From Rheinheimera sp. (lineage in GTDB: Bacteria > Pseudomonadota > Gammaproteobacteria > Enterobacterales > Alteromonadaceae), in the NCBI RefSeq assembly GCF_030690345.1, contig NZ_JAUYGV010000001.1:62001-126000 (forward strand): a stretch of DNA of 64,000 nucleotides, written 5' to 3'. The notes beneath the pieces were generated by a model that searched no databases, was not told the DNA's origin, and worked only from the letters and a program-made list of their open reading frames with translations. Below, piece after piece: positions 1 through 64,000 of this stretch (position 1 is the first letter of the stretch; each line of letters begins with the position of its first letter). The position numbers and the translations under genes are program-made.

Positions 1-29
1 CTGAAAAGGCATACCGGGTCCTTGTGGTG

Positions 30-788
30 TTAATCATCAAAGCTATTATTAGCTGCTGCGCCGTCCGCGGTTTTGCTGGAGGTCAATAGTTGCGCTTCGA
101 GCATGCGTATTTCAATATCATCTAACAGCCGCCATTGACCGGGTTTTAACCCGGCGACCCGAATATGCATAATGCGGGTGCGTTTCAATGTTTGCACATC
201 ATAGCCAAGGTATTCGCACATCCGGCGGATTTGCCGGTTTAAGCCCTGGGTCAGGATAATAGAAAAGCTCTGTTTCGAGCGCTGTTGTACGGTACAGGGC
301 AGGGTGACCGTATCAAGGATGGGTACGCCACGGCTCATTTGCTGGATAAAACGCTCAGTGATCGGTTTATTGACTGTTACCACATACTCTTTGTCATGGG
401 CATTACCGGCGCGCAGTATTTTATTCACGATATCACCGTCATTAGTCAGAAATATCAGCCCCTCTGACGGTTTATCCAGCCGGCCGATCGGAAATATCCG
501 TTCCGGATAGCGAATGGCATCGATAATATTACCGTGAATATGCCGCTCGGTAGTACAGGTAATGCCCACCGGCTTGTTGTACGCCAGATACACCCGCTTT
601 GGTTTAGCTTTTAACGGCTTACCGTCAATCAGCACCTGATCGCCCTCACTGACTTTCAGACCTACCGGCGCGACAGTGCCATTGACAATAACCTGGCCAT
701 TTTCGATAAACTTGTCGGCCTCACGCCGTGAACAAAAGCCGGTGTCACTGATAAATTTGTTTAAGCGGTACAGGGTGGCGTCAGACAT
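30..788 (-). CDS. rluF: 23S rRNA pseudouridine(2604) synthase RluF
   Basis: A 252-residue RsuA-family pseudouridine synthase. The N-terminal S4 RNA-binding domain (about residues 7-65, with a CSRREADKFI stretch) is followed by the catalytic domain. The catalytic motif GRLDKPSEG lies at residues 102-110, with D105 as the nucleophilic aspartate. The motif LNRQIRRMCEYLGY follows near residue 190 and is typical of RluF, which isomerises U2604 of 23S rRNA in E. coli. Length fits RluF, although the family's long C-terminal extension is short here. It is a stand-alone minus-strand gene whose stop lies 30 bases from the window edge, so nothing can be said about what follows it. RluB and RluE are less likely because of the CEYLGY motif. 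Confidence 0.9.
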   Translation of the reverse strand: MSDATLYRLNKFISDTGFCSRREADKFIENGQVIVNGTVAPVGLKVSEGDQVLIDGKPLKAKPKRVYLAYNKPVGITCTTERHIHGNIIDAIRYPERIFPIGRLDKPSEGLIFLTNDGDIVNKILRAGNAHDKEYVVTVNKPITERFIQQMSRGVPILDTVTLPCTVQQRSKQSFSIILTQGLNRQIRRMCEYLGYDVQTLKRTRIMHIRVAGLKPGQWRLLDDIEIRMLEAQLLTSSKTADGAAANNSFDD

Positions 789-868
789 AAAAACGATGCT
801 TTCCGGTGCAATTAAATAGTGGCGATAGTGTAGGGGCTTAAGCGCTTTTGCGCTACCGCGTTAAAGCA

Positions 869-898
869 AAAGGCCTGACATTTGCCAGGCCTTTTTTA
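869..898 (-). terminator. Rho-independent terminator downstream of the tubulin-like gene
   Basis: The inverted repeat AGGCCTG/CAGGCCT is flanked by A and T runs on both sides. Read on the minus strand it ends in TTTT and lies 15 bases past the stop of the 727-residue tubulin-like gene. It separates that gene from rluF and could also work in the plus direction. Confidence 0.8.
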
Positions 899-912
899 AC
901 CGGAAACTGTTG

Positions 913-3096
913 TTAGTCTTTCGGTTCGGTTTTTTTAGTTTGTTGCGGGTTAAGTGAGATAACCTTAGTTTTGCTGATTTTATGCCGGTAAATCTCGCGC
1001 AGGTATTTTATGGCTTTTTTTACACTGTCGCGGCTTAAGCGTATATCGTTGATAGAGACAAACTTATCTTTATTATGAATAAGTTCGCGGTATTTCTTCT
1101 CGTACATCGGCTTGATGGCATACCAGTTGGTATCGAGAATTTTTGCCGGGTTTTCAAACTCATGCAGCATATTGTCCAGCGCGGCTTCGTCAAAGTCATT
1201 AGCACGGATAAACTCCAGCATCGCCTTATCCAACTGCTCATCAAAGCGGTAATTGTCTTTAGCAAAACAGCGTTTGATAAAAGCGACAATCAAGGTAAGA
1301 AAATCGTCACTTAAACACGGGCTTTTCACGATTAGTGTGGTGAGTGAAATATTAGCTGAGGCGCCGATAACCAGGGCATAGCGTTTTAATGTCGTGTTAG
1401 GGAACAACGAATTTAAGTGCGATTTTAACCGGTTTAAATCCATATACGACAACTTATAGTCTTTTGGCAGCGAGACAATAGACACCACAGAAGAGCAGTT
1501 TTTAAAGAAATGCAGATCTTTGAGCTCTGCGGCGTTATAGCCGTTTTTCACATAGCTGCTCAGGGTCTCGCGATAGCGGCCGGACTCAATCGGCAGCAAG
1601 CTGATACCCTCAATGGCTTGGGTTACTTTGTTAAAGTGCGGTAAGTCGATAGAGCGGAAAAATAAATCATCAATATTCAGACCACCGCCCGCTTTATCAA
1701 ATAACTTCAGTTTTTCTGCGCTGCTGTCGCCTGGTACCACAGACTCGGCATACGCTACGGCTACCGGTCCTGCCAGGCTCATAAACAAGTCGTTGGCGTC
1801 TAAGCGGATGGTCTCGCCGATATCGATACCGGCGCGGCGGAAGTAGTTTTCATCGTAGTCGGTGGTAACTGCCTGGGCGGTTAAAATGTTGAAGATCTGC
1901 TGCGAAATATACTGGTTGGCGTATTTTTCCATGGCATTGACATCGATATGCTGAATACCGCCGTCATCGGTTTCTTCGGCATAGCGCATAATATCGTTAG
2001 AGATCAGCATCATGGCATTCCAGGGCCGGATGCGGTGCATTACACTGGACTCACTACTGTCTTCATTGTCGAAGTTGTAGGAGAAATCCCACTCTTCAGC
2101 CAAATACTTACACAACAGCCGGCCGGCATTGATATGCAACGCTTCAGACATTTCCACGCCGTGGTCGGAAATGTTCGGCAAAATACAAATACCACTGGTA
2201 AAAATGGGCTCAAACACAAAAGAGTGGCCACGGTTTTCTTCATCTTCGCCCATAGTGCGGGTATCGAAGGTTTTGCTCATATAAGCATACTGCTGGGCCA
2301 AACCAAACTCTGACGCCATACCTGAGCCGGTACCGCCGCCGGCACTGAAAATATAGAAATACAGCCGTGATTGGTTGGCTTTAATGCCGCAAGAATCAAT
2401 CAGATAAGAGTGAATATGCTTCCAATCGGCATTGGCAAAGCGTTGTGTGTCTTTATTGAGAATAATCTTTGCCAGATACTGACCTAAAATAGGCGCATTA
2501 CCGGCACCACCGGCATGCACTTCAGATAAGTCCATAATTTTCATCTTGGTGTAATCATGCAGAAAACCGCTTTTTTCACCTTTATGCGAAAAGCGAATGC
2601 GACCTTCAATATCTTTATCCAAGTCACCGAGCATCACCAGTGGTTCAATTAAAAACACCGGTTTTACGGTTTGCGAGTTAGATAAATGCAGGCTGCGTTT
2701 AATCCAGCGCATCGGCCGGTATTCCTGCTCGCGGGTTTGTTTTTCTTCGTTGTTAAATTCACTCAAATAGAAGTTACGCGCGTTGTATACCAAAGAGGCG
2801 ACATCCAGCGCAATGTTAGAGCCGCAGCGACCCAGACCAATTAAGCATACTGACGGAAAATGTTGCTGCTTACGGCTTTGAATTTCATTATCCGGGTTCG
2901 ATACCGGAAACACACTGCTGCGCAGAGCATCCAGATTAGTCAGAATTTTGTTGATATCGCGTTCCGTAAAATACATATAGCGATCGCTGGCAAAAGACGG
3001 CGCTACTGGTGGAAGCGGCGTTTTTTTCGCAGCGGTTTTAACAATAACCACATCATCTTGTGCGCTTTGGTCTGTTTTTGTTTTGATATTCATCAT
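913..3096 (-). CDS. Tubulin/FtsZ-superfamily protein (Tubulin_2-like), 727 aa
   Basis: This large protein carries the nucleotide-binding loops of the tubulin/FtsZ superfamily. A T1-like loop GLGRCGSNI lies at residues 87-95, resembling tubulin GQCGNQI. A T3-like loop GGAGNAPILG is at 196-205. The tubulin signature GGGTGSG is at 253-259. A possible T7 catalytic loop LDANDLF lies near 433-439, followed by a GPVAVAY strand; GGLNIDDLF at 471-479 is an alternative. About 80 residues precede the GTPase fold and some 230 residues with no recognised domain follow it. No signal peptide or membrane segment is seen. FtsZ is about 390 residues and TubZ about 420-480, so this is neither. It best fits the large bacterial tubulin-like families (Pfam Tubulin_2, or the FtsZ-like families linked to membrane remodelling). 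An AGGAAG ribosome site supports the start. The gene is monocistronic. Superfamily membership is solid; polymerisation and role are unknown. Confidence 0.85.
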   Translation of the reverse strand: MMNIKTKTDQSAQDDVVIVKTAAKKTPLPPVAPSFASDRYMYFTERDINKILTNLDALRSSVFPVSNPDNEIQSRKQQHFPSVCLIGLGRCGSNIALDVASLVYNARNFYLSEFNNEEKQTREQEYRPMRWIKRSLHLSNSQTVKPVFLIEPLVMLGDLDKDIEGRIRFSHKGEKSGFLHDYTKMKIMDLSEVHAGGAGNAPILGQYLAKIILNKDTQRFANADWKHIHSYLIDSCGIKANQSRLYFYIFSAGGGTGSGMASEFGLAQQYAYMSKTFDTRTMGEDEENRGHSFVFEPIFTSGICILPNISDHGVEMSEALHINAGRLLCKYLAEEWDFSYNFDNEDSSESSVMHRIRPWNAMMLISNDIMRYAEETDDGGIQHIDVNAMEKYANQYISQQIFNILTAQAVTTDYDENYFRRAGIDIGETIRLDANDLFMSLAGPVAVAYAESVVPGDSSAEKLKLFDKAGGGLNIDDLFFRSIDLPHFNKVTQAIEGISLLPIESGRYRETLSSYVKNGYNAAELKDLHFFKNCSSVVSIVSLPKDYKLSYMDLNRLKSHLNSLFPNTTLKRYALVIGASANISLTTLIVKSPCLSDDFLTLIVAFIKRCFAKDNYRFDEQLDKAMLEFIRANDFDEAALDNMLHEFENPAKILDTNWYAIKPMYEKKYRELIHNKDKFVSINDIRLSRDSVKKAIKYLREIYRHKISKTKVISLNPQQTKKTEPKD

Positions 3097-3261
3097 GCTA
3101 CTTCCTGTCTCTGGCGAGGCTTTACTGCTGGTAATAAAAATTACGGTCAGTATTAAAAGTAGTAGTTGTTTAAAATTAAGCCAACGAAAGCGCTAAAAAT
3201 GATGTGATTTGTGCTGAAAAGATACAATACGGAAGATTTGTTAAAACAATAGCTTATTAAA

Positions 3262-3302
3262 GCGGCGCACGGTAAAAGCCTGATACTGATACGGTGCGCC
3301 GC
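3262..3302 (-). terminator. Inverted repeat downstream of ETF-QO, probable terminator
   Basis: A 9-bp perfect inverted repeat GCGGCGCAC (3262-3270) and GTGCGCCGC (3294-3302) encloses a 23-base loop. It lies just past the minus-strand ETF-QO stop and is followed in that direction by TTTAATAAG. The U run is weak, so termination efficiency is uncertain. Confidence 0.55.
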
Positions 3303-3310
3303 AAGCAGCT

Positions 3311-4960
3311 TTACATATTGGGGTAGTTCGGGCCGCCGGCGCCTTCCGGGGTTACCCAGGTAATATTTTGCGCCGGATCTTTAATATCACAGGTTTTGCA
3401 GTGAATGCAGTTTTGCGCATTGATTTGAAATTTCGGCTGATTATTATCGTCCTGAATAATCTCATACACACCGGCCGGGCAATAACGCTGCGCCGGTTCG
3501 GCATATTTCACTAAATTCACTGCTACAGGAATACTGCTGTCAGCCAGTTTTAAATGGCAGGGTTGCTCTTCTTCATGGTTGGTATTGGACAAATAGACCG
3601 AAGATAAACGGTCAAAGCTCAACACATTATCCGGTTTGGCATAGTGAATTGCTTCGGCTTCAGCGGTCGGTTTAAGTTGGGCATAATCATGTGTGTCATC
3701 TTTGAGGGTAAAAGGCAGCTTACCGCCAAACCAATTTTGCTCCAGGGTATTAAAAGCGCCGCCCCAAAAGGTGCCGAATTTGTGCATTGCCGGGCCAAAG
3801 TTACGTGAGCAGTACAATTCTTCATACAACCAACTGGCTTTAATGGCATCAGCAAAAGCGGTTAAGTCTTTACCGCCGTTATCGTCTTGCGTAAGGGCGT
3901 TAAACAGCGTTTCGGCGGCCAGCATGCCGGATTTCATCGCCGTGTGGTTGCCTTTAATTTTGGCAAAGTTCAGGGTGCCGGCATCACAGCCCACCAGCAG
4001 GCCACCGTTGAAGCTCATTTTCGGCAGGCTGTTCAGGCCACCTTTGGCAATGGCGCGGGCACCGTAACTTATGCGCTTACCACCGTTGAGGTATTGACTG
4101 ATCACCGGGTGCTGCTTATAACGTTGAAATTCTTCAAACGGGTTCAAATAAGGGTTGCTGTAGTTCAGGTCGACAATTAACCCGACTACAATTTGTTGGT
4201 TTTCAGCATGATACAAATAGCCGCCGCCGTTGGTATCACCGGTAAGTGGCCAGCCAGCCGAGTGAACCACTAAACCGGCGTGGTGTTTAGCCGCCGACAC
4301 ATCCCAAATTTCTTTAAAGCCCAGCGCATAGTGCTGCGGCGATTTACCGGCATCCAGAGCAAAATGTTTAATCAGCTGTTTGCCCAAGTGGCCGCGGCAA
4401 CCTTCGGCAAACACAGTGTATTTAGCGCGCAGTTCCATCCCCGGCACAAAGCTGTCTTTCGGCTGGCCGTGTTTATCCAGGCCCATATCGCCAATCAGAA
4501 TACCGGTAACGATATCCTCTTCTATTAATACTTCACTGGCCGCAAAGCCCGGGAAAATCTCCACGCCCAGTTGCTCTGCTTGTTGTGCCATCCAGCGACA
4601 CAAATTGGCCACCGATACCACATAGTTACCACTGTTGTGCATGGTTTTAGGCACTAAGAAGCCCGGCAATTTGCTGGCTTTCTCAGCGTCTTTAAGCAGG
4701 TAAATATCGTCATGAGTAACCGGGGTCGTCACCGGTGCGCCCAACTGCTGCCAATCCGGCAGCAATTCGTTTAATGCCCTGGGTTCAAAAACGGCGCCGG
4801 ATAAAATATGTGCGCCCACTTCTGAGCCTTTTTCCACGACACATACAGTCAGTTCTTTTGCCGCAGCTTTGGCCTGTTGCATCAATCTGATGGCGGTCGA
4901 CAGTCCTGCAGGACCGGCACCTACTATCACGACATCGAATTCCATTGATTCTCTTTGCAC
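3311..4960 (-). CDS. etfD: Electron transfer flavoprotein-ubiquinone oxidoreductase (ETF-QO)
   Basis: This 549-residue enzyme passes electrons from reduced ETF to ubiquinone at the inner membrane, linking fatty-acid and branched-chain amino-acid acyl-CoA dehydrogenases to respiration. The N-terminal FAD motif VVIVGAGPAGLSTAIRL starts at about residue 10. The C-terminal ferredoxin-like region has the 4Fe-4S cysteines in CPAGVYEI and then NCIHCKTCDIKDP, as in human ETFDH. The start is GTG, preceded by AAGAGG; it gives the MQRESMEFDVV N-terminus that matches related gammaproteobacterial proteins as I remember them. An ATG five codons later (base 4945) is the alternative. It is divergent from etfBA, and the shared gap holds two probable operators. 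Confidence 0.95.
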   Translation of the reverse strand: MQRESMEFDVVIVGAGPAGLSTAIRLMQQAKAAAKELTVCVVEKGSEVGAHILSGAVFEPRALNELLPDWQQLGAPVTTPVTHDDIYLLKDAEKASKLPGFLVPKTMHNSGNYVVSVANLCRWMAQQAEQLGVEIFPGFAASEVLIEEDIVTGILIGDMGLDKHGQPKDSFVPGMELRAKYTVFAEGCRGHLGKQLIKHFALDAGKSPQHYALGFKEIWDVSAAKHHAGLVVHSAGWPLTGDTNGGGYLYHAENQQIVVGLIVDLNYSNPYLNPFEEFQRYKQHPVISQYLNGGKRISYGARAIAKGGLNSLPKMSFNGGLLVGCDAGTLNFAKIKGNHTAMKSGMLAAETLFNALTQDDNGGKDLTAFADAIKASWLYEELYCSRNFGPAMHKFGTFWGGAFNTLEQNWFGGKLPFTLKDDTHDYAQLKPTAEAEAIHYAKPDNVLSFDRLSSVYLSNTNHEEEQPCHLKLADSSIPVAVNLVKYAEPAQRYCPAGVYEIIQDDNNQPKFQINAQNCIHCKTCDIKDPAQNITWVTPEGAGGPNYPNM

Positions 4961-5030
4961 AGTACTGACCTCTTGGAGTTTATTATTTACAGCTTAGGCT
5001 GCTTTTATCATGCCGTTTAGGGTATTGCAG

Positions 5031-5048
5031 GTTGACGTTAACGTCAAC
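5031..5048. promoter_or_regulatory. 18-bp perfect palindrome, LiuR-type operator candidate
   Basis: GTTGACGTTAACGTCAAC is a perfect dyad in the divergent etfD/etfBA promoter region. It matches, from memory, the motif of the MerR-family regulator LiuR, which controls branched-chain amino-acid and fatty-acid breakdown in gammaproteobacteria. A related site lies 35 bases further on and another precedes the branched-chain dehydrogenase operon at 20191. Confidence 0.65.
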
Positions 5049-5082
5049 AGTAAGTAGATTGTGGCAAACTAAACCATTGTAG

Positions 5083-5100
5083 CTTTACCTTAACGTAAAC
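5083..5100. promoter_or_regulatory. Second LiuR-type site upstream of etfBA
   Basis: CTTTACCTTAACGTAAAC reads on the reverse strand as GTTTACGTTAAGGTAAAG. That is identical at 17 of 18 positions to GTTTACGTAAAGGTAAAG at 20191-20208, upstream of the branched-chain 2-oxoacid dehydrogenase genes. It ends 48 bases before the etfB start. The match over two functionally related loci is the main evidence. Confidence 0.65.
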
Positions 5101-5148
5101 CTGTAGCGAAATCTGTCAGTTTGTTGCAGGGGAAAGAACGAGGAATTT

Positions 5149-5898
5149 ATGAAAATATTGGTGCCGGTAAAACGGGTTATTGATTACAACGTAAAAGTAC
5201 GGGTAAAAGCTGATCAGTCAGGCGTAGACCTGGCAAACGTCAAGATGGCGTTGAATCCGTTTTGCGAAATCGCGATAGAAGAAGCGGTGCGGTTAAAAGA
5301 AGCCGGCAGCGCGACAGAAGTGGTAGTAGTATCTATCGGCACTGCCGCAGTACAAGAGCAACTGCGCACGGCTTTGGCATTAGGCGCCGACCGTGCTTTG
5401 CATATCGAAACGGATTTAAATCCGGATTCACTGCAAGTGGCTAAGTTGCTGGCAAAAGTAGTGGCGGATGAACAACCCGGTTTGGTCATCTTGGGCAAGC
5501 AAGCCATTGACTCTGATAATAACCAAACAGGCCAGATGCTGGCAGCGTTAACCGGCATGGGGCAGGGTACTTTTGCGTCTAAAGTGGTACTGGCAGATGG
5601 CAAAGTACAGGTTACCCGTGAAGTTGACGGTGGTCTGCAAACCGTTGAGCTGACATTGCCGGCGGTGGTGTCTACCGATTTACGCTTAAACGAGCCGCGT
5701 TATGCCTCGTTGCCCAATATTATGAAAGCCAAAAAGAAACCATTGGATGTGAAAGCCGCAGACAGCTTCGGTGTAAACCTGCAATCTAATGTCAAGCTGC
5801 TGAAAGTTGCCGCGCCAGCCATGCGTCAGGGTGGTGTTAAAGTAGAGTCTGTGGCAGAGCTGGTAGACAAATTAAAGCATGAAGCGAAGGTGATCTAA
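5149..5898 (+). CDS. etfB: Electron transfer flavoprotein subunit beta
   Basis: At 249 residues this has the standard length of EtfB, the AMP-binding subunit of the soluble ETF heterodimer. It opens with [20 protein letters not shown] and contains the family's [16 protein letters not shown] stretch (about 38-53), which lies near the AMP site. ETF accepts electrons from acyl-CoA dehydrogenases and hands them to ETF-QO, encoded divergently just upstream. The stop codon overlaps the etfA start by one base (TAATG), implying translational coupling. The upstream gap carries two LiuR-type sites, in keeping with use in branched-chain amino-acid breakdown. Confidence 0.96.
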
Positions 5899-6824
5899 TG
5901 GCGATTTTAATTATTGCAGAGCATAACAACCAAAGCCTGAAAGGTGAAACGCATAAAGTGGTGCAGGCTGCCACGGCCATTGGCGCTGATATCAGCGTAT
6001 TGGTAGCCGGTTTGAACTGCGGCACCGCTGCAGATGAAGCCGCCACTATTGCCGGAGTAACTAAAGTGTTAGTGGCTGACAATGCCGCTTACGAGCATCA
6101 GTTGGCAGAAAACGTTGCCGCTTTAGTGACAGAGCTGGGCAAAGACTACAGCCATATTTTGGCGGCGGCCACCACCACCGGCAAAAACTTTTTGCCACGT
6201 GTAGCGGCGCTGTTGGATGTGGCTCAAATCTCTGATGTTATTGCTGTTGAAAGCGCCGATACCTTTGTGCGGCCAATTTATGCCGGTAATGCCATTGCTA
6301 CCGTGCAATCTGCCGACAGTATTAAAGTGCTGACAGTGCGCCCGGCGGCATTTCGGGCGGCAGAAACCGGTAATAATGCTCCGGTTGAAGCAATAGCTGT
6401 AGTTAAAGATGCCGGTGTATCACGCTTTGTCGGGGCTGAGCTGACCAAATCGGAGCGGCCGGAGTTAACGGCAGCGCGGGTGGTAATTTCCGGTGGCCGC
6501 GGTATGCAAAACGGTGAGAACTTTGCGCTGTTAAACGGTATTGCCGACAAGTTAGGTGCGGCTATCGGTGCCTCACGTGCTGCGGTAGACGCCGGCTTTG
6601 TACCAAACGATATGCAGGTTGGCCAAACCGGTAAAATAGTGGCACCGGAGCTGTACATCGCCGTGGGTATTTCCGGTGCAATTCAGCATTTAGCCGGCAT
6701 GAAAGACTCTAAAGTGATAGTGGCAATTAATAAAGATGCCGAAGCGCCGATCTTCCAGATCGCCGATTACGGCCTGGTGGCGGACTTGTTTACTGTGCTG
6801 CCGGAGCTCGAGCAGCAACTGTAA
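5898..6824 (+). CDS. etfA: Electron transfer flavoprotein subunit alpha
   Basis: This 308-residue subunit binds FAD. The N-terminal Rossmann-like half runs to about residue 185. The C-terminal FAD-binding half has the conserved [10 protein letters not shown] (about 197-206), [24 protein letters not shown] and [10 protein letters not shown] segments. It pairs with EtfB, with which it overlaps by one base at the start. A hairpin terminator follows within 20 bases, so etfBA is a two-gene operon. Confidence 0.96.
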
Positions 6825-6839
6825 ACCGGAGCAATGTCA

Positions 6840-6867
6840 GAAAAGGCCGGCATTGTGCCGGCTTTTT
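6840..6867 (+). terminator. Terminator of etfBA
   Basis: The hairpin GCCGGCATTGTGCCGGC is preceded by AAAA and followed by TTTTT, 16 bases past the etfA stop. Confidence 0.85.
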
Positions 6868-6938
6868 GCGTTCAGGCTCTTGTTGAGCTGAACGAAACCA
6901 CATTAAGATAATCTCCTCATACTGTAAAGGACGCCATT

Positions 6939-7442
6939 ATGCCTGCTGTGATCCGTCATGCCGAACCTGCTGACATTGATGCTATTAAAGCGATTTATGA
7001 TCAACCCACTGTGTACGCTAATACGCTGCAACTGCCGTATCAGCCGGTAGCAAACTGGCAACGGCTGTATAATGCAGGCGCCGGTTTTTATAACCTGGTG
7101 GCGGAAACTGAAGGTAAAGTGGTGGGGCAGCTGGGGTTACAGGTGTGTCAGAACCCGCGCCGGCGCCATGTGGCTGAGCTGGGTATGGGCGTGTCGGAAG
7201 ACTTTCAGGGCCGCGGTATAGGCTCTGCTTTGTTGCGTGCCGCGCTGGAAATGGCCGATAACTGGTTGAATATCCGTCGGGTGGAGCTGACAGTATACAG
7301 CAGCAACGAAACGGCTATCGCCTTGTATGAGCGTTTTGGTTTTGAAGTAGAAGCCGAGCTGAGTGACTTTGCGTTTCAGTACGGTAATTACGTTAGTGCG
7401 CTGAGTATGGCGCGGATTAATACCGGTATAGCAGGGGCTTAG
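6939..7442 (+). CDS. GNAT N-acetyltransferase, YhhY (AaaT)-like
   Basis: A 167-residue single-domain GNAT acetyltransferase. The acetyl-CoA pyrophosphate loop is seen as EDFQGRGIGSALL (about 88-100), and RRVELTVYSSNETAIALYERFGFE matches the motif B region. The N-terminus (IRHAEPADIDAIKAIYDQP) and RRRHVAELG resemble E. coli YhhY, described as an amino-acid N-acetyltransferase. It is a single gene ending convergently with fur. Family is certain; the amino-acid substrate is inferred from similarity to YhhY. Confidence 0.85.
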   Translation: MPAVIRHAEPADIDAIKAIYDQPTVYANTLQLPYQPVANWQRLYNAGAGFYNLVAETEGKVVGQLGLQVCQNPRRRHVAELGMGVSEDFQGRGIGSALLRAALEMADNWLNIRRVELTVYSSNETAIALYERFGFEVEAELSDFAFQYGNYVSALSMARINTGIAGA

Positions 7443-7460
7443 CCGCAAGGCGCCCCAAAC

Positions 7461-7488
7461 AAAAACGGCACCCTCAGGTGCCGGTTTC
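7461..7488 (-). terminator. Terminator between yhhY-like gene and fur
   Basis: The stem CGGCACC/GGTGCCG with a four-base loop is followed on the minus strand by TTTTTG. It lies just past the fur stop and in the convergent gap, so it probably serves fur. Confidence 0.75.
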
Positions 7489-7500
7489 AGCAAAACAAGA

Positions 7501-7941
7501 TTAATTCATTTCGCTGTTTTTCTTACACTGTACGGTGTCGGTACACTCGCCATACAGGTATAAACTGTGATGCGTTAACTTAATGCCGTTTTGCTCCGCG
7601 ATTTCCAGCTGTTTGGCTTCTATCACGTCGTCTTCAAATTCGATTACCTTACCGCATTTTAAACACACCAGATGGTCGTGGTGGCTGCCACCGGTCAGTT
7701 CAAATACCGATTTGCCGCCTTCAAAATGGTGACGGGTTAAAATACCGGCGTCATCGAATTGGTTTAATACGCGGTAAACTGTGGCCAAGCCAATATCTTC
7801 GCCGATCTCCAGCAGCAGCTTGTATACGTCTTCTGCACTGATGTGCTGATTATTCGGATCTTGCAGGATCTCTAAAATTTTTACCCGTGGTAGGGTAACT
7901 TTGAGGCCTGCTTTACGTAACTCGCTGTTGTGATCTGACAT
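7501..7941 (-). CDS. fur: Ferric uptake regulator Fur
   Basis: The 146-residue Fe(II)-responsive repressor has an N-terminal winged helix (about 1-80, LRKAGLKVTLPRVKILEIL start) and a C-terminal metal-binding and dimerisation domain. The metal motif GGSHHDHLVCLKCGKVIEF lies near 84-102, with the HHDH ligands and the first CxxC. A second cysteine pair is at the C-terminus (CTDTVQC), spaced differently from the E. coli pair. I saw no clear Fur box in the 89 bases before the start. The flavodoxin gene fldA lies about 700 bases away on the same strand, as in several gammaproteobacteria. Confidence 0.95.
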   Translation of the reverse strand: MSDHNSELRKAGLKVTLPRVKILEILQDPNNQHISAEDVYKLLLEIGEDIGLATVYRVLNQFDDAGILTRHHFEGGKSVFELTGGSHHDHLVCLKCGKVIEFEDDVIEAKQLEIAEQNGIKLTHHSLYLYGECTDTVQCKKNSEMN

Positions 7942-8096
7942 AAAAACTCTAACTCTGGCTTATCTATGCAAAAGATTATAAAGACATTATGCCAGGAATG
8001 AAATGGTAAAAACGGCTTCTTATTGCCGGGGTGGGGCTTGTGCTGCACAATCAGCAAAGTACAATAGCGCTAAACAGGTCATACCAGAGTGAATTT

Positions 8097-8567
8097 ATGA
8101 AATGGGCATTTAACCCCGCTGTGATGCGGCACTTACTCAACTTTTGGCCGCCATTTTTATTTCCGGGCATAAAAGTGGCGGAGTTAGCTAACGACTACCG
8201 CTATTGTCGTGTTGAGCTGAAATCGCGGCCCTGGACACGTAATATTAATAACACCCAGTTTGGCGGCAGCATGTTTGCCATGACTGATCCGATATATCCG
8301 CTGATGTTGATGGGCGCGCTGGGCAAAGAGTATCTGGTGTGGGACAAACAAGCTGATATTGATTTTATTACCCCTGGCAAAGGCAAACTGACGGCTGAGT
8401 TTTGGTTGTCAGACGATACGGTTGAGCAAATTAAAGCGGCGACAGACAGCGGAGAAAAACACTTTCCGCAGTTTTTAGTGCACATTAAAGACAGCCAAAA
8501 TCAGATAGTGGCCGAGGTAAACCGCACGGTATATGTGCGTAAAAAAGCCAAATACCGGCCGGGTTAA
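8097..8567 (+). CDS. DUF4442 hotdog-fold protein
   Basis: This 156-residue protein belongs to the DUF4442 family, thought to have a hotdog (thioesterase-like) fold. It shows the family's start pattern (FNPAVMRHLLNFWPPFLFPGIKV) and the NNTQFGGSMFAMTDPIYPLML segment at about 55-75. The ORF extends upstream to 8031, but the ATG at 8097 has a GAGTGA site and matches the family N-terminus. It ends convergently with fldA across a bidirectional terminator. No substrate can be named. Confidence 0.82.
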   Translation: MKWAFNPAVMRHLLNFWPPFLFPGIKVAELANDYRYCRVELKSRPWTRNINNTQFGGSMFAMTDPIYPLMLMGALGKEYLVWDKQADIDFITPGKGKLTAEFWLSDDTVEQIKAATDSGEKHFPQFLVHIKDSQNQIVAEVNRTVYVRKKAKYRPG

Positions 8568-8586
8568 CGGCGATAAACACCAGGCA

Positions 8587-8622
8587 GAAAAAAACCGGCA
8601 TCTCCGCCGGTTTTTTGTTTTT
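8587..8622. terminator. Bidirectional terminator between DUF4442 gene and fldA
   Basis: The stem AACCGGC/GCCGGTT is flanked by an A run on the left and TTTTTTGTTTTT on the right. It separates two convergent genes and should stop transcription from both. Confidence 0.85.
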
Positions 8623-8629
8623 ATCAGCG

Positions 8630-9160
8630 TTATAACGCTTCAAACTCTTTTAAGCTCATTTCGTCATAAATCTGTTTGCACCACTGTTTTACCCGCTGCG
8701 CGGTAAGCTCGGGCTGACGATCTTCGTCGATGCCCAAACCAATAAAGTGGTTATCGTCTGCCAGTGCTTTGGAGGCAACAAAATTGTATCCGGCCGTTGG
8801 CCAATGGCCGACGATAATAGCGCCTTTAGGCTCAATAATATCGCGTAGTGTGCCCATAGCATCAAGGAAGTACTCTGCGTAATCCTCCTGATCGCCACAG
8901 CCGAATATAGCCACCAGCTTGTTGCTGAAGTCGATATTGTCCAGCTCGGGGAAGAAATCATCCCAGTCGCACTGTGCTTCGCCGTAATACCAGGTTGGAA
9001 TACCCAGTAACAGTAAATCAAAGCCGGCAATATCTTCTTTGCTGCTTTTGGCGATATCACGCACGTCGAACAAGTGTTTGCCCAGTTCTTTCTGGATCAT
9101 CTTGGCGATATGTTCAGTGTTACCGGTATCGCTACCGAAAAAAATGCCTACAGTTGCCAT
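8630..9160 (-). CDS. fldA: Flavodoxin FldA
   Basis: A long-chain flavodoxin of 176 residues that binds FMN and acts as a one-electron carrier. The FMN phosphate loop is GSDTGNTEH (about 9-17). The isoalloxazine-contacting loops appear as GIPTWYYGEAQCDWDDF (about 53-69) and GCGDQEDYAEYF (about 87-98). The order fldA, ybfE, ybfF, with seqA-pgm divergent, resembles the E. coli ybfE/fldA/seqA neighbourhood, which supports orthology. It lies 13 bases after ybfE and is probably co-transcribed with it. Confidence 0.95.
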   Translation of the reverse strand: MATVGIFFGSDTGNTEHIAKMIQKELGKHLFDVRDIAKSSKEDIAGFDLLLLGIPTWYYGEAQCDWDDFFPELDNIDFSNKLVAIFGCGDQEDYAEYFLDAMGTLRDIIEPKGAIIVGHWPTAGYNFVASKALADDNHFIGLGIDEDRQPELTAQRVKQWCKQIYDEMSLKEFEAL

Positions 9161-9173
9161 TAATCTAACCTTC

Positions 9174-9446
9174 TTACCTGGTTAACGCTTGTGTCAAAAT
9201 ATGTTCGATATACGCACTGCGTGTCATGTCGGCCTGGTCGGCCTGCTGACTCAGCGCTGCGTACAGCTGGTCAGACACTTTAAATTCAATGCGTTTTAAA
9301 CCTTTACTGCGATCACGTTTGATTTGATTACGCTTGTTTAGTTTCAGCTGTTCTTCCCGTGGCAGCGGATTGGTTTTCGGCCGGCCGGGGCGCTTTTCCT
9401 GAGCAAATAAATCAATCGTGGTGCGATCAGTGGCTATCTTCGCCAT
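9174..9446 (-). CDS. ybfE: YbfE-like small ribbon-helix-helix protein
   Basis: This 90-residue basic protein matches YbfE, called a LexA-regulated protein in E. coli. Residues 50-88 (RIEFKVSDQLYAALSQQADQ, then TRSAYIEHILTQALTR) look like a ribbon-helix-helix DNA-binding fold. The N-terminal half is rich in Lys, Arg and Pro. It sits between the DUF2788 gene and fldA. I saw no LexA box (CTGT-N8-ACAG) in the short gap upstream, so SOS control cannot be assumed here. Molecular function is unknown. Confidence 0.82.
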   Translation of the reverse strand: MAKIATDRTTIDLFAQEKRPGRPKTNPLPREEQLKLNKRNQIKRDRSKGLKRIEFKVSDQLYAALSQQADQADMTRSAYIEHILTQALTR

Positions 9447-9460
9447 TAACCCTAACCTTA

Positions 9461-9658
9461 CTACTCGATAAAATAGGGCACTACGCTTTTGATAATAAAT
9501 ACCGCCGGCGACAGAAACAGCACCAGCCAGACAAAAAACTGCCCCAGCTTCGGCGCGTTACTTTTCTTCAGCACATCACGTATTGCCATTACAATAAACA
9601 GGTACAGAATACCCAGCCCAAGCCATAAACCGATAGCCTCGTATTGCTCTAAAGACAT
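9461..9658 (-). CDS. DUF2788 small membrane protein
   Basis: A 65-residue protein with two hydrophobic helices, about residues 8-28 (IGLWLGLGILYLFIVMAI) and 41-62 (GQFFVWLVLFLSPAVFIIKS), joined by a basic loop. It matches DUF2788, a short inner-membrane family common in Alteromonadales and relatives. It lies 14 bases before ybfE on the same strand and 66 bases after ybfF, so the run ybfF to fldA is probably one transcription unit. Function unknown. Confidence 0.8.
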   Translation of the reverse strand: MSLEQYEAIGLWLGLGILYLFIVMAIRDVLKKSNAPKLGQFFVWLVLFLSPAVFIIKSVVPYFIE

Positions 9659-9724
9659 CCTGTTTTACCTGACCTGCAAAAAAGTGCGCGCACTATAGCA
9701 TAACTTCGGCAAAAAATTAGTGCG

Positions 9725-10498
9725 TTAGCTCAATAAAAAGTCCTGTACCAGCTTGGTAAAAGCTGCGGGTTTTTCAGCATGCAGCCAATGGCCGGTACCC
9801 TGAATAATTTTTGCCTGCGCCTGTGGGAATAATTGCATAATGCGCGCTTTGTGCTCTGGCAGTATGTAATCGGAATCACCGCCCTTAATAAACAGTGTCG
9901 GGCCATCATAGCTGCCCTCTGTCAGCGGCGCGTCTACCAGTGCCGCATAGTTCGCCTGTAACGCCGCCAGGTTAAAGCGCCAGTGAAAGCTATCATCTTC
10001 TTTTACCAAACTTTTTAGCAAAAATTGCCGTACACCGGGCTCGCTGATATGTTGCGCCAGCTGTTTGTCAGCATCCGCACGGCTGCTGATGCCGGCTAAA
10101 TCAACAGCAGTTAAGCCGGCAAAAATACTGTTGTGCCGGGGCGGATAAGCTACCGGTGCAATATCGGCCAGAATAAGTTTGCTCACCCGCTGCGGGTATT
10201 GCAATGCAAAGGCCATGGCCAGTTTACCGCCCATCGAATGGCCTAATAACACCGCGACAGGAATATTCAGCTGATCCAGCGTTTGTGCCAAATCCTCTGC
10301 CATCAACGCGTAGTTCATTTTCTCAGTGTGGCCGGATCGGCCATGATTGCGCACGTCAACATTAAGCACCCGATATTGCTCGCTTAAGCTGCGCTCGATA
10401 ACGCCCAAATTCTCGTAACTGCCAAACAGGCCGTGTATCAGTACCACCGGCACCGTGTTACTGTCTTGCTGACCACTGCTGTGGGTATGTAAAAGCAT
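9725..10498 (-). CDS. ybfF: Alpha/beta-hydrolase, YbfF-type esterase
   Basis: A 257-residue alpha/beta-hydrolase. The oxyanion region is VVLIHGLFGSYENLG and the nucleophile elbow is GHSMGGK (Ser in the middle). The C-terminal catalytic His lies in GTGHWLHAEKP. It is an acyl-CoA or short-chain esterase by similarity to E. coli YbfF. The ORF extends seven codons further upstream, but the ATG at 10498 gives the expected MLLHTHSSG start. It is divergent from seqA, as in E. coli. Confidence 0.9.
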   Translation of the reverse strand: MLLHTHSSGQQDSNTVPVVLIHGLFGSYENLGVIERSLSEQYRVLNVDVRNHGRSGHTEKMNYALMAEDLAQTLDQLNIPVAVLLGHSMGGKLAMAFALQYPQRVSKLILADIAPVAYPPRHNSIFAGLTAVDLAGISSRADADKQLAQHISEPGVRQFLLKSLVKEDDSFHWRFNLAALQANYAALVDAPLTEGSYDGPTLFIKGGDSDYILPEHKARIMQLFPQAQAKIIQGTGHWLHAEKPAAFTKLVQDFLLS

Positions 10499-10605
10499 AA
10501 AAATGCATCCGGTTAACAAGTGCCGGCGCCTTGCGCATCATGCCGCTGGCGTCAGCCGATAAGGCTTTATATAATGATGCCACTTTTAGCGTGCGGAATA
10601 AATAT

Positions 10606-11112
10606 ATGAAAACCATCGAAATAGATGACGAGCTGTATCAGTACATTGCCGGCCAGACTCAAAAAATCGGCGAAAGCGCTTCGGAAATATTACGCCGCTT
10701 GTTGCTCGGTGATGCCGAAGCTAAGGTAGTGCTGCCGGCAGAGCCGGTTGCTGCAGCGCCAGAGGTGGTGCTAAACAGTAATATTTTTGACTTAATAAAC
10801 AAGCAAGATTTACAGGCGGAATCGAGTGTTGTCGGCCGCTTTTTGTTTATTTTGTCTACCCTGGCCAGAGCGCATAAAAAGCAGTTTGACAAGGTGTTGG
10901 ATATTAAAGGCCGTAATCGCTTGTATTTTGGCCGTACCGCAGAGGAGTTATCTGAAGCCGGCAGCAGCACTAACCCTAAGCCAATCCCGAATACCGGCTT
11001 TTGGGTGATTACCAATTCAAACACCACACGCAAAAAAATGATGCTTACCGAGACAGCAATTAAACTCGGCTATAGTGAACAGGATGCAGAGCGTATTCGC
11101 GATTTGTTATAA
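10606..11112 (+). CDS. seqA: Replication initiation negative regulator SeqA
   Basis: SeqA binds hemimethylated GATC sites to sequester oriC after initiation and to organise new DNA. This 168-residue form has the N-terminal oligomerisation domain ([18 protein letters not shown], then [10 protein letters not shown]) and the C-terminal DNA-binding domain ([14 protein letters not shown], then [18 protein letters not shown]). An in-frame extension to 10531 exists, but the ATG at 10606 gives the family N-terminus exactly. pgm begins 11 bases after the stop, the same order as in E. coli. Presence of SeqA implies Dam methylation in the host. Confidence 0.95.
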
Positions 11113-11123
11113 AAGGAAAAGTT

Positions 11124-12773
11124 ATGGCTTTACACCCGCTGGCCGGGCAACAGGTGCCCACATCGTTAATTCCGAATATCAGCCGGTTGATGACCGCTTA
11201 TTATGTATTGGAACCCGATGTGCATACGCATGCCGATCACAAAGTCAGCTTTGGTACCTCAGGGCATCGGGGCAGTGCACTGAACTGCTCGTTTAACGAG
11301 CCGCATGTGTTAGCGATTTGCCAGGCTGTTGCCGACTACCGTAAAAAGAACGGCATTACCGGGCCGCTTTTTTTGGGCAAAGACACCCACGCCTTATCAG
11401 AAGCGGCGTTTGCAAGCGCATTGGAAGTGCTGATCGCGAATAAAATTCAGGTATGTATACAAAAAGATCTGGGTTACACGCCCACGCCGGTAATTTCGCA
11501 TGCCATTTTAACGCAAAACAAAGACGCAACCGGCCAACTGGCTGACGGTATTGTTATTACGCCATCGCACAATCCGCCGCAGGACGGCGGCATCAAGTAC
11601 AACCCGCCACACGGCGGCCCGGCTGATACCGATGTGACTAACTGGATAGAGCAGCGCGCCAATGAGTTACTGGCCAAAGATCTCGACGGTGTAAAAATGA
11701 TGCCTTATGCGCTGGCGCTGCAATCCGGTTATTGCCAGCATATTGATTATATTCAGCACTATGTTGATGATCTGGAAAATGTTATCGACATGGCCGCCAT
11801 TGCTAAAGCCGGTATCCGTATTGGTGTAGATCCGTTAGGCGGCTCAGGCATCGCATTTTGGCCACGTATTGCCGAGCGTTACGGGCTTAACATTACCGTA
11901 GTTAACGATAAAGTCGATCCGGCATTTGCTTTTATGCCGCTGGATAAAGACGGCCAAATCCGCATGGATTGCTCGTCTGCTTATGCCATGGCTAACCTTA
12001 TTCAGTTAAAAGACCAGTTTGATATCGCCATTGGTAACGACCCGGATTTTGATCGCCACGGCATTGTGACCCGCAGCGGCGGCCTGATGAACCCGAATCA
12101 TTATTTGGCAGTGGCTATTAACTATTTACTGGCGAACCGGCCGGATTGGTCTGAACAGCTGTCGATTGGTAAAACCCTGGTGTCCAGTGCTTTGATTGAC
12201 CGTGTGGTGGCAGCACGTGGCCGTAACCTGCTGGAAGTGCCGGTTGGGTTTAAATGGTTTGTTGACGGGTTACACAAAGGCACAGTGGCGTTTGGCGGCG
12301 AAGAGAGCGCCGGCGCCAGTTTCCTGCGCTTTGATGGCAGTGCCTGGTCAACCGATAAAGACGGTTTTATTCTCGGCTTACTGGCGGCAGAAATGCTGGC
12401 GAAAACCGGCGTTGATCCCTACCAGCAGTATCAGGCATTAACCAAAGAGTTAGGCTCGCCACTGTACCGGCGCTTAGATGCACCGGCCAGCCCGGAGCAA
12501 AAAGCAGCGTTGAAAAAGCTCGATGTCAGCAGCGTGCAGCAAACCAGTCTGGCCGGGGATGATATTGTCGCGGTGATGACCAGGGCGCCCGGCAACAATG
12601 CCGATATCGGCGGCGTAAAAGTGGTAACCCGCAATGGTTGGTTTGCTGCAAGGCCGTCCGGCACCGAGAATGCCTATAAAATTTATCTGGAAAGTTTTGT
12701 TGATCAGGCGCATCTGCTGCAGTTAGAGCATGACGCCAAAGCGTTCGTTGAATACGTATTCAGTCAGATTTAA
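11124..12773 (+). CDS. pgm: Phosphoglucomutase (alpha-D-glucose-specific)
   Basis: The 549-residue enzyme interconverts glucose 1-phosphate and glucose 6-phosphate. The phosphoserine loop is TPSHNPP with S148. The Mg-binding loop is [10 protein letters not shown] (near 308-317). The sugar-binding loop is [10 protein letters not shown], and the C-terminal phosphate-binding loop [12 protein letters not shown] is present. It follows seqA by 11 bases with an AAAGGAAAAG ribosome site. Glycogen phosphorylase, which makes its glucose 1-phosphate substrate, is encoded just downstream, although from its own promoter region with HexR-like sites. Confidence 0.95.
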
Positions 12774-12798
12774 CGAGCTCAAAGGCTATGATTCACTG

Positions 12799-12813
12799 TG
12801 TAATTAAATTACA
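12799..12813. promoter_or_regulatory. HexR-like operator upstream of glgP (site 1)
   Basis: TGTAATTAAATTACA is a near-perfect 15-bp palindrome. It matches the remembered consensus TGTAATNNNATTACA of HexR, the RpiR-family regulator of central sugar metabolism that responds to 2-keto-3-deoxy-6-phosphogluconate. It lies 127 bases before the glgP start. Confidence 0.65.
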
Positions 12814-12860
12814 TTCATGGCCTTTAATTTTGCCTGAAACGCTGTAGTAGGGTATTTTTT

Positions 12861-12875
12861 TGTAATAATTTTACA
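12861..12875. promoter_or_regulatory. HexR-like operator upstream of glgP (site 2)
   Basis: TGTAATAATTTTACA matches the HexR consensus except for one base in the right half. It lies 62 bases (about six helical turns) from site 1 and 51 bases before the glgP start, a spacing that would allow cooperative or looping contact. Confidence 0.5.
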
Positions 12876-12925
12876 CTTAGCAGTATTATGTGACTATCAC
12901 AGGCAGCAAACTATCAGGATTTGTA

Positions 12926-15412
12926 ATGAAAACACATACCTCAACTGCCGGCAGCGGTATTACGCAAATTAATACCGAACAGCTGAAAGAACAAATCATC
13001 CGCCACCTGCATTCAACCCTCGGTACGGACGTAAATAAAGCCAGCCCCCAAGCGTGGTGGAGCGCGACATGCGCAGCAGTAAACGAGCAGGTGTTTGATG
13101 GCCTGCGCAATACCCAGCGCACGCATTATGAGCAAAACACCCGCGCCTTACACTATTTCAGCCTTGAGTATTTGATGGGCCGCTTGTTCAGCAATAACCT
13201 GCATAACCTGGGCTTATACAGCCAGGCTAAGCAAGCCCTGAGTGAGCTGGGCATGAATATCGCTGACCTGGAAGATCAAGAAGAAGATATGGCACTGGGT
13301 AACGGCGGTTTGGGCCGTTTAGCCGCTTGCTTTATCGACTCGCTGGCCACGTTAAACTACCCGGCAATTGGCTATGGTATTCATTATGAACATGGCTTAT
13401 TCCGCCAGAGCTTCCAGGATGGCCGCCAAATTGAGCGACCGGACAGCTGGCGTGAATATGGTAACCCGTGGGAGATTTGCCGGCCGGAATCGGTGCAGGA
13501 AATCTCGGTGTATGGCTATGTCGAGACTGTATACGACCTGCAGGGCAAGATGAAAAAGGTTTGGCACCCTGGCCGTATCATTAAAGGTGTGCCATGGGAT
13601 ATTCCGGTAGTGGGTTACAACGGCAGCTCAGTAAATGTGCTGCGCTTGTGGGAGAGCCGGGCCAGTGATTTCTTTAACTGGGACGTATTTAACTCCGGTG
13701 GTTATATTGACTCGGCGCGCGAAAATATCGAAGCCGAAACCATTTCCAAAGTACTGTACCCGAACGACGAAACCGACGCCGGGAAAGAGCTGCGCTTAAT
13801 TCAGCAATACTTCTTTGTCTCATGTTCGTTAAAAGACATTATCCGCCGCTATAAACGTAGCCACGGCGATGACTGGAGCGAGTTTGCCAACCAGGTGGTG
13901 ATCCAACTGAATGATACTCACCCGGCGGTTGCCATACCCGAGCTGATGCGTATTTTAGTTGATCGCGCTGAAATGCAGTGGGATCAGGCATGGGCTTTAT
14001 GTCAGCAGGTGTTTGCTTATACCAACCATACCTTGTTACCCGAGGCGTTAGAGAAATGGGCCGTGCGGTTATTTGAAAAAGTACTGCCGCGTCACCTGGA
14101 AATTATTTACGAGATTAACCGCCGCTTCCTTGTTGAGCAGGTGGATGTGTTGTGGCCCGGTGATAACGACAAAAAGCGTAAACTGTCGATTATTGAAGAT
14201 GGCCACGATCCTATGGTGCGCATGGGCCACTTATCTGTGGTGGGGTCGTTCCGTGTTAATGGCGTGGCCGAAATCCACTCACAACTGGTTAAGTCCGATT
14301 TGTTCCCAGAAATGGTGGCACTGTGGCCGGACAAATTTACCAACGTGACCAATGGTGTGACGCCACGACGCTGGTTAAAAGCCTGTAACCCGAAGCTGGC
14401 TAAGCTGCTGGATGAAAAGATCGGCACGGCTTGGCCCACCGATCTGAAGCAATTATCTAAGTTTGCTGCTTTTGCTGATGATGCTGCTGTGCAGGATGCC
14501 TTTATGGCGATTAAGCAGCAAAATAAAGCGGAATTGGCCACAGTAGTGAAAAAGCTGACCAATATCGACATTGATCCGCATGCAATCTTTGATATTCAGA
14601 TTAAACGCCTGCACGAATACAAACGCCAGCACCTGAACCTGCTGCATATCCTTGCCTTATACCGCCGTATTTTGCAGGAACCGGATTACGACATGGTACC
14701 GCGGGTGTTTCTGTTTGGCGCCAAGGCAGCGCCAGGCTATAAGTTGGCAAAAGAGATTATCTACGCTATCAACAAGATAGCCGATAAAATTAACCACGAT
14801 AAGCGGATTAAAAACCGTATTAAAGTGGTGTTTATGCCGAACTACCGCGTGACCCTGGCGGAGAAAATGATCCCGGCAGCGGATGTCTCCGAGCAAATTT
14901 CTACTGCCGGTAAAGAAGCGTCCGGTACCGGCAACATGAAGCTGGCATTAAACGGCGCTATTACGGTTGGTACCCTGGACGGTGCTAATATCGAAATAGC
15001 TGAAGAGGTGGGTGAAGACAATATTGCTATCTTCGGTTTAACGGTAGATGAAGTAAAAGCACTGCATGCCAACGGCTACAACAGCATGGATTACTACTAT
15101 GCTAATCCGGAGATTAAAGCCATTCTGGACTGGCTGGAAACAGATTACTTTACTCCCGGCAAACCCGGTGAGCTGGCCGCAATTAAGCGCAGCCTGCTCG
15201 AAGGCGGTGATCCTTATCTGGTACTGGCAGACTTTGAAACCTATGTTAAAGCGCAGGAAAAAGTTGATCAGTGGTACCGCGACAAAGCCGGCTGGGCAAA
15301 GAAAGCCATGCTCAATACTGCTTTGGTAGGTAAGTTTACCTCTGACCGCTCGATTGAAGACTATGTCAGCCGCGTATGGCATCTGGAGAAATGTGCTGTA
15401 AAACGCAACTAA
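12926..15412 (+). CDS. glgP: Glycogen/maltodextrin phosphorylase
   Basis: This 828-residue GT35 enzyme releases glucose 1-phosphate from alpha-1,4-glucans. The PLP site is [14 protein letters not shown] with K672. [12 protein letters not shown] near the N-terminus and [12 protein letters not shown] are family signatures. An upstream in-frame GTG at 12890 exists, but the ATG at 12926 has an AGGA site nine bases before it and avoids overlap with the operator region. Two HexR-like palindromes lie upstream. No other glycogen genes are in the window. Pgm, its metabolic partner, is directly upstream. Confidence 0.95.
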
Positions 15413-15418
15413 CGTCGT

Positions 15419-15451
15419 AAAAAAAGCCTGTCAATGACAGGCTTTTTACTT
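15419..15451 (+). terminator. Terminator of glgP
   Basis: The stem AAAAAGCCTGTC/GACAGGCTTTTT has a four-base AATG loop, seven bases after the glgP stop. It isolates the borosin-type operon that follows. Confidence 0.9.
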
Positions 15452-15475
15452 TTCTCAACAAGGTGTAAGCTCCTC

Positions 15476-15505
15476 TTGTCAGGCAGGCGGAAAAAACCTT
15501 ATAGT
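15476..15505 (+). promoter_or_regulatory. Candidate sigma-70 promoter of the borosin-type operon
   Basis: TTGTCA (15476-15481) and TATAGT (15500-15505) are separated by 18 bases, 27 bases before the methyltransferase start. It lies directly after the glgP terminator, so an own promoter is expected here. Confidence 0.5.
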
Positions 15506-15531
15506 GCAAAGAAAAACAGCAAGGACGTATT

Positions 15532-16317
15532 TTGCAGTCAGGTAGTTTAGTTTGTGTCGGCACCGGCATGACATTAGGTTCTCATATAAGCCCGCTCTCC
15601 CGCAGTTATATCGAACAGGCCGACGTAGTATTTGTGTTGGTGGCCGATGGTATTACCGAGCAATGGATAGAGCAGATGAACGCCGATGTGCGCTCATTGC
15701 AGCCGTACTATCTGGAAGGTAAATCGCGGATGATCACCTACCGTGAGATGGTCGCGACGATGTTGGCTGAAGTGAGCGCCGGCAAAAAAGTAGTCGGGGC
15801 CTTTTACGGCCACCCCGGCGTATTTGCCTGGGTACCGCACAATGCTATTAAGCAAGCGCGTGAGTTGGGTTACAACGCCCATATGGAACCTGGTATTTCA
15901 GCAGAAGATTGCCTGTATGCTGATTTAGGTATCGATCCCGGCACCTACGGCTGTCAGCACTACGAAACCAGCCAGTTTATGTTTTATAAACGCAATATTG
16001 ATACTGCTGCTTACCTGATTTTATGGCAGGTAGGTGTAGCGGGCGACAGATCGCTGGCAAAACACTCTACCGATTCCGCGTACCGGCAAATTCTTGTTGA
16101 GTTATTAACGGAGCATTATCCGGCTGAACATGAAGTGATTTTGTACGAAGCAGCTTGTTTACCCATCGAAAGAGCCATGTTTAAGTATCTGACAATCAGC
16201 GAGCTGCCGACAGCAAGCTACAGTGGTAAAACGACGTTAATTGTGCCGCCGGCAGCGAAGATGGTTGCAAACCAAGTTGTGCTGGATAAGCTCGGTTTAC
16301 TCAGCTCCGCTGATTAA
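15532..16317 (+). CDS. Borosin-type peptide alpha-N-methyltransferase (SonM-like)
   Basis: A 261-residue tetrapyrrole-methylase-fold SAM methyltransferase. It resembles SonM, the stand-alone enzyme of the Shewanella split borosin pathway, which methylates backbone amides of a separate precursor peptide. Shared stretches include the N-terminal GSLVCVGTG, SRSYIE, YGHPGVF, MEPGISAE, DLGIDPG and SQFMF. Residues equivalent to the remembered OphMA catalytic set occur at a constant offset of six: Y60, R66, Y70 (RxxxY) and Y92. The start is TTG, supported by AAGGA seven bases upstream. A GNAT gene follows after 16 bases and the candidate precursor after that. No cobalamin or siroheme genes are nearby, which argues against a porphyrin substrate. 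Fold is certain; borosin function is a strong inference. Confidence 0.88.
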   Translation: MQSGSLVCVGTGMTLGSHISPLSRSYIEQADVVFVLVADGITEQWIEQMNADVRSLQPYYLEGKSRMITYREMVATMLAEVSAGKKVVGAFYGHPGVFAWVPHNAIKQARELGYNAHMEPGISAEDCLYADLGIDPGTYGCQHYETSQFMFYKRNIDTAAYLILWQVGVAGDRSLAKHSTDSAYRQILVELLTEHYPAEHEVILYEAACLPIERAMFKYLTISELPTASYSGKTTLIVPPAAKMVANQVVLDKLGLLSSAD

Positions 16318-16333
16318 TGCAGAGGATTTGGTG

Positions 16334-16852
16334 ATGCTTTCCATTAAAACTGTTAACGCAGATTACTTTCAGTTTAGCAGTGATGAGTTGTCATTCCGGC
16401 TTCTGACATCGATTGATGAAGCGCTGTTTTGTCAGCTGTTTAGTGATGCCGCGGTCATGAAATTTATTAGTGAGCCTTTTCCCGACAGAAAAGCGCATAC
16501 AAGTTTTCATCTTGCGACAAGCATAAATAATGACGAACTTTTCACCCGTTTGTATCTGGTTGTTGAACATAACAACACAGAGATTGGCATTGCAGCTATT
16601 AATAAAATTGAACGTGCTACAGGAATAGTCGAGATAGGGCGAATGCTGTTGCCTCAATACCAGAGATTAGGTTTGGGACGACGTTTAAGCATGGCGCTGA
16701 CCAATAGATTAGTGGCTGTTAATGGTGTAAAAATTATTGAAAAGTATATAGATCCGCGGAATGTTGCTGCGATTACATCAGCAGTAAATATAGGTTATAA
16801 ACCGGCCGAAAATAATCAACAGCTGTATTATTATGTTGTTAACACGGCATAA
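16334..16852 (+). CDS. GNAT-family acetyltransferase in the borosin-type operon
   Basis: A 172-residue GNAT-fold protein. LPQYQRLGLGRRLSMAL (about 101-117) matches the acetyl-CoA pyrophosphate loop (Q/RxxGxG), and the following NGVKIIEKYIDPRNVAAITSAVNIGYK matches motif B with the Asn that begins the helix. The ATG at 16334 has AGAGGA seven bases before it, which is preferred over the long in-frame extension overlapping the methyltransferase. It lies between the methyltransferase (16-base gap) and the precursor (47-base gap). An N-terminal or side-chain acetylation of the peptide is possible, as is self-protection. The gene is AT-richer than its flanks. Substrate unknown. Confidence 0.8.
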   Translation: MLSIKTVNADYFQFSSDELSFRLLTSIDEALFCQLFSDAAVMKFISEPFPDRKAHTSFHLATSINNDELFTRLYLVVEHNNTEIGIAAINKIERATGIVEIGRMLLPQYQRLGLGRRLSMALTNRLVAVNGVKIIEKYIDPRNVAAITSAVNIGYKPAENNQQLYYYVVNTA

Positions 16853-16899
16853 AGTGATACAGTAGGTTAAACCAAAAAATCTTGAAATTAAGGATAAAT

Positions 16900-17175
16900 A
16901 TGAAGAATGTGATTAATTTTTTGGAGCGCCTGGGAAAGGATGCTCAATTAAAAAGCCTGTCAGCAGAGCAGTTGAGCGAAATGGTTAATGATAGCCAACT
17001 GACAGATGCTGTGCGCCTGGCTTTACAGGAAGGTAACGTCGCTGAGTTGGAACAATTATTGGATACGCGGCATAAAATCATTTGTTATGTGGTGGTTCCG
17101 GCTGAACAGGAGCCAGAACCCTCTGAAGAAGAACCAGATGAAAATGGGAACGAAACCAAGGTTTCTAACTTTTAA
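16900..17175 (+). CDS. Candidate split-borosin RiPP precursor peptide, 91 aa
   Basis: The short protein has an N-terminal helical domain (about 1-56, starting MKNVINFLERLGKDAQLKSL) like the leader or borosin-binding domain of Shewanella SonA (FFTQLGQDAQL). A beta-prone hydrophobic stretch IICYVVVP (60-67) follows, then an acidic Pro/Glu tail ending in VSNF. Aligned to the remembered SonA core (SYLVISHG, methylated at L63 and I65), the predicted N-methylated residues are V64 and V66. The ATG at 16900 has AAGGA six bases upstream; a TTG at 16882 would add six residues and is less likely. The acidic tail is longer than the SonA follower. Peptide identity is inferred from the adjacent methyltransferase and leader likeness, not from a database hit. 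Confidence 0.8.
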   Translation: MKNVINFLERLGKDAQLKSLSAEQLSEMVNDSQLTDAVRLALQEGNVAELEQLLDTRHKIICYVVVPAEQEPEPSEEEPDENGNETKVSNF

Positions 17176-17188
17176 TTTTCAGGCATTT

Positions 17189-18946
17189 ATGTGTCGTTCT
17201 TTTTCGCTAATTACTGTGGGGGCACTTTTTGCCCTCACTTTTTCTTTTTCTTTTTGCTTTGGTTTGTCAGCTAGTCCATTTAACCTGCAGCAGTTGACTG
17301 CTGTAGATGAGTTACGACTGCAGAGTCGCGGCGAATTTAGCACTGCATTGCATAAATTACTGCAGAATAAAGAACAACAATACTCTGACTATGAAAAGCG
17401 TTATCTGGATTTGCTGATTGCGTATGATTTGGTTTTTAACGGTAATTTGGAGGATGCGTTACTCGTCGTCAGAGATATTGTTGGCTCTAATCAATCTAAA
17501 GATGATGATGTTATTACACTTAGAGCAAGAAGCCTGGAAGTAAATATTGATTTCATTAGTTTTAGATACCTTGACGCATTTGAAAAAAGTGAAGCGCTAC
17601 TTATGGCGCTACCAAACGTACAGGACGAAATGTTGCAGTATCAGTTAATTGGTCCTGTTGCGTTGCTCTACAGTAAGATTGAACGATTTGATATTGTAAA
17701 CAAGCTGGTTGATGATGCTCTTGGGAACGTGTCCAATGAGCTGCTTCGTTGCAGGTTAACTATTTTTAAATTGACCGGAATTTATAAGCAGAAAAACTTT
17801 GATGCATATGAAGATAAATTCAAACAGGTAACAGAAATTTGCTCAGCAGCGAAAGAAACGACATTTTATTATCTGGCGTTGAGGGACCGGATGTTCTATT
17901 TGTTGGAGCGTAATAAGGCTGATGAAGTTATCGAAATTTATCAGAAATATCATTCAGCTATTTTGGAAACAAAGTACCCTATTCTTATTTCTGGTTTTAA
18001 TGCCGCAACGTCAGAAGCATATTCTCAGTTAGGGAATGATAACGAAGCTTTCAAGCTCGCTAATGACGCTTTGGCAATGATATCTCAAAATCGTAATGAT
18101 CCTGCGGTACTTTCTGCATACAGAGCGTTATACAAATCAGCAAAGAATGCTGGACGCTTAAAGGATGCTTTACTGTACGCTGAAAAGTTAAGAGATATTG
18201 AAAGTGCTATTATGAATGACAACAGAGCACAGCAGATAGCATTCCATATTTCCAGAGGTGAGATATTAATTAAGAACCAGCGCATTGCCTTGCTGGATAA
18301 AGATAATGAACTGTTGTCTTTGCAAAAAGATCTGTACGAGCAGGAATTGAAGCAGAACCGGTTGATTACCATTGTTCTGCTGTCGGTATTAGTGTTGGCG
18401 TCTTTTCTGGCCTATCGCGGCATGTCCGGGCGTAAACGCTTTAAGAAAATTGCCGAGTACGACCAGCTAACGGGGATCAGTAACCGGTACCACTTTAACA
18501 ACCAGGCCAAAGTAGCGCTGGAATACTGTGAAAAGAACGCCAAGCCGGTGGCAGTAATACTGTTCGACTTAGATTACTTTAAAAATATTAATGACCTGCA
18601 CGGCCATGCTGCGGGTGACTGGGCCTTACAGCAAGTGGTGAAAACCTGTCGTAACTTTATGCGCAATAATGACGTATTTGGCCGTATCGGTGGGGAAGAG
18701 TTTGCCGTGGTACTGCCGGGCTGCCAAACCGATAAAGCGGTATTGCTGGCTGAAATTTGCCGCGATGCGATTGCCGGTATTGATAGTACAGACTGCGGTA
18801 AACAATTCCCGCTTAGCGCCAGCTTCGGTGTGTGCGGCTCTGATACTTCCGGTTATCAGCTCAAGCAGTTGTTAGCCGATGCTGATAACGCCATGTACAG
18901 TGCTAAAGAAGCTGGCCGTGACCAGGTAATGGCTTTTTCAGCCTAG
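17189..18946 (+). CDS. Membrane-anchored TPR-GGDEF diguanylate cyclase
   Basis: This 585-residue protein begins with a signal or anchor sequence (residues 1-30, LITVGALFALTFSFSF core). A TPR-like helical periplasmic region extends to about 380. A membrane segment lies at about 391-411 (TIVLLSVLVLASFLAY), followed by a GGDEF domain. The active site is GGEEF at 501-505 and the inhibitory I-site is RNND at 492-495, so it should make c-di-GMP with product feedback. The ORF extends upstream inside the precursor gene, but the ATG at 17189 with AGG five bases before it gives a proper signal sequence. It starts 13 bases after the precursor stop. The sensor half is AT-rich and the GGDEF half is not. 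Confidence 0.88.
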   Translation: MCRSFSLITVGALFALTFSFSFCFGLSASPFNLQQLTAVDELRLQSRGEFSTALHKLLQNKEQQYSDYEKRYLDLLIAYDLVFNGNLEDALLVVRDIVGSNQSKDDDVITLRARSLEVNIDFISFRYLDAFEKSEALLMALPNVQDEMLQYQLIGPVALLYSKIERFDIVNKLVDDALGNVSNELLRCRLTIFKLTGIYKQKNFDAYEDKFKQVTEICSAAKETTFYYLALRDRMFYLLERNKADEVIEIYQKYHSAILETKYPILISGFNAATSEAYSQLGNDNEAFKLANDALAMISQNRNDPAVLSAYRALYKSAKNAGRLKDALLYAEKLRDIESAIMNDNRAQQIAFHISRGEILIKNQRIALLDKDNELLSLQKDLYEQELKQNRLITIVLLSVLVLASFLAYRGMSGRKRFKKIAEYDQLTGISNRYHFNNQAKVALEYCEKNAKPVAVILFDLDYFKNINDLHGHAAGDWALQQVVKTCRNFMRNNDVFGRIGGEEFAVVLPGCQTDKAVLLAEICRDAIAGIDSTDCGKQFPLSASFGVCGSDTSGYQLKQLLADADNAMYSAKEAGRDQVMAFSA

Positions 18947-19030
18947 CTGCACGGTATAGCTGCTGCGGGGTTTGTTGCACAGCTGAACCGGGGTAGAATC
19001 TGCGCCAATCCGACAACAGGGAGCTGGCGC

Positions 19031-20092
19031 ATGGCGCAATCATTATTACAAGAGCAACTGCTACAACACGGTGACTTTTTCAAGCTTACTCTTACCAATC
19101 CTGATGGCTTGGCACCGGCGCAATTTAATCTGGCAGATGGCACCTCAGTTGCTATTTGGGACACTGGCGTTATCTGTTTTACACCAGCGCAGTTGAGCCA
19201 AAAAGATATAGTGTTATCTTGTGGCGTGCACGGCAATGAAACGGCGCCGATAGAAATTTGCGCGGAGCTGGTAAAAGACCTGCTAACCGGCCAGCTTCAA
19301 CTTAAACACCGCTTGTTAGTGCTGTTTGGCAACCCTGCCGCGATGAATGCCGGTACGCGCGAAATTACCGAAAACCTGAACCGGCTGTTTTCCGGTCACC
19401 ATAGCCTGGGGGCGGGCCTGATTAACGCTGAGCGCAAGCGGGCCAAGGCGTTGGAAGACTATGTCAGCCGTTTCTATCAAGAAGTACGCGTAACCAATTT
19501 GGTGCCGCGTAACCGTTATTTGTATGACTTACACACCGCTATTCGCGGCTCGCGGTTTGAAAAATTTGCTGTGTATCCGTTCTTGCATAATAAGCCGTGG
19601 CAAAAGGCCGAGTTTGAGTTTTTACAGGCCTGTGATGTCACGACAGTGCTGTTAATGCAAACGCCGGCGTCTACCTTTAGTTACTACGCGTCTAACAGCC
19701 ATGGCGCCGATGCCTTTACCATTGAGCTGGGCAAGGTGCAGCCGTTTGGCCAGAACGATATGCAACGTTTTGCCAAAGCACGTGCTGCGTTGCGCCAGCT
19801 GGTTAGCGAAGCAGCGGTGAGCACAGTACATTTTGATGAGCAGCAATTTCAGCTGTATCAGGTGTATCGCGCGATCAATAAGCAAACGCAGGAATTTAAA
19901 CTGCACTTTGCCGATGATGTAGAAAATTTTACTGCTTATCCGCAAGGCACCTTACTGGCGACAGACGGTGATATTGAGTACAGAGTAGAGCGTGAAGGCG
20001 AAGCCATTATTTTCCCCAATGCCAAAGTGGCCATAGGCCAGCGCGCTATGCTGATGGTGGTGCCCACTACAGTGGCGCACAATATCGCTTAA
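19031..20092 (+). CDS. astE: Succinylglutamate desuccinylase AstE
   Basis: A 353-residue zinc hydrolase of the AstE/aspartoacylase family. It removes succinate from N-succinylglutamate, the last step of the AST arginine-degradation pathway. The zinc ligands are H67 and E70 in CGVHGNE and H168 in YDLHTAIRGS. RYLYDLH and ENLNRLF are family features. It stands alone: astA, astB, astC and astD are not in the window, so the pathway genes must be elsewhere or the enzyme serves another acyl-glutamate. A G+C-rich hairpin follows. Confidence 0.9.
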   Translation: MAQSLLQEQLLQHGDFFKLTLTNPDGLAPAQFNLADGTSVAIWDTGVICFTPAQLSQKDIVLSCGVHGNETAPIEICAELVKDLLTGQLQLKHRLLVLFGNPAAMNAGTREITENLNRLFSGHHSLGAGLINAERKRAKALEDYVSRFYQEVRVTNLVPRNRYLYDLHTAIRGSRFEKFAVYPFLHNKPWQKAEFEFLQACDVTTVLLMQTPASTFSYYASNSHGADAFTIELGKVQPFGQNDMQRFAKARAALRQLVSEAAVSTVHFDEQQFQLYQVYRAINKQTQEFKLHFADDVENFTAYPQGTLLATDGDIEYRVEREGEAIIFPNAKVAIGQRAMLMVVPTTVAHNIA

Positions 20093-20150
20093 CTGCCAAT
20101 TACCGCAGTAAACTGCTGTAAAGAGTAAATTTAAGCTGACAGTCGCTCGT

Positions 20151-20180
20151 GCCGCCGGCCGGGGCAAACCTGGCCGGCGG
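20151..20180. other. G+C-rich hairpin between astE and the branched-chain dehydrogenase operon
   Basis: The inverted repeat CCGCCGGCC/GGCCGGCGG encloses a short loop and has no T run. It lies about 60 bases after the astE stop and 11 bases before the operator-like site at 20191. It may be a weak or factor-dependent terminator, or a transcript-stabilising structure. The rest of 20093-20384 holds that operator-like site and an AAGAGA ribosome site. Confidence 0.5.
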
Positions 20181-20190
20181 TTGCAATGCA

Positions 20191-20208
20191 GTTTACGTAA
20201 AGGTAAAG
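20191..20208. promoter_or_regulatory. LiuR-type operator upstream of the branched-chain dehydrogenase operon
   Basis: GTTTACGTAAAGGTAAAG is identical at 17 of 18 bases to the reverse complement of 5083-5100 near etfBA. It lies about 180 bases before the E1alpha start. Shared control of branched-chain 2-oxoacid oxidation and the ETF electron route would make metabolic sense. Confidence 0.62.
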
Positions 20209-20384
20209 TTGCCGCCGATAATAATCAGAACACACCGGTGCCGGCTAACGCCAGGCACAAAACGGGGAGAGCGGTTAAAGCCGCTATACTGGACGGTATA
20301 AGCTAAGTTCCGCCAGCCTGATACCAAGGCCGGGCTGGCGGGGCAGCCAGCTGTCTGACACGTATAACAAACAAGAGACACCCT

Positions 20385-21569
20385 ATGACTAACCCAAATA
20401 ACGCCACCATTACCACGGTGCACACTGCGGAGTTTACCGCCGGTGATGCGTTAAAAATTCCTACACTACGCATTTTACGTGACGATGGCAGCCTGTACGA
20501 AGGTGCGGTAGCGCCGGAGTTGGATAAAGCCACCGCCATTAAAATGTACGATACCATGGTGTTTACCCGCGTGTTGGACGAGCGCATGTTGGCCGCTCAG
20601 CGTCAGGGCCGCATCAGCTTCTATATGCAATGCTTAGGCGAAGAGGCTACTACGGTAGGCAGCGCCGCAGCATTGGCAGAGCAAGATATGATCATGGCGC
20701 AGTATCGCGAACAGGGTGCACTGCGTTATCGTGGCTTTACGCTGGAGCAGTTTATGAACCAGCTGTTTTCAAACGAGAAAGATTTGGGTAAAGGCCGGCA
20801 GATGCCGGTGCATTACGGCAGTAAAGACATTTACTATATGACCATTTCGTCACCGCTGGGCACACAGATCCCGCAGGCCAGTGGTTATGCCTATGCACAA
20901 AAGCTGCGCGGTTTAGCTAACACCACTATTTGTTACTTCGGTGAAGGTGCAGCCTCAGAAGGCGATTTCCACGCCGGGTTAAATATGGCTGCGGTACACA
21001 AGGCGCCGGTGATTTTCTTCTGTCGCAACAATGGCTATGCCATTTCAACGCCGGCCAGTGAGCAGTTTGTCGGCGATGGTATTGCCTGTCGCGCAGTCGG
21101 TTACGGTATGAAAGCGCTGCGGGTAGACGGTGCTGACATTTTAGCGGTGTACCAGGCCACTAAAATGGCACGCGACCATGCACTTAAGCATAACGAGCCG
21201 GTGTTGATTGAATCTATCGCTTATCGCTTGGGCGCGCATTCTTCATCGGATGATCCAAGTGGCTATCGCTCAAAAGAAGAAGAAGAAAAGTGGCGTCAGA
21301 ACGACCCTATCGCCCGTTTCCGTTTATGGCTGGTAGAAAAAGGCTGGCTGAACGAAGCCGACGATAAAACCACTATTGAAGCGCTGCGTACCGAAATTCT
21401 CGATGCGTTAAAAGTGGCGGAAAAAGTGGCCAAGCCCGGCATTGAACACCTTATTTCTGATGTGTACGCACAGCCGATACCGGCATTACAACAACAATTA
21501 GATGAATTAAAAGCGCATATCCGTAATTACCCGGAAGCGTATCCGGTAACGGCGGGGAGACTAGACTAA
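20385..21569 (+). CDS. bkdA1: Branched-chain 2-oxoacid dehydrogenase E1 alpha subunit
   Basis: A 394-residue thiamine-diphosphate E1 alpha subunit. The complex oxidatively decarboxylates the 2-oxo acids of Val, Leu and Ile to acyl-CoA. The ThDP-binding motif is seen as [17 protein letters not shown] (about 186-202), with [11 protein letters not shown] closing it. The phosphorylation-loop-like [13 protein letters not shown] (about 281-293) is typical of the BCKDH family. It overlaps E1 beta by one base (TAATG). The upstream LiuR-type site supports branched-chain rather than pyruvate substrate. An ArcABC-type acetoin dehydrogenase is less likely. Confidence 0.92.
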
Positions 21570-22546
21570 TGGCAAAAATGAACATGTTGCAGGCCATTAA
21601 TAATGCGCTTGATTTAGCCATGGCCAAAGACGACAGCGTAGTGTGTTTTGGTGAAGACGTAGGCCACTTTGGCGGTGTGTTTCGTGCCACCAGCAAACTG
21701 CAGGAAAAATACGGCAAAGCGCGCTGCTTTAATACGCCATTAACCGAGCAGGGCATTGCCGGTTTTGCTAACGGTATGGCCGCACAAGGCATGAAGCCGG
21801 TGGCGGAAATTCAGTTTGCCGATTATATCTTCCCGGCCTTTGACCAGATTGTTAACGAGACAGCCAAGTTCCGCTACCGCTCAGGTAATGAATTTAATGT
21901 CGGTGGTTTGGTGTTCAGAAGCCCGTATGGTGGCGGTATTGCCGGTGGTCATTATCACAGCCAGTCACCGGAGGCGTATTTTGCTCATACCCCGGGTTTA
22001 AAAGTGGTGATCCCGCGTGATCCCTATCAGGCCAAAGGCCTGTTACTGGCGTCAATCGCCAGCCCGGATCCGGTTATTTTCTTTGAACCGAAAAAGCTGT
22101 ACCGCGCCTCCACCGGCGAAGTACCCGAAGAGTACTACGAAATTGAACTGGGCAAAGCCGAGGTAACACAACAGGGTAAAGATATTACCGTACTGGCTTG
22201 GGGCGCGCAGATGGAAATCGTGCAAAAAGCGGTTGAGATGGCCGAAAAAGACGGCATTTCCTGTGAAGTAATAGATCTGCGCAGCATATTGCCGTGGGAT
22301 GCCGATACTATCGCCGCATCTGTGAAGAAAACAGGCCGGCTGGTTATTAACCATGAAGCACCGTTAACCGGCGGTTTTGCCGGTGAAATTGCCGCAACCA
22401 TACAAAAGATGTGCTTCCTGCACCTGGAAAGCCCGATTGAAAGGGTCTGTGGTATGGACACGCCATACCCGCTGGCGCTGGAAAAAGAGTACGTGGCGGA
22501 TCATTTAAAAACCTATGAAGCGATAAAACGCTCAGTTAACTTTTAA
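21569..22546 (+). CDS. bkdA2: Branched-chain 2-oxoacid dehydrogenase E1 beta subunit
   Basis: A 325-residue E1 beta (transketolase pyrimidine-binding) subunit that completes the ThDP site with E1 alpha. Family features are [15 protein letters not shown] (about 27-41), [15 protein letters not shown] and the C-terminal transketolase domain with [12 protein letters not shown] and [13 protein letters not shown]. It lies between E1 alpha (one-base overlap) and E2 (11-base gap with GGAGG), so the three are one operon. Confidence 0.92.
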
Positions 22547-22557
22547 CGGAGGCAGCA

Positions 22558-24126
22558 ATGAAAAAAGATTTTATTCTGCCGGATATCGGTGAAGGTATAG
22601 TTGAGTGTGAAATTGTTGACTGGCTGGTTGCCGAAGGTGACTCCATCACTGAAGATCAACCGGTATGCGATGTGATGACCGACAAAGCCCTGGTGCAAAT
22701 TCCGGCGGTGCATAACGGCGTGGTAAGTAAACTGTATTACGCTAAAGGTGATATCGCCAAAGTGCATGCGCCGCTGTTTGAAATGCAAGTGGCCGGCACT
22801 GATGACACTGCGATTGTGGCGCAGCCGGAAGCTATTGCTGCGCCCGTAGCAGCTTCTGCCGGTAGCGAAGATTTTATCCTGCCGGATATTGGCGAAGGTA
22901 TAGTAGAGTGTGAAATTGTCGACTGGTTAGTGAAAGAAGGCGATGATATTGCCGAAGATCAGCCGGTATGCGATGTGATGACCGACAAAGCGCTGGTGCA
23001 AATTCCGGCCAAGTACTCAGGTAAAGTGACTAAGCTGTATTACGCTAAGGGCGAGATTGCCAAAGTGCATGCGCCGCTGTTTGCTATGCAACACGCCGGC
23101 CTTGCATCAGCGCCGCAAGCAGCTGCTGTTACTGCAACGGCAACTGCTGCGCCGGCTAAAGCTGCCTGTGCACTACAGCAAAAAAATGACGCTGTTAGCG
23201 CTAATGTCAGCTCTAATGGTAAAGCACTTGCCAGCCCGGCAGTACGTCGTTTAGCCCGCGAGCTGAGTATTGATATCAGCAAGGTGCCGGGCAGCGGTGA
23301 CAAAGGCCGCGTATACAAAGACGATGTACGTGCTTTTGCTGATGGTAAAGTACAAACTGCACCGACGCAGACTGTATCAACCAATGCAGTAACAGCCTCT
23401 GCGGCTGCAACAACCAGTGGAGGTAGCCGTAGCGAGCCGATTAAAGGCATTAAAGCGGCGATGGCGCGGCAAATGGTGGAATCGGTTTCAACCATCCCGC
23501 ATTTTACCTACTGTGAAGAGATTGATTTAACCGAACTGATAGCACTGCGTGCCGGCTTAAAAGATCAATACGCCAAACAGGGCATCAAACTGACCATGAT
23601 GCCGTTTTTTATTAAGGCCTTGTCGCTGGCGATTAATCAGTTCCCGATTATGAATGCCAAAGTGAATCAGGACTGCACTGAGCTGACCTATTTTGACGAT
23701 CACAATATCGGCATAGCAGTAGATTCAAAAATTGGTTTGTTGGTGCCGAATATCAAAGGTTGTCAGCGTAAATCTATTATTGATATTGCTAACGACTTAA
23801 CCCGCTTAACAGAGCAGGCCCGTGAAGGTCGTGTCAGCCCGGCTGATTTAAAAGGCGGTACTATCAGTATCTCTAATATCGGTGCCATTGGCGGTACTGT
23901 TGCTACGCCCATTATCAATAAGCCGGAACTGGCGATAGTAGCACTGGGTAAGGTGCAAACCTTGCCACGCTTTAACGCCAAAGGTGAAGTGGAAGCACGC
24001 CAACTGATGCAAATCAGCTGGTCGGGCGATCACCGGGTTATAGATGGTGGCACCATAGCGCGCTTTACCAACCTGTGGAAACAGTATCTGGAGCAACCTT
24101 CAGCCATGCTGGTAGCAATGCGCTGA
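22558..24126 (+). CDS. bkdB: Branched-chain 2-oxoacid dehydrogenase E2 with two lipoyl domains
   Basis: The 522-residue dihydrolipoamide acyltransferase core has two lipoyl domains, at about 2-77 and 103-178. The lipoylated lysines are K43 and K144 in the identical motif VMTDKALVQIP. An Ala-rich linker, a peripheral-subunit-binding domain (about 225-262, SPAVRRLARELSID) and the catalytic domain follow. The active site is HRVIDGG with H492 and D496. Branched-chain E2 proteins usually have one lipoyl domain, so two is notable. The domains are about 90 percent alike by eye, also at DNA level. No E3 gene is present; a shared lpd elsewhere is expected. A terminator follows. Confidence 0.92.
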   Translation: MKKDFILPDIGEGIVECEIVDWLVAEGDSITEDQPVCDVMTDKALVQIPAVHNGVVSKLYYAKGDIAKVHAPLFEMQVAGTDDTAIVAQPEAIAAPVAASAGSEDFILPDIGEGIVECEIVDWLVKEGDDIAEDQPVCDVMTDKALVQIPAKYSGKVTKLYYAKGEIAKVHAPLFAMQHAGLASAPQAAAVTATATAAPAKAACALQQKNDAVSANVSSNGKALASPAVRRLARELSIDISKVPGSGDKGRVYKDDVRAFADGKVQTAPTQTVSTNAVTASAAATTSGGSRSEPIKGIKAAMARQMVESVSTIPHFTYCEEIDLTELIALRAGLKDQYAKQGIKLTMMPFFIKALSLAINQFPIMNAKVNQDCTELTYFDDHNIGIAVDSKIGLLVPNIKGCQRKSIIDIANDLTRLTEQAREGRVSPADLKGGTISISNIGAIGGTVATPIINKPELAIVALGKVQTLPRFNAKGEVEARQLMQISWSGDHRVIDGGTIARFTNLWKQYLEQPSAMLVAMR

Positions 24127-24167
24127 CAGACAACAGTTTGTACTTGGCAGCTAAGCCGCTTTCTGCT

Positions 24168-24201
24168 AAAACCCACTCATTATAGTGGGTTTTTTTATTT
24201 T
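24168..24201 (+). terminator. Terminator of the branched-chain dehydrogenase operon
   Basis: The stem AAAACCCACT/AGTGGGTTTT is followed by TTTATTTT, about 40 bases after the E2 stop. Confidence 0.88.
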
Positions 24202-24219
24202 CTTTGCTCAGGGACAGCT

Positions 24220-25680
24220 ATGCACGAATTTGATGATTTACGGGTACTGGTGCAGGCACACAGCCCGCTGATTGTAATTGAAAGTTATGAAGAACCCCGC
24301 GCACTGTTGCTGATAAAACGGCTGGCAGTAAATTTAATGCGCCCGGTGTTTAAGTGGACCATTACCGAAGGCCTGCAACGGCTGGATAGTGAGCACAGTG
24401 CTCAGGCCTTTAATGCAGATCCGACTAATTTGTTGGCGCAAATTAAAGCTACCCGCAACCCCGGTATCTTTGTGTTGTGCGATTTTCATCCGTTTTTAGC
24501 CGAGCCTAAGCATGTACGCTATATCAAAGAAATCGCGCAGGCGCATGAGCAACTGGGTCACACTATTATGTTGCTAAGCCACGCGATAGAGGTGCCATCC
24601 GAGCTGGCCCGTTTATGTTATCGCTTTGAGTTGAGCTTGCCGTCAGATCAGCAAATCCGCCAGTTAGTGCATGAAATGGCCGATAGCTATGCGGTTAAAC
24701 AGGGCATAACGGCAGAGCTGACGCCGGAAAATCTGACGCTGTTAGTACAAAATCTGCGTGGTTTAACCTTTGAAGAGGTGAAGCGCTTAGCCTACAAAGC
24801 CATTGCTGATGATGGTGCTGTTACTGCGGCAGATATTCCGCGAATTAACCGCGCCAAGTTCAGCTTGTTGCAAACCGACGGTGTGCTGTCGCAGGTATTT
24901 GACAGCGTTAGCTTTAACAACGTGATTGGCCTGGCCAACCTTAAACATTGGATAGCGCAGCGCCATCAGGCCTTTGTGACGCAGCAAGCTGACACGCCCA
25001 AAGGGTTGTTGCTAACCGGAGTGCAGGGCACCGGTAAAAGTCTGGCAGCCAAAGCCATTGCCGGTAGTTGGGGCTTGCCGCTGCTGCGCTTGGATATGGC
25101 CGGGTTGTATAACAAATACATTGGCGAAACCGAAAAAAACCTTGCCCAGGCGCTGGCGCTGGCCGATGCGATGTCGCCCTGTGTGTTATGGATCGATGAA
25201 ATTGAAAAAGGCTTGTCCGGTGGCGATAGCGACAACGGCGTGACACGGCGTTTACTCGGCAGTTTCCTCACCTGGTTATCTGAGCGTAAATCGCAGGTTT
25301 TTCTGGTGGCTACCGCCAACAACATCCATGAGCTGGCGCCGGAGCTGTTGCGTAAAGGCCGCTTTGATGAGATTTTCTTTGTTGATTTACCCACCGAAGA
25401 CGAATGTTTACAGCTGCTTAAACTGCATCTGGCAAAACGCCGGCTAAGCTTAACTGACGAGGCGCTGCAGTCGGCGCTGGCACTATGCCGTGGCTTTTCC
25501 GGCGCGGAATTAGAGCAAGCGGTAGTCGGTGCCGGTTTCCGTGCTCGTGCAGATAACGCTGACTTCAGCCTGACGCATTTGGTTACAGAGCTGTCTGCTA
25601 CCCAGCCGCTATCGGTGATAATGGCAGAGCAGATAAATGCGCTGCGCCAATGGGCGCTTGAACGCTGTGTTAAGGCCTAG
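24220..25680 (+). CDS. AAA+ ATPase, Ycf46-like
   Basis: A 486-residue AAA+ protein. Residues 1-210 form a degenerate N-terminal domain that resembles the inactive ATPase half of Ycf46-type proteins. The active AAA domain covers about 230-440. Walker A is GVQGTGKS (267-274), Walker B is CVLWIDEIEKG (321-331), sensor 1 is VATANN, and RKGRFDEIFF holds the arginine finger. No membrane segment is seen. The last base of its stop codon is the first of a possible GTG start for the kinase-like gene that follows, so the two are translationally coupled. Cellular role is unknown; in cyanobacteria and algae Ycf46 has been tied to inorganic carbon use, which need not apply here. Confidence 0.85.
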   Translation: MHEFDDLRVLVQAHSPLIVIESYEEPRALLLIKRLAVNLMRPVFKWTITEGLQRLDSEHSAQAFNADPTNLLAQIKATRNPGIFVLCDFHPFLAEPKHVRYIKEIAQAHEQLGHTIMLLSHAIEVPSELARLCYRFELSLPSDQQIRQLVHEMADSYAVKQGITAELTPENLTLLVQNLRGLTFEEVKRLAYKAIADDGAVTAADIPRINRAKFSLLQTDGVLSQVFDSVSFNNVIGLANLKHWIAQRHQAFVTQQADTPKGLLLTGVQGTGKSLAAKAIAGSWGLPLLRLDMAGLYNKYIGETEKNLAQALALADAMSPCVLWIDEIEKGLSGGDSDNGVTRRLLGSFLTWLSERKSQVFLVATANNIHELAPELLRKGRFDEIFFVDLPTEDECLQLLKLHLAKRRLSLTDEALQSALALCRGFSGAELEQAVVGAGFRARADNADFSLTHLVTELSATQPLSVIMAEQINALRQWALERCVKA

Positions 25681-25685
25681 TGCAG

Positions 25686-27524
25686 ATGCAATATAAGAAC
25701 CAGCTGCGAAACTTCTATATTCCGGAAGAGCAGTCAATTTATCTGCTTAACGCCAATGATGCCAAAAAGCTGAAAGATTGGGTGGCGCTGTGTATTTCTG
25801 AGCTGGAAAAACTGGGTTACAGCCAAATAGAGCTGATAGGCAAGGGCGCTTATGGTTTTGCCTTCGCCGGGTTGGATAGCAGCGGCCAGGCCTGTGTATT
25901 TAAGTTTTCCCGCATCAATTTGCCGCAGCATATTCAGGATCGTCTGGCCGACGAAGCCTATATGTTATCCCAGGTGCAACACCCGAATGTACCGCGCTAT
26001 ATCACCTACCAGGTGGTAAAAAAGCAGGGCATTCTGATGATGCAACGCGGCAAGGGCATGGATTTGGAGCATTACAGCTTAAAGCACGGCCGTTTAACTG
26101 CCAGGCTGTTAATTGATATTGCCTGCCAGTTGGCAGACGTACTGCTGGCGCTGCGCAGCCATGTTAAAGACGGTGAGCTAATACCAATAGTACACGGCGA
26201 CGTTAAGCCGTCGAATTTGGTGTTTGATGAGCAAAGCGGCCTGGTCAGTTTAATTGATTGGGGCTCGTCGGTGTTTGCCCAGCTTGATGCACAGGGCCAG
26301 TATCTGTCCAACAATGTAATGCAGCTGATGTCGGCCGACTTGCAAAGCTCCAATGCACGAATGGGTGATGTGTATTTTATCGGACCGGAGCAGCGTATCG
26401 GCGCGCTGTCCAGCCCGCGCTTTGATGAGCAGGGTGTTGCCGGCACTTTATATGCGCTGGCCTCCGGCCAGTCCTGCCGTTTTGGTTGTAAAGCCATACC
26501 GGCGCGCAGCCTTGGTTTACCGGTAGAATTTGCTACCTTGCTCGACAGTATGTTATCAGACGATGCGATGCTGCGCGCTCAGGCCGGCGATTACTTTTTA
26601 CAGCAAATGCCCAGGTTAAAGCATCTGGTGCTGCCGCCCCTGCCACAGTTTGATGATGCGCCGCTGTTGCCGGTGTGGGTAAGCCCGCAGGTGCGGGAGC
26701 TGGATACAGTAGTGTATTCATCACGAAAGTCGTTTTTGCGCGAGCACAGCGAAGAAGAAGGCATTGCCTATGTCGATGATGTGCAATTAGAGCGCTACTA
26801 CAAAAATTATTTGCAAGGCATGGGCGAAACAGAAAAAGCCTTTGTTGCAGCGGTAAGCCGGCTGGCGCGCTTCCCGGTGGTAGGTGGTCTGGCTATTCAC
26901 TGGCAAGCCGGTGGGATCTATATAGATTCCAGCCTGAATTTGTATGACGAGCGTTTGGCGCAGTCTTTTGCTTTGTCGGTAAATAATGTGGTTACCCTGG
27001 CCCGTGCTATCGCTAAGGTAGGTATTTTTAAAGCCTGTTTATTTAACGCCCGTAACACCATTCATATCAGCCGTAACAGTGTCGCACAGCCGTTCACGGC
27101 ACCGGCAGACGCGGCTATTCCTTATCAGCTGGCGCCGGTGTTGAGTAATGAAGATGCCAGTAAGCAGCACTCATACTTTGAAGATGGTAAAGACCCGGAC
27201 GAGCAGCTGATACTGCCGGACGCCATTATGGACGACATTGCCAAACTGAATTTAATCCGCCATACCGGCTGCATTATTTTCGAAGTTAGCGCCTTGTATA
27301 TGAAAGTTCACAGTTACTACCGTTTGCTGGACCCGGTTGCAGAACCGGAGTTTAAGCGTTTATTGCACAGTATTTTGCATAAAGTGGCGCTGATAAGCGG
27401 CGAGGGCGTGGGCGGTTTTATGAAACTGCCTTACAAAGATACCCGCTTTTTCAGCCATCAGGCGCAGCAGCCGGTATGCTACTATCCGGCCAATCCGCAC
27501 AAAGCAGATAGTGTGCCAGGCTGA
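25686..27524 (+). CDS. Hanks-type Ser/Thr protein kinase-like protein with extended C-terminus
   Basis: A 612-residue cytoplasmic protein with an N-terminal kinase fold (about 45-320). The Gly-rich loop is IGKGAYGFAF (51-60), the ATP lysine is K73 in CVFKFSR, and the catalytic loop is HGDVKPSN with D172, K174 and N177. The DFG motif reads DWG (D191). All catalytic residues are kept, although HRD is HGD and DFG is DWG. The C-terminal 290 residues match nothing I recognise and have no membrane segment or sensor domain. A GTG at 25680 would add two residues. It is coupled to the AAA+ gene upstream, so the ATPase is a likely partner or substrate. Confidence 0.83.
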   Translation: MQYKNQLRNFYIPEEQSIYLLNANDAKKLKDWVALCISELEKLGYSQIELIGKGAYGFAFAGLDSSGQACVFKFSRINLPQHIQDRLADEAYMLSQVQHPNVPRYITYQVVKKQGILMMQRGKGMDLEHYSLKHGRLTARLLIDIACQLADVLLALRSHVKDGELIPIVHGDVKPSNLVFDEQSGLVSLIDWGSSVFAQLDAQGQYLSNNVMQLMSADLQSSNARMGDVYFIGPEQRIGALSSPRFDEQGVAGTLYALASGQSCRFGCKAIPARSLGLPVEFATLLDSMLSDDAMLRAQAGDYFLQQMPRLKHLVLPPLPQFDDAPLLPVWVSPQVRELDTVVYSSRKSFLREHSEEEGIAYVDDVQLERYYKNYLQGMGETEKAFVAAVSRLARFPVVGGLAIHWQAGGIYIDSSLNLYDERLAQSFALSVNNVVTLARAIAKVGIFKACLFNARNTIHISRNSVAQPFTAPADAAIPYQLAPVLSNEDASKQHSYFEDGKDPDEQLILPDAIMDDIAKLNLIRHTGCIIFEVSALYMKVHSYYRLLDPVAEPEFKRLLHSILHKVALISGEGVGGFMKLPYKDTRFFSHQAQQPVCYYPANPHKADSVPG

Positions 27525-27668
27525 AATTTTGTATAAATATCAGGCAAACACCGGCTGCCCGGCAATAAAACAGCCGATGTCAGGAAATCTTTGCCCTGAA
27601 GTGGTTTAAATTCTCAGGTAAAACGAGTAATGTACGGGTTTTGAGCTTTAGTCAGAATCCCATATTTC

Positions 27669-28142
27669 ATGTCCAGTGAGAAAACCGCGTTATACCGGCT
27701 GCTGAATCAGCAGGCGCAGGCTTTAATTGAGCAGGAACCCGATCTTATTGCCAATATGGCGAACTTAAGTGCGTTGTTATTTAACCAGCTGCCGGCGTTA
27801 AACTGGGCAGGGTTTTATATCATGCGTGGCGCTGAATTGGTGTTAGGGCCATTTCAGGGCCAGGTTGCTTGTGTTCGCATCGCCGTGGGTAAGGGCGTTT
27901 GTGGCACGGCTGTTGCCACAGGTCAGGTGCAATTGGTTAAAGATGTGCACGAATTTCCGGGCCACATTGCCTGTGATGCCGCCAGTAACTCTGAAATTGT
28001 GTTACCGCTGCGCCACAACGGCGAGATTATCGCGGTGCTGGATATCGACAGCCCGGAACTGGCAAGGTTTGATGCCGACGATCAGGCAGGGCTTGAGCAG
28101 CTAATCCGCATATTTGAGCAGCATTTGGCCGTTACGCTATGA
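27669..28142 (+). CDS. msrC: Free methionine-(R)-sulfoxide reductase
   Basis: A 157-residue single GAF-domain enzyme that reduces free methionine-(R)-sulfoxide. The three conserved cysteines are C68 (QVACVRI), C78 (GVCGTA) and C102 (HIACDAAS), matching the E. coli YebR catalytic and resolving set. DIDSPELARFD near the C-terminus is a family feature. It overlaps the next small ORF by four bases (ATGA). E. coli has the same msrC-proQ-prc order, without the extra ORF. Confidence 0.93.
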   Translation: MSSEKTALYRLLNQQAQALIEQEPDLIANMANLSALLFNQLPALNWAGFYIMRGAELVLGPFQGQVACVRIAVGKGVCGTAVATGQVQLVKDVHEFPGHIACDAASNSEIVLPLRHNGEIIAVLDIDSPELARFDADDQAGLEQLIRIFEQHLAVTL

Positions 28143-28447
28143 AAGATGCAATCTCAATTCACGATTACCTGTTCGATATGGCAGATATTGGTGACTGGGA
28201 AGGTGAAGAAGAGCTGGTAACAGATAAAATTAATGCTGTTTATCATGCTGTATGGAGCGCTTTACCGGAAAATATTACGCCTTACCAGGTAGAACAGCTT
28301 TTGCCGGCTATCTGGAATGAACTGCGCGGCGGCACTGTGCTGCTCGAAGCAGATGAAGATGAATTAATAGATTGGGCGTTGGCTTATGTTCGCCAACAGC
28401 TGGAAGAAGGCGTACCGGAAACGGATGCCGCAGATGAAGAAGAGTGA
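28139..28447 (+). CDS. Small acidic protein of unknown function between msrC and proQ
   Basis: A 102-residue, strongly acidic protein with no signal peptide or membrane segment and a D/E-rich tail (TDAADEEE). Aromatic and acidic residues near the start (YLFDMADIGDWEGEEELV) suggest a globular helical fold. It overlaps msrC by four bases and ends eight bases before proQ, so it is translated from the same message. I do not recognise the family. Its place makes a role beside ProQ or in the oxidative response possible, but nothing in the sequence shows this. Confidence 0.75.
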   Translation: MKDAISIHDYLFDMADIGDWEGEEELVTDKINAVYHAVWSALPENITPYQVEQLLPAIWNELRGGTVLLEADEDELIDWALAYVRQQLEEGVPETDAADEEE

Positions 28448-28454
28448 AGCGTTA

Positions 28455-29147
28455 ATGACCACCCCAACCGAACAACATGTTAAAGCCACTTCAGTGAAAG
28501 ATGTTTTGGCTTATCTTGCCAGTCAGTTTCCGGCCTGCTTTAGTCTGACCGGAGAAGCCAAACCACTGAAAATTGGTATTTTCCAGGATTTAGCGCAGCG
28601 CTTGCACGAAGATACTACGGTAAGTAAAACCCAATTGCGCCAGGCCTTGCGTGTTTACACGTCAAGCTGGCGTTATCTGGAAGCCACCAAAGTGGGCGTG
28701 GCCCGGGTTGATCTGGATGGCGTTACCGGCGTAATGATAGATGAGGCCCAGGCCGAACATGCGCTGAAAACCCTGGAAGAGAGTAAAGCCAAAGCAGCGG
28801 AAAAACGCAAAGCGAAAATAGCGGAAGCCAAAGCGAAAAACCCGCCGCAAAATGCGACAGACAAACCTGGTTACAAAAAAACAGCGAACAAAAAGCCTGC
28901 TGTCTCCTCTAAAGGCACTAAGGTTAATCAAAAACCGGTTAAGCCAGAGGCAGAGCAAGCCAAAGCTGCGGTGCAGTTACAACCTGCCGGCGCAGCACAA
29001 GTGGTAGTAGGCGGCAAAGTATTGCTGAAGCTCGGCCAAAGCCCGATGTTAGCGACAGTGCTGGAAGTCAGCAAAGACGATGTGACTGTGCAACTCGGGT
29101 CTGGTATGGTGATAAAAACACGTCAGGACAGTTTGTATTTGGCGTGA
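28455..29147 (+). CDS. proQ: RNA chaperone ProQ
   Basis: ProQ binds structured small RNAs and mRNA 3' ends. This 230-residue form has the FinO-like domain (about 10-120, VLAYLASQFPACF, then GIFQDLAQRL and LRQALRVYTSSWRYL). A long Lys/Ala-rich linker (about 105-175) is followed by the C-terminal SH3-like domain (about 180-228). The ATG at 28455 gives the expected length; an ATG at 28434 would add seven residues. prc follows 17 bases on, the order seen in E. coli, where Prc and ProQ are adjacent. Confidence 0.93.
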   Translation: MTTPTEQHVKATSVKDVLAYLASQFPACFSLTGEAKPLKIGIFQDLAQRLHEDTTVSKTQLRQALRVYTSSWRYLEATKVGVARVDLDGVTGVMIDEAQAEHALKTLEESKAKAAEKRKAKIAEAKAKNPPQNATDKPGYKKTANKKPAVSSKGTKVNQKPVKPEAEQAKAAVQLQPAGAAQVVVGGKVLLKLGQSPMLATVLEVSKDDVTVQLGSGMVIKTRQDSLYLA

Positions 29148-29164
29148 ACAACTCAGAGTAGCTT

Positions 29165-31189
29165 ATGAAAAAATTATCAGTACTTGCGACAGCTTTAATC
29201 GTTGCTTTTAGCATAAACGCCTCTCCTGATTCAAAAACCGAGGCGCTGGTTTTACCTGCTATTACACAAGGGGATCAGCACGCGACAGCGAGTAAAAGGA
29301 TCACTGCATTATTTACCCGTGGCCATTATTCCGCGGTGCAGCTTGATGATGAACTGTCGTCCAGAATGTTTGATACCTATCTGAAAAACCTGGATTACTA
29401 TCGCAATGTACTGACTAAAGCTGACGTTGATTTGTTTGAACAATATCGCGACAAATTCGATGACGGCATCAATAAAGGCAATCTGAGTTTTGCTTTTGAT
29501 ATGTTTAACCTGACGCTGGAGCGGCGTTCTGAGCGGTTTGATTATGCACTGAGCTTGTTAGAACAAGATTTCGATTTTTCTGTCGATGATCAGTACGTAT
29601 ATGATCGTGAAGATGTAGCCTGGCCGGCAGATAAAGCTGAATTAAACGAAATATGGCGCCAACGCGTTAAGTTTGATGTACTTAATCTGAAATTGGCCGG
29701 TAAAACAGACGAAGAAGCAAAAACCGTTTTAACCAAACGCTACCGTAATACGCAAAAACGGCTGACGCAAACTGAAAGCGAAGATGTGTTTCAGCTGGTA
29801 ATGAACTCTTTTGCCCGCAGTATTGAAGCCCATACCTCTTATTTATCACCCCGTAATGCTGATCGTTTCCAACAGGAAATGAACCTGTCACTCGAAGGTA
29901 TCGGTGCTGTGCTGCGCGCGGATGAAGATTACACCGTGATCCAAAGCCTGGTGCCAGGCGGCCCGGCTGACACCACACAGAAACTGAAGCCAAAAGATAA
30001 AATTATCGGTGTGGCACAAGATAACGCCGAGTTTGTTGATGTTATCGGTTGGCGGCTGGATGATGTGGTCGATCTGATTAAAGGCCCTAAAGGCAGTACA
30101 GTGCGGTTACAGGTTGTTGGCGCCAATGATATCGGCACCAGTCAGGCTAAAGTAATCAGCATAGTGCGCGATAAAATTCGCCTGGAAGACAGGGCGGCAA
30201 AAGCTGAAGTGTTTGAGCCGCAGTTGTCGGAGCTGGATCAAAAGATTGGCGTGATCAGCATTCCGGGTTTTTACAACAATCTGGCTGAAGATGTTAAGAA
30301 GCTGCTGGTGGAACTGCACGAAAGTAAAGTCGACGGCATTATTGTCGACCTGCGCGGTAACGGCGGCGGTTCATTACAAGAAGCCACCTTACTGACCGGC
30401 TTGTTTATCGATCGTGGCCCGGTGGTGCAAATTCGTGAGGGTGACGGCAAGGTTTCCGTATCGCAGGATAATGATGGCGTCAGTTACTATGATGGCCCGT
30501 TAACCGTTATGGTTGACCGTTACAGTGCATCAGCATCGGAGATCTTTGCTGCAGCCATGCAGGATTATGGCCGTGCGCTAGTGGTAGGTGAGCAAACGTT
30601 CGGTAAAGGCACTGTGCAGCAGCATCGCGGTTTAGGCCGTATTTATGACATGTTTGACAGTCCGCTGGGCAGCGTGCAATACACCATTGCCAAATTTTAC
30701 CGTATTAACGGTGGCAGTACGCAGCACAAAGGCGTGATCCCTGATATTCAGTTCCCTACCGCTATAGACCCTGCCGAATGGGGGGAAAGTAAAGAAGAGT
30801 ATGCACTGCCGTGGGATTCTATTAATGCTGCGAAATATGAAGCGTTAAACGACTTGGCAATGCTGGTGCCTGCGCTGCGCGAGAAGCATAACGCCCGCAT
30901 CAGCAATGAAGTAGAATTTCAGTATTTACTGGATGATATCGCTGAATACCGGCAGCAGTTGGACGAAAAAACCGTGTCATTAAAGCAAACCGAGCGGGTG
31001 GCCGAGCGTGATAAAAGCAAAGCAGAGCAGCTGGTTCGGGTAAATGCACGGCTGAAACGTTTTGGTTTACCGGCGGTAACCTCACTTGATGATGTGCCGG
31101 AAAAGCTGGAAGAAATTGACCCATTTTTAGAAGAAGCGGCCAACATTACGGCGGATTTAAAAATGATCAGTCGTTTGGCAAAAAAATAA
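29165..31189 (+). CDS. prc: Carboxy-terminal processing (tail-specific) protease Prc
   Basis: A 674-residue periplasmic S41 protease that degrades proteins from nonpolar C-termini and processes peptidoglycan-related proteins. It has a signal peptide (1-19), a PDZ domain (about 240-330) and the catalytic domain. The Ser-Lys dyad is S456 in YSASASEIF and K481 in FGKGT, with the same 25-residue spacing as E. coli Tsp S430/K455. A DUF3340-like C-terminal region rich in charged helices follows. A terminator lies 22 bases after the stop, closing the msrC-prc unit. Confidence 0.95.
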   Translation: MKKLSVLATALIVAFSINASPDSKTEALVLPAITQGDQHATASKRITALFTRGHYSAVQLDDELSSRMFDTYLKNLDYYRNVLTKADVDLFEQYRDKFDDGINKGNLSFAFDMFNLTLERRSERFDYALSLLEQDFDFSVDDQYVYDREDVAWPADKAELNEIWRQRVKFDVLNLKLAGKTDEEAKTVLTKRYRNTQKRLTQTESEDVFQLVMNSFARSIEAHTSYLSPRNADRFQQEMNLSLEGIGAVLRADEDYTVIQSLVPGGPADTTQKLKPKDKIIGVAQDNAEFVDVIGWRLDDVVDLIKGPKGSTVRLQVVGANDIGTSQAKVISIVRDKIRLEDRAAKAEVFEPQLSELDQKIGVISIPGFYNNLAEDVKKLLVELHESKVDGIIVDLRGNGGGSLQEATLLTGLFIDRGPVVQIREGDGKVSVSQDNDGVSYYDGPLTVMVDRYSASASEIFAAAMQDYGRALVVGEQTFGKGTVQQHRGLGRIYDMFDSPLGSVQYTIAKFYRINGGSTQHKGVIPDIQFPTAIDPAEWGESKEEYALPWDSINAAKYEALNDLAMLVPALREKHNARISNEVEFQYLLDDIAEYRQQLDEKTVSLKQTERVAERDKSKAEQLVRVNARLKRFGLPAVTSLDDVPEKLEEIDPFLEEAANITADLKMISRLAKK

Positions 31190-31211
31190 CAAACAGGGTT
31201 TTATCAGTTGA

Positions 31212-31240
31212 ATAAGGCGGTATTATTACCGCCTTTTGTT
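31212..31240 (+). terminator. Terminator of prc
   Basis: The stem AAGGCGGTA/TACCGCCTT with a short TTAT loop is followed by TTGTT. Confidence 0.8.
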
Positions 31241-31280
31241 AATGTCGAATTGTAAAACATAATAATTATAAAGGTTAACT

Positions 31281-32612
31281 ATGACTACACGTGGTGAATT
31301 CTCATCGAGAATAGGCTTTATTCTGGCTGCTTCCGGTTCAGCAGTCGGACTTGGCAATATCTGGGGGTTCCCCACTCAGGTTGCCAGCAATGGCGGCGCA
31401 GCCTTTGTGTTGGTATACCTTGTTTTGGCTTTTTTACTGGCTTACCCGGTGTTAATGGCAGAGCTGTTGATTGGCCGTGCCACTAAGTCGAATGTGGTTG
31501 ATGCCTTAGGTCAGGTATCAAGAGGCATATCAGGGCGGCTGGTTGGTGGCTGGGGTATAGTGACGGTATCTCTTATTCTGGCGTTCTACAGTATCGTGGG
31601 TGGCTGGATGCTGGCCTATACGATAGAAGCTGTAGTTAATCTGGCAGGGCTGGAACAGCTGTCGCAGTGGTTAACAGCGTTTTCGTTAGAACGAAATTTA
31701 CTGTTTTGCGCGTTGTTTATGCTCCTGACCGTTGGCATCGTCAGTGGTGGCGTGGTTAATGGCATAGAGCGCTGGTCAGTGCGTTTAATGCCAACGCTGT
31801 TTATCATCATGTTGATTCTGTTTGGTTACGTGATGACACAAGATGGTGCTGTTGACGGCTTAAAAGTATATTTGTTACCTGATTTTACCCAGGTACTGAA
31901 CCCCGATTTGCTGATAAGTGCGATGGGACAGGCGTTCTTTTCGATGTCGCTCGGCGTCGGAACTATGCTGATTTATGGCTCTTATGTCAGTCACAGCGAA
32001 AACCTGCCACGGCTGGGTGCAGCGGTATCGCTGGTGGATATTGGAGTGGCCGTGTTAGCGGGCTTGCTGATTATTCCTGCAATGTATGTAGCACTGAATA
32101 ATGGTGTGCAGATTTTTGCTGAAAACGGCCGGTTATTGTCTGAAGACACGCTTATCTTCACGGTGCTGCCATCGCTGTTTGCCACTATGGGCGTTGTTGG
32201 TGGTATTGTTGCTTTTGCCTTTTTTCTGCTGATGTCTATTGCCGCTTTAACATCCTCTATCTCGATGCTTGAAGTACCGGTTTCCTACGTGGTGGAAAAG
32301 CACAACGTGGTCAGACAGAAGGCCGTCTGGCTGATAGCTGCCGTTATCTTGTCGCTAAGCTGTTTGATTATTATCAATTTTGACAGCTTGTTTGGTTTTG
32401 TTATTGCACTGACTACCCGCTACAGTCAACCCTTGCTGGGGCTGATGTTGTGTGTGTTTGCCGGCTGGATCTGGCGGCGAAACGACATACTGCAAGAACT
32501 GAAAAAAGGTGATGCGCACGCGGAGCAGCGCTTTTTCTGGCGCATCTGGCCCTGGTACGTCAAGTTTGTCTGCCCGTTGATTATCGTGCTGATGTTTTAC
32601 CGCTCTTTGTAA
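31281..32612 (+). CDS. Sodium-dependent transporter, NSS (SNF) family
   Basis: A 443-residue membrane protein of the neurotransmitter:sodium symporter family. It opens with FSSRIGFILAASGSAVGLGN, the TM1 region where the Na+ and substrate sites lie, followed by IWGFPTQVASNGGAAF. About eleven hydrophobic helices can be counted, as in bacterial LeuT-type members. Substrate is probably an amino acid. The downstream gene encodes a Na+/H+ antiporter; the two are separated by a terminator-like hairpin, so linkage is loose. Confidence 0.88.
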   Translation: MTTRGEFSSRIGFILAASGSAVGLGNIWGFPTQVASNGGAAFVLVYLVLAFLLAYPVLMAELLIGRATKSNVVDALGQVSRGISGRLVGGWGIVTVSLILAFYSIVGGWMLAYTIEAVVNLAGLEQLSQWLTAFSLERNLLFCALFMLLTVGIVSGGVVNGIERWSVRLMPTLFIIMLILFGYVMTQDGAVDGLKVYLLPDFTQVLNPDLLISAMGQAFFSMSLGVGTMLIYGSYVSHSENLPRLGAAVSLVDIGVAVLAGLLIIPAMYVALNNGVQIFAENGRLLSEDTLIFTVLPSLFATMGVVGGIVAFAFFLLMSIAALTSSISMLEVPVSYVVEKHNVVRQKAVWLIAAVILSLSCLIIINFDSLFGFVIALTTRYSQPLLGLMLCVFAGWIWRRNDILQELKKGDAHAEQRFFWRIWPWYVKFVCPLIIVLMFYRSL

Positions 32613-32648
32613 ACTGCGGTAAATCACTATTTATAACAAGAATAAAAC

Positions 32649-32670
32649 GAAAGGCGCTTCGGCGTCTTTT
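32649..32670 (+). terminator. Terminator between NSS transporter and nhaC
   Basis: The stem AAGGCGC/GCGTCTT (one G-U pair) with a TTCG tetraloop is followed by TT. It lies about 40 bases after the transporter stop. Confidence 0.6.
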
Positions 32671-32691
32671 GCTAATCGGAGCATCAATTCT

Positions 32692-34161
32692 ATGTCTGTA
32701 AAACAACCCGGTTTTCTGGATGCCGCTGTGCCGTTGCTGGTACTGGTTGTGCTGCTATCTGCATCTGTGTATTTGTTTGGTGACAACTCTTCTTATGGTC
32801 CCAATCAAATAGCGTTGTTTATGGCAACAGCTGTGGCTGTAATTATTGGCTTAAAGAACGGTTACCGTTGGTCGGTGATTGAAAAAGCGATGGTGAAGGG
32901 CATTTCACTGTCGTTGGGTGCAGTACTTATTTTGTTATCGGTAGGCGCGCTTATTGGTACCTGGATGTTGTCCGGCACTGTACCTACTTTAATTTATTAT
33001 GGTTTACAGCTGCTAAGTCCCAGTTGGTTCTACGCCGCCAGCTGTTTATTATGCGGTATTGTCGCCATGAGCATCGGCAGCTCCTGGACTACCGCAGCTA
33101 CTATAGGCGTAGCACTGATTGGTGTGGCCGCAGGGCTTGGCTTATCACCGGCCATTACCGCCGGCGCTATTGTATCGGGTGCTTATTTCGGTGATAAAAT
33201 TTCGCCGCTGAGCGAAACTACCAACCTTGCCCCGGCGGTAGCCGGCGCTGATTTGTTCGACCACATCAGGCATATGTTGTGGACCACAGTACCGAGCTTT
33301 GCTTTAGCGTTGTTGCTGTTTACTATCATTGGTTTTAGCTCAGATGTAAGCGCTGATTTTGCCCGCATTGAACAAATCAGCGTGGTATTACAGCAGAATT
33401 TTTCTATCAGTTTTCTGTCGTTAATTCCGTTGTTTGTGTTATTGGCAATGGCAGTTAAAAAAGTGCCGGCATTTCCAACCGTATTTATCGGCGCTATGCT
33501 TGGAGCAGTCTGGGCGCTGTTGTTTCAGCAGGAGCTGATAGCCAAAATGGTGGGAACTGAGCAAAGCTACGGCATAGGTGCGGTGAAGTTGATTTGGCAT
33601 ACCTTCCATGCCGGCTTCAGTATCGATACCGGTAACGCCAGCTTAAATGACTTGCTTAGCGGTGGCGGTATGGCCAGTATGCTGAACACAGTCTGGCTGG
33701 TGTTCTGTGCCATGATGTTTGGTGCGACCATTGAAAAAATCGGCCTGTTACGTAAATTTGTGCAATCGATCCTGCATTTTGCTAAAAGTACCGGTTCACT
33801 CATCACCAGCACTATTGCCACCTGTTTTGCCACTAATGTGCTGACAGCTGATCAGTACATGTCTATTGTTATGCCCGGGCGCATGTTTAAAGAAGAGTAT
33901 GAGCGCCGTGGACTGGCACCGGTGAATTTGTCGCGTACGTTGGAAGATGGCGGTACTATTACCAGCCCGTTAATCCCCTGGAATACCTGCGGTGCTTATA
34001 TGCACAGCGTACTACAGGTAAGCCCGCTGGATTATGCTATGTATGCCTTTTTTAACCTGATCAACCCGGTGCTGGCGATCATCTATGCTTACTGTGGCAT
34101 TAAGATCCTGAAATTAACACCACCCGACTCGGTGGTGCAGGAAGCTGCCGCCAAAGCCTGA
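32692..34161 (+). CDS. nhaC: Na+/H+ antiporter, NhaC family
   Basis: A 489-residue polytopic inner-membrane protein with about twelve hydrophobic segments. Family-typical stretches include GSSWTTAATIGVALIGVA (about 130-147), GAYFGDKISPLSETTNLAP (about 163-181) and LEDGGTITSPLIPWNTCGAY near the C-terminus. NhaC proteins exchange Na+ for H+ or, in some subfamilies, malate and lactate. Its 5' neighbour is a Na+-coupled transporter. A terminator follows. Confidence 0.88.
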   Translation: MSVKQPGFLDAAVPLLVLVVLLSASVYLFGDNSSYGPNQIALFMATAVAVIIGLKNGYRWSVIEKAMVKGISLSLGAVLILLSVGALIGTWMLSGTVPTLIYYGLQLLSPSWFYAASCLLCGIVAMSIGSSWTTAATIGVALIGVAAGLGLSPAITAGAIVSGAYFGDKISPLSETTNLAPAVAGADLFDHIRHMLWTTVPSFALALLLFTIIGFSSDVSADFARIEQISVVLQQNFSISFLSLIPLFVLLAMAVKKVPAFPTVFIGAMLGAVWALLFQQELIAKMVGTEQSYGIGAVKLIWHTFHAGFSIDTGNASLNDLLSGGGMASMLNTVWLVFCAMMFGATIEKIGLLRKFVQSILHFAKSTGSLITSTIATCFATNVLTADQYMSIVMPGRMFKEEYERRGLAPVNLSRTLEDGGTITSPLIPWNTCGAYMHSVLQVSPLDYAMYAFFNLINPVLAIIYAYCGIKILKLTPPDSVVQEAAAKA

Positions 34162-34163
34162 AG

Positions 34164-34193
34164 CCAAAAAAGCCTGATCTAATCAGGCTTTTT
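34164..34193 (+). terminator. Terminator of nhaC
   Basis: The stem AAAAAGCCTGAT/ATCAGGCTTTTT encloses CTA and starts three bases after the nhaC stop. Confidence 0.9.
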
Positions 34194-34240
34194 CGTCATT
34201 ATACTCAATTACGCTAACCGCAATTTATTAAGGCGTTTGT

Positions 34241-36829
34241 ATGACCGAGAATACCAACACCCGTACTGTCAAATCCCGCCACGAATACCGGCCGCCGGCT
34301 TTCAGTATCAGCACAGTAAAGTTGTGTTTTGAGCTGGACAATACCGCGACAAAGGTGACATCGGTGATGCAATTACAGCGGCAGCAAAAAGATGCTACGC
34401 TGGTGCTGGATGGCCGGCATTTACAGCTGTTAAGCGTGGCAGTAAACGGTAAGGCGTTGTCAGATAACGATTACCAATTGGATGACAACAGCCTTACGCT
34501 GCCATCCGTGCCTGATCAGTTTGAATTAACCATAGTTACTCAGTTATCTCCGCAAACCAATACCGCCTTAGAAGGGCTTTATCTGGCCGGCGAGACTTTT
34601 TGCACTCAGTGTGAAGCTGAAGGCTTTCGCCGGATCAGTTACTTCTTAGATCGGCCTGATGTGCTGGCCGAGTATTTTGTCACGATTATTGCGCCGGCAG
34701 AGCGTTATCCGTTTTTACTGTCGAACGGCAATAAGCTTGCCGAATATATTGATAGCGCCGGTAACCGTGTAGTGCAATGGCACGATCCCTTTGCTAAACC
34801 CTGTTATTTATTTGCCCTGGTCGCCGGTGATTTCGATCGTTTAACCGATAGTTTTGTCACACAAGGGGGCCGTGACGTCAGTTTAGAGTTATATGTCGAT
34901 AAAGGCGCGGCGAGCAAAGGTGATTTTGCCCTGCAGGCACTAAAACGTGCTATGCGCTGGGATGAACAGCGCTTTAATTTGCAATATGACCTCGATATTT
35001 ACATGGTGGTGGCGGTCGACTTTTTTAATATGGGCGCCATGGAAAACAAAGGTTTGAACATATTTAACAGTAAATATGTGTTAGCCGACGCCGCCACAGC
35101 GACAGATAAAGATTACTTTAATATTGAATCGATTATTGGCCATGAGTATTTCCACAACTGGACCGGTAACCGCGTTACCTGCCGTGATTGGTTCCAGCTC
35201 AGTTTAAAAGAGGGCTTAACGGTATTTCGCGATCAAGAATTCAGTGCCGATATGGGCTCGCCGACGTTGTGCCGTATAGATGCGGTAAAGCTGATCCGCA
35301 CCGCCCAGTTTGCTGAAGATGCCGGGCCAATGGCGCATCCAATCCGGCCGGAGCAAGTGCTGGAGATGAACAACTTTTATACTGTGACGGTATATGACAA
35401 AGGCGCGGAAGTGATCCGCATGCTGCAAACCCTGCTCGGCCGCAATGGCTTTGCCAAAGGTCTGGCGTTGTATCTGCAACGTCACGACGGCCAGGCAGTC
35501 ACCTGCGATGATTTCGTTCAATCTATGCAAGATGCCAGCGGCACAGATTTAAGCCGTTTTGCGCAGTGGTACAGCCAGTCCGGTACACCGGAGCTTTCGG
35601 TAAGCCAGCACTATAGTGCCGCATCTGCTGAGCTAACATTGAGCCTGAGCCAGCAGACGCCGGCAACTGCCGACCAGGCGCAGAAGCAGCCGTTAATGCT
35701 GCCGGTGCAGGTAGAGCTGTTATTTAAGGACGGTAGCAAACAGCGACAGCTGTTGGTGCTGAATGATGCAGCGCAGCAGTTTGTATTTAAATCGTTGCCC
35801 TCCGAGCCTGTAGTGGTGTGGTTGGAACATTTCTCAGCACCGGTTAAGCTGATTGCCGATATCGACGACAGCAGTTTGCTGTTTATCGCTGGCAATGCGT
35901 CAGACGGTGTGGCGCGCTGGGACGCCATGCAGCAGTTCTGGGGCCGGAAAATAGCGCAGGTCATAGCCGGTAAATCGCCGGATCAGCTGCTGCCAGACGC
36001 ACTGTTTGATATGATGATATCCTGGTTGCAACAGCCGCAAGCGGACCTGGCATTAACCGCTGAACTGCTGTCACTGCCGGACTTTGACACCCTGGCTGAG
36101 CAATACACGCAAATTCCGGTCGATACTATTCTTACCGCATTGGCCGGCTTTAAGCAATTGTTGGCTGAGCGCTTGCACGCCGCTTTATTGCAATGTTACC
36201 GGTGTTTGCCGGTGTCAGCGTATAGTTATGATGAAGCTGCTGCAGCACAGCGCAGACTGCGTGGCTTGTGTTTACAGTATTTGGCACTGTCTGCGACAGA
36301 GGCGGCAGATTTACTGCAGCAACATTACCACGATGCCGACAATATGACTGATACAATGGCGGCGTTAGCGGCCAGCCAACAGGCACAGCCAGCAGTATTT
36401 AGCGCCTTAATCGACGATTTTGCCCGACGTTGGCAGCATGATGCTCTGGTGATGGATAAATGTTTTTCTTTGGTTGCGTCAGATCCGGCAGAGCAGGTAT
36501 TTGACGGTATCGAAGCCATGCTACGCCATCCGCTGTTCAGCTGGCAAAATCCGAACAGGGTAAGAGCACTGTATCTGGCATTCAGCATGCGTAATCCGCA
36601 GCAGTTTCACCGGCTTGATGGCCGCGGCTACAGCCTGTTAGAGCAGGTAGTTACCCGTATGGACAGTGTGAACGCCCAAGTGGCAGCCCGGCTGGTTACA
36701 CCTTTATTAAGTTGGCGTCGCTTTGATCCGGTGCGGCAGGACTTAATCCGGGCTGCGTTAAAGCGCCTGGCAGCTTTGCCCGGCCTGAGCAATGATGTGT
36801 ATGAAAAGGTAAACAGAAGCCTGAAATGA
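34241..36829 (+). CDS. pepN: Aminopeptidase N
   Basis: An 862-residue M1 zinc metallopeptidase that removes N-terminal residues from peptides in the cytoplasm. Zinc ligands are H301, H305 and E324 in HEYFHNW and SLKEGLTVF, offset by four from the E. coli enzyme. The substrate-binding GAMEN motif is in NMGAMENKGLN just upstream. A DUF3458-type and a C-terminal helical ARM-like domain follow. The stop overlaps the start of the DUF2835 gene (ATGA). Confidence 0.96.
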   Translation: MTENTNTRTVKSRHEYRPPAFSISTVKLCFELDNTATKVTSVMQLQRQQKDATLVLDGRHLQLLSVAVNGKALSDNDYQLDDNSLTLPSVPDQFELTIVTQLSPQTNTALEGLYLAGETFCTQCEAEGFRRISYFLDRPDVLAEYFVTIIAPAERYPFLLSNGNKLAEYIDSAGNRVVQWHDPFAKPCYLFALVAGDFDRLTDSFVTQGGRDVSLELYVDKGAASKGDFALQALKRAMRWDEQRFNLQYDLDIYMVVAVDFFNMGAMENKGLNIFNSKYVLADAATATDKDYFNIESIIGHEYFHNWTGNRVTCRDWFQLSLKEGLTVFRDQEFSADMGSPTLCRIDAVKLIRTAQFAEDAGPMAHPIRPEQVLEMNNFYTVTVYDKGAEVIRMLQTLLGRNGFAKGLALYLQRHDGQAVTCDDFVQSMQDASGTDLSRFAQWYSQSGTPELSVSQHYSAASAELTLSLSQQTPATADQAQKQPLMLPVQVELLFKDGSKQRQLLVLNDAAQQFVFKSLPSEPVVVWLEHFSAPVKLIADIDDSSLLFIAGNASDGVARWDAMQQFWGRKIAQVIAGKSPDQLLPDALFDMMISWLQQPQADLALTAELLSLPDFDTLAEQYTQIPVDTILTALAGFKQLLAERLHAALLQCYRCLPVSAYSYDEAAAAQRRLRGLCLQYLALSATEAADLLQQHYHDADNMTDTMAALAASQQAQPAVFSALIDDFARRWQHDALVMDKCFSLVASDPAEQVFDGIEAMLRHPLFSWQNPNRVRALYLAFSMRNPQQFHRLDGRGYSLLEQVVTRMDSVNAQVAARLVTPLLSWRRFDPVRQDLIRAALKRLAALPGLSNDVYEKVNRSLK

Positions 36830-37050
36830 TGCGGCGCTATTTTTTTAACGCTATGCTCACAGCTGAGCAGTGTTATAGCTACTATCGTGGCGATGTAAAA
36901 TATGTTGTGGTAACAGCTGATAATGGTGAGCGGATACAACTGCAATTTCGTCATTTTCAACCCTTTGTTGCTGCCAGCGGCATACGGGGCAGATTCAGGC
37001 TGACATTGGACAATAATGCCGCTTTTATCAGCCTGGAAAAAATTAATTAG
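36826..37050 (+). CDS. DUF2835 small protein
   Basis: A 74-residue protein matching DUF2835, a short family of unknown function common in marine gammaproteobacteria. FFNAMLTAEQCYSYYRG and GIRGRFRLTLDNNAAFISLEKI are its main features. A beta-rich fold is likely. The start overlaps the pepN stop by four bases, so it is co-translated; an ATG three bases later is the alternative. Confidence 0.85.
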   Translation: MMRRYFFNAMLTAEQCYSYYRGDVKYVVVTADNGERIQLQFRHFQPFVAASGIRGRFRLTLDNNAAFISLEKIN

Positions 37051-37370
37051 AGCATATACTTTAAACGGTGAATTAAAACAATGGCTTGCAGTTACAGCTG
37101 GTTTGACCTTTAATTTCATTAGCTTATAGCAACTTATTTGGCGCCGGCTTAAATTGATTAAACTGGTGCAGGGTAAAAAAGCCTGAAACTTAGGCGTTTT
37201 TAGAAAAAACTGAAGAAAAATCAACAGATTTACGTGACAGCAAGCCTTGCTTGCAGCTTGAAATGATGTAATTATTTTAATGAAGTAAGCTGAGCTCGGA
37301 TCAGTCAGTCTGGTCATATAATTAAAAAGACACTTATAAAAACCTGCGGGACAGGGGGGGAGATAACAAG
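37051..37370. other. 320-base intergenic region with terminator and DUF1302 leader
   Basis: The first half is AT-rich and ends in a terminator-like stem at 37175-37201. A 13-base palindrome AGCAAGCCTTGCT lies at 37239-37251. A strong Shine-Dalgarno GGGGGGAG lies about ten bases before the DUF1302 start. A 252-codon minus-strand ORF crosses this gap but looks like chance. I see no RNA gene. Confidence 0.6.
37175..37201 (+). terminator. Terminator of pepN-DUF2835
   Basis: AAAAAAGCCT, a seven-base loop, and AGGCGTTTTT form a short stem followed by a T run, 125 bases after the DUF2835 stop. Confidence 0.6.
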
Positions 37371-39521
37371 ATGAATAAAAGGTCAATAACCTTTGCTAAG
37401 AAGCCCTTAGCTATAGGTGTTGCTTCAGCGCTGTTTGCCTTGTCAATGGCACCGGCGCAAGCAGCATCCTGGAACTTCGGTGATGTTGATATCACTTTTG
37501 ATTCTACATTTTCATACGGCGGCAGCTGGCGGACAGAAGATCGTGACTTCAACACAATCAGTAAAGTTAATCATCCACGGTTTAATTGGGAAGGCTACGG
37601 CTACGATTTAACCAATGCAGCTATGCCGTTTAATTCTGTTTATACCAGCTCACAAATTTGGGCTGAGCCCGGTGCCTATTCCAGCAACGGTGATGCCGGC
37701 AACTTGAACTATGATAACGGCGATATGTTCAGCAGCCTGTTTAAAGGTTTGCATGAGTTGTCGATCAAAAAAGACAATATCGGCTTGTTTACCCGTTTTA
37801 TGTATTTCTATGATTTTGCTTTGATGGACAAGGACGGTGCTTATACCAATCCTCTGTCCGGCAATCGCGTTGATCCTTGCGGTGATAGTGAAGCGCGGGA
37901 TTTAGCTTGTCGTGATATCCGTCTGCTGGATGCATATGTATACGGCAATTTCAGCTTTAACGATGGCATGAACCCGGTTACGGTAAAAATTGGCCAGCAA
38001 GTACTGAGCTGGGGTGAAAGTACATTAATTCAGCACGGTATTAATATTACACCTATCGATGTAGGTGTCGCCCGTGCGCCAGGCGCAGAGTTGAAAGAAG
38101 CCTACATTCCGGTAGGGATGGTAACGCTGAATATTGGTTTAACAGACAATTTATCAACTGAACTGTTCTATCAGTATCAATGGGAAAACAGTTACCTGCC
38201 GGTGCCGGGTTCGTATTTTTCTACCAATGATTTTGCCGGTAAAGGTGGCTACAACCAAAACGTACAGTTAGGTTTTGCCGGTAACCCGGATATTGATCTG
38301 CCATTTTTGGTAAGTGAAATGAATACCTTATCGATGATCGCGCCGGATTTACTGGCGGTTATCAGCGATCCGGACAGCACTGCGGCACAAAGAGCAAATG
38401 CTATAAGTTTGGCTATTGCTTATCCAACCAAAGTAACCCTACGCCCTGATGGCGCGGACGGTGAAATTAAGCCAAAAGATGGTGGTGAGTACGGTATTAA
38501 ATTTGAGTACTTTTCGCCGGAGCTTAATGACACTGAGTTTGCTATCTACTACATGAACTATCATAGCCGTGTGCCGGTAATTTCAGGTATCGCGTCAGAC
38601 TTCCGTGTTGTTGATGGTGAGGGTAATCCTGCCGGTTTGCTGCAGTCATTAGGCTACTTAGCAGCTAACCAGGGCCAGATCACCGCTGATAATATCTCGA
38701 ACTTAGCCATGTTCTCCAAAGCATTGGTTGAATACCCGGAAGACATAAAACTTTATGGTTTTAGTTTTAACACTACACTGGGTGAAACCTCTGTTGCCGG
38801 TGAAATTGCTTATCGCCAGGATGAGCCGCTGCAAATCGACGACGTGGAAATTTTGTATGCCGGTATGCCTGAGCAGTTAGCCAATGCCGGGATACGGCCT
38901 GATTTAAACGGAATCTCACAAATTGGCCGTGATATCGGTACTAAAGTGGGGCCTGGTCAATCAGCTCAGGGCTTTATTCTGTCTGATACCCTTCAGGCGC
39001 AAATGACCTTTACGCATTTAGTCGGCCCGGCATGGGGATCTGATAATGTCAGCTTGTTAGCTGAGGTTGGCGGTATCCGTATTCAGGATATGCCTGATCA
39101 AAATGTGCTGCGCTTAAACGGCCCGAACACAGACCGTAGTGGTGCTCCGCTGCTAAATGCTGATGGCGTTGAAATTCAAGGCTTGCATACAGGTTTATCA
39201 GACGGCGCGGAAACTAACCCGTTTCCGACAGCATCTGCCTGGGGTTATCGTTTACTGGCCAAAGCGGATTACAATAACGTCTTTGCCGGTGTTAACCTGT
39301 CACAACGCGTGGTATTTTCGCATGACGTAAATGGTATTACGCCGGATCCGTTGTTTATGTTTGTTGAGGATCGCAAGTCTCTTGCCTATGCCGTTAGCTT
39401 TGATTATCTGAGCAAATGGTCAGGCGAGTTGTCATACAACGTATTCTGGGGCGGTCAGGGCACAACAAACAACGTAGAAGACCGTGACTTTATCTCTTTT
39501 AACATCAAGTACTCTATTTAA
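37371..39521 (+). CDS. DUF1302 outer-membrane protein
   Basis: A 716-residue exported protein. The signal peptide covers about 1-32 (cleavage after APAQAA). The body is rich in aromatic and alternating hydrophobic residues, ends in Ile after an amphipathic strand (ISFNIKYSI), and shows no helical membrane segments, which suits an outer-membrane beta-barrel. It matches DUF1302. A Shine-Dalgarno GGGGGAG fixes the start. A DUF1329 gene follows after 16 bases; these two families are regularly adjacent, with YCF48-like and RND genes. Role is unknown, perhaps passage of hydrophobic compounds. Confidence 0.88.
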   Translation: MNKRSITFAKKPLAIGVASALFALSMAPAQAASWNFGDVDITFDSTFSYGGSWRTEDRDFNTISKVNHPRFNWEGYGYDLTNAAMPFNSVYTSSQIWAEPGAYSSNGDAGNLNYDNGDMFSSLFKGLHELSIKKDNIGLFTRFMYFYDFALMDKDGAYTNPLSGNRVDPCGDSEARDLACRDIRLLDAYVYGNFSFNDGMNPVTVKIGQQVLSWGESTLIQHGINITPIDVGVARAPGAELKEAYIPVGMVTLNIGLTDNLSTELFYQYQWENSYLPVPGSYFSTNDFAGKGGYNQNVQLGFAGNPDIDLPFLVSEMNTLSMIAPDLLAVISDPDSTAAQRANAISLAIAYPTKVTLRPDGADGEIKPKDGGEYGIKFEYFSPELNDTEFAIYYMNYHSRVPVISGIASDFRVVDGEGNPAGLLQSLGYLAANQGQITADNISNLAMFSKALVEYPEDIKLYGFSFNTTLGETSVAGEIAYRQDEPLQIDDVEILYAGMPEQLANAGIRPDLNGISQIGRDIGTKVGPGQSAQGFILSDTLQAQMTFTHLVGPAWGSDNVSLLAEVGGIRIQDMPDQNVLRLNGPNTDRSGAPLLNADGVEIQGLHTGLSDGAETNPFPTASAWGYRLLAKADYNNVFAGVNLSQRVVFSHDVNGITPDPLFMFVEDRKSLAYAVSFDYLSKWSGELSYNVFWGGQGTTNNVEDRDFISFNIKYSI

Positions 39522-39537
39522 GGGACGAGAACTTATT

Positions 39538-40899
39538 ATGAAAAAACTCACCCTAATTTCATCGGCTATTGCCCTGGTATTAAGCTGCTCTGTAGCCGCA
39601 AAAATAACCCCGGAGCAAGCAGCGAGACTGGGCAACGATTTAACTCCGCTGGGTGCGGAAAAAGCCGGCAATGCTGACGGCTCTATTCCGGCCTGGACCG
39701 GTGGTATTACTACAGCACCAGCGGGTTATACCGCCGGTATGCACCACCCTGATCCGTTTGCTGCGGATAAAGTGTTAATGACCATCGATAGCAGCAATGT
39801 GAATGAATACAAAAGCCTGTTAAGCCCGGGACAAATTAAGCTGTTTGAGATTTATCCTGACACTTACAAGATGAATATTTATCAATCGCGCCGTACTGCG
39901 TCTTACCCACAGTATGTCTATGATGCAACAAAAAACATTGCAACCAAAGCTGAGCTGATTGAAGGCGGCAACGGTATCATTAATGCTGCTATTGGTATTC
40001 CGTTTCCTGTGCCGCAAAACGGTCTGGAAGCAGTATGGAACCATTTGCTGCGTTTTCGTGGTGTAGCTGCCAGCCGTAATGGTGGCCAGGCTGCACCTAC
40101 TGCTGCCGGTGCTTATACTATCATTGGTTTTGATGAACAGATTATGTTCAAGTACTCAGAGCCCAATGCTACGGCTGAAGCGCTGACCGCTGAAAACATT
40201 TTGTTCCGCTTTAAGCAGGGCGTAACCTCGCCGGCGCGCTTAGCCGGTACCGCCTTGCTGGTGCATGAAACGATGGATCAGGTAAAAACACCTCGCCAGG
40301 CATGGACTTACAACACCGGTCAGCGCCGTGTACGTCGTGCACCTAACGTAGCGTACGATGCGCCGGGTACAGCATCAGATGGTCTGCGTACCACAGACGA
40401 TTTTGATATGTTTAACGGCTCACCGGATCGCTATAACTGGAATCTGGTAGGTAAACAGGAACTCTATATTCCTTATAACAGCTATAAACTGCACGGCAAT
40501 GACGTGAAGTATGCTGACTTATTGATGGCCGGTCATATTAACCCTGAACATGTACGCTGGGAAAAACACCGCGTTTGGGTGGTTGAAGCCACATTGAAAG
40601 ATGGCACCCGCCATGTATACGGTAAACGCGTGTTCTATATTGACGAAGATAGCTGGCAAATCCATGTTGCAGATTTATATGACAACAGAAATGAGCTGTA
40701 TCGGGTCGCTGTAGCGCATGGCTTGAACTATTATGAAGTGCCAACGCACTGGAGTACGCTTGAGGTATATCATGATCTTAATTCGCGCCGTTACATTGCT
40801 ATCGGCCTGGACAACGAAGATAAGATGTATGATTTCGGTGTTAGCCTGAGTGATGCTGATTTCACGCCGGCTGCACTGCGTCGTGAAGGAACGCGGTAA
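39538..40899 (+). CDS. DUF1329 periplasmic protein (LolA/LolB-like family)
   Basis: A 453-residue protein with a signal peptide (about 1-20, ISSAIALVLSCSVAA). It matches DUF1329, a family with distant likeness to the LolA/LolB lipid-binding fold. Features include GNDLTPLGAEKAGN near the N-terminus, IPAWTGGI, and a C-terminal YGKRVFYIDEDSWQI. A cysteine in the signal region (SCSVAA) may or may not be a lipobox. The start is the ATG at 39538 after AGGGACGAG, not the upstream ORF start. It follows the DUF1302 gene by 16 bases. A lipid or hydrophobic-ligand shuttle is a reasonable guess. Confidence 0.88.
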   Translation: MKKLTLISSAIALVLSCSVAAKITPEQAARLGNDLTPLGAEKAGNADGSIPAWTGGITTAPAGYTAGMHHPDPFAADKVLMTIDSSNVNEYKSLLSPGQIKLFEIYPDTYKMNIYQSRRTASYPQYVYDATKNIATKAELIEGGNGIINAAIGIPFPVPQNGLEAVWNHLLRFRGVAASRNGGQAAPTAAGAYTIIGFDEQIMFKYSEPNATAEALTAENILFRFKQGVTSPARLAGTALLVHETMDQVKTPRQAWTYNTGQRRVRRAPNVAYDAPGTASDGLRTTDDFDMFNGSPDRYNWNLVGKQELYIPYNSYKLHGNDVKYADLLMAGHINPEHVRWEKHRVWVVEATLKDGTRHVYGKRVFYIDEDSWQIHVADLYDNRNELYRVAVAHGLNYYEVPTHWSTLEVYHDLNSRRYIAIGLDNEDKMYDFGVSLSDADFTPAALRREGTR

Positions 40900-40915
40900 C
40901 TTCATCGTGATGTAA

Positions 40916-40951
40916 CGACGGTTGGCCTGGTGCCAACCGTTTTTATTTTTA
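40916..40951 (+). terminator. Hairpin with T run between DUF1329 and YCF48-like genes
   Basis: The stem ACGGTTGG/CCAACCGT encloses CCTGGTG and is followed by TTTTATTTTT. In a four-gene cluster this may set a step-down in expression, leaving the outer-membrane and periplasmic parts in excess over the inner-membrane pump. Confidence 0.8.
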
Positions 40952-40978
40952 ACTTTTTATAGAGTAAAAACTCAGCAT

Positions 40979-42013
40979 ATGTGTAGAAAAATCATTTGGT
41001 TAGCGGCGCTGTGCACAGCTGTATCCGCAGCCTCATTTTTAGCCAGGGCAGCCGATAGTGTACAACCGGACGCCGCTTATCAAATGCCGTTGGCCGGTGC
41101 TGCGTTGCTGACCGATATTGTTAGTGTGCAGGAACGACTGGTTGTGGTCGGTGAGCGTGGTCATATTCTGTTTAGCGATGACGCGCTAAACTGGACGCAA
41201 GCGCAGGTGCCGGTGCAGTCTAATTTAACCAGCGTATTTTTTATTAATAAACAACGCGGTTGGGCGGTTGGCCATGATGCCACGATTTTGCTGACAGAAG
41301 ACGGCGGTGCCAGTTGGCAGATACAACATTTTGCGCCAGAAACCGATAAACCTTTATTTGATATTTATTTTGCTAATGCGCAGCAGGGTATTGCCGTTGG
41401 CGCCTACGGCATGTTTTTACGCACCGAAGATGGCGGTAACAGCTGGCAGCCACATTTTCACGCAGAGTTGTTGTTGGACGAGGACCGTGAATATCTGGAC
41501 GAGTTGAAAGAAACCGATCCGGACAGTTATCAGTCAGAATCTGAAGCATTATTACCACATTTCAACCGTTTATTTGCCGATGGTAATGTGTTGTACATGG
41601 TAGGCGAAGCCGGTTTTGTCGCTAAAAGCACCGACATGGGTGCCAACTGGCAGCGCTTGGAGGAGTTTTATAACGGCTCGTTGTTTGATCTGATCCGTAC
41701 ACCGCAAATGTCTCTGCTGGCCGCAGGGTTACGCGGCCATGCTTTTCTCAGTAACGATCAAGGCAGTAGTTGGCAGCAAATTATGCTGACGGAAACGGCA
41801 ACATTAAACAGTGCCTTTACCGGCCCGCGCGGTGCGATTTATCTGGTTGGTAATGCCGGCAGTTTACTTGTCAGCCGGGATGACGGTGCTACTTTCACTG
41901 ACTATTCACGGGCAGATGGGAAGGCGATAGTCAATGGCCTGGTGTGGCGTGAGCAGTTACTGCTGGTGACTGAGGCCGGCATTAAAACGATCAACCTGAG
42001 TGAATTAGAATAA
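40979..42013 (+). CDS. YCF48-like beta-propeller exported protein
   Basis: A 344-residue protein with a signal peptide (about 1-25) and repeated blades with Asp-box/BNR-like motifs such as TEDGGASWQ, TEDGGNSWQ, STDMGANWQ, SNDQGSSWQ and SRDDGATF. This is the YCF48/PSII stability factor-like (sialidase-type) propeller, without catalytic residues of sialidases. It probably acts in the periplasm as a scaffold. The RND gene begins one base after its stop region (40979-42013, then 42015), so the two are coupled. Confidence 0.86.
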   Translation: MCRKIIWLAALCTAVSAASFLARAADSVQPDAAYQMPLAGAALLTDIVSVQERLVVVGERGHILFSDDALNWTQAQVPVQSNLTSVFFINKQRGWAVGHDATILLTEDGGASWQIQHFAPETDKPLFDIYFANAQQGIAVGAYGMFLRTEDGGNSWQPHFHAELLLDEDREYLDELKETDPDSYQSESEALLPHFNRLFADGNVLYMVGEAGFVAKSTDMGANWQRLEEFYNGSLFDLIRTPQMSLLAAGLRGHAFLSNDQGSSWQQIMLTETATLNSAFTGPRGAIYLVGNAGSLLVSRDDGATFTDYSRADGKAIVNGLVWREQLLLVTEAGIKTINLSELE

Positions 42014-42014
42014 T

Positions 42015-44330
42015 ATGAGTATTAATCGACTGGTTAACAAGTTTGAGTACGCGCTGTTCCGGCACAGAGCGCTGGTTATTGCAGGTTTTATCCTGGCCAC
42101 GTTGTTTTTGTTGTTTAAGGCGACCACTATTAAACTGGATGCGGCCTTTACCAAAAACATTCCGTTAAAGCATGAATATATGCAAACTTACCTGCGTCAT
42201 GCGCAGGATTTCGGTGGCGCCAATAATATTTTAGTGTCGTTGTGCGACAGCAACGGCGACATTTTTAATGCCGGTTTTTTTGATACCTTGCGCCGCGCCC
42301 ATGATGAGCTGCTTTATACCTCAGGCGTTGACAGAGTGCAGGTTAAGTCTTTATTCAGCCCCAGTACCCGCTTTGTTGAGGTAGTGGAAGACGGCTTCGC
42401 CGGCGGCCCGGTGATCCCGGCAGATTTTGTCGCTGATGCAACAGGGCTGGCCAAAGTAAAAGAGAATACCGAAAAAGCCGGTATTGTTGGTCGCATGGTG
42501 GCAGATGATTACAGCTGCGCCATGATTTCAGCACAACTGCTGGAAGTTGACCCGGATACCGGACAGAAGCTGGATACGATAGCTTTTGCCGCAACACTAG
42601 AGCAAAACATCCGCGCTAAGTATCAAAGTGATACCGTCAGCGTGCATATTATTGGTTTTGCCAAAATGGTTGGTGACGTTGCTGACGGTGCCAAAGGCGT
42701 ACTGATGTTTTTTGCTATCGCTATCGCAGTTACCTCGGTGATGGTGTTCTTTTTCTGCCGCTCGCTGATGCTGACCATCCTGCCGATAGCCTGTTCTTTA
42801 ATTGCCGTAGTCTGGCAGATGGGTTTATTGTCTGCGCTGGGCTTTGGCATCGACCCTATGTCTATTTTGGTGCCGTTTTTGGTGTTTGCCATTGGTGTAA
42901 GCCATGGCGTGCAGATGATTAACTCTACCGGTAAACGGGTTGCTGCCGGTATGGACGCGAAAACTGCGGCTCAGGCCAGCTTTCGTAAACTGTTAGTGCC
43001 GGGCGGCGTAGCGCTGCTGTCTGATACCGTAGGTTTTTTAACCTTATTGATTATTGAAATTGGTGTCATTCGTGAGTTGGCTATTACCGCCAGCTTAGGT
43101 GTTGCTGTCATTATTTTAACTAATCTTATTTTGCTGCCGGTACTGATGTCATTTGTGCGCTTTAGCCAAAGCTACAAAGCCCGCGCTGCGGCGTCGTCGC
43201 CTAAGGCAGAAAAAATCTGGTTCGCCTTGTCAGCTTTTGCTACCCGCAAATATGCTGCTGTTATTTTACTGCTTACTGCGGTGCTGTTTACCTTGGGCTA
43301 TATGCAAAGCCAGCAGCTGAAAATAGGTGATTTACATGCCGGTGCGCCGGCATTGCATGAAGACTCGCGGTATAACCAGGATACTTTCCTGATCACCGAT
43401 CGCTATGCCATCTCTGTTGATTACCTTAACGTGATGGTGGAAACCATTCCCAGCGCCTGTACCGAGCACAGTATTATGGACAAAGTTGACCGCTTCCAGT
43501 GGTTAATGGAAAACGTGCAAGGAGTGCAATCTGCGGTGTCATTGGCGTCGGTGTCCAAGTCAATTAACGCCGCTTTTAATGAAGGCAACGTGAAATGGCG
43601 GGTACTGCCGCGTAATACCCAAAGCCTGGTGCAGGCATCATCCAGAGTAGAAACCAGCACCGGCTTATTAAATGCTGACTGCTCGGTTATGCCGGTGATC
43701 CTGTTTTTACAAGATCATAAAGCTGAAACCATGGAGCGGGTGGTTGCTGCAGCAAAACGTTACGGTGCAGAGCTTGGCGATGAGCAAACCCGCTTTATGC
43801 TGGCCTCCGGTCCGGCGGGCGTGATGGCGGCAACCAACGAAGCGGTGGCAGAAGCACAGCAGCCGATGATGTGGTATGTGTATGGTGCTGTTATTATTCT
43901 GTGTTTGCTGAGTTTCCGCTCATTGCGCGCTACCATCTCCGTTATATTGCCGCTGTATGTGGTGTCGGTATTGGCCACAGCGTTGATGACGCATTTGCAG
44001 ATTGGCTTAACGGTCTCGACTTTACCGGTTATCGCACTGGGCGTGGGTATCGGGGTGGACTACGGTATTTATATCTTGTCGAATATGACACAGATGCTGC
44101 GTGATGGTGCGCCACTGCGCCAGGCATATTTCGAGGCATTAAAAGAGCGCGGCAGTGCAGTGCTATTTACCGGTATCACCCTGGCAATAGGCGTAAGCAC
44201 CTGGGTATTCTCTGCACTGAAGTTCCAGGTCGACATGGGGATACTGCTAACCTTTATGTTTATTGTAAATATGCTCGGTGCCGTAGTGGTATTACCGGCA
44301 TTAGCCGCCTTTTTGTGGCGTAAGCAATAA
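42015..44330 (+). CDS. RND/MMPL-family transporter
   Basis: A 771-residue inner-membrane protein with two repeats of one helix, a large periplasmic loop and five helices, typical of the MMPL/HpnN branch of the RND superfamily. Segments include FFAIAIAVTSVMVFFFCRSL, PFLVFAIGVSHGVQMI (about 290-305) in the first half and GVGIGVDYGIYILSNM (about 675-690) in the second. Acidic residues in these helices probably carry the proton relay. At 771 residues it is shorter than drug-exporting RND pumps and has no membrane fusion protein gene beside it. The neighbours suggest movement of a lipid or other hydrophobic molecule. A terminator follows. Confidence 0.88.
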   Translation: MSINRLVNKFEYALFRHRALVIAGFILATLFLLFKATTIKLDAAFTKNIPLKHEYMQTYLRHAQDFGGANNILVSLCDSNGDIFNAGFFDTLRRAHDELLYTSGVDRVQVKSLFSPSTRFVEVVEDGFAGGPVIPADFVADATGLAKVKENTEKAGIVGRMVADDYSCAMISAQLLEVDPDTGQKLDTIAFAATLEQNIRAKYQSDTVSVHIIGFAKMVGDVADGAKGVLMFFAIAIAVTSVMVFFFCRSLMLTILPIACSLIAVVWQMGLLSALGFGIDPMSILVPFLVFAIGVSHGVQMINSTGKRVAAGMDAKTAAQASFRKLLVPGGVALLSDTVGFLTLLIIEIGVIRELAITASLGVAVIILTNLILLPVLMSFVRFSQSYKARAAASSPKAEKIWFALSAFATRKYAAVILLLTAVLFTLGYMQSQQLKIGDLHAGAPALHEDSRYNQDTFLITDRYAISVDYLNVMVETIPSACTEHSIMDKVDRFQWLMENVQGVQSAVSLASVSKSINAAFNEGNVKWRVLPRNTQSLVQASSRVETSTGLLNADCSVMPVILFLQDHKAETMERVVAAAKRYGAELGDEQTRFMLASGPAGVMAATNEAVAEAQQPMMWYVYGAVIILCLLSFRSLRATISVILPLYVVSVLATALMTHLQIGLTVSTLPVIALGVGIGVDYGIYILSNMTQMLRDGAPLRQAYFEALKERGSAVLFTGITLAIGVSTWVFSALKFQVDMGILLTFMFIVNMLGAVVVLPALAAFLWRKQ

Positions 44331-44354
44331 ATTATTTTCTGCATGAATAAACAC

Positions 44355-44378
44355 GAAAATGGCCGAAAGGCCATTTTC
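44355..44378 (+). terminator. Terminator of the DUF1302-RND cluster
   Basis: GAAAATGGCC, a GAAA tetraloop and GGCCATTTTC form a perfect ten-base-pair stem 25 bases after the RND stop. Confidence 0.85.
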
Positions 44379-44557
44379 TATTTAAACAGGGTGAATAAGT
44401 TGTCAGACGCCTTAAAAATCACTGGTTTAACCAGCATAAAAGCGGAAAATAGTGCTCGAAAAGCGCTACAATTGGCACTACACTGCGCAGCTGACACGAT
44501 CTGGTTTGTTCGGTAGCGCCTGCTGTTAAAAGCAGTGACTGCAAAAAGGATACAAAA

Positions 44558-47500
44558 ATGGCTCTGATAGACGGTCAACCCTCTGTACTACTACAAAACG
44601 TAAGCAAACTCATTAAACAAAAAGTTAAGGACCAGGTGACCCTGGTTGAAAAGTTCGCCTTCACTTTATACGGCAACATGTCTAACGAAGACCTGGTTGG
44701 CCGTAACGACAGTGACTTATATGGCGCAGCGCTCAGTTTATGGCAAACCTTTAATGCCCATGCTGAAGCCGGCGCTAAAATCCGCGTGTATAACCCTGAA
44801 ATTGCAAGGCACGGCTGGGAGTCTAAACACACTATCGTAGAAATAGTGGTACAGGACATGCCGTTTCTGGTGGATTCAGTGCGCATGGCATTAAGCCGGC
44901 AAAGTATTGCTGCACATCTGCTACTGCATTATCCGCTGCAAACCGAGCGTGATGCTAAAGGCCAAATCAGCGATTTCTTCAAACTGGGCAGTAAAGCAAA
45001 GGCCAGCACCGAGCAAACGGTTTTTCATATTGAAATTGATCGTCTGACCGACACCGCGGCTATTGATGGCTTAAAGCAAGAGCTGCACTCTGTGATGGAA
45101 GATGTCTCGCTGGCGGTGCAGGATTGGCAACCGGCACGGGAAAAGCTGCAGCAGGTGATCAAAGCTCTGCCTAAGCAAAGCGGCAAAGCCAGCAGCGAAG
45201 AAATACAACAAGCCGGTGAGTTTTTAAACTGGTTGGCTAAAGACAACTTCACCTTACTGGGCTACCGCGAATACAGCATTAGCCCGGTGAAAGGCGATTA
45301 CAAAATCAGTGGTATAGACGACAGTTCACTGGGCCTGATGCGCCGTTCTGCTGCCCGCGATCTGATGCTGTCTGAACTGCCGGAAAGCGGGCGTAAGCAG
45401 GCGATTAATAATGCTTTGCTGATCCTGACCAAAACCAACAATAAATCACGCGTACACCGGCCAGCTTACATCGATTATATCGGTGTGAAAAAGTTTGATA
45501 AAGACGGCAAGGTTATCGGTGAAGATCGCTTTATTGGTCTGTATTCGTCATCGCTGTATAACAACAGCGCCGCAGATATTCCGCTGTTGAAAAGTAAGCT
45601 GGCGACGGTGATGCAAAAGTCCGAATTTGCGGCCGGTACTCATGCTTATAAAGCCTTGCTGAATATTCTGGAAACTTATCCGCGTGATGAACTGATCCAG
45701 GCTACCGCAGACGAGTTGCTGCATGTTGCTATGGGCGTACTGCAAATGCAGGAACGCGATATGACGCGTTTATTTATGCGAAAAGACAGTTTTGGTCGCT
45801 TTGTTACCGCTATGGTGTACGTACCACGCGAGCGTTACAACACCCAGTTGCGTAAAGAAACCCAGGCAATCTTGCAAAGTGCGCTGGGCTCGGATGAGCC
45901 GGTGGAATTTACCACTTATTTTTCTGAATCTGTGTTGGCGCGTACCCATTACCTGGTGCGGATCAACGATAGCCATGTCGAGTATAAAGTGAAAGAAATT
46001 GAACGTAATTTAGTTGAAGCGGCCCGTACCTGGGAAGATAAATTAGAAAGCGCCATCATCGGAGTTTATGGTGAGGCCAAAGGTCGCGAACTGATCCGTA
46101 AGTACGTTAATGCGTTTCCGCGTAGCTATAAAGAAGAGATGCTGCCAAGCGATGCGCTGGTGGATATCGGCAAGCTTGAAGCGCTGAATGATGACCACAA
46201 ACTGGAAATGCTGTTTTACCGGCCACAGGAAGAGAAGCCGGACAGCAAAGCCGTGCGGTTAAACCTGTTCCATAAAGACCATCCTATTCATTTGTCAGAC
46301 GTATTACCAATGTTGGAAAACTTCGGCATGCGGGTGATTGGTGAAACGCCTTACGCCGTGAAGTGCGCCGATGGCTCGGTTAGTTGGGTGCTGAACTTCG
46401 CTATGGAACTGAACTGCGCGGTACCGGCTGACTTTGCTGCAGCGCAGCAATCTTTCCAGGAGTCTTTTGCCAAAGTATGGAATGGCCAACTGGAAGATGA
46501 CGGTTTTAACCGGTTAATTCTGGGCGCGGGTTTAAGCGGCCGTGAAGCGTCTTTACTGCGGGCTTTTGCTAAATACAAACGCCAGATTGGCGGTACCTTC
46601 AGTCAGTCCTACGTTGAGAGCACCTTTGCCCGTTATGCTGGCCTGGCCGGTTTGTTAGTGCAATTATTTAACAGCAAATTTGACCCTAAATCTAAAACTG
46701 CTGCCAAGACTATTGAAAAGCTGGAAGAGCAAATTGCATCGCAGTTGGAAAACGTGGCGAACCTGGATGATGACCGCATTATCCGCCGCTTTGTCGACAT
46801 GATTAACGCAACTTTGCGTACCAACTATTTCCAGAAAAGCGCGCAGGGCGATGATAAGCCTTATATCTCGTTCAAGATCAGATCTGCCGCTATTCCGGAC
46901 ATGCCGTTACCCACACCAATGTTTGAGATTTTTGTTTACTCACCCAGGGTGGAAGGCGTGCATTTACGCTTTGGCAAAGTGGCGCGCGGTGGTTTGCGTT
47001 GGTCAGATCGGCGCGAAGATTTCCGCACCGAAGTATTGGGCCTGGTAAAAGCACAGCAGGTGAAAAACACCGTTATCGTGCCCACCGGTTCTAAAGGCGG
47101 TTTTGTTTGTAAAAAGTTACCGGAAACCGGTGGCCGCGAAGCCTTCCTTAATGAAGGTAAAGACTGTTACCGCACCTTTATCCGTGGCTTGCTGGATGTT
47201 ACCGACAACATCGTGCAGGGCGCTATAGTGCCGCCCAAAGACGTGGTGCGCCATGACGAAGACGACCCTTATCTGGTTGTTGCGGCCGATAAAGGTACTG
47301 CTACTTTCTCTGATATTTCTAACGGAATTTCAGAAGAGTATAACTTCTGGTTGGGCGACGCCTTTGCCTCCGGTGGCTCAAACGGCTACGACCACAAGAA
47401 AATGGGTATTACTGCCCGCGGTGGTTGGGAGTCGGTAAAACGCCACTTCCGTGAAATTGGCATAGATTGCCAAACTACCGATTTTACCTGTGTTGGTATT

Positions 47501-49396
47501 GGCGATATGGCAGGTGACGTGTTCGGTAACGGCATGTTGCTGTCAAAGCATATTCGCCTGCAGGTAGCGTTTAACCATATGCATATTTTTGTTGATCCGA
47601 ATCCGGATGCAGCAAAGAGCTGGGAAGAGCGCAACCGTATGTTTAACCTGCCAACTTCAACTTGGGATGACTACGATAAGTCGTTAATCTCAGAAGGTGG
47701 CGGTATTTTCCTGCGCAGTGCTAAGGCAATTAAATTGTCACCGCAAATGAAAGAAATGTTGGGTACCACTAAAGCCAGCATGACACCGAACGAATTGATC
47801 CGTGAAGCGATGATGATGCCGGTGGACTTAATTTGGAACGGTGGTATCGGTACTTATGTTAAAGGCAGTGGCGAGAGCCATGCCGAAGTGGGTGACCGCG
47901 GCTCTGAAGCATTGCGGGTTAACGGCAAAGAGTTAAAAGCGAAAATCTTTGGTGAAGGCGGTAACCTGGGGGCAACCCAGCGTGGCCGTATCGAATTTGC
48001 TATGCACGGCGGCTTGGTTAATACCGACTTTGTTGACAACGTGGGTGGCGTTACCTGCTCTGATAACGAAGTTAACATCAAAATTTTGCTTAACACCCTG
48101 GTTGCAGCCGGTGATTTAACGCTGAAACAGCGCAATAAGTTACTGCTGGATATGACCGAAGATGTTGCTGCCATTGTTATTAAAGATTGTTATCGTCAAA
48201 CGCAGAGCATCAGTATTTCATCTTTACTGGGCGCAGAGCAGCTAAAAGAGTACACCCGCTTTATCCACACGCTGGAAAAAGAAGGTAAGTTAAACCGCGA
48301 ACTGGAGTTTTTGCCATCAGATGATGAGCTGGCAGAGCGCATGGCTAAAGGCCAGGGCTTAACCCGGCCGGAGCTGTCGATTCTTACCGCTTACGGCAAG
48401 ATGGTGTTAAAAGAGCGTCTGGTACTGCCGGAAATTTACGACAATGCCTACTTTAAACGGCAGTTGTTCGCTAACTTCCCGCAGATGCTGCAGGATAAAT
48501 ACGCTGCAGAGATGGAAAACCATCCGCTGAAGGCTGAAATTATCGCCACTAAACTGGCGAATATGCTGGTGAACGAGATGGGGCCGAATTTTGCCCAGCG
48601 TATGCTGGAAGAAACCGGTGCCGGTGTTGGCGAAGTAACCTTGTGTTATGCCATCGCGCGCGAGCTGTTCGATATGTCTGCGGTGTGGCGCAAGCTGGAG
48701 CAATTAGATAACGTGATCCCGGCTGCATTACAAAGCAAGCTGTTACATCAGCTGCGCCGTACCATGCGCCGTGCGACACGCTGGTTTGTGCGCCATCGCA
48801 ACAAGGCGCTGGATATTGAGCAAACCCTGGCATTCTTTAAGCCGGCTTACCAGCAGTTAAACAAAGAACTGAGCAGCTATCTGGCTGCATCAGAAGTAGA
48901 ACAACTGCAACAAAAACAAAGCGGCTTAACAGAGCAGGGCGTACCGGAAGACGTGGCGCAGTATCTGGCGCAACTGAGCACGGTATTCTCGGCCATGGAT
49001 ATTGCCCAGGTTGCCGATGCCGAAAAAGTACCGCTGGCAATGGTGGCAGAAATTTACTTCAAGCTGGGTGACAAAATGGATTTGCACTGGTTCCTGGAGC
49101 AAATTACCAATCAGCCGGTGGCAAACCATTGGCAGGCCTTGGCCAGGGCGTCGTACCGCGAAGAGCTGGACTGGCAGCAACGGGCCTTGTCAGCCGTTGT
49201 CGTACGCAGCTGTGGTAAAGTGTGTGCCGCAGACGAAGTGATCAACAGCTGGTTAACGGAGCACGATGCCTTGTTAGAGCGTTGGCGCTTAATGTTGGCC
49301 GAGTTTAAAACCACGAAGAGCCATGAGTTTGCCAAGTTCTCGGTGGCACTGCGTGAATTAATGCTGCTGAGTCATCATTGTGACCCTGTAAAATAA
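44558..49396 (+). CDS. gdhB: NAD-specific glutamate dehydrogenase, large (L-GDH) type
   Basis: A 1612-residue enzyme that converts glutamate to 2-oxoglutarate and ammonia with NAD+. Length matches the 180-kDa class known from Pseudomonas, Shewanella and Streptomyces. The N-terminal ~700 residues hold ACT-like regulatory domains. The catalytic core has [15 protein letters not shown] near residue 812 and [10 protein letters not shown] near 840, with the catalytic Lys in the latter. [18 protein letters not shown] stretch near 985 belongs to the Rossmann-type domain. An AAAAAGGA site precedes the ATG. It is monocistronic, with a terminator after the stop. Confidence 0.95.
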
Positions 49397-49412
49397 GCAG
49401 CGTAATAGCTAC

Positions 49413-49443
49413 AATACCCCGGCTGGTCCGGGGTATTTTTTTG
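49413..49443 (+). terminator. Terminator of gdhB
   Basis: The stem AATACCCCGG/CCGGGGTATT with loop CTGGT is followed by TTTTT, 17 bases past the stop. Confidence 0.92.
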
Positions 49444-49460
49444 TTTCTATAAGGCAGGCT

Positions 49461-50471
49461 ATGTTTTATCCGATTGCACAGAAATTAATGTTCGCTTGTG
49501 ACGCTGAATGGTCACATAACTTCGCGCTGGGTAGCTTAAAGCGTTTGGCGCATACACCGTTGGCCGGTTTATGGCGACAGCAGTTACCGTTAAAACCGGT
49601 AACGGTGGCCGGGATCCGTTTTGACAACCCGCTGGGGTTAGCGGCCGGGTTGGATAAAAATGCCGAGTGTATTGATGCCTTTGGCCAGATGGGCTTTGGT
49701 TTTATTGAGGTGGGCACGGTAACTCCACGGCCGCAAGTGGGGAATGACAAGCCGCGTATTTTCCGCTTACCACAAGCTCAAGCCATTATTAACCGTATGG
49801 GTTTTAATAACAAAGGCGTAGATTATCTGGTCGAAAATGTGAAAAACGCCAGCTACAAAGGCGTACTGGGTATTAATATCGGCAAAAACAAAGACACGCC
49901 GAATGAACAGGGTAAAGATGACTATATCTACTGTATGCGTAAAGTGTATGCCCATGCCAGCTATATCACGGTAAATATCTCTTCACCCAATACGCCCGGG
50001 CTGCGCGATTTGCAATTTGGTGATGCACTGCTGGATTTACTGCAAAGCGTGAAGAATGAACAACTGGATTTGCAGGCTCAGCACGATAAATATGTGCCGG
50101 TGTTTGTAAAAATTGCCCCGGATATGGATCCGGTGGCCGTTAGTCAAGTAGCGGAAACCCTGTTAAAAAGCAAAATGGATGGTGTGGTTGCCACTAACAC
50201 TACGCTGGACAGAAGCTTAGTGCAGGGCCAGCGTTATGCTGATGAAGCCGGCGGTTTAAGCGGTTTGCCGGTGCGGGATAAAAGCACCGAAGTGCTGCGC
50301 CTGCTGCGCGCAGCAGTGGGGCCTCAACTGCCGATTATTGGCGTCGGCGGTATTAGTGACGCGCAATCGGCACAGGAAAAACTCGCCGCCGGAGCCAATT
50401 TACTGCAGGTGTATACCGGCTTTATTTACCGTGGCCCGGAGCTGGTTAAACAGATCGTTACCAGCTTATAA
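49461..50471 (+). CDS. pyrD: Dihydroorotate dehydrogenase (quinone)
   Basis: A 336-residue class 2 DHODH that oxidises dihydroorotate in pyrimidine synthesis and reduces quinone. The N-terminal amphipathic helices (1-40) anchor it to the membrane. FMN-contacting motifs are [29 protein letters not shown] and [11 protein letters not shown], and the catalytic Ser is in ISSPNTPGL (about 174-182). zapC follows, as in E. coli. A short inverted repeat AGGATCA/TGATCCT lies right at the stop (50471-50489), without a T run. Confidence 0.96.
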
Positions 50472-50587
50472 GGATCAATAGCTGATCCTGCACAGTTAGA
50501 ACAAAATAGTCTTTAACATCTTGATCAGCTTAGTGTATCTCTGTAAATGTTTAATAAATAATCGTATTTTAACCGGCAGGAAGTTGT

Positions 50588-51103
50588 ATGCTCAGGCCTT
50601 CAGAGCGTTGGTATTGGACCTATTGTCCGCAAAAAGACCGCTTGTTGCTGGATATCAGCGACCAGGCGCAATTTTGCTCGCCGTTTAGCGCCTCACAGTT
50701 AGTACAACAGCCGCGACAGCAAGCGCTGACCATGGCTGATGCTGAAGCTTTTCAATTGATAGAAGACAGCCTGCAACAGTTAGATATGCCTGCGGCTGTG
50801 CGCCTGGAGCTATGCCTTACGGCTCTTTGTGCGCCGTTTTTGCAGCAGCAAGCGCATAAAAGCTGGTATTTTCAGCAGGGCAGCAGCGCTGATTCGGCGC
50901 AGTATGACGTAGTCATGCTGCGTGGTTTAAGCAGCCAGTATGCTTTAGTGCTGTCTGCTGACAGCGACTGCGTAAACTGTTTACTGCTGGGTGAGCTCAG
51001 TACCCTGGCGGGCAAACAGCTGCCACGTTTGCAGGTGATCCGTGTACTGCGCAATCGGGTCAGCCCGCTCAATATCGCTATTCCATACCGTCACAGCGCC
51101 TGA
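50588..51103 (+). CDS. zapC: Cell division protein ZapC
   Basis: A 171-residue cytoplasmic protein that binds FtsZ and stabilises the Z ring. It matches E. coli ZapC in its start (RPSERWYWTYCPQKDRLLLDI) and in KSWYF near the middle, and it sits next to pyrD as in E. coli. The extra cysteines (C12, C98, C118-like) are not family features. An AGGAAG site supports the ATG. ZapC is known mainly in Enterobacterales, Vibrio and Alteromonadales, which fits the inferred host. Confidence 0.88.
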   Translation: MLRPSERWYWTYCPQKDRLLLDISDQAQFCSPFSASQLVQQPRQQALTMADAEAFQLIEDSLQQLDMPAAVRLELCLTALCAPFLQQQAHKSWYFQQGSSADSAQYDVVMLRGLSSQYALVLSADSDCVNCLLLGELSTLAGKQLPRLQVIRVLRNRVSPLNIAIPYRHSA

Positions 51104-51178
51104 TTTTCAGTTGCGTTATTTCCCTTAGCGGCAGATCCGACTACACTAGCGGCAATTTTTACTGTCGCGGAACCACCT

Positions 51179-52369
51179 ATGTCTGCCTTAGCCGCTGTTG
51201 CAGCTGAACTTGAACCTTTTTTACAGCAATTGAGCAGTGCCATCACCGGCCAACAATTGCATAAACTGGTATTGAGTAAATACCACGGCACTGAGCCATT
51301 AAAACAGCTGCAAATTCGCCCGGTTATGCTAAAGCAGCACTGGCAACTCAGCTTTACCTATAAATACCAAACCAACGATGTGACACGTAATTTCAGTGCC
51401 GATGCGGCGCTTAGCGAAATTAAAACCTTACTGGGCCAAAGTTTCAGTGCGGCTAATTTGTTTACCGCTGAAACAGAAGTGCAGCTGAGTATCAGTAAAA
51501 AAGGTAAAGTGTTGTACCAACAAAAACGCCTGAGTAAGCAGCTGAACACCGCAGCAACAGAGCATAACCGCGAAAAGCTGCGTTATTTAACCCTTGAACG
51601 GCCATTTTTGCGCGAGCTGGGGGTAACCGACGCACAGCTGCAGCTGATCCCCGCCATGTCGCGTAAATGGAAACAGATTAATAAATTTATCGAGATATTC
51701 TCCGGCGCGGTGCAGGATACCGGCCTGAGTAGCAATACACAGCTGCATGTGGCTGATTTTGGCTCCGGTAAGGCTTATTTAACCTTTGCCGTGCATGATT
51801 ATTTGACCAATAGCCTGGGATTGGACGCCAAAGTTACCGGCGTAGAGCTGCGGCAAAACCTGGTCGATTTATGTAACGGTACGGCTGCCAAACTGGGCCT
51901 GCAGGGTATTGCTTTTGAGCAAGGTGATGTTAAACACTTTAAAGCCCGCGGTATTAACGTAATGATAGCGCTGCATGCCTGTGATACCGCCACCGACTAT
52001 GCCATTCATATGGGTATAGCCACCGGCGCCGACATTATTATGTGCTCACCGTGCTGCCACAAACAGATCCGGCCGCAAATGCAATTACCACCGGTACTGG
52101 CACCAATGTTAATCCACGGCATTCACCTGGGCCAGCAAGCTGAAATGGTCACCGACAGCTTACGGGCACTGCTGTTAGAAGCGTACGGCTATGATACCAA
52201 GGTATTTGAATTTATCTCGCTGGAGCATACCAGCAAAAATAAGATGATCCTCGCCACCAAACGTAAACAGCCGCGTGATAACAGTAAAATATTGCAGCAA
52301 ATTGCTGATATTAAACAGTTTTACGGCATTAGCGAGCATTGCCTGGAAAGCCTGTTGCAGCAAGCCTAA
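51179..52369 (+). CDS. Class I SAM-dependent methyltransferase (METTL25-like domain)
   Basis: A 396-residue protein whose second half is a Rossmann-fold methyltransferase of the Methyltransf_32 type (PF13679). The SAM loop is VADFGSGKAYLTFAVHDYL (about 182-200) with VTGVELRQNLVDLC as motif II. IALHACDTATDYAIHMGI and CSPCCHKQIRP are strongly conserved features. The N-terminal ~150 residues have no known fold. Substrate is unknown; a nucleic-acid or protein target is possible. It ends convergently and overlaps by four bases with the PLP-enzyme gene. Confidence 0.82.
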   Translation: MSALAAVAAELEPFLQQLSSAITGQQLHKLVLSKYHGTEPLKQLQIRPVMLKQHWQLSFTYKYQTNDVTRNFSADAALSEIKTLLGQSFSAANLFTAETEVQLSISKKGKVLYQQKRLSKQLNTAATEHNREKLRYLTLERPFLRELGVTDAQLQLIPAMSRKWKQINKFIEIFSGAVQDTGLSSNTQLHVADFGSGKAYLTFAVHDYLTNSLGLDAKVTGVELRQNLVDLCNGTAAKLGLQGIAFEQGDVKHFKARGINVMIALHACDTATDYAIHMGIATGADIIMCSPCCHKQIRPQMQLPPVLAPMLIHGIHLGQQAEMVTDSLRALLLEAYGYDTKVFEFISLEHTSKNKMILATKRKQPRDNSKILQQIADIKQFYGISEHCLESLLQQA

Positions 52370-53589
52370 AACCAGGTTTCTACTTGCTGCAACAGGTTGT
52401 ACTGGTTATCTACCAGCCACAAGCTGCGCCATTTATCAAAGGTCAGGCACGGATGCGAGGTGCCAAGCAGCACTATATCGCCAATCTGTGGTGTCAGATC
52501 CTTGCTGTATTGCCAGAACGCATGCTGATCCATCAGCTTAGTGGTATGGCAGTCCTGCAGCTGGTCACTGATTAAGCGGCCATCACGATAAATAGCCAAC
52601 GCCTGCGGCAGTCCGGCATCAAAGGCGGCATCGCGTTTACCAAAGCCTAATACCGCCAGCCCGGGTTGTGGCATTGATTGCACATAAACCGCCAGTTCCA
52701 ACGCATTGTGCAAACTGTCGCCTGTTTTACAGGCCAGCACACTGCGCTGTTCAATTAACTGCTGTGCCTGTTGATAGATACCCTGATCATGGCTGATATA
52801 ACAGCCGGGCCGCAGGACTATTTGCATACTGGCCGGCAAGGTGGCTTTGTTAAGTTCAGCGCCAACAATATCGTACCAGGCAGAGCCGGCGCCGCTGATC
52901 AGTAAATTGCCGTGCGTGAACAACTGCAAGCGCACTAACGCTTTGCAAAGCGCGGCGGCTTGTTGCACAAATTGCCGCACACTGTGTTCGGTGTCGCTGG
53001 TTTTAATCACGCCTTCATAAAACTCTATACCGGCCAGTGCCAACGCCGGCAGCCCGGCAATATGTTTTGCTAAGCTGACGGCCTGTTGGTTGCTGCGACA
53101 ACCACAACGCCCGTCAGGTACGCCCAGTTCAATCAGCACCGGCAGCACCAACTGCTGTGCCTGAAAAAACGCCGCCAGTGCATCGGCATTGTCGGCGTGA
53201 TCAACACAGACATACAGCTCAATGCCGCTGGCTAATAAATTCGCCACCACCGCCATATTAGCTTTACCCACTAACTGATTCGCCAGAATAAGCCGCCGGG
53301 CGCCGGCATCTGCAGCTACCTGTGCCTGATAAGCGGTAGCGACAGTAATGCCCCAGGCACCGGCGGCCAGCTGTTGCTGAAACAGCCAGGGCGTCATGCT
53401 GGTTTTGCCATGCGGTGCCAGCAATACGCCACTGGCCTGTGCAAAGCGTTGCATCCAGTGCAGGTTATGTTGTATCGCGTTGTGTTTAAGCACCGCCGCC
53501 GGTAAACAAATATCTTGTTGCAGCAGGTTCATACCCGGTGAAAACGGCAAAGGCGCCGCTGCTTTATGCTGTATTTTTTGGTACTTCAT
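52366..53589 (-). CDS. D-threonine aldolase / D-serine dehydratase-like PLP enzyme
   Basis: A 407-residue fold-type III PLP protein (alanine-racemase N-terminal barrel). The PLP lysine is K62 in LAPHGKTSMTP. The C-terminal zinc ligands H379 and C381 in GTSHPCLTF match the HxC metal site of eukaryotic-type D-serine dehydratase, and this suits dehydratase, deaminase or aldolase action on D-hydroxy amino acids. It is divergent from rpiR across a gap with two operator-like sites. The adjacent RidA would hydrolyse the enamine/imine made by such a deaminase. Exact substrate is unknown. Confidence 0.85.
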   Translation of the reverse strand: MKYQKIQHKAAAPLPFSPGMNLLQQDICLPAAVLKHNAIQHNLHWMQRFAQASGVLLAPHGKTSMTPWLFQQQLAAGAWGITVATAYQAQVAADAGARRLILANQLVGKANMAVVANLLASGIELYVCVDHADNADALAAFFQAQQLVLPVLIELGVPDGRCGCRSNQQAVSLAKHIAGLPALALAGIEFYEGVIKTSDTEHSVRQFVQQAAALCKALVRLQLFTHGNLLISGAGSAWYDIVGAELNKATLPASMQIVLRPGCYISHDQGIYQQAQQLIEQRSVLACKTGDSLHNALELAVYVQSMPQPGLAVLGFGKRDAAFDAGLPQALAIYRDGRLISDQLQDCHTTKLMDQHAFWQYSKDLTPQIGDIVLLGTSHPCLTFDKWRSLWLVDNQYNLLQQVETWF

Positions 53590-53683
53590 AACATCCCGCT
53601 GTTGTTTTTTAGTCTGAAATCATGCCGGGTAAACAGTAAATTGCTGTAATAAAGCTATTTTAATATTTACTTTTCCGACATGC

Positions 53684-53697
53684 TGGTACAAAGTATC
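53684..53697 (-). promoter_or_regulatory. RpiR-type operator candidate, site 1
   Basis: Read on the minus strand, GATACTTTGTACCA fits the consensus GWTACTNNGTAMCA shared by four sites at this locus. It lies in the PLP-enzyme/rpiR divergent gap, nearer the PLP gene. Twelve bases (TGGTACAAAGTA) are identical to 61278-61289. Confidence 0.6.
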
Positions 53698-53730
53698 TTT
53701 ATTGATAGCACAATTGTTACTTTAATAGAA

Positions 53731-53744
53731 GTTACTGAGTAACA
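53731..53744 (+). promoter_or_regulatory. RpiR-type operator candidate, site 2
   Basis: GTTACTGAGTAACA is a palindrome (GTTACT-GA-GTAAC) that matches the site at 61174-61187 at all but two bases. It lies 24 bases before the rpiR start, where binding would block its own transcription. A further half-site GTTACT lies at 53716-53721. Confidence 0.6.
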
Positions 53745-53767
53745 CCATAGCGTACTACGGGTAAAAC

Positions 53768-54634
53768 ATGATGAGTTACGAAATTGATGTGTTGTCGCGC
53801 ATTTCCGAGCGTTTTGTCGAGATGAGCGAGTCTGAGCAGCGGGTGGCGCAGCTTATTCTGGACAATGTTAAAGCTGCAACCGAGATGAGTATTGCCAAAC
53901 TGTCGGCCAGTGCCGGGGTAAGCCAGGCCACGGTAACCCGGTTTGCCCGCACGGTAGATTGCAAAGATGTGCGCCAGTTAAAGGTGAAATTGGCGCAGTC
54001 GTTGGCAGTAGGCCAGCGCTTTGTTGAGGAAACCCCGGATTTAGACGGTATTCAGGGCGTGTACGAAGCGATTAAAAACACCCTGGATTTAAGCCGTAAG
54101 CTGCTGGTAGAGGCTGATATTAAACTGGCAGTAAGCTACCTGCAAAATGCACGGATGATTTTTTGTATCGGCATGGGCGGTGGCTCGTCTATCGGCTCAC
54201 AGGAGTTGCAATACCGCTTGTTCCGTTTTGGTATGCCGGTATGCAGTTACCAGGATGGCCTGTTAACCAGAATGGTCGCCGCCGCGGTAGAGCCTCAGGA
54301 TGTGATGGTGGCCATTTCGCTAACCGGTAATACCGGTGAAATCATCGATTCTGCCGCCATCGCCAGGCAATACGGCGCCAAAGTTATTGCCATTACCAAA
54401 CCCGGCTCAGCACTGGCGGCTAACGCCGATATTGTGCTGGGCTTGCAGGCGCCGGAAACCGATTTTATCTACAAGCCGTCGGCTTCACGCTACGCCATGC
54501 TGGCGATTATTGATGTGCTGGCGACAGAGGTTGCCAAGTTAAATAAACGCAAATCCCGCGATAAGTTACGCCGCGTTAAATTGTCGCTCGACAGCCATCG
54601 CGGTGGCGATGACCGCCAGCCATTAGGAGATTAA
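53768..54634 (+). CDS. MurR/RpiR-family transcriptional regulator
   Basis: A 288-residue regulator with an N-terminal HTH_6 domain (about 1-77; SASAGVSQATVTRFARTVDC is the recognition region) and a C-terminal SIS sugar-phosphate-binding domain (about 125-260; GMGGGSSIGSQELQYRLFRF, then SLTGNTGEIIDSA). SIS domains in this family sense phosphosugars, such as MurNAc-6P in MurR. It starts the operon rpiR-ridA-SSS-mlrC and is divergent from the PLP enzyme. Four shared elements in the gaps at both ends of the locus are its probable operators. An ATG three bases later is an alternative start. Confidence 0.9.
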   Translation: MMSYEIDVLSRISERFVEMSESEQRVAQLILDNVKAATEMSIAKLSASAGVSQATVTRFARTVDCKDVRQLKVKLAQSLAVGQRFVEETPDLDGIQGVYEAIKNTLDLSRKLLVEADIKLAVSYLQNARMIFCIGMGGGSSIGSQELQYRLFRFGMPVCSYQDGLLTRMVAAAVEPQDVMVAISLTGNTGEIIDSAAIARQYGAKVIAITKPGSALAANADIVLGLQAPETDFIYKPSASRYAMLAIIDVLATEVAKLNKRKSRDKLRRVKLSLDSHRGGDDRQPLGD

Positions 54635-54641
54635 CCACAGC

Positions 54642-55034
54642 ATGAGCATAAAACGTTACGGCATTGATGAAACTACCGGTACCGGCGGCCAACGCTTACC
54701 CTTTGCCAAAGCGGTAGAAGCGGGGGGCTGGTTATATGTGTCGGGCCAAACGCCGATGCGTAACGGCGAAGTAGTGGAAGGCGGTATTGTGGAGCAGTCA
54801 GAGCTGGCACTGCAAAACTGCATTGATATTATGCAATTGGCCGGTTACAGCCTGCAGGATGTGGTGCATGTTAAAGTGTACCTGACCGATGCGCGCTATT
54901 TCAGCAGCTTTAACCGGGTATTTCGCGACGTGTTCGCCGGTGCACCGCCGGCGCGTATTTGCGCCGTGGCCGATTTGGTAGTGGATTGTAAGGTTGAGGT
55001 AGATTTAACCTGTTATCGCGCTGACCGGGCCTGA
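54642..55034 (+). CDS. RidA-family enamine/imine deaminase
   Basis: A 130-residue RidA/YjgF protein, a trimer that hydrolyses 2-aminoacrylate and related enamines. The substrate-binding Arg is in APPARICAVADL (about 105-116). Family features include YVSGQTPMRNGEV and YLTDARYFSSFNRVFRDVF. It lies seven bases after rpiR and one base before the symporter gene. The sequence differs from the canonical housekeeping RidA (for example the family start ISTxxAP is absent), so it is a locus-specific paralogue that probably clears the product of the D-amino-acid enzyme. Confidence 0.9.
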   Translation: MSIKRYGIDETTGTGGQRLPFAKAVEAGGWLYVSGQTPMRNGEVVEGGIVEQSELALQNCIDIMQLAGYSLQDVVHVKVYLTDARYFSSFNRVFRDVFAGAPPARICAVADLVVDCKVEVDLTCYRADRA

Positions 55035-55035
55035 T

Positions 55036-56526
55036 ATGAACGGCGGCCATTTCCTGCTTGGCTTTGGCGTGTATTTGCTGTTAATGCTGGCAATCAGTTA
55101 TCTGGTTTCACGGCGTCAGCACAGTAGTGAGGATTTCTTACTGGCCGGGCGCAATGTTTCAGCCAGGTTAACCTTTGGCAGTACAGTGGCAACGATGATT
55201 GGCACCGGCACCAGCATGGGCGCAGTAGGCTTTGCCTACAACCATGGCTGGAGCGGCATGCTGTACGGCATCGGCGGTGCTGTGGGCATTTTGCTGCTGG
55301 CCTGGTTATTTGCGCCACTGCGCCGGTTGCGTTTTGTCACCATGAGTGAGGAGCTCAGCTACTACGTTGGCGCCAATCAATGGGTAAAGCAGGGCAGTGC
55401 CATACTGATTTTTCTGGCATCGTTGGGCTGGCTTGGCGCCCATATTATCGGCGGTGCGCTGTATTTATCCTGGGCGACCGGTATTGAGCTGCTTTACGCC
55501 AAGTTAATAATAGGCCTTGCTTATACCTTTTATGTGATGATTGGCGGCTATCGGGCGGTATTGTGGACCGACAGCCTGATGGCGCTGCTGCTGTTCAGCG
55601 GCTTTTTGCTGATGAGCTATGCCGCGGTGCAGGCTATCGGTGGCCTGGCGCATGTCAGCGCTGTGTTGGCCGAAGCAAAGCACAACGGCCTGATCAGCGA
55701 TATTGGCTTGTTACCGGCGCTGTCGTTGTCTGTGGCTGTGGCTGTGGGGGTACTGGCCACACCTTCTTTTCGCCAGCGTATTTATGCTGCGCGCAATGTC
55801 GGCACAGTGCGCCGCTCTTTTATTTACTCCGGTGTGTTGTATCTGGCGTTTGCTGCCTTGCCGGCGTTGATTGGTATTGCTGCCAGAGTATTGGCCCCTG
55901 AGCTGAATAACCATCAGTTTGCCTTTACTACTGTGGCGGTACTGTTGCTGCCCGGGCTGTTGACTTTGCTGGTATTGTTGGCCGGATTATCAGCCACCTT
56001 GTCGTCTGCCAGCTCAGATGCCATAGCGGCGGTAGCAATAGTAATGCAGGATCTGTATCCGCGTATTACCGGCTCTGTACCCGCCCCGGCACGGGCCATT
56101 TTCTGTTCAAGGCTGGCCGTGTTGCTGGTATCGGCGCTGGCGTTGGTACTGGCCTTGTTAACCGACGACTTAATCCGTTATATCACCGGCATGATAGCCA
56201 CATTGCTGGCCGGTATTTTTGTTTGTGCACTACTGGGGCGCTTTTGGCTGCGTTTTACCTGGCAAGGCGCCCTGGCTGCACTGGCGGGCGCCATTATTAC
56301 CTCTTTAGTATTGTTAAATCACCCCGGTTGGCTGGCGTATTGGGGGAACCCTTGTATACCTGCGGTAGCGGTGGCCTTGCTGGCGGCAGTCAGCGTTAGC
56401 TGGTTAACGCCGCCTGTGGCCATCAGCCGGCAACAGGCGCTGGCGCAAATTAATGCCGCCCGGGATAACACCTTTACGGCACCGCCGTTAGCTGAGCGCT
56501 CATCATCCCGCGCTGAAACAACCTGA
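55036..56526 (+). CDS. Sodium:solute symporter (SSS family)
   Basis: A 496-residue inner-membrane protein with about thirteen hydrophobic helices. The Na+-site region appears as GSTVATMIGTGTSMGAVGFAY (split by a helix break) and ASLGWLGAHIIGGALYLS. SSS members carry sugars, proline, sialic acid or other organic solutes with Na+. The neighbours point to a D-amino acid, amino sugar or small peptide as substrate. It starts one base after the ridA stop. The C-terminal tail (after 465) is cytoplasmic and rich in Ala, Arg and Ser. Confidence 0.88.
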   Translation: MNGGHFLLGFGVYLLLMLAISYLVSRRQHSSEDFLLAGRNVSARLTFGSTVATMIGTGTSMGAVGFAYNHGWSGMLYGIGGAVGILLLAWLFAPLRRLRFVTMSEELSYYVGANQWVKQGSAILIFLASLGWLGAHIIGGALYLSWATGIELLYAKLIIGLAYTFYVMIGGYRAVLWTDSLMALLLFSGFLLMSYAAVQAIGGLAHVSAVLAEAKHNGLISDIGLLPALSLSVAVAVGVLATPSFRQRIYAARNVGTVRRSFIYSGVLYLAFAALPALIGIAARVLAPELNNHQFAFTTVAVLLLPGLLTLLVLLAGLSATLSSASSDAIAAVAIVMQDLYPRITGSVPAPARAIFCSRLAVLLVSALALVLALLTDDLIRYITGMIATLLAGIFVCALLGRFWLRFTWQGALAALAGAIITSLVLLNHPGWLAYWGNPCIPAVAVALLAAVSVSWLTPPVAISRQQALAQINAARDNTFTAPPLAERSSSRAETT

Positions 56527-56536
56527 CAGAGGACCT

Positions 56537-57991
56537 ATGCGTATTTTTACCGCCTCCCTGGCTACTGAAACCAATACGTTTTCACCAATGTACACTGACG
56601 TACACAGCTTTTATCAGAGCTTTTATGCGCCGCCCGGCCAGCATCCTGCCACACCCACCTTGTGCAGTGCGCCCTTAATTGCCTGTCGCGAGTTTGCCGC
56701 TATGGATGCCTCATTGCAGGTTATTGAAGGCAGTTGCGCCTGGGCTGAGCCCGGCGGCTTGTTAAACCGGCATTCTTACGAGCTGCTGCGCGATGAAATA
56801 TTACAACAGTTGCAACAAGCCATGCCGGTGCAGGCGGTATTACTGGGGTTGCACGGTGCTATGGTGGCGCAGGGGTATGATGATTGCGAAGGCGATTTAC
56901 TAAGCCGGGTACGGGCTATTACCGGGCCTGAGGTGATTATCGGCGCCACCCTGGATCCGCACAGCCACTTAACGCCACAGCGGCTGGCAGCCAGCGATCT
57001 GTTAATTGCGTTTAAAGAGTTTCCGCATCTGGATTTTATGCAGCGCGCACGTGAGCTGGTGCAACTGGCGCTGCTGGCGGTGCGCGGCGAAATAAAGCCG
57101 GTAATGAGCAGCTTCGATTGCCGGATGATTGATGTGCTGCCAACCAGCCATGAGCCGATGAAATCCTTTATCAGTAAGATCCGTGAATTGGAGCAACAAG
57201 GTGCAGCACTGTCTATTTCGGTGATCCATGGCTTTATGGCTGGTGATGTATCTGATATGGGCACCAAGCTGCTGGTGATCACCGACAACAAGCCGGCTGA
57301 AGGCGAAGCATTGGCGCAGGCGCTGGGTATGGAGCTGTTTTCATTTCGCGGTAAAACCCTGCCGCAATTTAATGATATTAATACCGCGCTGGATTTAGCG
57401 CAGCAGGTGGCGGGCACTGTGGTGTTGGCTGATGTCTGGGATAACCCGGGCGGCGGAGTGGCCGGTGACGGCACCTTGATTTTACACAGCATTATTGCGC
57501 GGAAACTGACCGGCGTAGCAGTAGGTACTATCTGGGATCCGATGGCGGTTAAACTGTGCTTTGCCGCCGGCGAGGGCGCGGTCATTGCATTGCGTTTTGG
57601 CGGTAAAAGCGGGGCTACAGCCGGGGCACCGATAGATAAAACGGCGACGGTGCGCTGCCTGGCCGCCGGCGCAGTGCAACAATTTGCCGACAGCAGTGTG
57701 CCGATGGGAGATTGTGCCTTAATTGAATTTGATGGCATTGAAGTGATTTTAAACAGCAACCGCTGCCAGTCATTTGACCCCAGCCTGTTTCGCGCCCTGG
57801 GTATAGCGCCACAGCAGCGTAAACTGCTGCTGGTTAAATCAACCAACCATTTTTATCAGGGCTTTGCACCACTGGCGGCAAAGGTTATTTATGTTGATGC
57901 GGGGGCGCCATACCCCAGCGATCCGACACGGAATAAGTACACTAAGCTGCGCCGGCCACTGTGGCCAATTACGCCGCGGCCGTTTGATTAA
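56537..57991 (+). CDS. M81-family metallopeptidase (microcystinase C, MlrC-like)
   Basis: A 484-residue M81 protein. MlrC, the type member, cleaves the linear tetrapeptide made in microcystin breakdown, a peptide with D-residues and Adda. Probable zinc ligands lie in HGAMVAQGYDDCEGD (about 105-119) and DPHSHLT (about 139-145), with family features ADVWDNPGGGVAGDGT and VKSTNHFYQGFAPLA. No signal peptide is seen, so it acts in the cytoplasm after uptake. Most M81 proteins occur far from microcystin degradation, often beside amidohydrolases or D-amino-acid enzymes, so the substrate here is more likely a small non-standard peptide. It ends back-to-back with the GH20 gene. Confidence 0.88.
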   Translation: MRIFTASLATETNTFSPMYTDVHSFYQSFYAPPGQHPATPTLCSAPLIACREFAAMDASLQVIEGSCAWAEPGGLLNRHSYELLRDEILQQLQQAMPVQAVLLGLHGAMVAQGYDDCEGDLLSRVRAITGPEVIIGATLDPHSHLTPQRLAASDLLIAFKEFPHLDFMQRARELVQLALLAVRGEIKPVMSSFDCRMIDVLPTSHEPMKSFISKIRELEQQGAALSISVIHGFMAGDVSDMGTKLLVITDNKPAEGEALAQALGMELFSFRGKTLPQFNDINTALDLAQQVAGTVVLADVWDNPGGGVAGDGTLILHSIIARKLTGVAVGTIWDPMAVKLCFAAGEGAVIALRFGGKSGATAGAPIDKTATVRCLAAGAVQQFADSSVPMGDCALIEFDGIEVILNSNRCQSFDPSLFRALGIAPQQRKLLLVKSTNHFYQGFAPLAAKVIYVDAGAPYPSDPTRNKYTKLRRPLWPITPRPFD

Positions 57992-60900
57992 CTATTGCAG
58001 CAGGATCCGCTCGATACAGCCGCATTGCTGCACAGTAACGTACAGCACAGTGTCATCATGGCTGACAATCACATTAGTAGGCAGGGCATGGTTTAAGCGG
58101 TATTCGGCTAACAGGGTGCCGTCGGCGGTTAATTTGGCAATAGTGCCTTTGCCGTAGCGGGCCACATAAAGGTTGCCTTTGCTGTCAAAGCGCATGCCGT
58201 CCAAACCAAAGTCACTAAAGCGAGCGACGACTTGCTTATTGCTCAGGCTAAAATCAGCGCTAATTCGATAACGCCAAATTGTACGCTGCACGCTTTCATT
58301 CACATAGAGATACTGCTGGTCCGGGCTGACAGCAATACCGTTGCTGGTGCCCATAGCGCCATCCAGCAAGTGGCTGCTGCCGTCAGTGTCAATGCGCCAC
58401 AGCTGGCCGCTGTTATCTGCCCAGTTTGGATCGCTGGCAAAGATAACACCGTTTTGCATAATGGCCAGATCGTTTGGTTGGTGCATAGCGTCGTTGTGCG
58501 CATGCACGCTGAGTTGGCCGTGCTGGTAACGCAAAATATTATGCCCGGTGTAATCGGCGATAAACATAGTACCGGCACTATCGAACACTATGCCGTTGCC
58601 GGTGCTGCCCGCCGGTAAAGTTAAATACAAAGCAGCGTTGCCGTCAGGTGTTACCTTACCGACAGTACCGTCGTGGCCGAAATTAACCGCGTACAAATTA
58701 CCCCGGCTATCAAGGGTCGGCCCTTCAACGGCGGGGCTGAAAGTATTGGCAGCAACCCATATTTCGCTGTGTGGCGCAGCCGCCAGTAATTGCTGCAGTG
58801 GCCGGCGCAGCGCAATAATCAGCTCCTGTTGTATTGTTGACGCCTGCTGCAGTTGCTGTGTTATGGCTGTGCGCGTGCTGCGGCTTATCGGCTGCTGCCG
58901 GTGGATGCTGTCCAGCAGCATCAGCGCAGATTGGCTAAGTTGCTGCACTTGAGCGAACACGCCCGATAACGGTTGCGGTTCAGTTTGTGCTAACCCGGTA
59001 GCTGCTTGCTGCCACAATGCTAATTGTCTGTTGATACGCTCAAGGCTGGCCTTATCTTTTTGCACTAACCACTGCTGAATGTGATGCGTAAAGTGGCGCA
59101 GTGCCGGTTGCTCAGCCGGTAAATAATCTACCAACTGATTAAGCGGTGCGGCCTTGTGGTAGAGCCCTGCCACAGATTTTTCATGCAGGCGGTGATAATA
59201 ATGCGCCGGCTCCAGTGTTTCAGCCACGCTGAGCAGGGTCGGTAACTTCGCATCGCTTACCAGCGCAGTAAAGCCTTGCCGTTGTTGTGATATTGTGCGC
59301 AGATTGCTGTTGATTTCAGCCATGCTGCTCATGTGCGACAAGCGCCGGTACAGGCTGTCTTCATCACGCAACCCGGCTGGTGACCACAACCGCTCGGCTA
59401 CCGCAAAACCGTTGGGCCAGAGGCGGATATCAATATTATCCGGCGTTACCAGCTCACCCCAAAGTGCAATTTCGCCGCCGATAATGCGCGCTTTGCTGCT
59501 CTCGTTTAAGGTTTGCGCTTGCAATGTGATCGGCAGGGCGGCAGCAGCCGGTTGTGCCGGTGCGATGGCAGTGCCGCTGACAGCATAAGCGGCATTGCCG
59601 ACAGTCAGGCTGCCGGCCAAAGTGCCGGTGGGATCCGGGCCGGCGGGATCTGTGGTACTGCTTAAGCTTAGTTCAGCAAACAGCGGTCCCATCCAGCTAT
59701 CCAGGCTAAAACTGAGCCGGTTAGCATTGAGTTTAAGCTGCTGCACTAATTGCGGCTGACGGCCATTAAATTGCAGCACAGCGCTGATCGCATCATCGTT
59801 GTGATACAACAGCAACAAGCGGCCGTTTATTGCTGCGCCGCGCTTACGGGCAAAACTAAACTGCCATGCCGACCAGCTGTTTAGCTGATTGAGATCCGGC
59901 AGTTGCTGCGCTACCGGCAGCGGATCGTTACGGTAGTGGTAAGCGGCAAACTGCGGTTGATCCAAATAATAACCGGTCGATAAAATGGCCTGATGGCCGG
60001 CTTTGGCAGCTAACGCCAACGATTCAGTGCCGCGCCAAGACTGCACCAGCACCGAAGTGGGCAGCTTATCATCCAGTACTTCATCCCAGCCAATCATCTG
60101 CCTGCCCAGTTGCTGCACTATTTTCTGCAGCCTGGTATTAAAGTACGCCTGTAAAGCGGGCACATCCGCCAATTGTTGTTGCTGCATAAAATCAACAATA
60201 TGCGGCGCTCCCAACCAGTGATCCGGCAATACTTCGTCGCCACCGATATGCAGGTAGCGATCGGGAAACACAGCGGCAACTTCGGCCAGTAAGTTGGCTA
60301 AAAAGTCATACACCTGCTCATTTGTCGGGTCTAATACGGCTTGATGCACCCCCCAGTGCGTTTCCGGGCGGTTGGCGCCAGGCAGCGCCATTAATGCCGG
60401 ATAAGCGGCGCCGAGTGCCGTAGTATGACCAGGCAGATCGATCTCAGGCACGATACGGATGCCGCGCTGCGCCGCATAATGCACCAGCTCACGTAATTGC
60501 TGTTGGCTGTAATAGCCATCCACGCCGCCGATTTGCTGCAGCTTAGGGTAGTTAAGTGACTCAAACCGCCAGCCCTGGTCGTCGGTTAAATGCAAATGCA
60601 GTACATTTAATTTTACCAACGCCATAATATCCAGCTGGCGTTTTAACGTTTCAATCGGCAAAAAACGTCTGGCAGGATCTAATAACAGGCCGCGCCAGCT
60701 AAAACGCGGTGCATCCGTGATCTGCACTACCGCGATGCTGCTACCGCTACTATCCGTTTGCACCAGTTGCAGTAAGGTTTCCAGGCCGCGCACTATGCCA
60801 ATGTATGAGTCTGCGCTTAAGCGTATTTGCTGCTGGCTTACGTTTAAGCGGTACTGCTCAGCCATATCCGGGGGCGGCAGCTCAGGATCCGCACTGCCGT

Positions 60901-61156
60901 TAAGCTGTATTAGCAGCGCCGGTGCTGCGCCGGCAGTAAAAGTCAGCCCGGTTTGCCGGCTTAAACGCTGTAAAAAGCGTGCCACAGCGGCATCTGACAT
61001 GGCGTTGTTTGCCGATACACTCACGCTGAAGTCTGTTGTCAGATTAAACCGGCCCGGTTGTTGCGTTACTTCGGCGGGATAGGGCAGCAGCGGCAGCTCT
61101 GCCGCGGTGATAGTTGCAGCACTGAGTAGCAGCATAAAAGCATAAAATAAACGCAT
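57992..61156 (-). CDS. GH20 beta-N-acetylhexosaminidase fused to SMP-30/gluconolactonase-like propeller
   Basis: A 1054-residue exported protein. The signal peptide (1-19) precedes a GH20b domain (20-150) and a GH20 barrel (150-about 640). The catalytic pair is D307-E308 in HIGGDEV, as in chitobiases and hexosaminidases that use substrate-assisted catalysis. A jelly-roll-like insert (about 430-550) interrupts the barrel. The helical linker is rich in Gln. The last ~250 residues are an SMP-30-like six-bladed propeller whose metal ligands are recognisable in VEGPTLDS, SNGIAVSPD and LDGMRFD. The fusion would cut a terminal HexNAc and then open a lactone, or bind sugar. It is divergent from the TonB receptor, with two operator-like sites between. 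Each domain is certain; joint function is inferred. Confidence 0.88.
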   Translation of the reverse strand: MRLFYAFMLLLSAATITAAELPLLPYPAEVTQQPGRFNLTTDFSVSVSANNAMSDAAVARFLQRLSRQTGLTFTAGAAPALLIQLNGSADPELPPPDMAEQYRLNVSQQQIRLSADSYIGIVRGLETLLQLVQTDSSGSSIAVVQITDAPRFSWRGLLLDPARRFLPIETLKRQLDIMALVKLNVLHLHLTDDQGWRFESLNYPKLQQIGGVDGYYSQQQLRELVHYAAQRGIRIVPEIDLPGHTTALGAAYPALMALPGANRPETHWGVHQAVLDPTNEQVYDFLANLLAEVAAVFPDRYLHIGGDEVLPDHWLGAPHIVDFMQQQQLADVPALQAYFNTRLQKIVQQLGRQMIGWDEVLDDKLPTSVLVQSWRGTESLALAAKAGHQAILSTGYYLDQPQFAAYHYRNDPLPVAQQLPDLNQLNSWSAWQFSFARKRGAAINGRLLLLYHNDDAISAVLQFNGRQPQLVQQLKLNANRLSFSLDSWMGPLFAELSLSSTTDPAGPDPTGTLAGSLTVGNAAYAVSGTAIAPAQPAAAALPITLQAQTLNESSKARIIGGEIALWGELVTPDNIDIRLWPNGFAVAERLWSPAGLRDEDSLYRRLSHMSSMAEINSNLRTISQQRQGFTALVSDAKLPTLLSVAETLEPAHYYHRLHEKSVAGLYHKAAPLNQLVDYLPAEQPALRHFTHHIQQWLVQKDKASLERINRQLALWQQAATGLAQTEPQPLSGVFAQVQQLSQSALMLLDSIHRQQPISRSTRTAITQQLQQASTIQQELIIALRRPLQQLLAAAPHSEIWVAANTFSPAVEGPTLDSRGNLYAVNFGHDGTVGKVTPDGNAALYLTLPAGSTGNGIVFDSAGTMFIADYTGHNILRYQHGQLSVHAHNDAMHQPNDLAIMQNGVIFASDPNWADNSGQLWRIDTDGSSHLLDGAMGTSNGIAVSPDQQYLYVNESVQRTIWRYRISADFSLSNKQVVARFSDFGLDGMRFDSKGNLYVARYGKGTIAKLTADGTLLAEYRLNHALPTNVIVSHDDTVLYVTVQQCGCIERILLQ

Positions 61157-61173
61157 AACAGCGCACTTGTGTT

Positions 61174-61187
61174 GTTACTTGGTAACA
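61174..61187 (+). promoter_or_regulatory. RpiR-type operator candidate, site 3
   Basis: GTTACTTGGTAACA forms, with the preceding T, the 15-base palindrome TGTTACTTGGTAACA, the most symmetric of the four copies. It lies 18 bases upstream of the GH20-SMP30 start on the minus strand, so binding would block that gene. Confidence 0.62.
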
Positions 61188-61277
61188 TATTAATAAGCAA
61201 TAACTGTTAGCTTGTCTAGAATTAGATGCTATATGAAGCTGTTTTTTCCACAAATAATGTTTACTTTTTAATCGCCA

Positions 61278-61291
61278 TGGTACAAAGTAAC
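61278..61291 (-). promoter_or_regulatory. RpiR-type operator candidate, site 4
   Basis: On the minus strand GTTACTTTGTACCA, sharing 13 of 14 bases with the site at 53684-53697. It lies 132 bases before the TonB receptor start, in the promoter region of that gene. Confidence 0.6.
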
Positions 61292-61422
61292 ATTTGAGGT
61301 TGGGGTATTTGGTAGTAATGCCGGCTTCACCAGGAAGAACAAGATAAGTATATTAGCCAGGTTTGCAGATGCGCTGACAACAGGGCTAAACGGATTAAAA
61401 CAAGAACAGAAGAGACTACATC

Positions 61423-64000
61423 ATGTCTGAACTACTCAGCGATAGCTATAACAGCGGTATTAAACGGGCCAGACTTAGCCTGGCTATTTCAGCGGCATTA
61501 CTGGGGCTGGCTCCACTGGCGGTGCTGGCGCAAACTTCGCCACAAAATGACAGCGATGTCATTGTGCAAAAAACTGCAGAGCCAGTAGAGGTAATAGAGG
61601 TAAAAGGTATACGTGGCAGCTTAAATAGTGCACAAAACCTGAAACGTTATGCCGATACGGTAAAAGATCTGATCACTGCCACCGATATCGGTGCTTTACC
61701 GGACAAATCGGTTACCGAAGCATTACAGCGGGTGCCTGGTGTTACCATCGAGCGTTTTGCATCCTCAAATGACCCAAAGCATTATGCTGATGAGGGCACT
61801 GGCGTATTGGTAAGGGGTTTAGATCGGGTGCGCTCTGAGGTCAATGGTAGAGATGCGTTTAGTGCCAATCCATGGGGTGGTTTAAGCTACGAAGATTTCC
61901 CGGCTGAATTGCTGGGGGCGGTAGAAGTAGTAAAAAATCAGACCGCAGATCTTATTTCCGGCGGTATTGCCGGTACCGTTAACCTGATCACCCGTAAACC
62001 CTTTGATTCCGACAAGCGCGTGTTCTCTTTTAATGCTAAAGCTAACTATGGTGATTATCGTGAAGAAGTGACGCCATCGCTTTCTGCTTTGTTCTCAGAC
62101 AGCTGGGAAACCAAAGCCGGCAAGTTTGGCTTTCTTATAGCGGCTTCGCAATCTGAGTTTAAAACCCGTGGTGACGGCATTGGTCTTGGAAACTTTCATT
62201 CACGAGGCGATGCGTTTATCCCGGTTACTGACCCATGGGGCGGTATCATTGATATGGACCCAAGCTCTCCGCTGGATGGCCCGGCATTGCCCGGACAACC
62301 GGCAGGTAGCGTCTGGCATGTGCCCGCGGCGATCCATATGAGCACTGCCGACAACGATCGTAAACGTACCGGTATTACCTCATCGTTACAATGGGCCAAT
62401 AGCGACAACACTATTGTGGCTACTTTAGAACATATTAACTCTAAAGCATCGCTGGAGTGGGAAGAACGCCAGTTGGGACAAGCGGCGCAGGGCTTTAAAA
62501 GCTGGATGGGTATTTCACAAAACTGGCGGGATGACGCCGTAAATGGTCATCCGTTGACCGTCGAAAATGGCTTTGTTACGTCGGGTATAGCGTTGGGTAT
62601 TGAGCCAGAGGTACCATTCTTTTATCGCACTCGCTGGAATTACAACGAGAACACCGTTGAAGATACGTCGTTTAATCTGAAGTACAAACCAACAGATCGG
62701 TTAAGTATGGAGTTCGATTACCAGTATATTGATTCAGAAAAGATTGTGCACAATTACAGTATGTCTGGCCAAACCCGCGGTTCCAGCGTATATGCGGTGT
62801 TTCCTTACTTTCTTGATATGCGTGGTAGCCGTCCAACGGTTGAGGTGTTAAGTGATAATATCCAGACGCCGGGGTTGTCGCCGCATCAGGAATGGGATGG
62901 TCCGGTGCCTAATCTGTTTCTCGGTACCGGTATGGAGCAGGAAGAGCACAATACTGCCAAAGCAGATACCTTTCAGTTTGACCTGCGCTATGAGTTGGAT
63001 GGTGCCTTTACTTCAATTTCAGCGGGTGCATATTACTCTGATAAAGAATTAACAGTGCGTGATACGGCATATGAAGGGTTTCTTGCTATTGGAACACCTT
63101 GGGTTCAAGCTGATCGCAATGCTGCCGCAGCGTCGCTAAATCCTGAACTGTTTGAAGTCGTCGACTTTTCTAAATACTACAATGGCAAGGTATTGCTTGG
63201 CGATGTTAACAGCTTTTTGTTCCCTAAAATGTCACTTGTGAAGGATTTTCAAAACTCGTTATACAGAGGGTGTCAGGAGGGCTGGAACAATGCCACTGTC
63301 AGTGCTGCCAACAATGGTGTTTGTAGCGGGTTGCACGTGCCTTATGTAGACAGGCCAAACCGGGTAGAAGGGCCTTTTGCGGCGCATAATATCAGTTCTT
63401 CAAATGAGCAGCGTACCGAGTTTTACGTACGAGGCGATTTTGAAATTGATTCTCTGGATATTCCGATTAAAGGTAATATTGGTTTGCGTTATGTAAACTA
63501 TCAACTGAAATCGACTGGTGCTCTGGTGCAGCCTACTCTGGCGAAACGAGGTGATCCCGGGACCTCTCTTAATACCGTTATGCAGCAACCGGAATACAAA
63601 CGATACTACGATTTAGCTGGCGGTGAATCTATTCTGAGCACGGTTGATGGTACAGACTATGATACTTTGTTGCCCAGTCTGAACCTGAATTTCAGTGTCA
63701 GCGAAGATGTTGTTGTCCGCTTTGCCTTCTCACAAGGTTTGTTTTATCCAAGTCTGGTTGACTCACGCAATATCAGTCTGCTGGAACTGGATTACAACCG
63801 GGTGTTAGAAAACCCTGCAGAAGAGTACTCTGAAGTAAGCAACCCGGTTGTAGGTTTGCAAAACATCAACGTAACAGCATTAGCGGGTAACCCTTATCTT
63901 GAACCCGAAGAGTCTACTAACTTAGATCTTACGGCAGAATGGTATTTTGCGCCGGCGGGCTTCGTTACTGCCGGATTGTTTCATAAAAAATTGGATAACA
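61423..64000 (+). CDS. TonB-dependent receptor, partial (3' end beyond the window)
   Basis: At least 859 codons are open to the window edge without a stop. The signal peptide covers about 1-36 (LAISAALLGLAPLAVLAQ). A TonB box-like VIEVKGIRGS follows at about 57-66. The plug domain includes TDIGALPDKSVTEALQRVPG and GGIAGTVNLITRKPFD, features of the Xanthomonas/Caulobacter TonB receptor class used for carbohydrates and other large substrates. The barrel follows with many aromatic strands. The ATG at 61423 gives a good signal peptide, with AAGAGA upstream. It is divergent from the GH20-SMP30 gene, and the shared operator-like sites suggest uptake of the same oligosaccharide or glycopeptide. Confidence 0.9.
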   Translation, partial: MSELLSDSYNSGIKRARLSLAISAALLGLAPLAVLAQTSPQNDSDVIVQKTAEPVEVIEVKGIRGSLNSAQNLKRYADTVKDLITATDIGALPDKSVTEALQRVPGVTIERFASSNDPKHYADEGTGVLVRGLDRVRSEVNGRDAFSANPWGGLSYEDFPAELLGAVEVVKNQTADLISGGIAGTVNLITRKPFDSDKRVFSFNAKANYGDYREEVTPSLSALFSDSWETKAGKFGFLIAASQSEFKTRGDGIGLGNFHSRGDAFIPVTDPWGGIIDMDPSSPLDGPALPGQPAGSVWHVPAAIHMSTADNDRKRTGITSSLQWANSDNTIVATLEHINSKASLEWEERQLGQAAQGFKSWMGISQNWRDDAVNGHPLTVENGFVTSGIALGIEPEVPFFYRTRWNYNENTVEDTSFNLKYKPTDRLSMEFDYQYIDSEKIVHNYSMSGQTRGSSVYAVFPYFLDMRGSRPTVEVLSDNIQTPGLSPHQEWDGPVPNLFLGTGMEQEEHNTAKADTFQFDLRYELDGAFTSISAGAYYSDKELTVRDTAYEGFLAIGTPWVQADRNAAAASLNPELFEVVDFSKYYNGKVLLGDVNSFLFPKMSLVKDFQNSLYRGCQEGWNNATVSAANNGVCSGLHVPYVDRPNRVEGPFAAHNISSSNEQRTEFYVRGDFEIDSLDIPIKGNIGLRYVNYQLKSTGALVQPTLAKRGDPGTSLNTVMQQPEYKRYYDLAGGESILSTVDGTDYDTLLPSLNLNFSVSEDVVVRFAFSQGLFYPSLVDSRNISLLELDYNRVLENPAEEYSEVSNPVVGLQNINVTALAGNPYLEPEESTNLDLTAEWYFAPAGFVTAGLFHKKLDN

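Follow-up and report, generated by a model that had tools for sequence, protein, structure and literature searches.

The window, by which we mean the whole 64,000-nucleotide stretch of Rheinheimera sp. DNA analysed here, almost certainly contains a split-borosin locus, since its stand-alone methylase matches SonM of Shewanella oneidensis, carries the SonM-type catalytic residues and is accompanied by a SonA-homologous peptide, and the biosynthetic side of this reading is well supported. The operon continues into a gene for a tetratricopeptide (TPR) sensor with a GGDEF diguanylate cyclase domain, and on balance we favor a signalling role for the N-methylated peptide, with this co-encoded sensor as its receptor. 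The genes and signals of the operon are as follows.

15421..15447, forward strand: terminator-like hairpin after glgP, with a 12-pair stem and a T-rich tail
15476..15505, forward strand: promoter-like site TTGTCA-18-TATAGT ahead of the operon (10/12 matches)
15532..16317, forward strand: split-borosin alpha-N-methyltransferase, SonM homologue, 261 aa (Pfam, phmmer, catalytic residues, tree)
16334..16852, forward strand: GNAT N-acetyltransferase (Pfam Acetyltransf_3, 8.7e-13)
16900..17175, forward strand: borosin precursor, SonA homologue, 91 aa from an ATG (family HMM, alignment, AlphaFold2, Foldseek)
16900..17058, forward strand: leader of the precursor, a predicted borosin-binding domain (residues 1-53, five predicted helices)
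17080..17103, forward strand: likely hydrophobic core IICYVVVP (residues 61-68), placed by alignment with SonA-type peptides
17189..18946, forward strand: TPR sensor with GGDEF diguanylate cyclase, the proposed peptide receptor, 585 aa, its TPR part predicted periplasmic
17216..17238, forward strand: terminator-like hairpin at the precursor/sensor junction, a possible attenuator
17276..18148, forward strand: TPR superhelix within the sensor; its cysteines C188 and C218 are shared by all 51 aligned relatives
18359..18415, forward strand: predicted transmembrane helix leading from the TPR part to GGDEF (hydropathy, residues 391-409)
18452..18925, forward strand: GGDEF domain of the sensor (Pfam, 2.1e-43)

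The positions that the earlier note had given for the methylase, GNAT and peptide genes are right and all three genes are present, but the fourth gene at 17189-18946 had been overlooked, and the operon thus extends into the TPR-GGDEF sensor, whose ORF begins 13 bases downstream of the peptide gene. The methylase ORF (15532-16317) has a TTG start with AAGGA upstream, and use of an alternative upstream TTG would lengthen the precursor from 91 to 97 aa. It had also been proposed that the operon has its own promoter after the glgP terminator, and both the hairpin and the site are indeed where they were said to be, but promoter-like sites are not above chance in the region (4 observed against 7.6 expected). 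Hairpins at the precursor/sensor junction were found in 25 of 180 junctions versus 3 of 180 control stretches. Neither an exporter nor a protease gene is seen in the window's operon.

The methylase is assigned to TP_methylase by Pfam (7e-20), yet in a phmmer search of the PDB it matches SonM at 1e-78 over residues 4-256, dbOphMA and OphMA at about 1e-50 and MroMA at 1e-41, whereas precorrin methyltransferases reach E values of only 0.2-0.3 and NCBIfam models stay far below cut-off. The resemblance to SonM claimed from the letters alone is thereby borne out, the grouping with cobalamin or siroheme methylases that had been named as fatal to the borosin reading does not appear in the sequence search, and a generic TP methylase is ruled out by the SonM match. 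The enzyme is stand-alone and without a fused core, which sets it apart from the homologous fungal OphMA and dbOphMA, where precursor and enzyme form one protein (PMC8429565), and which it shares with SonM of the type IV split borosin SonM/SonA of S. oneidensis MR-1 (PMC8429565). The catalytic Tyr/Arg/Tyr/Tyr set is likewise present, since Y60, R66, Y70 and Y92 align to Y58, R67, Y71 and Y93 of the SonM orthologue in locus L096, and these are the catalytic SonM residues probed by mutation according to PMC8429565. The earlier note had been correct in picking these four residues, none of which varies among the 187 aligned homologues of more than 200 aa (186 of these homologues being distinct over the last 230 residues). 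Differences from SonM are nonetheless evident, as the window methylase is about 52% identical to the L096 orthologue and its side clamp is three residues shorter than that of SonM. The genome of the window encodes a single methylase of this kind.

Sequence searches of PDB, Pfam and NCBIfam with the 91-aa peptide alone gave no useful match. Comparison with SonA-like precursors by HMM and by structure, as the earlier note had advised, was more informative. An HMM of the precursor family, made from the peptides of the window and of L001-L080, detects SonA-type peptides in other genomes (L096 at E 9.5e-9 and L104 at 6.2e-12), and the one in L096 is closely orthologous to SonA (PDB chain 7ltc_B, 2.4e-38). 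The AlphaFold2 model of the precursor (mean pLDDT 73.6, pTM 0.47) has helices at residues 2-13, 15-19, 22-31, 36-44 and 47-53 and no regular structure past residue 53, and this predicted layout is the one reported for SonA, in which the binding domain spans residues 1-53 and the core residues 62-71, with methyl groups on L63 and I65 (PMC8429565). A Foldseek search with the model returned SonA chains as 24 of 28 matches and OphMA or dbOphMA as three more, the best being SonA at a probability of 0.99 and a weak E value of 0.29, with none below E 0.001. The precursor is accordingly, as in SonM/SonA and as expected of a type IV borosin, a separate protein with a predicted five-helix borosin-binding domain. 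As for the proposed likeness to SonA at leader and core, that of the leader is real by the family HMM, but that of the core goes no further than both being hydrophobic: IICYVVVP aligns roughly at the SonA-type core position and is followed by an acidic tail absent from SonA, SonA-type cores terminate like SYLIISHGNGD, and Rheinheimera-type cores mostly read ..IVC-x-x-PAE.., for which the window has IIC-x-x-x-x-PAE with the acidic tail in addition. At 91 aa the window precursor is also longer than SonA (71 aa). Only one clear peptide of this family was found in the window's genome, a second match being weak (E 0.02). Because of the homology to SonM/SonA, it is very likely that the methylase methylates this precursor.

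Relatives were collected by a contig scan, in which the best 80 of 95 confirmed stretches were taken as loci, giving 81 with the window; they include Rheinheimera, Arsukibacterium, Alkalimonas, Colwellia, Shewanella, Rhodanobacter and Dyella. Among these 81, a precursor is found in 80, a sensor-family ORF in 80 and a GNAT, separate or fused, in 75, the two misses among precursors and sensors being L033, whose diverged peptide scores no better than E 0.006, and L038, which is cut off by a contig end. Homologues of the peptide thus do occur beside the methylase, and the earlier concern that they might never do so is put to rest. In a FastTree phylogeny of 187 borosin-type methylases, rooted at the midpoint, the window falls in a clade of 118 members (support 0.89), with a GNAT in 105 loci and a precursor of at least 80 aa in 105, and the sister clade of 41 members (support 0.85) holds the SonM orthologue of L096 and has a GNAT in just three. 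This position makes the locus a new split-borosin member within a GNAT-carrying, long-precursor subgroup. The presence of the acetyltransferase follows precursor length, as 29 of 39 methylase ORFs with a precursor of at least 80 aa have a GNAT versus 4 of 59 with a shorter one, and GNAT and methylase are one protein in L054, L062 and L076 (by Pfam in L076 and L054), evidence in favor of the GNAT being a working partner. It is not a universal one, as the count in the SonM clade rules out, and the sensor is conserved more widely.

A pepsin-like gene lies nearby in 24 of the same 81 loci, all of them relatives, with none beside the window's operon; in the listed layouts it is found upstream of the methylase, and PF00026 was identified in L063, the single member scanned. 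The protein is a candidate leader protease. The shewasins are pepsin homologues too (PMC4814920), and shewasin D is described there as cytoplasmic, the location that a leader protease would require, but the proteins of the present loci are only pepsin-like, by PF00026 in L063.

The association of precursor and sensor was followed through 295 genomes of the same order, 71 of which gave 107 methylase matches; the 106 outside the window make up 102 loci (L091-L192). At E 1e-3, 99 ORFs match the precursor HMM, and 98 remain (three of them weak, E 2.5e-4 to 6.7e-4) after removal of a 489-aa apparent large precursor (L174/L217), which crosses the methylase ORF out of frame and was therefore rejected, the true precursor there most likely starting later. 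Directly after 83 of the 98 follows a sensor-family ORF, with GGDEF as output in 61, a histidine kinase in 13 and no labelled output in 9. Pfam finds TPRs joined to HisKA/HATPase in L098, L106, L107 and L170, two of these with receiver domains, and stand-alone TPR proteins in L139, L172 and L189, and two of the nine sensors without labelled output are truncations (L095, with a separate GGDEF-region ORF adjoining, and L176, at a contig end). These kinase and sensor-only variants rule out GGDEF itself as the conserved partner and indicate that it is the TPR part that is kept. The 15 precursors without a direct sensor speak against a receptor role, and among them the sensor instead follows the methylase in L149, L152 and L173; in L109, L133 and L134 a second precursor does precede a sensor.

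The arrangement extends to SonA itself. In L232 (genome G1036), whose peptide agrees with PDB chain 7ltc_B at all 71 aa, the methylase gene is followed by SonA and then by a 596-aa sensor-GGDEF ORF, and no base separates the SonA stop from the sensor, so that SonA, like the window precursor, lies directly upstream of a TPR-GGDEF sensor. A SonA match is found in 79 of 117 Shewanella genomes, and five further SonA-type loci taken from these have the same gene order, with sensor and GGDEF as two ORFs in L237; a GNAT, present in the window, was seen in none of the six.

Across the 295 genomes, methylase and sensor are both present in 61, the methylase alone in 10, the sensor alone in 5 and neither in 219 (Fisher 3e-46), and of 124 sensor matches 106 have a methylase no more than 6 kb away. 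In eight of the ten genomes scored as methylase-only, a kinase-type sensor does sit beside a methylase but falls below the profile threshold; the sensor-HMM matches among kinases are weak (E 1e-6 to 1e-16) and may reflect generic TPR similarity. The loci of the 18 sensor matches remote from any methylase hold 19 sensor ORFs, none of them adjoined by a precursor-like ORF, and there are consequently no trans-acting orphan precursor-sensor pairs among them; the precursor accompanies methylase-linked sensors rather than the sensor family at large, which does exist without precursors, one strong match (L199) included. Of the 51 GGDEF matches in the window's genome, just one is coupled to a strong sensor match. 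The peptide gene is in other words paired with a candidate receptor gene, as in peptide-sensing receptor systems.

The link weakens with distance. The window methylase was matched in 15 of 398 genomes of a phylum sample and the SonM orthologue in 10 of 369 genomes of a class sample. Four of the phylum matches fall outside the order, with a sensor in L195, L196 and L197 (L195 having two sensors and no labelled precursor) and none in L198 (also numbered L225), and among seven class matches from other families, 28-47% identical to the SonM orthologue, a sensor is found in L218 only. Since the sensor link fades in such distant loci, our claim is limited to SonM-like gammaproteobacterial borosins and does not concern all borosins.

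An alternative is that the ligand of the TPR-GGDEF protein is something other than the peptide, and that the protein only sets the timing of the peptide's production or use, with the peptide serving another purpose. Sensor genes often adjoin what they regulate, and the occurrence of the sensor family far from borosin genes and without precursors agrees with such an arrangement, but it sits poorly with the constancy of the TPR part next to the precursor, given that the output is exchanged or lost, and with the fact that the gene tightly joined to the sensor is usually the precursor (median gap 8 bases over 180 pairs, of which 177 have distinct precursor ends and 158 a gap within 60 bases either way). 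Furthermore, 26 of the 81 loci (window and best 80 of 95) have several precursors or sensors but one full-length methylase, and in 15 of these both are multiplied, with three of each in L043, which is likewise hard to reconcile with a sensor for some other ligand. We therefore regard this alternative as unlikely, though it is the strongest of those considered. Precursors alone are multiplied in nine loci and sensors alone in two, and these 11 of 26 cases of one-sided multiplication are a point against the receptor reading. In 13 multi-pair loci the best partner by precursor and the best partner by sensor coincide in 161 of 231 comparisons; in 200 shuffles the fraction averages 0.47 and never exceeds 0.65. 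These loci are related to one another and do not count as independent. In the 125 single-pair loci, leader divergence given the methylase correlates with that of the TPR part (partial r 0.40) and not with that of the GGDEF part (-0.01). Core divergence correlates with the TPR part (0.41) and also with the GGDEF part (0.28) and, given the TPR part, with the methylase (0.37), so that shared ancestry explains part of the covariation.

In the sensor model (mean pLDDT 93.0) a hydrophobic segment at the N-terminus is followed by the TPR superhelix, then by a hydrophobic helix and finally by the GGDEF domain, whose motif reads GGEEF; a continuous helix 324-423 spans the predicted transmembrane stretch 391-409. 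Eight stand-alone sensors have starts that, judged by eye, look like signal peptides, and these starts together with the hydrophobic helix before GGDEF suggest that the TPR part is probably periplasmic. Cysteines 188 and 218, invariant in 51 of 51 aligned sensors with those of SonA-type loci among them, would be compatible with a disulfide in the periplasm. A Foldseek search with the entire sensor gave, among the matches listed, GGDEF-containing structures only and is uninformative about the TPR part. In the first locus set (best 80 of 95), 95 of 97 sensor-cluster proteins retain GGEEF, and for 87 the precursor is the nearest called upstream gene.

As immunity genes are typically neighbours of the peptide gene and duplicate along with it, it could be argued that the peptide is antimicrobial or membrane-active and the TPR protein an immunity or sequestering partner, of which the stand-alone TPR proteins with signal-peptide-like starts might be examples. 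Most sensors however bear GGDEF or kinase outputs, the almost always intact GGEEF would be needless for immunity, and no transporter is seen in the operon, which makes this explanation improbable and weaker than that of another ligand. That the methylase is an ordinary tetrapyrrole-type enzyme with unrelated neighbours and no RiPP at all, as might be read from family libraries that name only TP_methylase and GNAT and leave the peptide unnamed, is scarcely credible in light of the SonM match, the invariant catalytic residues, the precursor adjoining in 80 of 81 loci and its SonA-like fold.

Returning to the reading in which the peptide is a signal, the four-gene operon would both make and sense a backbone N-methylated peptide. 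By homology, the methyltransferase would bind the helical leader and N-methylate the hydrophobic stretch near residues 61-68 as SonM does on SonA, and the GNAT would probably acetylate the peptide, perhaps, as a guess, at the new N-terminus once the leader is removed. It counts against this reading that no exporter is seen in the operon and that the precursor has no signal peptide although the TPR part is predicted periplasmic, so that the peptide would have to cross the inner membrane. Being hydrophobic and N-methylated, it may do so passively; membrane permeability is named as an effect of backbone N-methylation (PMC8429565). The matured and hence more permeable peptide would then reach the periplasm and bind the TPR superhelix, switching the cytoplasmic GGDEF domain and thereby c-di-GMP; this receptor role is suggested by gene linkage, by the TPR part staying beside the precursor while the output changes, and by both partners multiplying in many loci. 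That a TPR-mediated cyclase can be controlled by an operon partner is illustrated by RcbA/RcbB of Vibrio, where the TPR part of the TPR-GGDEF protein RcbB represses the cyclase and the partner relieves the repression (PMC12282931), although the partner described there is another TPR protein and not a modified peptide. A wider proposal, about which we are evenly divided, is that in the SonM group and in the GNAT-carrying group sister to it, every precursor gene is dedicated to supplying the ligand of a co-encoded periplasmic TPR receptor with interchangeable output (diguanylate cyclase, histidine kinase, phosphorelay or none), N-methylation carrying the peptide across the membrane and past proteases with no need for an exporter.

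A borosin fused to a metallo-beta-lactamase domain is reportedly a functional beta-lactamase. For the bacterial split borosins, the passages of the literature covered here give no cellular role. The open-access literature covered here yielded nothing on borosins with diguanylate cyclases and nothing joining GGDEF, tetratricopeptide, peptide pheromone and periplasmic, and borosin together with GGDEF only in PMC11395268. In this 2024 paper GGDEF is among the labels explained in a figure legend on borosin architecture, and some of the connection had therefore been seen before. The presence of a sensor gene behind the precursor in most of the group, SonA included, makes the question of their role testable in a common laboratory strain, and if the proposed function is true, backbone-N-methylated ribosomal peptides would join the bacterial signals, linked to c-di-GMP and two-component control.

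The boundary between precursor and sensor genes is marked in the window by the following feature:

window 17216-17238, hairpin resembling a terminator, where the sensor gene begins

Of the 180 precursor/sensor junctions, 25 carry a hairpin of this kind, compared with 3 of 180 control stretches. This higher frequency at the junctions suggests attenuation, by which the precursor would be produced in excess over its putative receptor, the TPR-GGDEF sensor.

The pairing of precursor and sensor varies among loci:

L199:3427-5217, strong sensor homologue (E 7.5e-118)
L091:5319-6475, two precursor ORFs downstream of the methylase
L152:5889-9410, stand-alone TPR proteins beside methylase and precursor

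The only trace of a sensor gene at L091 is a 42-residue remnant matching the GGDEF region, and with its two precursors this locus therefore seems to have lost the sensor. Inspection of the L199 locus found neither precursor nor methylase adjoining the sensor homologue, and the genome carries a borosin locus elsewhere; the homologue may be read as an orphan or eavesdropping putative receptor. At L152, where a neighbouring gene encodes the glycine-cleavage P protein, and likewise at L135, L149 and L172, one to three stand-alone TPR proteins adjoin methylase and precursor in small genomes (about 2.4-2.9 Mb), and those inspected have signal-peptide-like starts.

The methylase itself is naturally fused to the GNAT in three loci (L054, 471 residues; L062, 485; L076, 452), and further variants are found:

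L225:6839-10363, borosin-like methylase domain in a 1174-residue protein
L190:600-2516, borosin-like methylase domain in a 638-residue protein
L018:3220-4798, second borosin set adjoining the first in Rheinheimera nanhaiensis

A Pfam scan of the two large proteins gave, at the thresholds used, no match beyond the methylase domain. The second R. nanhaiensis set comprises a methylase ORF of only 139 residues, a separate GNAT and a separate precursor.

Finally, a pepsin-like gene lies near the GNAT, methylase, precursor and sensor genes:

L063:3481-5316, pepsin-like gene (PF00026)

Its cluster recurs at 23 other loci, in Shewanella, Colwellia, Alteromonas and other genera, the PF00026 assignment coming from L063 as the sole member scanned. 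Leader proteolysis is a possible role for these bacterial pepsin homologues.
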